Source of the DNA: a virus
IMG/VR virus record: IMGVR_UViG_3300013111_000660
Location: 1 to 30,851 of that record
Direction: 5' to 3' (one strand)
Length of the DNA: 30,851 nucleotides
Shown: in pieces, positions 1 to 30,851 of the stretch
Layout: each line of letters starts with the position of its first letter
How positions within the stretch are numbered: the stretch's first letter is position 1
The notes under the pieces: model-generated
What the model was told of the DNA's origin: nothing
The model's input: only the letters and a program-made list of their open reading frames with translations
Database searches by the model: none
Made by a program: the position numbers and the translations under genes

Positions 1-62
1 TAAGAATTTCAAGAAGAATAATTTTAATTTAACGTCATGACAATAAAAAATATAATAGTCAT

Positions 63-71
63 ATATTTAAT
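63..71 (+). promoter_or_regulatory. Candidate AT-rich late-promoter-like motif before the portal gene
   Basis: ATATTTAAT lies about 50 bases before the portal start. The same nine bases recur in the gaps before the genes at 4986, 6220 and 18604. In T4-like phages late promoters consist of a single TATAAATA-type box, so this recurring box is a candidate variant, but the gaps are very AT-rich and chance matches are likely. A TATAAT also occurs at 51-56. Confidence 0.25.
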
Positions 72-123
72 ACACGCAGTAAAAAATAAAAGTGCTAACG
101 CATAATACTTTTGTGAGAGAACA

Positions 124-2127
124 ATGGCTAATAAAAATACAAATCTTTTTGGTAACCTAACAAGACTATTCAGAAGCGGACCAGTTATTAAAAGGCGCGT
201 TAGGGATGCTGCATCAACGTCAGCAGGATCTTCTGCTTACGAATTATTTAGAAAGTCAAATAGTGCAATTTACAATACGGCGATGAGCGCATACGGTTCA
301 TATGACCGAATGGCACGCTCTGCTGACATGGGAGAAATGGAATATACTCCTGAGATTGCCAGCGCGCTTGACATTTATGCAGAAGAAATCTGCGCATCTG
401 ATGAGCATGGTCAGGTATTACACATTCATTCAAATAATCCTCAAGTGGAAACACTGCTTACAGATTTGTTTCTTGATACACTTAATGTTGATTTCAATCT
501 TCCGTCATGGGCACGAAATCTCTGTAAGTACGGCGATTTTTTCCTTTTTAATGATGTTTCACCTGATCATGGTGTTGTTAATGCTTTTCCAATTCCTGTT
601 AACGAGATAGAGCGTGAAGAAGGCTATGACCCTAATGACCCTATGGCTGTCCGTTTTCGCTGGATCACTCAGGGAAATCAAGTATTAGAAAATTGGCAAA
701 TATCCCACTTCAGACTTCTTGGTAATGATGCATTTCTTCCGTATGGTTCATCTGTCCTAGAGCCAGCTCGTCGTATTTGGCGCCAACTTATTCTTATTGA
801 AGATGCAATGCTTGTTTATCGAGTTGTTCGTTCACCAGAACGTCGTGTGTTTTATGTTGATGTTGGAAATGTACCGCCAGAAGAAATACCTAACTATATG
901 GAGCAAGTACAATCAACGCTTAAAAGAAACCAGGTTGTTGATCCAAACTCAGGACGCGTTGATTTACGATACAATCCGCTTTCTGTCGATGAAGATTATT
1001 ACTTACCTGTTCGTGGCTCTGATTCTGGCACGAAAATTGACACTCTTGCAGGCGGTGCGAACACAACGGCAATAGAAGACGTTGAATACATTCAGAAAAA
1101 ACTTTTTGCTGCACTTAAAATACCGAAGGCTTATCTTGGTTACGACGAAGGCCTTGGCGCAAAAGCGACACTTGCACAGGAAGATGTACGGTTTTCAAGA
1201 ACAATTCAACGCATGCAGCGAACAATCATCTCTGAGCTTAATAAAATAGCCGTTATTCATCTTTATGCAAATGGATTTGATGGAGATGATCTTATTGACT
1301 TTACATTAAATCTTTCAAACCCATCGACAATTGCACAGCAACAAAAACTTGAATTATTTAGGACACGTTTTGAGATCGCTGGACAAGTTCCTAATGGATT
1401 AGTTGATCGCCAATGGATACGTAAAAACGTCTTCAGAATGACTGACGAAGAGATTAATTCTATTGAAGAAGGTCGCTTAAATGACAAATTAAAAGATCTT
1501 GATGTTGAGAGCGTAGTTTCTTCAAATGATATTGCTGCAAGTATTGAAATAGGAGGGGCTCAGGCAGAAGATGAGCCAATGATGGAAAAAGAAGAAAGAT
1601 CGCAAGACTTAGTTGATGACGATGAGGTAAAACTATCGATAACTGACGAAGATGCACCTCTTCGCGCGCAAGATAAAATGAATCGTGTAGCTCCTACTGA
1701 ATTGCTAGATAATACTGCAGGTCCTAAAAAATCAAATAAAAAACATCGAATAAATAAGCACGGTCATAAATTACCTGTTACTGCCAACAATAACATTGAT
1801 CACCGCCCTCGAGCACCATCAACAAACCGTTACGGCGGCAAAGTAAGAAAGCACCGTTATGGAAAACAAGATCAAGATTCAATGGCAAACCCATTTGGCG
1901 CGAAATCAAACAGAACGCTAAAAGCAACCACCGCTTCTATAAAGCCTCCTAAGCCAATTATCATGGAAGGCCTTCCAACACTTGAAGAAATAAAAGAAAA
2001 AAATGAGTTTGATATGAATATTTACCTAGATAACAAACTTTCAGAAAACGCTAAAATGACATCAGAGCTTAAATCAACATTAAAATCATTTGATGGTTTA
2101 AAAGAAACTAAAGAAAATAAAGAATAA
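124..2127 (+). CDS. 20: Portal vertex protein, T4 gp20 family
   Basis: Forms the dodecameric ring at one head vertex through which DNA is packaged and to which the neck binds; it also nucleates prohead assembly. The core matches T4-type portals: an N-terminal stretch leading to YTPEIASALDIYAEE (about residues 75-90), the signature MLVYRVVRSPERRVFYVDVGN region beginning at residue 229, then VEYIQKKLFAALKIPKAYLG and the ring-forming helices to about residue 460. At 667 residues it is longer than T4 gp20 (524). The extra length is a C-terminal tail, acidic at about 500-540 and then rich in Lys, Arg, His and Asn (about 540-600), that looks disordered. The ATG is preceded by a GAGAG stretch. Genes for a helical protein and the prohead protease follow at once, as in a head-assembly operon. 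Family identity is secure; the role of the tail is unknown. Confidence 0.95.
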   Translation: MANKNTNLFGNLTRLFRSGPVIKRRVRDAASTSAGSSAYELFRKSNSAIYNTAMSAYGSYDRMARSADMGEMEYTPEIASALDIYAEEICASDEHGQVLHIHSNNPQVETLLTDLFLDTLNVDFNLPSWARNLCKYGDFFLFNDVSPDHGVVNAFPIPVNEIEREEGYDPNDPMAVRFRWITQGNQVLENWQISHFRLLGNDAFLPYGSSVLEPARRIWRQLILIEDAMLVYRVVRSPERRVFYVDVGNVPPEEIPNYMEQVQSTLKRNQVVDPNSGRVDLRYNPLSVDEDYYLPVRGSDSGTKIDTLAGGANTTAIEDVEYIQKKLFAALKIPKAYLGYDEGLGAKATLAQEDVRFSRTIQRMQRTIISELNKIAVIHLYANGFDGDDLIDFTLNLSNPSTIAQQQKLELFRTRFEIAGQVPNGLVDRQWIRKNVFRMTDEEINSIEEGRLNDKLKDLDVESVVSSNDIAASIEIGGAQAEDEPMMEKEERSQDLVDDDEVKLSITDEDAPLRAQDKMNRVAPTELLDNTAGPKKSNKKHRINKHGHKLPVTANNNIDHRPRAPSTNRYGGKVRKHRYGKQDQDSMANPFGAKSNRTLKATTASIKPPKPIIMEGLPTLEEIKEKNEFDMNIYLDNKLSENAKMTSELKSTLKSFDGLKETKENKE

Positions 2128-2148
2128 TTAAAATAAACGGAATCTATA

Positions 2149-2994
2149 ATGGCAAAACACAACAAAAAAAGAAATGTCGGTATTATTTACGAGCTTTTAC
2201 TTAAGCATGTATCTTCAAAACTGGTTGAAAATAAAAAAGATGATGCGCAGGTTGCACTTGATATTATCGAAAAACGATTTGATAAAAATACTGAATTGTA
2301 TCTGGAATTTAGATTATTTAAAGCTCTTACAACAGCTACAGCTGAAGACAGCGCTATAGCTGCGGCAATTATTCAAGAGTCAAAAGCTGCTGCTAAAAGA
2401 ATTAATAGCGAAAAGCTTAGCGCTGAAAAACGTCATTTGATTCATGACATAAATTATAAAATAAATGAATCAAGTTTTTATTCAACACCAATTTCAGACT
2501 ACAAAACTTTCGCAACAATCCAGACGTTGATTAATGATTGGCAATCTGATGATAGGGCTGATTTAGCAAAAATGGTAATGTATGAAGGTCAATTGATACA
2601 GAACTTGCTTAAAACAAAACAATCTGTTCCTGAGCTTACAGAGCTGAAAACAGAGAGTACTGATAAGCTTGTTATCAAGATAATGACTGAAAAACTTAAT
2701 GAGAAATATGCTGGAGCATTATCAACTGAACAAAAGGATATTATTAAAAATTATGTCTTTGCTGCGGCTGACGGTGAAATGACAAAGTTTGCGTCTTACC
2801 TTGAAGGAATTAAATCAAATACTCTTAATATGATTTCTGAGTTGCATAGAACGACAGATAACGAGATCCTGTTAGAAAAAGTTGAAGAAGTAAAAAATAA
2901 AATAATAACTTTAAGAACTGATGATATTCAAGATTCTACAATAACAAGGTTCTTGCAAGTGTCATCGCTTAAAGATGAATTAATGGGGATATAA
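2149..2994 (+). CDS. Unknown helical protein between portal and protease
   Basis: I do not recognise this 281-residue protein. It begins MAKHNKKRNVGIIYELLLKH and is predicted from composition to be almost entirely helical, Lys/Glu-rich and soluble, with no signal peptide, membrane segment or Cys motif. It lies 21 bases after the portal gene and its stop overlaps the protease start by one base (TAATG), so it is translated in the same operon. In T4 the small prohead core proteins gp67 and gp68 occupy the interval between genes 20 and 21, so a prohead core or assembly role is a positional inference only; the length does not match either T4 protein. Confidence 0.85.
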   Translation: MAKHNKKRNVGIIYELLLKHVSSKLVENKKDDAQVALDIIEKRFDKNTELYLEFRLFKALTTATAEDSAIAAAIIQESKAAAKRINSEKLSAEKRHLIHDINYKINESSFYSTPISDYKTFATIQTLINDWQSDDRADLAKMVMYEGQLIQNLLKTKQSVPELTELKTESTDKLVIKIMTEKLNEKYAGALSTEQKDIIKNYVFAAADGEMTKFASYLEGIKSNTLNMISELHRTTDNEILLEKVEEVKNKIITLRTDDIQDSTITRFLQVSSLKDELMGI

Positions 2995-3596
2995 TGGCTA
3001 AAAAATTATTAACTGAGTGGTTACCACTTAAAGTAAACAAAAAAACGCTTAATGAGAATCGTGGCGAAGATGGCACAATTACATTAAAAGGTGTAATCCA
3101 AAGAGCTAACACGCTAAACCAAAACGGTCGTGTTTATCCAATGAATATTCTAACTCGAGAAATCGACAATTACCAGAAGCTAATTCGTGAAAATAGGGCC
3201 CTAGGAGAATGTGATCACCCAGAGAGCTCAGTCGTTGAGCTTAAAAATGTATCACATGTTGTTCGTGAGGCATATATGGACGGTGATGACGTTCATGGTA
3301 CAATTGAGCTTTTAAACACACCATCAGGAAAGATTCTCCAGAGCCTTATTGAATCGGGAATTACTGTTGGGATTTCATCAAGGGGCGTCGGAAGTACAAG
3401 ATCCCGTGGCGGAAACGATGAGGTTCAAGAAGACTTTCAGTTAATATGCTTTGATATGGTTTCTGAACCATCAACACCTGGTGCATTTATGCTTCGTGAA
3501 GGAAAGGAAGTTACGCAGGCAGATGTTGATCAAAATTTTAACAAGACAGATAAAATTGATAGAATATTTAATAATATTCTTAAGTGGGATGAATAA
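2994..3596 (+). CDS. 21: Prohead core maturation protease, T4 gp21 family
   Basis: Serine protease packed in the prohead core that cleaves scaffold and capsid proteins, typically after (L/I)xE, before DNA packaging. The 200-residue protein has the family's order of motifs: TLKGVIQRANTLNQNGRVYP near the N terminus, the catalytic His in GECDHPES (H75), and the nucleophile Ser in VGISSRGVGS (S128 or S129), followed by FDMVSEPSTPGAFM. T4 gp21 is similar in length (212). The ATG overlaps the previous stop by one base, and its own stop overlaps the next ATG by one base, indicating coupled translation. Candidate substrates in this window are the scaffold at 6220 and the capsid protein at 7767, which has an LRE|A site at residues 59-62. 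Confidence 0.93.
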   Translation: MAKKLLTEWLPLKVNKKTLNENRGEDGTITLKGVIQRANTLNQNGRVYPMNILTREIDNYQKLIRENRALGECDHPESSVVELKNVSHVVREAYMDGDDVHGTIELLNTPSGKILQSLIESGITVGISSRGVGSTRSRGGNDEVQEDFQLICFDMVSEPSTPGAFMLREGKEVTQADVDQNFNKTDKIDRIFNNILKWDE

Positions 3597-4024
3597 TGAC
3601 ATATTATGATAGAGATATTGCGACGTCACAACCAACAATGCAGTGGCCGTCACCGCATCATGGATCTGTAGCAGAGTATGGCGTAAGCGCCTGGCCATTT
3701 GTTCAGACTGGTTCAACTGCTGCTGATGCAGCTGCTGCGGACACTGTTTCGTTTGACCACGTTACAAGATGGGTACAAATTACTGCGACCGGAACAGAAG
3801 ATATTAGGATCTCGTTTGCAGATCCAGGAGAATCTATTCCGACAACATTTTATACTGTGCAGTCAGGTGACACTTCACCTCGCCTTGAATTAAAATGCGT
3901 TCAGCTTTTTATAAATACTGATTCCGGTGCAGCTGCATCTTGGTCACTAATTGCAGGTTTAACGTCAATTACAGCAGCTTCTTTTCCAGACATTTCTACC
4001 CTAACCGGTATAGCGCACATTTAA
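3596..4024 (+). CDS. Small unknown, probably virion-associated protein
   Basis: An unrecognised 142-residue protein, start overlapping the protease stop by one base. The N terminus is Tyr/Pro/His-rich (MTYYDRDIATSQPTMQWPSP); the rest alternates short beta-like stretches with Ala, Thr and Ser, ending FPDISTLTGIAHI. There is no membrane segment or enzyme motif. Its composition resembles the other small proteins in this block (4050, 13181, 13575), which are the sort found as capsid decoration or minor virion proteins in T4-like phages; that role is an inference from composition and position. Confidence 0.8.
   Translation: MTYYDRDIATSQPTMQWPSPHHGSVAEYGVSAWPFVQTGSTAADAAAADTVSFDHVTRWVQITATGTEDIRISFADPGESIPTTFYTVQSGDTSPRLELKCVQLFINTDSGAAASWSLIAGLTSITAASFPDISTLTGIAHI
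3910..3918 (+). promoter_or_regulatory. Possible internal late promoter (TATAAATAC)
   Basis: TATAAATAC matches the T4 late promoter box exactly but lies inside the coding region of the 142-residue protein. It would serve the gene starting at 4050. A chance match inside a coding sequence cannot be excluded. Confidence 0.25.
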
Positions 4025-4049
4025 TTTTGCATAACTAAAATAAAAAATC

Positions 4050-4514
4050 ATGGCCGACTTAGACATTACAATAAAAGAAAGTATTAATTTAAATAATACA
4101 TCATATGGTAGCGTGAAAACAAAAACATATGCTAACATCACAGATGTATTTAAACGTGTTTTCACGCTACCCGCAGACACAGAAGTGAATCTTTACACAA
4201 CTGATGCGTCTCAAACACAGGGAAATGTTTTTGATAAAGACTCGATTCAATATGTGAGAATTACAAACGTTGAAACTGTAACTGCGTTAAATCTGCAGAT
4301 AACACAGGGTACAACGGCTGGCGTAGTTTGGATTCAAATTCCAGCAGGTGACTCTTTTATTTTGGGCTCACATTCAAGTGCTATGGACGCAAACGCAGGT
4401 GCTTTAGCGTTGGCTAGCATTTCTTTAGGCGACATTACACAAGTTGATGCGTCTGGCAATGCAGCCTCGGCGCAGATTGAATTGTTTGTTGCTTCGACAA
4501 TTAACGCTATATAA
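4050..4514 (+). CDS. Small unknown, beta-rich, probably virion-associated protein
   Basis: An unrecognised 154-residue protein. The sequence alternates hydrophobic and Thr/Asn residues (for example VWIQIPAGDSFILGSHSS near residues 93-110), suggesting a beta-sandwich, with no Cys and no membrane segment. The C-terminal third is Ala-rich. No good ribosome binding site precedes the ATG. It lies in the block between protease and scaffold with the 142-residue protein, so a minor head protein is a reasonable but unproven guess. Confidence 0.8.
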   Translation: MADLDITIKESINLNNTSYGSVKTKTYANITDVFKRVFTLPADTEVNLYTTDASQTQGNVFDKDSIQYVRITNVETVTALNLQITQGTTAGVVWIQIPAGDSFILGSHSSAMDANAGALALASISLGDITQVDASGNAASAQIELFVASTINAI

Positions 4515-4528
4515 CAGGACAAAATACT

Positions 4529-4915
4529 ATGTCAAAACTTAAAAGATCTACCTTAAAATCAGTTGTGAAAGAATGCCTTCTTGAAATATTATCAGAGGGT
4601 ATCAATACGCAAGCGCCACAAAATATTCAACCAATGGGAAATATGGCTAAACAACAGGATTTAAAAGTGCCTGCACCTGTTCATGATAATGATGATATAA
4701 TGCAAGGGGCGATTGCAGAAATAACAAGTGATCCTATTCTTGCTGCTGTTTTACAGGACACTGCACGAACAACTCTTGTTGAGCAAGCTGGCGCAGACAG
4801 GTCAAACCAAATAAGGCAAATGAGAAGTTCTGGCGCCTCACATAATTCACATGAGCAAGAGCCAGATGGTGATTCGCACTGGGCTGCGCTTGCTTTTGCG
4901 GATAACAAAAATTAA
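4529..4915 (+). CDS. Unknown protein with amphipathic N-terminal helix
   Basis: A 128-residue protein that I cannot name. Residues 3-24 (LKRSTLKSVVKECLLEILSEG) form a strong amphipathic helix of a kind often seen at the N terminus of small head proteins in marine T4-like phages; the remainder is Gln/Asp/Asn-rich and probably disordered, with a short helix near residues 62-88. A CAGGA ribosome binding site stands 10 bases before the ATG. Position before the scaffold suggests a prohead core component, by inference. Confidence 0.8.
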   Translation: MSKLKRSTLKSVVKECLLEILSEGINTQAPQNIQPMGNMAKQQDLKVPAPVHDNDDIMQGAIAEITSDPILAAVLQDTARTTLVEQAGADRSNQIRQMRSSGASHNSHEQEPDGDSHWAALAFADNKN

Positions 4916-4931
4916 AAAACATTATTCCTAT

Positions 4932-4940
4932 ATATTTAAT
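4932..4940 (+). promoter_or_regulatory. Candidate AT-rich late-promoter-like motif
   Basis: ATATTTAAT in the 70-base gap before the gene at 4986, identical to the motifs at 63, 6191 and 18547. No other signal than this and an AGGA ribosome binding site is seen in the gap. Confidence 0.25.
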
Positions 4941-4985
4941 TAAGAAGTTTAGTTAAATTACACATAGTATACAATAGGAAAAATA

Positions 4986-5513
4986 ATGGCAACAACAAAG
5001 CAACAAACAGTGAAAGCATCAAAGGCTGAATTTGGTGGTTCTGGTCATAGAAATGATACAAACCTTCAAGCTGCATTTAAAAACTCTCCACTCTACGCAG
5101 AATACTCAGAAGAAGCTGTTGAAAATATTGGAATAGCCGCACATAATGGTAACGGAGGCAATGGCGATGACGTTCCAAATATTGGTGTTGAAGAAGGCAT
5201 TGTAAATGATGGCGGATATATGTTTGGTGAGTTTGATTTAAATTATGGAGATGCTCCGGATCTTGAAGAAGTAGAAACTGGTGGCGGCGGCCTTCCTGCA
5301 ACACCATACACTCCTAATCCATCATCACCAGGTCCTGGTTCTGTCCATTATGCAGATCAACCAGAATATACAGGTGACTTACCTGTGGCAACACCGCAGT
5401 TTGGAACAGGTCATGGCGGAACAGTTTCACCTTCAAAAACGTCACAGGGCATTGCAACTCAAACACTAGGTGAATACCTATCAGGTCGATCTTACGATGG
5501 CTCATCAAGTTAG
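4986..5513 (+). CDS. Unknown low-complexity Gly/Pro-rich protein
   Basis: A 175-residue protein with no recognisable fold. It begins MATTKQQTVKASKAEFGGSG, has an acidic middle (DVPNIGVEEGIVNDGGYMFG), then a Gly/Pro/Ser-rich stretch (about residues 98-125), and ends with an 'LGEYLSGRSYDGSSS' tail. It looks mostly disordered. An AGGA ribosome binding site precedes the ATG. The last 17 bases overlap the next gene in another frame. Position between protease and scaffold suggests a head-assembly role; nothing in the sequence proves it. Confidence 0.75.
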   Translation: MATTKQQTVKASKAEFGGSGHRNDTNLQAAFKNSPLYAEYSEEAVENIGIAAHNGNGGNGDDVPNIGVEEGIVNDGGYMFGEFDLNYGDAPDLEEVETGGGGLPATPYTPNPSSPGPGSVHYADQPEYTGDLPVATPQFGTGHGGTVSPSKTSQGIATQTLGEYLSGRSYDGSSS

Positions 5514-6129
5514 AAAAATAGCAGAAGCAGCACATGGCGCAGGCTCACGACATTCTGCAATAGGTGGTGGAGCTTTAGCAACAGCTGTAAAAACAACGGT
5601 CATGGGCAGTAATCATGGCATTTACCTAGAGCCACCAACAACTGTTGGTGAAGCAGACTGTTTAGATGACGATGGGCTTGATGACGCGATTGATGCTATC
5701 ACATTAAAAACGAATGGTACGTCTGCATCGCAGTCTGCGGTCGATATTAAACGAAGACCTGATCGTGGATCATATACAAGACTGACAGAGGAAGAGCTTG
5801 AGGAGGCACCTAGGATGAGATCCGCTGGTTACCCCACATCATCATTGGGGATTGTTCCTCCTGCATCCAGAGCTCTTAATTCGCCTAAGTCTGTACGCGC
5901 TACAATTAAAACAGGCAAAGGTACAGCAATGAGTGGCTCAAACACAAGAGTCCATAACCAACGAAAAACAGGTTCGATAAGGGATTTTTCTGCTGGAGCT
6001 AAAGATATGAACCATGACATACTTGATGAACCAGTTTATGACCTATCAGATATTTTAGACAATAATGACAGTAATATTAAAAAAATAAAAAATTTAACCT
6101 GGATTTTGCAGCATAAGGGTAATATTTAA
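5497..6129 (+). CDS. Unknown protein overlapping the preceding gene
   Basis: A 210-residue unrecognised protein. The ATG at 5497 (MAHQVRKIAEAAHGAGSRH) is chosen over an upstream in-frame GTG at 5470, since the GTG would give a 44-base overlap with the preceding gene; the ATG leaves 17 bases. The protein is Gly/Ala/Ser-rich at first, acidic at about residues 55-65 (CLDDDGLDDAIDAI), and basic and disordered-looking later, with a short acidic DLSDILDNND stretch before a basic C terminus. No enzyme motif is visible. Together with the gene at 4986 it may be a pair of co-translated head-assembly proteins, by position. Confidence 0.75.
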   Translation: MAHQVRKIAEAAHGAGSRHSAIGGGALATAVKTTVMGSNHGIYLEPPTTVGEADCLDDDGLDDAIDAITLKTNGTSASQSAVDIKRRPDRGSYTRLTEEELEEAPRMRSAGYPTSSLGIVPPASRALNSPKSVRATIKTGKGTAMSGSNTRVHNQRKTGSIRDFSAGAKDMNHDILDEPVYDLSDILDNNDSNIKKIKNLTWILQHKGNI

Positions 6130-6190
6130 AAATAATATTGTTTTTTATTGCTTTTTTAACCAAAAGAAAGAATATTTAAGATTTAGAATT

Positions 6191-6199
6191 ATATTTAAT
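6191..6199 (+). promoter_or_regulatory. Candidate AT-rich late-promoter-like motif before the scaffold gene
   Basis: ATATTTAAT, 20 bases before the scaffold gene, followed by an AAAGAGG ribosome binding site at about 6205-6211. A related AATATTTAAG lies at 6171. The gap otherwise holds only A/T runs. Confidence 0.25.
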
Positions 6200-6219
6200 G
6201 TATTAAAGAGGTTTATTTA

Positions 6220-7653
6220 ATGTCAAAACTTTTCGAAGAAGCAATCGCAGAAGCAAAACAACTTCGCGAATTAGCTGAGCAAAATGCTAAAAATGCTATT
6301 GTTGAAGCAGTCACCCCACGAATTCGTGAATTTATTGAGGAGCAGCTCCTTACTGAAGATAGGCTCCCCATAGATCAAGTTGATGAAATTCAATTTGTGT
6401 CTTCTGATGATCATTTATCGGCACACGAAGAAACTGATGTTCTCGAAGATGTTGTTAACGAGATTATGGCTGAAATGGATGACGCAGATGAACATGAAGA
6501 GTTACTTGGTGAAGATGAAGAGCTCCTTGTAGATGATGACGAAAGCATCACAATTGGCGAAGAGGCCAATGAGTCATATGACCTTGACGAAGATGCTATG
6601 CAAATATTGTCAAAGATGCTCAATGAACGAGCCGATTTGACTCCCGCAGAACAAAAACTAAAAAGTATTGTATTATCAATGCATACACTAAAAACACAGC
6701 TCCCAAGCATGAATGAAACACAACGTGCTGAGGTGCAAACAATAATTTCACAGGTTAAAAACCACTTACTTACAAACGAGGGTAAAATGTTAGAGAATGA
6801 TATGGTCGAAGTTGACCTTAACGAAGAGGCTCCTGTTGAGGTTAATGACCTTAAAATGGAAGATGTCACAGACGCTGATGAAACTGTCGAGGAGGCACTT
6901 AATGAGCTTCGTCTTCTTCTTGATCTTGGAGAACCAGATGAAGAAGGTGCATTTGACATGGATAAACTATCAGTTGTAGACGCCGACGCCGATGCCGCTG
7001 ATGCTGATGCCGACGCCGATGCCGACGCCGACGCCGATGCCGCTGATGCTGATGCAGCTGACGAAGAGCTTGATTTTGAACTTGAAGTCGATGCTCCACT
7101 TGACGCGGAGCCTGAGCTTGAAGGTGAAATACTTGATGGCGATGATGATGAAGAATTAGAAATTAACGAGGAATCACTTGTTGCAGCATTACGCGAGATG
7201 AAAGCAGCGCGTACAGCTCCGGTGATCCAGGACACAAACAAAATAAATGGGTCTGCACAAATTGCAACCCTTAACGGCCAGGTTGCCGAATACGCTAAGG
7301 TTATTGAATCCTTACGTGAGCAATTAACCGAGATGAACCTGTTCAATGCTAAGCTTCTATATGTAAATAAGCTAGTCCAGGACAAAAATGTTACATCTGA
7401 GCAAAGGCGAGGCATTGTCGAATCTCTTGATGGAGCAAAAACATTACGCGAGGTTAAGCTCCTTTATAAGGGTCTAACAAAATCACTGAAGGCAACTTCT
7501 TCAACAAAGAAGAGCCAAGTTTCAGAATCAACCGCTAGGCGAAGCATTGGGGCTTCCTCTAGACCAGTAGGTACAAAGTCAACGCAGAAGACTCTTAATG
7601 AATCAACTGATAGCACTTCAAATCGCTGGGCAACTCTCGCCGGTCTTAAGTAG
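6220..7653 (+). CDS. 22: Prohead core scaffolding protein, gp22-like
   Basis: Probable major internal scaffold around which the capsid shell assembles, then digested by the gp21 protease. Evidence is position directly before the major capsid gene, extreme acidity and a helical N terminus (MSKLFEEAIAEAKQLRELAEQ), typical of T4-like scaffolds. The 477 residues are longer than T4 gp22 (269). Residues about 253-283 are an almost pure Asp-Ala repeat encoded by a GCC-GAC-type minisatellite. After it a helical coiled-coil-like C-terminal region follows (about 335-415), ending in a basic Ser/Thr/Arg-rich tail. Possible protease sites of (L/I)xE type include LTE near residue 46. Direct similarity to T4 gp22 is not visible to me, so the symbol rests on context. 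Confidence 0.75.
   Translation: MSKLFEEAIAEAKQLRELAEQNAKNAIVEAVTPRIREFIEEQLLTEDRLPIDQVDEIQFVSSDDHLSAHEETDVLEDVVNEIMAEMDDADEHEELLGEDEELLVDDDESITIGEEANESYDLDEDAMQILSKMLNERADLTPAEQKLKSIVLSMHTLKTQLPSMNETQRAEVQTIISQVKNHLLTNEGKMLENDMVEVDLNEEAPVEVNDLKMEDVTDADETVEEALNELRLLLDLGEPDEEGAFDMDKLSVVDADADAADADADADADADADAADADAADEELDFELEVDAPLDAEPELEGEILDGDDDEELEINEESLVAALREMKAARTAPVIQDTNKINGSAQIATLNGQVAEYAKVIESLREQLTEMNLFNAKLLYVNKLVQDKNVTSEQRRGIVESLDGAKTLREVKLLYKGLTKSLKATSSTKKSQVSESTARRSIGASSRPVGTKSTQKTLNESTDSTSNRWATLAGLK
6982..7055 (+). repeat. Asp-Ala coding minisatellite in the scaffold gene
   Basis: A perfect 29-base direct repeat (6982-7010 and 7027-7055, offset 45 bases, i.e. 15 codons), built from GACGCC/GATGCC/GCTGAT units encoding Asp-Ala. 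It is strikingly GC-rich compared with its surroundings. Such repeats expand and contract by slippage in frame, so the acidic stretch length may vary between relatives. Confidence 0.9.
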
Positions 7654-7766
7654 GTAAAACTACACCCAGGTAATTCTTGAATAATAACAGGCTTAATAAA
7701 ACTGCATAAGCAAAAAATAAAAAAGCCTAGACAACTAATCGCTTACAAATTAAAGGAAATATTAAA

Positions 7767-9515
7767 ATGAGTAAGAAATTTACACTTAACCAACTTACAG
7801 AGGGCATCCGCTCACGTAATGTTGGTCAGCAAGGCAAGGTCCTTACTGAGAAATGGTCTCGTACCGGTCTACTTCGTGGACTTGAAGAGACAAACCGCGA
7901 ACAAATGGCTATGATGCTTGAAAACCAAGCAGCACAACTTCTTCGCGAGGCTAACACAATGGGTTCAGGTGATGTCGGTGGATTCACTAACATTGCATTC
8001 CCAATCGTACGCCGAGTATTCGGTGGTCTTGTAGCTAACGAGCTTGTCTCAATTCAGCCAATGAGCCTTCCTTCCGGACTTTTGTTCTATCTTGATTATA
8101 CATATGGAACACAAGTTGGTCACTCATATTCTGTTGGTGATTCAATTTATGGTTCTCCAGATGGTCGTGGTCTTGCGTCAGGTGCTGACGCGGCCGGTGG
8201 TATGTACGATTTAGTGGGTTCAGGATATTCTGCAGGCGCATGGGCAGCAGCAGTTACTGGACTTGTAGCAAACGTTGATACTGCACTTTCAGCAACAGCG
8301 ATTTCAGGTTTTGATGACTTAGTTGCTAATGGTGGAGATACATGGGACGTCGTGGCAATCGCCTTGGCTGGTCTTACAGCAAACACATTTGATCGTTCAT
8401 CTGTAAAAGAATGGTCATTAACAGCTATGGGTGGAGTTGATACACTTCCTGCAGCTGTTCAAGGTGGAGCATGTCAAAACCTAAGGCGTGCAAATGTTAT
8501 AGGTGTATGGTCTGCAGGTTCATTTGTTGCAAACCCTGTAGCAGGAACACATGTTTTAACTGTTGTAAGACGTACTACAGCAACAGCAACAGCTACGGGT
8601 GCAGCAACTTTAGAGCACCCAGATATTGATACAGTTGCAGTGGACACCGCTGGTGGTGTTGGCGAACTTGATACATCCCCTGCATTTGAAGGTGACGCGT
8701 CTGGCGCTGTTGGAGCTGCTGGTAGTGCTATTCCTGAGATTGACATCAAGATTGAGTCAATTGCGGTAACTGCACAGACACGTAAGTTACGTGCTCGTTG
8801 GTCTCCAGAGCTTGCTCAAGATCTTAATGCATATCACTCAATGGACGCTGAGGTTGAATTGACACAGATCCTTTCTGAGCAAATTGCGCTTGAGATTGAC
8901 CGTGAGATCCTTAATGACCTGCTTGTTGGTGCTAACGGTGCTAACCTTTTCTGGTCACGTGCTCCTGGTAAGTTCCTTAACAAGAACACTGGTACTGAGG
9001 CGACTATGTCTTCAACTTTGGCTGCTGGACCTCGTTTCACTGGTACAGTTCGTGAATGGTATGAGACACTTACTGAAACAATCATCGACGTTGCTAACCA
9101 GATTCACCGCAAAACATTGCGTGGTTCTGCTAACTTCATCGTAGTTGGTCCAGATGTTGCCACTATTCTTGAGTCATCAGTAATGTACAAGCCAAATTAC
9201 AAGCTCGATGGACAAGGCCAAGTTGGTTCTTCGTTCTCAATCGGCGCTGAAAAGGTTGGTTCACTTTCTAACCGTTTCACAGTTTATAAAGATCCTTACT
9301 TCCCACGCAACAAGATTCTTGTTGGATTCAAGGGTGGTTCTTATCTTGAAACTGGTTATGTATATGCACCATATGTACCTCTTATTGTTACACCTACTAT
9401 CTTCCAGCCAGACGATTTTACACCTCGCAAGGGCGTAATGACACGTTATGGCAAGAAAATGGTTCGTTCTGACTTTTACGGAACTGTGACTGTTTTGGAT
9501 ATGAACATTATCTAA
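7767..9515 (+). CDS. 23: Major capsid protein, T4 gp23 family
   Basis: Forms the hexamers of the phage head. The sequence has the family's organisation: a helical N-terminal prodomain of about 61 residues, then ANTMGSGDVGGFTNIAFPIVRRVFGGLVANELVSIQPMSLPSG (about residues 62-105), a central insertion domain rich in Gly, Ala and Thr, the region KLRARWSPELAQDLNAYHSMDAE, and the C-terminal RKGVMTRYGKKMVRSDFYGTV. T4 gp23 is matured by cleavage after LTE|A; here LRE|A at residues 59-62 is the counterpart. Length 582 versus 521 in T4; the extra residues lie in the Gly/Ala-rich region (about 125-320). Codon use shifts to C-ending codons, as expected for a highly expressed gene. An AAAGGA ribosome binding site precedes the ATG and a strong terminator follows. 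Confidence 0.97.
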   Translation: MSKKFTLNQLTEGIRSRNVGQQGKVLTEKWSRTGLLRGLEETNREQMAMMLENQAAQLLREANTMGSGDVGGFTNIAFPIVRRVFGGLVANELVSIQPMSLPSGLLFYLDYTYGTQVGHSYSVGDSIYGSPDGRGLASGADAAGGMYDLVGSGYSAGAWAAAVTGLVANVDTALSATAISGFDDLVANGGDTWDVVAIALAGLTANTFDRSSVKEWSLTAMGGVDTLPAAVQGGACQNLRRANVIGVWSAGSFVANPVAGTHVLTVVRRTTATATATGAATLEHPDIDTVAVDTAGGVGELDTSPAFEGDASGAVGAAGSAIPEIDIKIESIAVTAQTRKLRARWSPELAQDLNAYHSMDAEVELTQILSEQIALEIDREILNDLLVGANGANLFWSRAPGKFLNKNTGTEATMSSTLAAGPRFTGTVREWYETLTETIIDVANQIHRKTLRGSANFIVVGPDVATILESSVMYKPNYKLDGQGQVGSSFSIGAEKVGSLSNRFTVYKDPYFPRNKILVGFKGGSYLETGYVYAPYVPLIVTPTIFQPDDFTPRKGVMTRYGKKMVRSDFYGTVTVLDMNII

Positions 9516-9552
9516 AAAGTATCTCTGGTGTTAAGCCAGGAACACTTTACAC

Positions 9553-9585
9553 GGGTCACCCTTCACCGGGTGGCCCTATTTTTTT
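9553..9585 (+). terminator. Rho-independent terminator after the capsid gene
   Basis: A 9-base-pair stem (GGGTCACCC / GGGTGGCCC, one G-U pair) with a six-base loop, 9553-9576, followed by TATTTTTTT. It ends the capsid transcript and separates it from the accessory island. Confidence 0.9.
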
Positions 9586-9633
9586 GTGATAAAAAGTAAT
9601 CTTCTGGATAATTTTGTAATGTTTACTATTTGT

Positions 9634-9661
9634 TTTACAAGAAATAATCTTGTGATATAAT
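9634..9661 (+). promoter_or_regulatory. Sigma70-like promoter for the first homing-type endonuclease
   Basis: TTTACA (9634-9639), a 16-base spacer and a perfect TATAAT (9656-9661). The expected start of transcription is at or one base before the ATG at 9669, so the transcript would be leaderless; no ribosome binding site is present. The spacer holds a perfect inverted repeat ACAAGA-aataa-TCTTGT (9637-9653), a possible operator. Confidence 0.55.
9637..9653. promoter_or_regulatory. Inverted repeat between -35 and -10, possible operator
   Basis: ACAAGA, five-base spacer, TCTTGT: a perfect six-base dyad lying within the promoter spacer and overlapping the -35 box. A repressor bound here would block the promoter. 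No obvious T-run follows, so it is not a terminator. Confidence 0.4.
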
Positions 9662-9668
9662 TAATAAT

Positions 9669-10667
9669 ATGATAATAAGAAAAAGAAAAGATTATAGTTC
9701 GTCAAAAATTGGCCGTGATGTTTTAGATATGATATGTGATGAGTGTGGGATTGACTTTGTGCGCAGCTGTAGAAAAAGAGAGTACAATAGGATCAATTTT
9801 TGTTCTCAAAAATGTCGTCATAAATCCCAAAAAAATGGCGGGGCGCTAAGGAAAAAAACAACAAAAACTTTAACTAAAAAGTATGGAGTGAGTCACACAT
9901 GGCAATCTAGCGAAGTAAAAGAAAAAACAAAACAAACTAATCTTAGAAGGTACGGAGTAGAGCACCCACTACAATCGTTAGAAGTGAAATCAAGAGCAAA
10001 GAAAAAATGTTTAGATGCACATAACGTAGAACATCATTTGAAATTATCAATTATCAGAGACAAAATAAAACAGACAAATCTCGAAAGATATGGTACAGAA
10101 CACCATCTATCTTCAGATAAAGTCAGAGATAAAATAAAACAGACAAACCTCAAAAGATACGGAACAGAGCAATCATTACAATCTCACGAAGTTCGAAACA
10201 AAATAAAACAGGCAAACCTTGAAAAGTATGGTGTCGAAAACCCATTTCAGTCTAATGAAATAAAAGCTAAATTTGACTATGTCGAAATGAGCAGAAAACG
10301 GCATCAAACAAAAAAGAAAAATGGTACATACGGAAAATCAAAAGCCGAAGACAAAATATATGATTTATTATGTGAATATTTTAAAAAAGAAAATGTAAAA
10401 CGTCAAGTACTGTTAAATTCATGGAATATAGATTTCAAAGTCAAAAACACATTTATTCAGTTTGACGGTGTTTATTATCATGGGCTCAATAGAGATTTAC
10501 TCGAAATCAAAAAGTTCAAAACGTCCATAGATAGAACAATCTATAAAACTTATCTTCGTGATCAAGAACAAAATAAATGGTTTAAAGAGAGAGATATTAA
10601 TTTAATTCGAATTATTGAAACAGACACAACTGAACAAATTCTTAAAAAGCTTGCCAAAATAAAGTAA
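9669..10667 (+). CDS. Homing-type endonuclease, Vsr-like nuclease with six 23-residue repeats
   Basis: Probable free-standing homing endonuclease that cuts related phage genomes and spreads its own gene. The N terminus has four Cys in C23-x2-C26 ... C45-x3-C49 spacing, a likely zinc knuckle. Residues 72-209 are six tandem repeats of exactly 23 residues, each starting YGxEHxLQS and ending KxKQTNLxR (starts 72, 95, 118, 141, 164, 187), a DNA-binding array known in phage endonucleases. The C-terminal domain (about 225-325) has the Vsr/EDxHD-type nuclease pattern: E226 in SKAEDKI, D255 in WNIDFKV and QFDGVYYH (264-271). Nothing is broken, so it may be active. It is Lys/Asn-rich and more AT-rich than the capsid gene, fitting recent transfer. 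It begins without a ribosome binding site. Confidence 0.85.
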   Translation: MIIRKRKDYSSSKIGRDVLDMICDECGIDFVRSCRKREYNRINFCSQKCRHKSQKNGGALRKKTTKTLTKKYGVSHTWQSSEVKEKTKQTNLRRYGVEHPLQSLEVKSRAKKKCLDAHNVEHHLKLSIIRDKIKQTNLERYGTEHHLSSDKVRDKIKQTNLKRYGTEQSLQSHEVRNKIKQANLEKYGVENPFQSNEIKAKFDYVEMSRKRHQTKKKNGTYGKSKAEDKIYDLLCEYFKKENVKRQVLLNSWNIDFKVKNTFIQFDGVYYHGLNRDLLEIKKFKTSIDRTIYKTYLRDQEQNKWFKERDINLIRIIETDTTEQILKKLAKIK

Positions 10668-10670
10668 AAT
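10642..10670 (+). promoter_or_regulatory. Possible promoter for the methyltransferase gene
   Basis: TTAAAA (10642-10647), 17-base spacer, TAAAAT (10665-10670); the -10 overlaps the stop codon of the endonuclease gene. The implied transcript begins at the ATG (10677), again leaderless. The boxes are weaker than those at 9634 and 24925, and the gene could be read from the upstream promoter instead. Confidence 0.3.
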
Positions 10671-10676
10671 ACTTAT

Positions 10677-12206
10677 ATGCAATTCAACTTTAATAGGCAC
10701 AAATGTAAACTTTGCGATTCATTTATTAGTAAAAATAAACGATCGTTGTCATATCACATAAAGAGAATGCACACATATACGTTGCAAATGTATGTTGATG
10801 AATTTTATTATTTTGGTAGTACTCCTACTTGTGATTGTGGTTGTAGAGAAAAAACATCTTGGCACCCAAATCAACTAAAATATACAGAGTATAAACAAGG
10901 ACATAATCCTTCTGGGTTTACAACAGAAAATCAGCCCACATTTACATCGGAACAAATAAAAAATCGTGGACTTGCAATCGCAGAAGGGCATAGGAAGAAA
11001 AATATGAAAAATAACGTATCAAAAAAAGTTCAACAAATACTTGATGATACATTCAAAAAAATGAACGATCCCGATTATATATTTCCTCATAATCGTCACC
11101 CACTGATCTGTCGTAACGACCTAATCGCCATCAATGACCCAACACTTGGTGGTCCTGGAAAGGATTTCACTCGTGATAAACTAAAGCCTGCACTCATCAA
11201 ATTCTTTCAGGAATATGTCAGAACATACGGCTTTTTTGAACACGAGACGAAAGACACTCTTGGGACAGTCATTACAAAGCTTCGTAACAAAGAAATTGAC
11301 ACAACCTCAGAGTGGATTTCATCACTAACACGAGACGGTAATGATTATTTAAAATCAATATTTAGTTCATATTGGAATGTTGATAAAGGCCCAGCGAAAC
11401 TTTGGTTTAACGATCATAAGTTTGGGAAAGTATTAGACTATCGTTTAGGGCTCAATAACTCAAAAGACTACTCATATACCCTTGACGATGGCTCACGTTG
11501 GGCCGGAAGGGAAACCTTTGATATATCACCTCATACACTCATTCGGGGTTTTGTGGTACAGCGCGCAGCTGTCTCGTGGTTCAAGCCGTCGGTAGCATAT
11601 CATATTTATAAACGTTTTTGTAACGAAATAGAAAATCCAGTTGTTTGGGATCCTTCAATGGGGTTTGGTGCTCGGCTTACTGGGTTTGTAGCCGCTTGTC
11701 CATCTGGAAAGTATATTGGGACAGACCCAGCATCAGAGACATTTTTAGATCTAAAAGTTCTTGAACAGGAGATTATCAATTCAAAAGTATTTGATGGCGG
11801 AATGGAGCTTCATAAAAACGGAAGTGAAATGATTCAGCTTAACGAGAATATTGGTGATTTGGTTTTTACTTCTCCTCCGTATTTTGATTTGGAGCGTTAT
11901 TACGATGAACCTGGGCAATGCTGGCGTGATCACAATACACTTGAACTTTGGATTGAAAATTATTTGATCCCAACATTTGAAAATGCCTATAAGTTTCTCA
12001 AGCAAGATGGGCACCTGGTGATTAATGTAAGTAAGAAATATGGAGATATTATTGCTGCCGCTGCAAAAAAAGTTGGGTTTAGGCATATAGAAACGTTTAA
12101 GCTAAAGACTGGTAGGGATCACTTTAATAAAAAAGCTGGACATCATAAAACGAATTTTGAGCCGATTTTTGTGTTTAAAAAACGTTCGCCTAATGCACGG
12201 CGCTGA
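10677..12206 (+). CDS. DNA methyltransferase with homing-endonuclease-like zinc-finger N terminus
   Basis: Probable SAM-dependent amino-methyltransferase (N6-adenine or N4-cytosine). Motif I is DPSMGFGARL (residues 325-334), with an acidic GTDPAS about 20 residues on; motif IV is TSPPYF (398-403), the N4-C/N6-A type. The order I then IV only about 70 residues apart leaves no room for a target-recognition domain between them. The N terminus carries a C10-x2-C13-x13-H27-x4-H32 zinc finger, then C52DCGC56 and a GHN at 75-77, which matches with identical spacing the N terminus of the endonuclease at 24962. Residues about 85-300 are an unrecognised middle domain. It starts nine bases after the endonuclease gene, with no ribosome binding site. 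It could protect DNA against a nuclease or against host restriction; the target is not deducible. Confidence 0.85.
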   Translation: MQFNFNRHKCKLCDSFISKNKRSLSYHIKRMHTYTLQMYVDEFYYFGSTPTCDCGCREKTSWHPNQLKYTEYKQGHNPSGFTTENQPTFTSEQIKNRGLAIAEGHRKKNMKNNVSKKVQQILDDTFKKMNDPDYIFPHNRHPLICRNDLIAINDPTLGGPGKDFTRDKLKPALIKFFQEYVRTYGFFEHETKDTLGTVITKLRNKEIDTTSEWISSLTRDGNDYLKSIFSSYWNVDKGPAKLWFNDHKFGKVLDYRLGLNNSKDYSYTLDDGSRWAGRETFDISPHTLIRGFVVQRAAVSWFKPSVAYHIYKRFCNEIENPVVWDPSMGFGARLTGFVAACPSGKYIGTDPASETFLDLKVLEQEIINSKVFDGGMELHKNGSEMIQLNENIGDLVFTSPPYFDLERYYDEPGQCWRDHNTLELWIENYLIPTFENAYKFLKQDGHLVINVSKKYGDIIAAAAKKVGFRHIETFKLKTGRDHFNKKAGHHKTNFEPIFVFKKRSPNARR

Positions 12207-12230
12207 CAATAGAATTTTCATAAAATATTT

Positions 12231-12259
12231 TTAACTACCACTATTCCAAATATTATAAT
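12231..12259 (+). promoter_or_regulatory. Sigma70-like promoter for the sulfotransferase gene
   Basis: TTAACT (12231-12236), 17-base spacer, perfect TATAAT (12254-12259). Start of transcription would fall near 12266, leaving a short leader with an AAAAGGA ribosome binding site 7 bases before the ATG. It implies expression by unmodified host polymerase, apart from the late structural genes. Confidence 0.5.
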
Positions 12260-12276
12260 ATAGAAAAGGATATTAA

Positions 12277-13047
12277 ATGATATTATCACCGACCAAAGGT
12301 TTTGCATTTTTCAAGCCAATGAAAACAGCAGGCTCTTCAATTGAATTTGCGCTTGCTTTATCATGCGGTCCAGCTGATTTAGTAACAGGTGGAATGTACG
12401 GCGCCGAACAAGACGCAGGCTTTAAACAGCAAAATAATGATTACGAAGAAAATGGTGAAAGATTCCTGCGTTATCATACACATACAACACCCGCAGTTTT
12501 AAAAGAACGCTGTAGTCCAGCCACATTTGATAAAATAGAAAAACTTAAATGGATCACAATGGTGCGTAATCCTTGGGATGCTGTTGTTTCATATTATTGG
12601 TGGAATATGAAAAATAATCGTCACAGTAGATGGAAGATAAACAGCTCTGATTTTTTAACTGGAAAAGCAAAAAAGAAGTTTGAAGATTTTACATTTAATC
12701 GTATTTCAAAATTTCCAAGTGTTTATCCTCCAGGCGCTCATGATACTTGCACGGCATATGAATATATTCGAAACTACAATAATCAATTTATTGATCCGGG
12801 AATGCAGCATTATATAACATTTGAAAATCTTGAACGTGATTTTGAAACTGTAGTTGAAGAATTGGGCTTATATAACGTTGAATTACCTAGATTTAAAACT
12901 GAATATAAAACAATTAAACGCCACTACAGCCAGTATTACAACGCCGAAACACGACAAATTGTGTCTGACGGATTCAAAGATTATATTGATGCATTCGATT
13001 ATTCGTTTGAGCATAAGCGAAAAAAACGTTTCAATAATAAAAAATAA
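12277..13047 (+). CDS. Sulfotransferase family protein
   Basis: Probable transfer of a sulfo group from PAPS to a sugar or other hydroxyl acceptor in the cytoplasm of the infected cell. The 5'-phosphosulfate loop is FFKPMKTAGSSIEFAL (residues 11-26, PMKTAGSS at 14-21) and the 3'-phosphate site is MVRNPWDAVVSYYWW (R97, S105), both well conserved. The C terminus has the family's HYSQYYNAETRQIVSDGF...DIDxFxYxFE-like ending (about 213-246). At 256 residues it is complete, with no signal peptide or membrane anchor, unlike many cellular relatives. It lies between the mobile endonuclease/methyltransferase pair and two small virion-like proteins and has its own promoter, so it looks like an acquired accessory gene. 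The acceptor is unknown; virion glycans, host surface sugars or a metabolite are all possible. Confidence 0.88.
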   Translation: MILSPTKGFAFFKPMKTAGSSIEFALALSCGPADLVTGGMYGAEQDAGFKQQNNDYEENGERFLRYHTHTTPAVLKERCSPATFDKIEKLKWITMVRNPWDAVVSYYWWNMKNNRHSRWKINSSDFLTGKAKKKFEDFTFNRISKFPSVYPPGAHDTCTAYEYIRNYNNQFIDPGMQHYITFENLERDFETVVEELGLYNVELPRFKTEYKTIKRHYSQYYNAETRQIVSDGFKDYIDAFDYSFEHKRKKRFNNKK

Positions 13048-13099
13048 AAAAGATTGAACAAGCTTAAAATTTAAAGTAAGATTCATCAATTAAATAATA

Positions 13100-13107
13100 T
13101 ATAAGAA
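13100..13107 (+). promoter_or_regulatory. Possible promoter box before the hairpin leader
   Basis: TATAAGAA, two mismatches from the T4 late box TATAAATA. It is placed so that transcription would start about 13112, immediately before the hairpin at 13113. Confidence 0.3.
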
Positions 13108-13112
13108 TAGGC

Positions 13113-13150
13113 CCATATCAATTGATCAGTCGATCCTGCCGACGATATGG
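13113..13150 (+). promoter_or_regulatory. Hairpin leader before the small paralogue pair
   Basis: CCATATC (13113-13119) pairs with GATATGG (13144-13150), and inside it GTCG (13129-13132) pairs with CGAC (13140-13143), giving an 11-pair stem with a nine-base bulge and seven-base loop. No T-run follows, so it is not a terminator. A hairpin at the 5' end of an mRNA can protect it from decay, which would suit an abundant virion protein. A strong AAAGGAG ribosome binding site (13168-13174) follows. Confidence 0.45.
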
Positions 13151-13180
13151 AATCTTGCAGACAACACAAAGGAGATCAAC

Positions 13181-13564
13181 ATGCCAAAAGTAGTTTATTC
13201 AGCCTCAAGGGGGCTTTACCAGGAATCAGGAAGCGGATTTGAAATCGGAGACGTTGCAATTGCAGAAGCTGCAGAAACAGTGTCAGCTGCCGGAGCAGTT
13301 AGTTCATTCGGCTCAACAACTCTTGATTCAACAGCAGGAGTAATGGCAAATACGCTTGCCGCAAACACAAATGTTGGAGCATCAAAATTTATCACAATGA
13401 GTGCTGATGGCGGCGCCGCAACACTAACAGTTACGGGTGGTGGTATTCAGTCAGATGGCACACTGCTTTCTACTATCACATTTGATGATGTAGGTGATTT
13501 TGCGGTTCTAATTAGTGACGGAGCGCAGTGGATCTGCACATCATCAACTGCTACAGAAGCATAG
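13181..13564 (+). CDS. Small beta-rich protein, paralogue of the next gene
   Basis: A 127-residue protein of unknown function. Its first 36 residues (MPKVVYSASRGLYQESGSGF, then ExGDVAIAEAAET) match the start of the following gene, and both end in a similar ...DGAQW / ...NGTQW motif. It is Ala/Gly/Ser/Thr-rich with short beta strands and no Cys until near the C terminus. Strong ribosome binding site and hairpin leader suggest high expression. Position after the capsid gene and composition suggest a capsid decoration or other virion surface protein; I infer this and cannot confirm it. Confidence 0.85.
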   Translation: MPKVVYSASRGLYQESGSGFEIGDVAIAEAAETVSAAGAVSSFGSTTLDSTAGVMANTLAANTNVGASKFITMSADGGAATLTVTGGGIQSDGTLLSTITFDDVGDFAVLISDGAQWICTSSTATEA

Positions 13565-13574
13565 GGGGTAAATA

Positions 13575-14369
13575 ATGCCACAAGTAACAATATCTTCATC
13601 CAGTGGTCTGGAACAGACTTCAGGATCCGGATTTTCTATTAGCGATGTGGGCTTGGTTCGCTCTAATGAGTCAATCACACCTGTCGGCGCTTCTTATCTT
13701 ATTACCTGTACTGCAGACACGGCTGGATCTCTTAACGGGACATACTTCGTTATTTATGCGCAGGACGGCGATTCATATGGTGTTTGGTTTGATAACAATA
13801 ATGATGGAACACCAGTACCAGCAGGAGCTGGCGCCGCTACAAACCAGGTTGAAGTTAATTTTGCAGATGCTTCATCAATAACAACTGTTGCAACAGCTAT
13901 CCAAGCCGCTATTGACGGCGACGCTACTGCAAGCGCAGATTTTGAAGTTGTTGATAACGGTGATGGAACGCTTACGGTTTATACACTTCAGGCAGGCACA
14001 ATGTCTGACACAACTGAAGACGCAGGAGACTCAGGTTTTACAATTGCACTGACAGATGGCTCAAGCACAGCTGCTACAATTGATGCCGATGTAGAGACAT
14101 CACTTCTTACAGTTGGCAGCGATATTGCGGGAATGGATTTGGTAACAGTTCTTGGAAACGGAAGTTTCGTAGGACAACGTAAGAATCTAATTTTTGTCGG
14201 CGCTGCAAGCGGTGAAGTAAATGTTGGGGGCACTTTTTTAAGCGCAGGTTCAGCAGTTTCTTTATTAAGCATGACAACAAATACCGCTGCACATCGTGGT
14301 GTTGCTGGTCTTGTATGGAACGGCACACAATGGTCTGTCGTTCATAACGTAAATGTAACTGCATCATAA
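13575..14369 (+). CDS. Beta-rich protein, paralogue of the previous gene with an inserted domain
   Basis: A 264-residue protein of unknown function starting 10 bases after its paralogue, with a GGGGGT ribosome binding site. Residues 1-36 (MPQVTISSSSGLEQTSGSGF) and the last third (about 175-264) correspond to the 127-residue neighbour; residues about 38-160 are an insertion containing TAGSLNGTYFVIYAQDGDSYGVWFDNN and VVDNGDGTLTVYTLQAG, a beta-rich pattern common in phage structural proteins. No Cys cluster, membrane segment or enzyme motif. A terminator closes the pair, so they form one transcription unit. Probably a virion surface protein, by inference. Confidence 0.85.
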   Translation: MPQVTISSSSGLEQTSGSGFSISDVGLVRSNESITPVGASYLITCTADTAGSLNGTYFVIYAQDGDSYGVWFDNNNDGTPVPAGAGAATNQVEVNFADASSITTVATAIQAAIDGDATASADFEVVDNGDGTLTVYTLQAGTMSDTTEDAGDSGFTIALTDGSSTAATIDADVETSLLTVGSDIAGMDLVTVLGNGSFVGQRKNLIFVGAASGEVNVGGTFLSAGSAVSLLSMTTNTAAHRGVAGLVWNGTQWSVVHNVNVTAS

Positions 14370-14394
14370 GATTAATATAAGCTAACATCGCTTC

Positions 14395-14426
14395 AAGTGC
14401 CACCCAAATTGGGTGGCATTTTTTAT
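14395..14426 (+). terminator. Rho-independent terminator after the paralogue pair
   Basis: TGCCACCC-aaatt-GGGTGGCA, a perfect 8-pair stem (14398-14418) extended by A-T and G-U pairs, followed by a T-rich run. Its GGGTGGC arm is shared with the terminator at 9553. Confidence 0.9.
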
Positions 14427-14441
14427 TAGATATATATTAAT

Positions 14442-14621
14442 ATGAATATATCGCTTAAAATGCTTAAATTACTTAAATGTGCAATTTTTATTAACATAGC
14501 TTTGTTTTTATTTAGTTTTACGTTTTTACGCAATAAAAATCTAATGCTACTAAATCTTATGTCCTGTATTCTTTGTTATTTTCCAATTTTTATAAATTCT
14601 CAATCAGGTAAAGAAAAATAA
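14442..14621 (+). CDS. Very small hydrophobic protein, probable membrane protein
   Basis: A 59-residue open frame, MNISLKMLKLLK then two hydrophobic segments (about residues 13-29 and 35-51) separated by RNKN, ending SGKEK. It fits two short membrane helices. There is no clear ribosome binding site and the start lies just after a terminator, so expression is uncertain. Such tiny membrane proteins are common in T4-like genomes, but I cannot assign a role. Confidence 0.45.
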   Translation: MNISLKMLKLLKCAIFINIALFLFSFTFLRNKNLMLLNLMSCILCYFPIFINSQSGKEK

Positions 14622-14644
14622 TACCGATTATATATTTATGAATA

Positions 14645-14932
14645 ATGATAACGTCGTTTTTATATATTTTATTTTTGTTTGTCCTATTTTTTGTGGGTTT
14701 CGCAGTCATTCTTACCTATAATACGAATAATAAGGTTCTTGACTTGCTGCTTCGGCATAGTTTTAAGAATTATGATCAAAATATAAGACAATATATTATT
14801 GATCCGCAACCACAAGAAGAAAATGACATGCCTCTTCACAATCGCTCAGGCACAATTAATAAAATGTCTCAAGTTAAACTGGCATGGTGTGAGAAGACAC
14901 AATCTTTCAAACGTATAATTGACAAAGAATAA
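14645..14932 (+). CDS. Small protein with one N-terminal membrane segment
   Basis: A 95-residue protein. Residues 2-24 are strongly hydrophobic (TSFLYILFLFVLFFVGFAV within them), followed by a polar domain with a Pro/Gln/Glu stretch (about 54-60). It reads as a signal anchor with a cytoplasmic or periplasmic tail. The ribosome binding site is poor. Its stop abuts the ATG of the next gene. Function unknown. Confidence 0.65.
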   Translation: MITSFLYILFLFVLFFVGFAVILTYNTNNKVLDLLLRHSFKNYDQNIRQYIIDPQPQEENDMPLHNRSGTINKMSQVKLAWCEKTQSFKRIIDKE

Positions 14933-15190
14933 ATGGATTTATTATCTTTCTACAGTCGCAAATTCACGGCTGGTGATCTCGTTACTGTTTTTAAAAGTAA
15001 AACAGAGATGATAGGATACGGAATTTTAATTACAGAAGGTGATATTGATATATGTCAAGGTGCGCCTGGCAAATCTGAAATGTATTTTGGCGACTCGTTT
15101 CAGGCTTCAAAAAGAGTGTGGAGAATTTTAATTAACGATGCAATAAAAATAATTCCTGAGTGGGATATCGAACATACGGTAATACAGTGA
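14933..15190 (+). CDS. Small unknown protein, start of a paralogue pair
   Basis: An 85-residue protein starting immediately after the previous stop. It contains FTAGDLVTVFKSK and GYGILITEGDIDI and looks like a small SH3-like or beta-barrel fold. The next gene repeats the pattern (VTAGQLVLV...YGTIIQVL...LTDADI), so the two are probably duplicates. No enzyme motif is seen; role unknown. Confidence 0.65.
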   Translation: MDLLSFYSRKFTAGDLVTVFKSKTEMIGYGILITEGDIDICQGAPGKSEMYFGDSFQASKRVWRILINDAIKIIPEWDIEHTVIQ

Positions 15191-15348
15191 CAGCAGGTCA
15201 GCTCGTGTTGGTCACAGGCGCATGTCTTGAGTATTCATATGGAACTATAATCCAAGTACTTTCTGGATATTCTGGTGACCCAGCATATATTGTTCTTGTT
15301 GGCTCTGAGTTATTAATTTTAACAGATGCAGACATCTCACCAACATAA
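15187..15348 (+). CDS. Very small unknown protein, paralogue of the previous gene
   Basis: A 53-residue frame using a GTG whose last two bases form the TGA of the previous gene (GTGA overlap), the usual mark of coupled translation. An in-frame GTG at 15160 would give 62 residues but a larger overlap. The sequence TAGQLVLVTGACLEYSYGTIIQVL and LLILTDADI mirrors the preceding protein. No function can be assigned. Confidence 0.5.
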   Translation: MTAGQLVLVTGACLEYSYGTIIQVLSGYSGDPAYIVLVGSELLILTDADISPT

Positions 15349-15409
15349 AATAAAAAATGTAAATTTTCATAATATTTATAAATTGAATGAAGTGCATTTT
15401 GTTAAAGAG

Positions 15410-15417
15410 TATAAATA
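15410..15417 (+). promoter_or_regulatory. T4-type late promoter box before gp13
   Basis: TATAAATA, an exact match to the T4 late promoter box, 16 bases before the ATG at 15434. A GAGGA ribosome binding site follows at about 15422. This probably drives the neck genes late in infection. Confidence 0.5.
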
Positions 15418-15433
15418 TTTTTGAGGAATTATA

Positions 15434-16627
15434 ATGGCAATTTTTACCGCCACAACTACCCCTACACCGTTTGGTGTTTTTGATGCCGATACGGGATTTC
15501 AAACCGAAGCAGATAATATGATAGTTTTTGTTAAGAGAAAACTTGGTGATGATGTGTTAAGCGTTGAGCTGACAAAAAAACAAATTTGGGGAAATCTAGA
15601 AGAATCATTGTTTGAGTACGGAAGTATTTTAAATCAGTATCAAACAAAATCCCAGCTTATGGAATTTTTTGGAATGCCTGCCTCTGGAGAAACAGACGAC
15701 AGTGGTGCCCTTGTTGATTACACAAATAAATTCCCAAGAAACAGTTTAGAATATTTGACTCGTTTTGCTGAACCATATGCTACAGAAGCGGGCGGCGGCG
15801 GTGTTTATGGATCACAGCTTGGTGTTATAAACATGACAGCAGGTCAGCAGTTATATAATATTAATACAGATCTTGTTGATGGCAGCGGAAATCCATTATT
15901 TGACAACGATAAAAATGCATCACCTAAAACAAGGTTAAAAATCACAGAAGTGCTACATTTCTCACCCCAAGCTGCATATAGGTTTTTTGACACAACATCA
16001 GCGATCAACTATCTTAACAATGAAATGAGTTTTGAATCATTTACACCAGAGACTATATTTTATGTTCTTCCAGTATTTGAGGATATTCTTCGTGCAGGTC
16101 AGCTTGACCTCTCAAACAGGGTTCGCAGATCAAATTATTCGTATAAAGTAGAAGGTCCAAATATTAGGGTTTTTCCTGCACCAACAATAGACAGCTCGAT
16201 GTCATTATATGTTAGGGTTCGAGTCTTCAATAATCCGTTGAATACGGGTAGCATTGATGAGACAATTGATGGTGTGTCTAACATGGGTAATATACCCTTT
16301 AATGATATTCAGTTTTCAAAAATTAACTCAATTGGGCACCAATGGATCAGGCAAATGTGTCTGGCACTTTCAAAAGAGCAACTTGGTTTAATTCGTTCTA
16401 AGTTTTCAAATATTCCAATTCCAAACCAGCAGCTTACACTAAATGGATCTGAACTTGTAACACAAGGCAGGGAAGATAAAAAAGAATTAATAACCCAATT
16501 AAAAGAAATGCTTGAAAGCCTCACATACGATAAATTGATAGAGACACAGGCTCTTAGAGCTGAAAATCTTCAAAAACAATTAAAGTTTATTCCAATGCCA
16601 AACGGTAAAGCAATATTCACGGGATAA
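15434..16627 (+). CDS. 13: Neck protein, gp13-like
   Basis: Probable head-completion protein that seals the portal after packaging and receives the tail. The N-terminal region DNMIVFVKRKLGDDVLSVELTKKQIWGNLEESLFEYG (about residues 27-65) resembles the KLG-x5-ELTxxQ start of T4-like gp13 proteins. The rest includes a mixed alpha/beta domain (RLKITEVLHFSPQAAYRFF) and a C-terminal helical segment (DKKELITQLKEMLESLTYDKL). The 397 residues exceed T4 gp13 (309). It is the first of three consecutive neck/tail-completion genes in the T4 order 13-14-15, which supports the call. Confidence 0.7.
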   Translation: MAIFTATTTPTPFGVFDADTGFQTEADNMIVFVKRKLGDDVLSVELTKKQIWGNLEESLFEYGSILNQYQTKSQLMEFFGMPASGETDDSGALVDYTNKFPRNSLEYLTRFAEPYATEAGGGGVYGSQLGVINMTAGQQLYNINTDLVDGSGNPLFDNDKNASPKTRLKITEVLHFSPQAAYRFFDTTSAINYLNNEMSFESFTPETIFYVLPVFEDILRAGQLDLSNRVRRSNYSYKVEGPNIRVFPAPTIDSSMSLYVRVRVFNNPLNTGSIDETIDGVSNMGNIPFNDIQFSKINSIGHQWIRQMCLALSKEQLGLIRSKFSNIPIPNQQLTLNGSELVTQGREDKKELITQLKEMLESLTYDKLIETQALRAENLQKQLKFIPMPNGKAIFTG

Positions 16628-16630
16628 TGA

Positions 16631-17335
16631 ATGTCTAGGCTATTTATAACAAAACGTGAAATTGATTTTATATCTGATATTACATCTGAGGTGATAAAAG
16701 ATGTAATTGGACAAAAAATCTTTTATTATCCTGTGTCTGTTGTTAAAACTGACATTCATGACGTTTATGAAGAAGCAGTTAATAAGGTTTTTGAAAATCC
16801 AATTGAAATTGATGCATTAGTAGAATACTCCCCAGAGGACGTAAAAACAAATATTTTTGGCCATGAAGAAATTTATAAACTTGATGTTTTTTTACATCAT
16901 CGTGATCTTCTTAATAAACAAATAAATTGTAAAGAAGGCGATTTCTTTAGTTACGGCTCTGTAATATTTGAGGTTTTATCTTCAACGAAGATTGATAATG
17001 TATATGGTCAAACAGAGCATTACACAGGCATAAAACTTTCAGGAAAACAAGCAAGAAAGGGTCAATTTACAGCACCAATTTTTGGTCCAACATCGGAGGA
17101 ATATTCTGACTCAAACGCTGTTCAGGATACATTTGAGCAACAGCGTGGATATACCCTTGATTCAGACGGTAATCCAACAGGTGATATTCGTGCTAATCAA
17201 CAAAGAGCACAATCTGATGATGCTACATCAGCTGTACTTGAGCCACCAATAACTGGGCCTGCTGTAATTGATGATCCAAACCCAGCTGATGCTACGACAG
17301 ATTCAGCGTTCTATGGAGACGGTGATAATGACTAA
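16631..17335 (+). CDS. 14: Neck protein, gp14-like
   Basis: Probable partner of gp13 in the neck. The order of elements follows T4 gp14: a helix ending in YYPVSVVKTDIHDVYEEAVNKVF (about residues 32-54), a beta region with FGHEEIYKLDVF, then KEGDFFSYGSVIFEV (about 101-115) and NVYGQTEHYTGIKLSGKQARKGQF (about 120-145), matching T4 gp14's GDLIYFPxDNSLFEI and GQN...RKITAGKFIYSG. The C-terminal third is acidic and Gln/Asp-rich, probably disordered. At 234 residues it is close to T4 gp14 (256). Its stop overlaps the next start by eight bases. Confidence 0.75.
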   Translation: MSRLFITKREIDFISDITSEVIKDVIGQKIFYYPVSVVKTDIHDVYEEAVNKVFENPIEIDALVEYSPEDVKTNIFGHEEIYKLDVFLHHRDLLNKQINCKEGDFFSYGSVIFEVLSSTKIDNVYGQTEHYTGIKLSGKQARKGQFTAPIFGPTSEEYSDSNAVQDTFEQQRGYTLDSDGNPTGDIRANQQRAQSDDATSAVLEPPITGPAVIDDPNPADATTDSAFYGDGDND

Positions 17336-18527
17336 GCTTCGTTCAGGCTGGGAAGGAACAAATATCCCGGATGATTTTTCAATACCGTCTTGTGGCATTG
17401 TTGATATGGATCGTGCAATGTTTAATCTTTTTGATAAAGACATTGATATTCAAGTTTCAATTAATGGTACGATGTCAAAAGTGCCTGTTGTATTTGCATC
17501 AGGTGAGCGTTTTGCTGTGTCTAGGCGTGATAAGCCAATTCGTGATAAAAATAATGCTTTAATTTTACCTATTATTGCAATTCACAGAAAAAACGTAGAA
17601 CATGATGCAAATGTTGGAGGATACGGCTCGGGAATTGCGTTTAGAGAAAAAGGTGACCTGATTATTAAGCGTCGTCTTTCTAGAAAAGACCCAAATTATC
17701 AAAATATTATCAACCAACAAAAAATAAAAAACCAAGATAATGTATCGAATACTGGGAATTTCACACTTTCCGACATTGTGCCAGGAAATGTAGCAGATAC
17801 TGGCACAACTACTTCAAGGCGAAATAAAAACAATTTATCAAAACAGCAAGGATCACAAAATCTAGAATCTGACCTTAATGGTGACCATATATATGAGATC
17901 ATTACAATACCATATCCAAAGTTTGTAAAAATCTCATATAGTATAACGATATGGACGCAATATGTGTCACACGTGAATAAAATCATTGAAACTTTATTTG
18001 CAAATTTTCCGGCTGTCGGCCATCAATATCAAGTTACGACGAAAGGTGGCTATAAGTTTGTTGCTTATATGAAATCTCCGCTAGGCTTTGATGACAACTT
18101 TGCTGATTTTTCAACTGATGAGAGACTTGTTAAGCTAACATTTGATATGGATCTTCCTGGCTATTTTATAACACTTCAGGATATTCCTGGGAAAGGATCA
18201 CCATTTAGGAGTTTTGAATCAGCTCCTAATATTACATTTGAAATGAAAGAAATCACAGCTGATCTTATTGAAGTAAATGAACCCATGATTCAAAGCGATG
18301 ATATAGATAAATTTACGCTTAGCAACATTGAAGAGCTAGATCAGCGCGGAAATAAAAAAATTAGACATGATTCAGAAGCAATGAGCGTTGTTGAATATGT
18401 TATAAATCCATTCACTGGACAACAAGAAAAAAAATTATCAAAAATATTGTCAAAGAACCAACGTTCTGGTGAGACAGTTGCAAGTATTCGTTCAATAAAA
18501 GATTTAGAAAACATTAACAATGAGTAG
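17328..18527 (+). CDS. 15: Tail sheath stabilizer/completion protein, gp15-like
   Basis: Caps the tail tube and sheath and joins the tail to the head. The ATG at 17328 (MTKLRSGWEGTNIPDDFS) overlaps the gp14-like stop and has a GGAG site 9 bases upstream; earlier in-frame ATGs at 17268 lie inside the previous gene and are rejected. The motifs match T4 gp15: DIDIQVSINGTMSKVPVVFASGERF (about residues 38-63), LPIIAIHRKNVEHD, and the core IPYPKFVKISYSITIWTQYVSHVNKIIETLF (about 195-225), then KLTFDMDLPGYFI. The 399 residues exceed T4 gp15 (272), partly by a Lys/Asn/Gln-rich insert at about 125-185 and a C-terminal extension. Confidence 0.85.
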   Translation: MTKLRSGWEGTNIPDDFSIPSCGIVDMDRAMFNLFDKDIDIQVSINGTMSKVPVVFASGERFAVSRRDKPIRDKNNALILPIIAIHRKNVEHDANVGGYGSGIAFREKGDLIIKRRLSRKDPNYQNIINQQKIKNQDNVSNTGNFTLSDIVPGNVADTGTTTSRRNKNNLSKQQGSQNLESDLNGDHIYEIITIPYPKFVKISYSITIWTQYVSHVNKIIETLFANFPAVGHQYQVTTKGGYKFVAYMKSPLGFDDNFADFSTDERLVKLTFDMDLPGYFITLQDIPGKGSPFRSFESAPNITFEMKEITADLIEVNEPMIQSDDIDKFTLSNIEELDQRGNKKIRHDSEAMSVVEYVINPFTGQQEKKLSKILSKNQRSGETVASIRSIKDLENINNE

Positions 18528-18546
18528 AAACTTGATATTGAGCCAA

Positions 18547-18555
18547 ATATTTAAT
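18547..18555 (+). promoter_or_regulatory. Candidate AT-rich late-promoter-like motif before the first sheath gene
   Basis: ATATTTAAT, about 49 bases before the sheath start, the fourth copy of this motif in the window's gaps. It is followed by a TAGGAG ribosome binding site at 18592-18597. Confidence 0.25.
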
Positions 18556-18603
18556 AATTAATGATATGTGTGTATAGCGCAAACAAAGAATAGGAGACAC
18601 TTG

Positions 18604-21585
18604 ATGTCAGAACAAACCTTCAAATCGCCAGGCTTTTTTGAAAGTGAAATCGATCTTTCGGGAACAAGTAAAAGTGCAACCGGTGTTCCTGCTGGTATAA
18701 TTGGAACTGCACAAAAAGGTCCTGCATTTTTACCAGTGACAGTTTCATCGTTTAAAGAATTTACAGATATTTTTGGACAGCCAGACGGTAAGCAGTTTGG
18801 CCCATACGCTGTAAAAGAATTTTTAAAGAATCGTGATGCGCTTACATATGTTAGGGTGCTTGGTGCTGGCGGTGGGACATTGTCTGGTGAAGCGACAAGC
18901 GCAGGATTTAAAGTAGAAAGCACACTTCTTGACGACACTGCGGTGACTGGTGACGATAGCACAGATAGCGCATCACGTTATACAGGTAGCACACAATTTA
19001 TTGTTGCGACGCAAGACACAGCTGCACAGGAGGTGATTGGTAACCCGCTCTTCACAGATTCAGATATTGCTGATACACATGACATGGTTCGTGCAATGAT
19101 CATGGTGCCTGAGGGCGTTCGTATGATGGTTCATGCAGATTCAGGTATCACAAACCCCTGGAACGCTTCTGCCCCCAGCCTAGACGACTCTATGACACCT
19201 GCAGTAGGTACGCAAGATTTTAAATTAATTCTTAGTGGTGTAAGTGAAACAACGGACACATTTGTAGGTGTTAAGGTATTTTCTGCATCACTCGATCCCG
19301 ACAGTGATAAATATATATCAAAAATTTTGAATACTGATCCGACACGATTCACGACCGACAGTCATGTTCTTTACGCTGATTTTCCTGTTGATAGCGCAAT
19401 GCTTGATTCAACCCAGCCAATGGACTTTATTAGGATTGCATCAGGTTCGGCTGGCACATCATTCGGAGATCTAACATCACGCTATTCTGCCCCTAAGACA
19501 ACTAGCTTTATTTCGCAACCTTTCGGCGCAAAAGAATATGACTTATTTCACTTTGAAACGCTATATGATGGTGCGTCAATGAATGAAAGTTTTAAAGTAT
19601 CTATATCTGATCTTAAGTTTTCTACTAGCGTAGGAAATCAATGGCCAACATTTACAGTTCAAATTAGAAATTTTTATGATACAGATACATCTAAGCAAGT
19701 GATTGAACAATTCTCAAATTGCAATCTAAACCCGGCTTCAAAACGTTATGTAGCAAATGTTATTGGCGATAAAAAAATATATTATAATTTTGACGCAGGA
19801 TCAAAATCAGAACGTCGCATGGTAAAATCAGGAAAATTTGAAAATAAATCAAGCTATGTTCGTATTGTGATGGATTCTAATGTTATTAATGGAAATATTC
19901 CGCAACATGCACTTCCATTTGGATTTAAATCATTAAGCACTCTTGACACGTATGGTAAGCTTTCATATTGGAATAACGATGGTTCAGCAGCTATGGATGC
20001 AATTAACGCTTACATGCCACCTCTTCCTCTTCGTTTTAAGGTAACGAAAGGCCCATTAGATTCAACATCTCCAACGTATACAGGAGAAGCAGGAACAAAC
20101 GAATCAGTTGATTCTCGTCTTTATTGGGGCGTAAAATTCACAAAGCTTTCAACTACACTTACATCACCGCTACTTCAACCAAACAAAGGCAGGTTTAATC
20201 CGCTCATTAGGTCGTACGCAAAAATGCTTGCTGTTAGCAATGATTTAACTGCAGGTGCTGCAGCAGGCACAGATGCAACGGCATATAATAAATTTACACT
20301 TTCTCGTGTTGCATTAAATGAAACTGTTTTAGGCAATGTTGGTACAGCAGCTAGCGAGATGTTAATGGCTTCATATATTAGGAATGGCAATTACTTCAAT
20401 GCTGCAAACACAATTACAGATGACGTTGGCGTTTTAGACGCTCGTCTTACATTTGCATCTCTTGCAAACGCAACAGATAAATCAACATTCAATAAATTCT
20501 CGAAATATATGAAATTTACAAATATGTTTTCAGGTGGGTTTGATGGTGTTAATGTTCTAAATGCAGACATGGCCGCAATAAGTGATAGGTCAACATCAAT
20601 TGATACAGGCGGTTTAGCGCTTGGTGGCTCGGTTACACTTGCCACGTTAGGGCTTAAGACAAATCCAGCTGGATCAGGTGAAGATAATAATGCTGTTAAT
20701 TCATTCAGAGCTGCGATCAATATTTTAACTGATGAAATGTCGTCACGTATTAATATTCTTGCAATTCCTGGAATGAGAGATGCATTCATTACTGATTATG
20801 CTGCAGAAAAAGTGAAGGATTATGGCTTGGCAATTTATCTTATGGATATGATTTCATATGCGAATGCTAGCGGCGCTGTTTCTCGTATCTTTGACAATGA
20901 TGGCAACGAACCAGATACAGATGAGACAATTGCAAGATTTTCTGCACGAAGTATTGACAACAATTATGTCGCAACATATTATCCAGATGTTAAGCTTCAA
21001 GATGAATTTAATGATATTATTGTTGATGCGCCAGCATCAATTGCGGCGTTAGCTGCAATTAGCTACACCGATTCAGTATCATATCCCTGGTTTGCACCTG
21101 CCGGTTTTAACAGGGCTTCACTTGAGGCAGTTAAGGGTGTTTCTGCACGTTTAAATACATCAGATCGTGATAATCTTTATGAAGAAAGAATTAATCCAAT
21201 TGCAAAGTTTCCTCGTGCAGGGTACGTTATATTTGGGCAAAAAACACTTCAACTAATGGCGTCATCACTTGATCGCGTTAATGTTCGTCGTATGCTACTT
21301 GAGGTAAAACGCCAAATTTCTGCTGTCGCAAAAAATATGCTGTTTGAACAAAACAATGCTTCTACACGTGCAAAGTTTGCATCACAAATAGCACCAAAAC
21401 TTTCTGTGATCCAGTCGCAGCAGGGTATTGATAAATTTAGTGTTATTGTTGATAATTCAAATAATACGCAAGCAGACATCGAAGCAAATAAAATGAACGG
21501 GAGAGTCGTACTTGTCCCAACGCGTGCAATAGAATATGTTGCAATCGACTTTATTGTAACATCATCTGGTGTAAGTTTTGAATAA
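18604..21585 (+). CDS. 18: Contractile tail sheath protein, copy 1, gp18 family
   Basis: Sheath subunit that polymerises around the tail tube and contracts to inject DNA. The N terminus SPGFFESEIDLSGTSK, then GIIGTAQKGPAFLPVTV (about residues 30-47), and the C-terminal core with YPWFAPAGFNRASLEAVKGV (W829), VIFGQKTLQ, SSLDRVNVRRMLLEVKRQI and the beta-strand arm ending EYVAIDFIVTSSG are all diagnostic. The ATG at 18604 is chosen because a GGAG site stands just before it. At 993 residues it is much larger than T4 gp18 (659), the extra lying in the middle, surface-exposed domains. The next gene is a paralogue. Confidence 0.95.
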   Translation: MSEQTFKSPGFFESEIDLSGTSKSATGVPAGIIGTAQKGPAFLPVTVSSFKEFTDIFGQPDGKQFGPYAVKEFLKNRDALTYVRVLGAGGGTLSGEATSAGFKVESTLLDDTAVTGDDSTDSASRYTGSTQFIVATQDTAAQEVIGNPLFTDSDIADTHDMVRAMIMVPEGVRMMVHADSGITNPWNASAPSLDDSMTPAVGTQDFKLILSGVSETTDTFVGVKVFSASLDPDSDKYISKILNTDPTRFTTDSHVLYADFPVDSAMLDSTQPMDFIRIASGSAGTSFGDLTSRYSAPKTTSFISQPFGAKEYDLFHFETLYDGASMNESFKVSISDLKFSTSVGNQWPTFTVQIRNFYDTDTSKQVIEQFSNCNLNPASKRYVANVIGDKKIYYNFDAGSKSERRMVKSGKFENKSSYVRIVMDSNVINGNIPQHALPFGFKSLSTLDTYGKLSYWNNDGSAAMDAINAYMPPLPLRFKVTKGPLDSTSPTYTGEAGTNESVDSRLYWGVKFTKLSTTLTSPLLQPNKGRFNPLIRSYAKMLAVSNDLTAGAAAGTDATAYNKFTLSRVALNETVLGNVGTAASEMLMASYIRNGNYFNAANTITDDVGVLDARLTFASLANATDKSTFNKFSKYMKFTNMFSGGFDGVNVLNADMAAISDRSTSIDTGGLALGGSVTLATLGLKTNPAGSGEDNNAVNSFRAAINILTDEMSSRINILAIPGMRDAFITDYAAEKVKDYGLAIYLMDMISYANASGAVSRIFDNDGNEPDTDETIARFSARSIDNNYVATYYPDVKLQDEFNDIIVDAPASIAALAAISYTDSVSYPWFAPAGFNRASLEAVKGVSARLNTSDRDNLYEERINPIAKFPRAGYVIFGQKTLQLMASSLDRVNVRRMLLEVKRQISAVAKNMLFEQNNASTRAKFASQIAPKLSVIQSQQGIDKFSVIVDNSNNTQADIEANKMNGRVVLVPTRAIEYVAIDFIVTSSGVSFE

Positions 21586-21624
21586 ACGAATAATTAATAA
21601 TAGAAATATTGGAGAAATCTACTA

Positions 21625-24372
21625 ATGGCAGAATTAACATATAAAAGCGCTGGAGTAGGAACCAGAGAAATTGACCTATCACAGCCAAGTAAGCTTGGGC
21701 CGCAAGGGACACCTGCGTGTGTTATTGGTACTGCAAATCGCGGTCCTGCATTTGTGCCAGCAACTGTCGGCGATTTTAGATCGTTTGTTACACGGTTCGG
21801 TGAATCTGATGGTGAAAAGTTTGCGCCATTAGCGGTAAATGAGTGGCTGAATAATGCTAAAGCACTGACATTCGTTCGTACCTTAGGTGTTGGAGATGGT
21901 TCTCAAGCCGCAGACGGTGTTGTAACAAATGCCGGTTTTGAAGTTGGGGTTCGGCTTCCGCAAGCAGATGGTAATGTTGCTGCAAACCCTGTAAATACAG
22001 GAGGAGCAGTCGGCGACACGTATATATTAGGCGCGCATATGGCCGACTCTGCAGGTTCAACATTTCTCGCTGACGCAGGCCTATCAGGAACTGTTCCAGT
22101 TGTTCGCGCTATGTTGATGGCACCATACGGTGTAACGCTGGGTATTGGTGACGATTCTACACCAACAGCTGATGAGGCAACTGCTCAAAGCGCTGACTCA
22201 ACAGTGTTTATTTACTTTAATACACATACATCATCAACAGATGCTCCAGCGGTTTTAGAAGTGTCTTTTGATCCAACATCACAGTTATATCTTTCGAACG
22301 TTTTAAACACTGACCCTCTTTTGATTGAAGAGAAGGGACACCTACTTTACACGCATTATGAGGTTGACACTGTTAATGCTGTTGTCACTGCACCGGTCAC
22401 TCCAACTGATACTGTATTTTTGAAAACAAACAATGGCGCAACAATTGATTATAAGGCATTTACGCAACGTTTTAATCACGCGCGTACTCCCTGGGTAAGG
22501 TCTCAAAAATTCGGTGCATCTGCATTTGACCTCTTTAAGATTCATGCGCTTTCTGACGGTGAGTCTGAAACAACAAATATTAAAATTTCTATTATGAATA
22601 TTTCATATGATAGAAACGGTTCTTGGGGCTCATTTGACATAGCTGTTCGTCAATTTGATGACACTGATGCAAATCCTGTTCAATTAGAAAGATTTTCAGG
22701 ACTAACTCTTGACCCAACATCAGATCGTTATATTGCTAAAGTTGTAGGTGACAACAATCTTTTTTATAACTTTGATAAAAACACACAGCAATTATCTGTT
22801 CAGGGTTCATACCCAAATAGCTCTGCATACATTAGAGTTGAAATGAGTACGGCTGTAAAATCATCAGCTATTCCTGTTGATTCTCTTCCAATGGGCCATG
22901 AAGAATATATGAGCCTAACACTTACAGACTACTTTACAGGCGCCTTTTCTGCAACTGAAGAGCTTCCTATTCCGTTTCGCAGAACTATAGCAGTAGGTAC
23001 AGCATTGAACAAAAAAGCTTATGCAAAACTCCACTGGGGTGTTCAACATTCAGTCGTTCAAGATCTTGCCGAGCCAAACGAATCATTTGTTCAGGCTTCA
23101 ATTTCAAGAAATATTATAAAATTCATGGCTTTCGGCGGTTCTAACTCAGTTTGGAGCACGCAAGTAAAAAATAATAATGAATTTTCATTGGAAAAAATTG
23201 AAATTGCAGAAACTAGTGCTTCTGATACAACGCTTGATGTAGATGAGTGGCAACATGCTGAATATCGCAGGGACGCTGTTTTAGACGGTTCATTAGACTC
23301 GGGTGCAATTACAGACACAAGGTTTTTACTTGCTTCAGATTTGACATCAACTGTGAGTCGTAACTATACTAAATTTACAATGTTAATGCAGGGCGGATTT
23401 AACGGGACAAATATCTTCAACGAAGATAAATCAAAGATGCAAAATCCAGCTATCATTAGGGAAATGAGTGATGCGACTTTACAAGGTGGAACTTCTGGAC
23501 CTACAGTTGCATCATATCGAAAAGCTATTGATGTAATTACAAGTAAATCAGATGTTGAAATTCAATTGTTAGCAATTCCAGGTATCAGGAATTCAGCGGT
23601 CACAGATTATGCTCTTGATACCGTCGAATCTCGTTTTGATGCATTATTTATTATGGATATTGATCAATATGACAGCACTAATTCAGTCATGACAGGATCA
23701 GATCAGGTTGTTGATGTTGGTAATACTATTTCAAACTTCGCTGGTGTCGGTTTTGATTCATCATTCGGTGCAGCATATTTCCCTGATGTTATTATGACAG
23801 ATCCAATTGCGGGATCGTCAATACAATGCCCTCCGTCTGTTGCGGTTCTAGGTGCGATGTCTAAAAATGATTCATTGGCTCATCCGTGGTTTGCGCCTGC
23901 TGGCTTTACACGTGGAGCCCTAAGCAATGTCTCGGGCGCTGCTGTAAGTTTCTCAAGGGAAAATCTTGATTCACTTTACGAAAACAAATTAAATCCACTC
24001 ACGTCGTTTCCAGGAACTGAAGTTGTTATCTGGGGGCAAAAAACGTTACAAGATGCTTCATCTGCGCTTGATCGAGTAAACGTCCGCCGCCTATTAATTG
24101 AAATTAGACGTAACGTAAAAAATATAGCATACGGTTTTTTGTTTGAACCTAACAGGTCGGAAACACTTGCAAAATTTGAGGCGCAAATTAATCCGCTCCT
24201 TCAAAGCATTCAAGAGAAATCGGGCCTTGACAGGTATAAAGTAAAAATTGATACTGAGACAACAACTCAGGTGGACGTGGAAAACAACACACTACGTGGA
24301 AAGATCTACATACAACCCACTAAGACAGCTGAGTTCATATCACTTGACTTTGTTGTGTCAAATACATTATAA
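21625..24372 (+). CDS. 18: Contractile tail sheath protein, copy 2, gp18 family
   Basis: Second sheath paralogue, 915 residues, starting 39 bases after the first with a TTGGAG ribosome binding site. It keeps the same landmarks: SAGVGTREIDLSQPS, CVIGTANRGPAFVPATV, HPWFAPAGFTRGALSNVSGA (W755), VIWGQKTLQDASSALDRVNVRRLLIEIRR and the C-terminal arm KIYIQPTKTAEFISLDFVV. The middle domain differs most from copy 1. Both copies look intact, so either both are built into the sheath or one serves another role. It ends 38 bases before the tail tube gene, as expected for gp18-gp19. Confidence 0.95.
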   Translation: MAELTYKSAGVGTREIDLSQPSKLGPQGTPACVIGTANRGPAFVPATVGDFRSFVTRFGESDGEKFAPLAVNEWLNNAKALTFVRTLGVGDGSQAADGVVTNAGFEVGVRLPQADGNVAANPVNTGGAVGDTYILGAHMADSAGSTFLADAGLSGTVPVVRAMLMAPYGVTLGIGDDSTPTADEATAQSADSTVFIYFNTHTSSTDAPAVLEVSFDPTSQLYLSNVLNTDPLLIEEKGHLLYTHYEVDTVNAVVTAPVTPTDTVFLKTNNGATIDYKAFTQRFNHARTPWVRSQKFGASAFDLFKIHALSDGESETTNIKISIMNISYDRNGSWGSFDIAVRQFDDTDANPVQLERFSGLTLDPTSDRYIAKVVGDNNLFYNFDKNTQQLSVQGSYPNSSAYIRVEMSTAVKSSAIPVDSLPMGHEEYMSLTLTDYFTGAFSATEELPIPFRRTIAVGTALNKKAYAKLHWGVQHSVVQDLAEPNESFVQASISRNIIKFMAFGGSNSVWSTQVKNNNEFSLEKIEIAETSASDTTLDVDEWQHAEYRRDAVLDGSLDSGAITDTRFLLASDLTSTVSRNYTKFTMLMQGGFNGTNIFNEDKSKMQNPAIIREMSDATLQGGTSGPTVASYRKAIDVITSKSDVEIQLLAIPGIRNSAVTDYALDTVESRFDALFIMDIDQYDSTNSVMTGSDQVVDVGNTISNFAGVGFDSSFGAAYFPDVIMTDPIAGSSIQCPPSVAVLGAMSKNDSLAHPWFAPAGFTRGALSNVSGAAVSFSRENLDSLYENKLNPLTSFPGTEVVIWGQKTLQDASSALDRVNVRRLLIEIRRNVKNIAYGFLFEPNRSETLAKFEAQINPLLQSIQEKSGLDRYKVKIDTETTTQVDVENNTLRGKIYIQPTKTAEFISLDFVVSNTL

Positions 24373-24381
24373 CAATATATT

Positions 24382-24389
24382 TATAAATA
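24382..24389 (+). promoter_or_regulatory. T4-type late promoter box before the tail tube gene
   Basis: TATAAATA, exact match to the T4 late box, 21 bases before the gp19 ATG. A strong TCTAGGAG ribosome binding site follows; the same TTCTAGGAG stands before the gene at 27004. A separate promoter would help make the tube protein in large amounts. Confidence 0.5.
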
Positions 24390-24410
24390 AGATTCTAGGA
24401 GAATACAAAA

Positions 24411-24902
24411 ATGGCCGAAACACTATCAGTTACCGATATGCTACCGAACAAATTCGAACCAAAGAGGTCGAATCGGTGGGTCTTACAAATAGAAGGAATT
24501 GACGCTTTTCTGATCAAGACATCAAAACGTCCATCGATGACAATGAGCTCAGTGAAAATTCCTTTCATTAACTCAAAACGTTATGTTGCAGGTGGGTTTG
24601 AGTTCGACACAATGGATGTCACTCTTCATGATCCGATTGCCCCGTCAGGTGCTCAACAGGTTATGGAGTGGATTCGAACACACTTTGAATCAGTTTCAGG
24701 CCGTGCAGGGTATGCAGACTTTTATAAACGTGACATTCAACTTAAACTTTTAGATCCTGTTGGGACAGTTGTTGAGCTATGGGATATCAAAGGCGCTCTT
24801 ATCGAAAAAGCAACATATGGTGACTTAAGTTATGAGGACGATGCAAAAATTCAAGAGATTAGCCTTACACTTCGTTATGATCAGGCAGTATTACAGTATT
24901 AG
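24411..24902 (+). CDS. 19: Tail tube protein, T4 gp19 family
   Basis: Stacks as hexameric rings to form the inner tail tube. The 163-residue protein equals T4 gp19 in length and has its signatures: NRWVLQIEGIDAFLIKTSKRPS (about residues 21-42), the loop FINSKRYVAGGFEFDTMDVTLHDPIAPSGAQQVMEWI (about 50-86), and the C-terminal WDIKGALIEKATYGDLSYEDDAKIQEISLTLRYD (about 124-157). It follows the sheath genes in the usual T4 order. Unambiguous. Confidence 0.97.
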   Translation: MAETLSVTDMLPNKFEPKRSNRWVLQIEGIDAFLIKTSKRPSMTMSSVKIPFINSKRYVAGGFEFDTMDVTLHDPIAPSGAQQVMEWIRTHFESVSGRAGYADFYKRDIQLKLLDPVGTVVELWDIKGALIEKATYGDLSYEDDAKIQEISLTLRYDQAVLQY

Positions 24903-24924
24903 TTCAATAAAGGTCCCAAAGGGA

Positions 24925-24952
24925 TTAACAAGCTTTTTTTATACGTTATAAT
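24925..24952 (+). promoter_or_regulatory. Sigma70-like promoter for the second homing-type endonuclease
   Basis: TTAACA (24925-24930), 16-base spacer, perfect TATAAT (24947-24952), with a second TATAAT directly adjoining (24953-24958). The transcript would start at about 24958-24964, at or within a few bases of the ATG at 24962, with no ribosome binding site. The same arrangement as at 9634. Confidence 0.5.
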
Positions 24953-24961
24953 TATAATATT

Positions 24962-26584
24962 ATGACGTATATTAGTATCAATTGTCCCGTTTGCGAATTT
25001 TCTTCGAAACAGGAGAAAAAATTATTTGACCATCTTTTGCTCTCACATAATACAAGCCCAGAAGAAGCATACATAAAATACAAAAACAATAATATTCCAA
25101 TATTTTGTAAATGTGGCTGTAAAGAAATACCTAAATGGCGCGGCTGGAAAGTCGGTTATTCACCATACATAAGGGGCCATAACGCAAGGGATTATACAGC
25201 TTTTACAAGCGCGGAATTTATTAAAAGGTCTTCTGAGAAAAGAAAAAAGGGTTTTAGTGAGGGAAAATATAAGGTTTGGAATGATGGATTAACAAAAGAG
25301 ACATCTAAAACAATCCAAGCAATGAGTGATAAGGTTTCTAAAACACTTCACGAAAAGTATAGGTCGGGCGAACTTGTCTCATGGCAAACGGGTCTTACAA
25401 AAGAAACTGATGAACGATTATTAAGGTCATCACAGACAAAAAAAAGAAAATACGAGACCGGTGAGGCGCAATCATGGAATCAAGGTTTAACAAAAGAAAC
25501 CGATCATCGTGTGGAAATAGCAGCGTTTAAAATATCAGCACGTTATAATAAGAGAGAGGCAGGAAAACGCTTAAACGAAACAGACGTAATAAGTAGGATA
25601 AAAAAATCAGATTTTACATACATTTCTGGTGAGTATAAGACGCGTCGTGAGTCAAAGCTATTCATTCAGTGTAATACCTGCAAGAAAGATCAATATAGGA
25701 CACTATATTCAGTTGATATGTCACTAACATGCTTTTACTGCAGGCCAAAAGAATCAAAGGCACAAATTGAAATAAATGAGTTTATTAGGTCATTAAATAT
25801 TGAAACAATCCTTAGCGATAGAAGTGTTATCGCGCCCCAAGAACTTGATATATTAGTTCCTTCGAAAAATATCGCAATAGAGTATAATGGTTTATACTGG
25901 CACTCGGCGAATTATAAGGATAAAAAATATCACTCAGGCAAAACAGATATGTGCAATAAAAAAAGCATACAACTTATTCATATTTTTGAAGATGAATGGC
26001 GAGATAAAAACATGATTGTTAAATCACTTATCAGTGCAAAGCTTGGTATAATTGACAAAAAAATATTTGCAAGAAAATGCGAGATACGAGAAGTTCCCTC
26101 AAAAGAAAGAAAAGAATTTTTTAATAATAATCATATTGACGGTGACACTCGGGCGAAAATATCGTTTGGCCTTTATTTCGAGAATGAGCTTGTAAGCTGC
26201 ATATCACTTAGAAAATCATTTCACAAGAAGTGGAATGATTATTTTGAAGTTGCACGAAGCGCTTCAATAAAAAACACGATTATCATAGGGGGGTTATCTC
26301 GCCTTACAAAACATGCCTTTAAATTTTCTCAGGTAAAAAATAAAAAAGGTATTTTATCATACGTTGATACACGTTACGGAAATGATTTAGGATATATTAA
26401 AGCCGGGTATAAAAAGCATGGTGAGACAGGAGAAATGTTTTGGTGGTCTGACAATATTAATCGTTTTAATCGTTTTAAAATTAGGGCAAATAAAGAATTA
26501 AATTTAACCGAAAAACAGGTTGCGCAAAAAGAAAACATGACAAAAATATATGGATGTAAAAATTTGGTATTTTTATTTGAGTAG
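24962..26584 (+). CDS. Homing-type endonuclease, Vsr/PD-(D/E)XK-like, with GNAT-like C-terminal domain
   Basis: Probable free-standing homing endonuclease inserted between the tail tube and baseplate genes. The N terminus has a C8-x2-C11-x12-H24-x4-H29 zinc finger, C49KCGC53 and a GHN at 72-74, shared with the methyltransferase at 10677. Three W-x2-GLTKET motifs follow (GLTKET at 109, 144, 175), as in NUMOD-type DNA-binding repeats. A Cys pair C237-x2-C240 / C257-x2-C260 forms another zinc knuckle. The nuclease core is SKAQIEINEF (E270), ELDILVPSKNIAIEYNGLYWHS (about 294-315, E307, H314) and LIHIFEDEW (338-346). Residues about 370-500 (EFFNNNHIDGDT, FENELVSCISL, GGLSRLTKHAF, SYVDTRYGNDLGYIKAGY) resemble the GNAT/Mom-like domain often joined to such nucleases. 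All parts look intact. The free-standing gene has no ribosome binding site. Confidence 0.87.
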   Translation: MTYISINCPVCEFSSKQEKKLFDHLLLSHNTSPEEAYIKYKNNNIPIFCKCGCKEIPKWRGWKVGYSPYIRGHNARDYTAFTSAEFIKRSSEKRKKGFSEGKYKVWNDGLTKETSKTIQAMSDKVSKTLHEKYRSGELVSWQTGLTKETDERLLRSSQTKKRKYETGEAQSWNQGLTKETDHRVEIAAFKISARYNKREAGKRLNETDVISRIKKSDFTYISGEYKTRRESKLFIQCNTCKKDQYRTLYSVDMSLTCFYCRPKESKAQIEINEFIRSLNIETILSDRSVIAPQELDILVPSKNIAIEYNGLYWHSANYKDKKYHSGKTDMCNKKSIQLIHIFEDEWRDKNMIVKSLISAKLGIIDKKIFARKCEIREVPSKERKEFFNNNHIDGDTRAKISFGLYFENELVSCISLRKSFHKKWNDYFEVARSASIKNTIIIGGLSRLTKHAFKFSQVKNKKGILSYVDTRYGNDLGYIKAGYKKHGETGEMFWWSDNINRFNRFKIRANKELNLTEKQVAQKENMTKIYGCKNLVFLFE

Positions 26585-26613
26585 CGTATATTTACTATTA
26601 AGAGGCTATTTTA

Positions 26614-26949
26614 ATGTTTGAATTTCTAAAACAAAAACCTGACACCACAATAATCACAGAAATAACAGAGAGTGTTTGCAAAAGTAATGATATCTATCTT
26701 AAGTGGGCATTTCCAAAGATAATTGAAAAAAATTTCAAGTGCCAATATTGTGGCAAAACAAAAAATATTCATGTTGAGTATGATCTTCACGAATTACAGT
26801 TAATTGTTAAGACTATAAACAATCGATTAAACCCATCTGATCGTAGTGATTACTCGATAAAACATAAAGTGCAAGAAGCTGTTGTTGAAGAACTCCTAAC
26901 ATGTAATTCGCTAGATCACTCTGTTGTTTGCTCAAATTGCTCAAAATAA
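26614..26949 (+). CDS. Small protein with two CxxC knuckles
   Basis: A 111-residue protein of unknown function with an AGAGG ribosome binding site. It has CQYC at about residues 48-51 and CSNC at about 107-110, near the C terminus, probably binding one zinc; a His-rich IHVEYDLHEL follows the first knuckle. The layout recalls an HNH nuclease or a zinc ribbon, but the HNH catalytic His-Asn-His pattern is not evident. It lies just before the baseplate gene, whose protein also has two CxxC pairs. Baseplate assembly or a nuclease remnant are both possible. Confidence 0.75.
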   Translation: MFEFLKQKPDTTIITEITESVCKSNDIYLKWAFPKIIEKNFKCQYCGKTKNIHVEYDLHELQLIVKTINNRLNPSDRSDYSIKHKVQEAVVEELLTCNSLDHSVVCSNCSK

Positions 26950-27003
26950 TTTTTACTAATAAATAAAAACAATATAAAATAAAATATTCTAGGAGTGTAG
27001 TTC

Positions 27004-27882
27004 ATGCCTGATAAACTATCAAGAGAAAATATTTTTAATCCGCAGCAGCAACAATCTGTCACTGCACAAGTTCAAAGCCAGTCACAAATGCCAATAAATA
27101 ATGTGCTTAGGGACGATTTTGGCTGGGACGTGCCAATTGAATCAGCGCCATTACCATCAGGGGGAAGAGTATATAATAAAAACTCAACACTTTATGGTCG
27201 TAAAACACTTGACATACGAGCGATGACAGCAAAAGATGAAGACATTTTAATGTCACAGGCATATATCAAGCAAGGCAATGTGATTTCAAAACTTCTTGAG
27301 TCATGCATAATAGACAAGTCTATAGACATTAATGAAATGCTTGTCGGTGATAGAAATGCTGTTATGATTTCAATTCGAATAACTGGCTTTGGAGCACAAT
27401 ATAAAACTACTGTACTTTGCGAGCATTGTATGACATCACAATCTGCATCGTTTAATCTTTCTGACCTTGGGCTTAAACGTCTCGGGTCTGACCCGCTAAG
27501 TGATGGTGAAAATAAGTTTTCCGTTGAGCTCCCAGTGACGAAAAAGACTGTTTATTTTTCATTAACAACAGTAAATTCAGAAGATGAGGCGATAATTTCC
27601 GCTAAACGAAATAAAGATCTACTTGGTATTGATCACGATCAAAGTAGGGTGACATCTTCGCTTTTAAACACTGTGATTGCAATTGACAACATTTCAGATA
27701 AAAATAAAATTAAGAAATTTATCCAGAATATGCCTGTTCGTGATTCGCGTTTTTTGCGTAATCATATTAAAGAAATTGAACCAGGAATTGACATGGCAGC
27801 TACTTTAGTATGCACATCATGCCAAAGGGGGTCTCAAGTGAATTTACCACTTGGGACAGGATTTTTTTGGCCTGACCTCTAG
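27004..27882 (+). CDS. 26: Baseplate hub/tail assembly protein, gp26-like
   Basis: Matches the T4 baseplate protein family that includes gp26 and gp51: LPSGGRVYNKNSTLYGRKTLDIRAMTAKDEDIL (about residues 50-82), SKLLESCIIDKSID, MLVGDRNAVMISIRITGFG (about 111-130). Two CxxC pairs, CEHC (about 140-143) and CTSC near residue 270, suggest a zinc site. The 292-residue product ends only five codons after a run of seven T (27862-27868); a +1 shift there would continue into a 57-residue extension, giving about 345 residues. It lies just before the tape measure gene, the place of the tail assembly chaperone in other phages. Strong TCTAGGAG ribosome binding site. Confidence 0.82.
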   Translation: MPDKLSRENIFNPQQQQSVTAQVQSQSQMPINNVLRDDFGWDVPIESAPLPSGGRVYNKNSTLYGRKTLDIRAMTAKDEDILMSQAYIKQGNVISKLLESCIIDKSIDINEMLVGDRNAVMISIRITGFGAQYKTTVLCEHCMTSQSASFNLSDLGLKRLGSDPLSDGENKFSVELPVTKKTVYFSLTTVNSEDEAIISAKRNKDLLGIDHDQSRVTSSLLNTVIAIDNISDKNKIKKFIQNMPVRDSRFLRNHIKEIEPGIDMAATLVCTSCQRGSQVNLPLGTGFFWPDL

Positions 27883-28042
27883 TTACAAAGAGCAGGTACT
27901 AGAAGAGCAGTATTTATTACTTAAAAATTTAAACATAGATTACATTGCGGTTAGAAATATGCCAATACAGCATAGGCAATGGTTCATTCAGCGTTTCATT
28001 AAAGAGCTAGAACAAAGGCAAATTGCACGTTCAAAAAGCTAA
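27842..28042 (+). CDS. Frameshift extension of the gp26-like gene (no start of its own)
   Basis: An open stretch in the +1 frame relative to the gp26-like gene, from just after a TGA at 27839 to a stop at 28042. Read from the T7 run it gives GLTSSYKEQVLEEQYLLLKNL then IDYIAVRNMPIQHRQWFIQRF, a helical, well-formed sequence with a MPxxxRxW motif. It has no good independent start: a TTG at 27851 without a well placed ribosome binding site and an internal ATG leaving only 28 residues. It is best explained as the C-terminal part of a frameshift product, like GT of lambda. Confidence 0.6.
   Translation: MYHLGQDFFGLTSSYKEQVLEEQYLLLKNLNIDYIAVRNMPIQHRQWFIQRFIKELEQRQIARSKS
27862..27868 (+). promoter_or_regulatory. 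Candidate +1 ribosomal frameshift site (T7)
   Basis: GGA TTT TTT TGG in the gp26-like frame. A tRNA-Phe slip of one base forward on the T run (or transcriptional slippage) moves reading into GGC CTG ACC and past the stop at 27880-27882 into the 57-residue extension. A shift of -2 would give the same frame with one extra Phe. Confidence 0.5.
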
Positions 28043-28060
28043 ATAATTTTATTATGAATA

Positions 28061-28068
28061 TATAAATT
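28061..28068 (+). promoter_or_regulatory. Possible late promoter before the tape measure gene
   Basis: TATAAATT, one base from the T4 late box, 20 bases before the ATG, with an AAGGA ribosome binding site between. Confidence 0.35.
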
Positions 28069-28088
28069 ATACAAGGATAAATAAAATA

Positions 28089-29897
28089 ATGGCTGAACTT
28101 AGTGATGAAACTGTAAAAGAACTTATATCTGTGCTTAAAGCACGTAATTCTTTTGATTATAGCCAAGGCCAAGGTCAATGGCGCGCTCCTTGGCAAACCA
28201 CTCCTGGAATACCCGCAGCGATTCAAGACGCTGTAGCTACCGCAAGCCCCACCGCTTCTATTCCAGCTGTTGTTAAAAGTAATGACGCATCAATTTCAGA
28301 CGCAGTTGCTAAAACTGAAATGGGTTTCAATAAGCTCTTAGAGCTCTTAGAGAAAGCATCTGCAGGTATAGGCATAGACGGCGAACTTCTTAAAAAATTC
28401 ACAGATGAATTATCACTTGAAGGATATCTAACAGAACTTGAGTCTCAAACTGACAAGATGTACGAATCACAGCAAAATATTATTGGGTCATGGGGTCAAG
28501 CGATTAATGCCGATGGTATAAAAAATATCGCCGCCACAATGAGTGCTGCTACGTTTGACATGCATAAGCAGTTTGCATCAATTGAGGCACCTGATGGATC
28601 AATGTTTTCACATTATTTTGATGATAGTTTTGATGCAATCCATCAATTTAACGCAATTGTAAAAGATTCAGTCATTCTAGTTAGAATGCAAAAAGATATT
28701 AGCGCCAATGATATGAAAGATCTTTTACTTACAACAAAAGCTTTGGGCTATAGCGAAGGGCAAGTGCAACAGTTCATGAAACGCCAAATGGCATTATCAG
28801 GAAAAATGGATGATACACTTCTTAAAGAATCATTGGCTTTTTCTAACGCAATAGAAGCTAAGACTGGTATATCAAGCAAAATTATCTCTGGAAACATTGC
28901 AAAGATGATGAAAAACGTTGAGCGCTTTGGTAATATGACAGTCGAAGAAATGTCTGAAGCCGCTGCAGCTGTCGCACATCTCGGCCTTCAGGTTAAAGAT
29001 GTTGCAGACATGTCGCAACAGTTTGATAACTTTGACGACGCAGCAGACAGTGTTGCGAAGCTTACGGCTGTGTTTGGTGTTCAACTTGACGCGATGGAAA
29101 TGATGAAAGCTGCGAACGAAAGCCCGGAGGAGATGATAAATATTGTAAAACAGGCGTTTGAAGACGCCGGGACAGATATTGCATCGCTTTCAATGCCTGG
29201 GAAGAGGGTTCTTTCGGAAGCGTTAGGAGGAATAGGTATTCAGAAAATTGAACAAATGCTAGGCACTGCAGGATCATCATTTAGTCAATTTCAAAAAAAG
29301 ACGACTGATGCAATCGACGGGGTCGATGCATTAGATATCACTGCTGCGGTCGCTAACGCAATGGGTGATATTAATAAGCTTAACACATATGCAGGTGATA
29401 TGGGGAAAATGACTCAAAAGGCCGGGCAAAAGGTGATCGCAGCAACTGCTGCATTGGCCATTGAACAAACAACAGCGATTAAAGAAAACCTTCAAACCGT
29501 ACTGAATCAAGGTGTAGCGTCAGCGCACACATTTACTAGTGAAATGGCAGATCAGCTTGGCCTTGGTTCATTTGCGAAAAAAATTGGTGTCAAATATGGA
29601 TTGCCCGTCGTCGATACTTCGGTTGAAATTAACCAAGCTGTGCGCGAAGCATTGAACACAGGAAACTACACCAAAGCTACCGAAAAACTAGAAACATTGA
29701 TTTCTAATTCAACTTCATCAGATGAAGCGCTTAAAGAAGCAATCAATGGATTGAAATCATGGCTTGATGCGATTTCAAGTAAAGAGCCCAAACCTATACC
29801 TGTACAATTAAATGTCAAAGTCACAGCTGACGGAACGTTTGTCGATGTTCCTGTGGGCCAACAGGTTGTGACAGTGGATGTATCTGAGTCGTCATAA
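28089..29897 (+). CDS. Tail tape measure protein
   Basis: Sets tail length by spanning the tube lumen during assembly. The 602 residues are almost all helical with Ala/Met/Lys-rich repeats; the region GYSEGQVQQFMKRQMALSGKMDD (about 220-240), NVERFGNMTVEEMSEAAAAV and DDAADSVAKLTAVFGVQLDAMEMMKAANESPEEMINIVKQAF (about 315-356) follows the pattern of tape measure proteins in T4-like marine phages. The length is near that of T4 gp29 (590), so a tail of roughly T4 length is expected. It follows the frameshifting assembly gene, as tape measure genes do in other phages. The C terminus is short beta-strand (VQLNVKVTADGTFVDVPVG). Sequence similarity to T4 gp29 itself is not visible to me. Confidence 0.72.
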   Translation: MAELSDETVKELISVLKARNSFDYSQGQGQWRAPWQTTPGIPAAIQDAVATASPTASIPAVVKSNDASISDAVAKTEMGFNKLLELLEKASAGIGIDGELLKKFTDELSLEGYLTELESQTDKMYESQQNIIGSWGQAINADGIKNIAATMSAATFDMHKQFASIEAPDGSMFSHYFDDSFDAIHQFNAIVKDSVILVRMQKDISANDMKDLLLTTKALGYSEGQVQQFMKRQMALSGKMDDTLLKESLAFSNAIEAKTGISSKIISGNIAKMMKNVERFGNMTVEEMSEAAAAVAHLGLQVKDVADMSQQFDNFDDAADSVAKLTAVFGVQLDAMEMMKAANESPEEMINIVKQAFEDAGTDIASLSMPGKRVLSEALGGIGIQKIEQMLGTAGSSFSQFQKKTTDAIDGVDALDITAAVANAMGDINKLNTYAGDMGKMTQKAGQKVIAATAALAIEQTTAIKENLQTVLNQGVASAHTFTSEMADQLGLGSFAKKIGVKYGLPVVDTSVEINQAVREALNTGNYTKATEKLETLISNSTSSDEALKEAINGLKSWLDAISSKEPKPIPVQLNVKVTADGTFVDVPVGQQVVTVDVSESS

Positions 29898-29966
29898 TTA
29901 TTATAGATTTTATTATTCACAATATTTAAATTATAGAAAATATATACAAACAGGATTTAATTATTT

Positions 29967-30851
29967 ATGTCACGAGAGACGCTTAAAGATTTTTTAAGAT
30001 CAGAGGGGATTATATCTGACTCAATTTCATTTGGAAACCTATCAGATGATAATGGTAACGGTTCTGTTGATGCAGGCGATGACCTAGGGCAGGATCCTGT
30101 AACGGGTAAAGAGCTGCTTTCGCTATATAGCGAAGAGATGGGTCTGCTTGGGACATATGCTGCATATATAACCGAGCATTTTTTTGGTGGTAATGAATTT
30201 TCACTTGAGAAAGGTAATATGCCAGCACCTTCAACAAATAAAGGCTCAGCGCTTCCAGCTGCAGAAGCCGCTGGTTCAAATAACGTATTTGTTAAATCAA
30301 CATCAACGTTAGGGCAGCATCTTTCTGGTTACGCAAATAGTCAAAATTTTGATGAAACAGAATATACATTGCATGACATCATTGACAAAATAGCAGGCAC
30401 TGCAGGAAATTCGCTCCTTGCAGATATAAGTGGAGGACCAAAAGATACATCTGGTTCCCCAAATGCAGACATTGGAGACTCAGGGTCAAGTAAAGTGCTT
30501 CCGGCATCGATTCAGGTTCTTCAAAATAATAATCGTTTTACACCTGGTGGTGACGGTAATACATTTCAAGATAATAGGACAGAAGCAACATCAGACGTTG
30601 ATTTTCGCGATTTTATTACTCCACAAGAAACTTTTGGTGAAAATGAGCAAAATAGTGAAGCTATCATTTTGGAAAACCTAAAGCAAACAGGTCGTTCAAT
30701 TCTACTGCGTTCCGTCGGGTTTGATAATGCAGACACTGCCATAAACCCAGCAGACTTTGAACTAACATCAACGCAGGCAGAAAAAGAATTAAATGATACA
30801 CATAGCTCGTCTGAGAATTCTGCAAAAAATGCATACAATGCCCCGTCGAAA
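29967..30851 (+). CDS. Unknown, probably structural protein; runs off the window
   Basis: The frame from ATG 29967 is open to the last base, giving at least 295 residues; the C terminus is missing. A CAGGA ribosome binding site precedes it. Residues 27-38 (DDNGNGSVDAGD) fit a dockerin/EF-hand-like calcium loop (D27, N29, N31, G32, D35, D38). Residues 50-75 (LLSLYSEEMGLLGTYAAYITEHF) are helical; the rest is Ser/Asn/Gly/Asp-rich and low in hydrophobics, as in long fibrous or linker virion proteins. Position after the tape measure suggests a tail or baseplate protein. I do not recognise the family. Confidence 0.8.
   Translation, partial: MSRETLKDFLRSEGIISDSISFGNLSDDNGNGSVDAGDDLGQDPVTGKELLSLYSEEMGLLGTYAAYITEHFFGGNEFSLEKGNMPAPSTNKGSALPAAEAAGSNNVFVKSTSTLGQHLSGYANSQNFDETEYTLHDIIDKIAGTAGNSLLADISGGPKDTSGSPNADIGDSGSSKVLPASIQVLQNNNRFTPGGDGNTFQDNRTEATSDVDFRDFITPQETFGENEQNSEAIILENLKQTGRSILLRSVGFDNADTAINPADFELTSTQAEKELNDTHSSSENSAKNAYNAPSK

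Follow-up and report, generated by a model that had tools for sequence, protein, structure and literature searches.

A gp26-like tail gene in a mostly uncultured phage clade is predicted to give two tail assembly proteins by +1 frameshifting

Introduction

Does the gp26-like gene of this marine virus end at its own stop codon, or do some ribosomes change frame on a run of T's and continue into the short open frame that precedes the tape measure gene? The question arises in the window, by which we mean the whole 30,851-nucleotide stretch of viral DNA analysed here (IMG/VR record IMGVR_UViG_3300013111_000660). The arrangement recalls lambda gpG/gpGT, P2 E/E' and Mu 41/42 in its gene order, its overlapping frames, its short and long product and the slippery site late in the first frame. 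The likeness drawn here is one of architecture, and lambda shifts -1 where the window would shift +1. Our analysis puts at about 90% the probability that a T4 gp26/gp51-family gene here encodes a tail assembly chaperone (TAC) of the lambda G/GT type, giving two proteins by +1 programmed frameshifting.

Results

The gp26-like protein of the window scores 52.3 bits against PF12322, for which the curated cut-off is 24.5, and thus belongs to that family; its AlphaFold2 model has a pLDDT of 89.6. The gene ends GGA TTT TTT TGG CCT GAC CTC TAG, with the seven T's at 27862-27868. This agrees with the initial annotation, in which the frame stopped five codons after TTT TTT T and a shift led into a 57-codon open frame. 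The +1 frame is indeed open from upstream of the T run until the stop at 28042, and its post-shift product, GLTSSYKEQVLEEQYLLLKNLNIDYIAVRNMPIQHRQWFIQRFIKELEQRQIARSKS, is exactly 57 codons long. Its lack of a credible start was also borne out, as the sole in-frame start upstream, a TTG at 27851, is not preceded by a Shine-Dalgarno sequence. The -1 frame closes six codons past the 0-frame stop, so that the window has no canonical -1 heptamer arrangement, a feature that many but not all G/GT-type systems show. Nor does it have the T4-like pair of a separate gp26 and a fused gp51: the extension lies in another frame, and a search of the window record (a 30.9-kb fragment) for a second copy of the gp26-like protein returned the self-match only. 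Searched alone, the extension had no hit above cut-off in Pfam or PHROGs, and a phage tblastn search was also empty. The gp26-like protein also carries two CxxC pairs, CEHC and CTSC, which recur across many relatives and, in part, in T4 gp26/gp51 and possibly form a zinc ribbon.

Table 1. Features of the window discussed in the text
Feature	Position	Strand	Evidence
Short form (TAC-N), gp26-like PF12322 protein, 292 aa	27004..27882	+	PF12322 E 8e-14; phrog_150 E 2e-17
Slip site TTTTTTTGGCCT, 0-frame TTT TTT TGG CCT	27862..27873	+	read from sequence
0-frame stop TAG, terminates short form	27880..27882	+	read from sequence
+1-frame extension, 57 codons + stop; core + extension = long form (TAC-NC)	27869..28042	+	conservation, third-position bias, profile matches
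Tape measure candidate, 602 aa, probable chaperone client	28089..29897	+	similarity to equivalently placed ORFs of relatives
Tail tube protein (gp19-like), probable long-form partner	24411..24902	+	phrog_4542 E 1e-26; PF06841 E 4e-6
CxxC pairs in gp26-like protein	27410-27435, 27810-27830
Homing endonuclease	24962-26584		phrog_3339 E 2e-77
Second homing endonuclease	9669-10667
Tandem tail sheath genes, 1005 and 915 aa (longest ORF)	18568-21585, 21625-24372		both match phrog_23 and phrog_10581
Sulfotransferase-like gene	12277-13047		phrog_3347 E 2e-5
C-terminal DNA methyltransferase-like match	10677-12206		phrog_67 E 6e-8

The initial annotation had proposed a comparison of this junction among relatives, and we made it with 80 IMG/VR loci selected via core-protein similarity alone. 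In 78 of the 80, a T-rich site is followed by GGCCT, a 0-frame stop lies 3-6 codons past the Phe-Phe pair and the +1 frame holds a homologous extension; these counts are not independent events because the loci are related (L007 was included after direct reading of its junction). The extension is 57-95 aa long across the clade. Two loci did not conform: the contig of L019 is truncated, and L041, on an intact contig, has the same slip site and owes its exception to an apparent 4-nt duplication within the extension. Slip sites were tallied for the window, the 78 conforming relatives of this selection and, in addition, Microcystis phage L084, giving TTTTTTTGGCCT at 73/80 sites and TTCTTTTGGCCT at 7/80. 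The type of the 0-frame stop (TGA, TAA or TAG) varies. At none of the 67 non-redundant sites does the second Phe codon depart from TTT or the Pro codon from CCT, although elsewhere in these genes 29% of Phe is encoded by TTC and only 24% of Pro by CCT. The invariance of CCT is partly explained by the +1 frame, which reads Gly-Leu there. Differences in the extension frame fall mostly at the third codon position (0.17/0.09/0.42 by position), and single changes comprise 1468 synonymous and 436 non-synonymous ones. The extension is under purifying selection. The locus therefore shares with G/GT-type systems, on comparative evidence, an overlapping second frame reached near the end of the first, together with a conserved slippery sequence.

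The G/GT-like gene order that had been suggested for the window holds in annotated isolates: L083 and L087 carry sheath, tube, gp26-like, extension and tape measure genes in that order, and L084 is consistent with it. The window gene likewise lies between the tube gene and the tape measure candidate, with a homing endonuclease gene and a small ORF after the tube gene; the insertion of the former splits the usual tube-TAC neighbourhood. The 602-residue downstream protein resembles large ORFs that occupy the equivalent position in relatives (E to 6e-26) and, weakly (E 6e-4), ORFs of the group whose reference L083 is annotated with a tail tape measure protein. Somewhat against the proposed arrangement, four marine relatives (L020, L034, L054, L079) have an extra gene of about 115 aa between extension and tape measure. 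Elsewhere in the window, a sulfotransferase-like gene lies within the structural region and a DNA methyltransferase-like match between head and tail genes (Table 1).

The position beside the tape measure bears on the function of the two products. It is rather unlikely, in our view, that the frameshift is real but the products are baseplate-hub assembly factors and not lambda-type tape-measure chaperones. A T4 review lists gp26 and gp51 as hub assembly chaperones, gp51 being essential and of unknown function (PMC3004832), and structural similarity to known TACs is weak: the best PDB match of the core by both probability and target TM-score was itself a TAC, HK97 gp13 (2OB9), but it was not significant (E 4.2, probability 0.16, TMt 0.45). 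A sequence-profile search of solved structures found no relative. However, the two-form architecture, the helical C-terminal tail and the place next to the tape measure match G/GT, and these genes have been identified as TACs in published work, as cited in later articles (see Discussion). We therefore continue to regard the products as probable tail assembly chaperones.

The direction of the shift had been left as "+1 (or -2)". The frameshift itself is strongly supported, and variation at the slip site favours +1 over -2. Phage Mu is reported to use a -2 shift, and in the window the exact run of seven T's would also let a P-site UUU re-pair two bases back, reaching the same frame with one extra Phe. 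This fits only a perfect T run, however, and not TTCTTTTGG or TTTCTTTGG: at TTC TTT TGG (7 loci) and TTT CTT TGG (34 loci) re-pairing at -2 fails and at +1 is good, and the move from CUU-U to UUU is an RF2-type +1 slip. A -2 shift is accordingly quite improbable. Every +1 site in the window clade, or in the Flavobacterium-phage group described below, contains UUU with U or C after it, so that a P-site Phe tRNA could re-pair at +1. The A-site codon is UGG in most +1 sites, and the codon entered is GGC. Downstream RNA structure, whose absence counts somewhat against our reading, was not detected, with 0 pairs in the cyanophage alignment and a mean z of -0.31 in the window clade.

The +1 arrangement extends beyond the window clade. 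In the Flavobacterium-phage group (immuto and relatives, about 80), every complete locus has a +1 extension, with slip sites TTTCTTTGGCCT, TTTTTTTGGCCT, TTTCTATGGCCT and, once, TTTCTTTACCCT. With E values of 1e-5 to 8e-11, an extension HMM found a +1 extension at the junction in Listeria phage LIS04, in an uncultured huge phage and in Streptococcus phage GXN1; in LIS04-like phages and GXN1 it follows TTT TTT CGT/CAC/AGT or TTC TTT CGT.

Other members of the family have the extension in the -1 frame. In cyanophages, whose core and extension are both homologous to those of the window, U UUU UUC is invariant (81/81), the stop comes one codon after it and the extension lies in -1, whereas the window extension lies in +1. 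Among 77 non-redundant cyanophage sites, TTT and TTC are 100% conserved and the codon before them always ends in T (AGT/TCT/GCT/AAT), while the Gly and Leu codons neighbouring the heptamer vary freely. About nine bases 5' of the heptamer a Glu-Gly pair (GA[AG]GG) is invariant, and by analogy with dnaX it could serve as an internal Shine-Dalgarno stimulator. PA5oct-like phages and huge-phage record L088 also combine U UUU UUC with a -1 extension. Pseudomonas phage Cygsa01 and Ackermannviridae (L091, L258) conserve the -1 frame on both sides of the stop (FHL[MI]FE[LIV]DL), after TTTTC. Six loci, namely L089, L259 and L260 (PA5oct-like), L091 and L258 (Ackermannviridae) and L097 (Cygsa01), are likely to carry gp26-like genes with -1 extensions; the annotation of L089 (Paride) shows no tape measure within the few kilobases downstream.

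These groups bear on whether the extension is instead a separate small gene, expressed by re-initiation or from its own start, which we consider very unlikely. It is often annotated so: Microcystis phage Mel-JY01 and Cygsa01 have separate CDSs, in Cygsa01 with an ATG that overlaps the stop, and a 46-aa 'gp51' is annotated in cyanophage S-RIM8. Nevertheless, neither starts in the extension frame nor Shine-Dalgarno sequences are conserved, and an ATG with a four-base Shine-Dalgarno occurs in that frame in only 1/67 non-redundant loci of the window clade, 3/75 of the cyanophages and 3/56 of the remaining group. In Cygsa01 and Ackermannviridae, the -1 frame is conserved upstream of that ATG too, and the annotated S-RIM8 start falls inside the conserved domain. 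The S-RIM8 product (L090, 6495-6632), named 'baseplate hub assembly catalyst', corresponds to the 3' part of the -1 extension with its start misplaced. A separate gene would also leave the conserved slip sites unexplained. In no group examined is the extension an independently started gene, and among the relatives examined it never stands alone behind a good start and a ribosome binding site, the finding that the initial annotation held would count against a frameshift.

Slippage of RNA polymerase on the T run might be suspected from seven T's in an AT-rich gene, but it is highly improbable because the same frame relation is found in relatives with four consecutive T's (TTCTTTTGG) or three (TTTCTTTGG, TTTCTATGG). 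A sequencing error in a homopolymer of a metagenome contig, or a decayed gene, can practically be dismissed: the same run and open +1 frame recur in dozens of independent contigs and isolates, where the T run is not corrected to six or eight, the variation at the slip site also speaks against an error, and substitutions are biased to third positions. Programmed frameshifting thus remains our reading of the locus.

We also traced the extension to T4. There, profile comparison identifies gp51 as a paralogue of gp26 (probability 99.5%). T4 gp26 has no extension, and gp51 is a core with the extension fused on: PF12322 spans its residues 1-201, leaving the last 48 (202-249) outside. In profile-profile comparison, the gp51 C-terminus matched the cyanophage -1 extension at 97.2% with a score of 56.8, against a best score of 18.1 and at most 6% in 60 column shuffles and a score of 10.1 on reversal. 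The extension of the window clade in turn matched that of the cyanophages (extA vs extC) at 95.2%, scoring 44.0 against 17.0, and fusA of the window clade matched fusC of the cyanophages at 97.6%. The window-group extension compared directly with the gp51 C-terminus reached only 0.2%, so that the link runs via the cyanophage group; likewise, hmmsearch with the marine extension missed T4 gp51, and the relation is visible only by profile-profile comparison through cyanophages. The gp51 model (pLDDT 87.8) has three C-terminal helices between 208 and 248, and Foldseek found no match for it in the PDB. T4 gp28 was tried as an extension homologue and did not match the extension. Separately, gp28 (gene 28; L082, 8349-8882) has a weak profile match to gp26 (52.7% probability) and may be a third distant paralogue. 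Thus, T4 and the window share PF12322 and a homologous C-terminal helical extension, but T4 has two genes and no frameshift where the window has one gene and a predicted +1 shift. In a maximum-likelihood tree, gp26 and gp51 form a pair (100/97) next to the -1 cyanophages; the +1 groups fall on the opposite side, and PA5oct-like -1 members branch at the base of these groups. The exact branching order is unsure because the branches are long.

Discussion

Ribosomes very probably slip +1 on the T run of this gene, yielding a short and a long tail-assembly helper from one gene. As read from the conserved junction, most ribosomes would pass UUU UUU UGG CCU and terminate at UAG, giving the short form. 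A minority, the rate being likewise a prediction, would stall while Phe-tRNA occupies the second UUU and UGG, a Trp codon, stands in the A site. The P-site tRNA would then move one base forward, from UUU to UUU, GGC would enter, and the 57-residue helical tail would be added. By analogy with lambda, the short form may coat the tape measure protein, and the rarer long form may bring tube subunits to it via its tail. As a G/GT-type chaperone, the locus would be expected to produce the long form at a low and constant ratio, and neither form should occur in the virion.

The earlier proposal that gp26-like proteins are tail assembly chaperones was probably right as to function, but it was not new. 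The TAC genes of T4-like phages were identified by Vladimirov, Gautam and Davidson (2022, Virology 566:9-15), as cited in PMC10885494 for short-plus-fused genes and in PMC12846349 for poly-T -1 sites in the TAC-N genes of T4-like phages. On the strength of these citing passages, the chaperone identity, and probably the -1 sites, were already known. Atkins et al. (2016) described G-T frameshifting as widely conserved, T4 excepted, and called the shift in a tail gene of the haloarchaeal myovirus HSTV-2 very likely +1 (PMC5009743). HSTV-2 resembles the window as a contractile-tailed virus with a +1 shift in a tail-assembly gene, a likeness drawn from the description. The TAC of phage Adele (Vandenendeviridae) also has a poly-T slip site and two forms, one short and one long, ahead of the tape measure, but it shifts -1 on GTTTTT where the window would shift +1, and it too is likened by description (PMC12846349).

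We found no published report of the +1 clade in the open-access literature. What may be new, therefore, is this clade with its UUU-UGG-CC site, together with a change of shift direction within one family. We lean, by a modest degree, towards a broader view: that a large and mostly uncultured clade, comprising marine, Bacteroidota and Listeria/Streptococcus phages, makes a gp26/gp51-family chaperone by a hitherto unreported +1 shift at UUU-Y, mostly followed by UGG CC; that the direction changed within the family between +1 and -1; and that duplication and fusion in T4 removed the need for a shift.

In summary, this locus would be the counterpart, expressed by frameshifting, of gp26 and gp51, the hub-assembly proteins of T4, and it adds independent sequences in support of these proteins as tail assembly chaperones. 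Our comparison also corrects an annotation error that is common among cyanophages, the short 'gp51'. The slip site is a predicted natural +1 site without dependence on a stop codon or downstream RNA structure. Taken across the family, +1 shift, -1 shift and duplicated genes form a natural series of ways in which phages may keep a fixed ratio between the two proteins.
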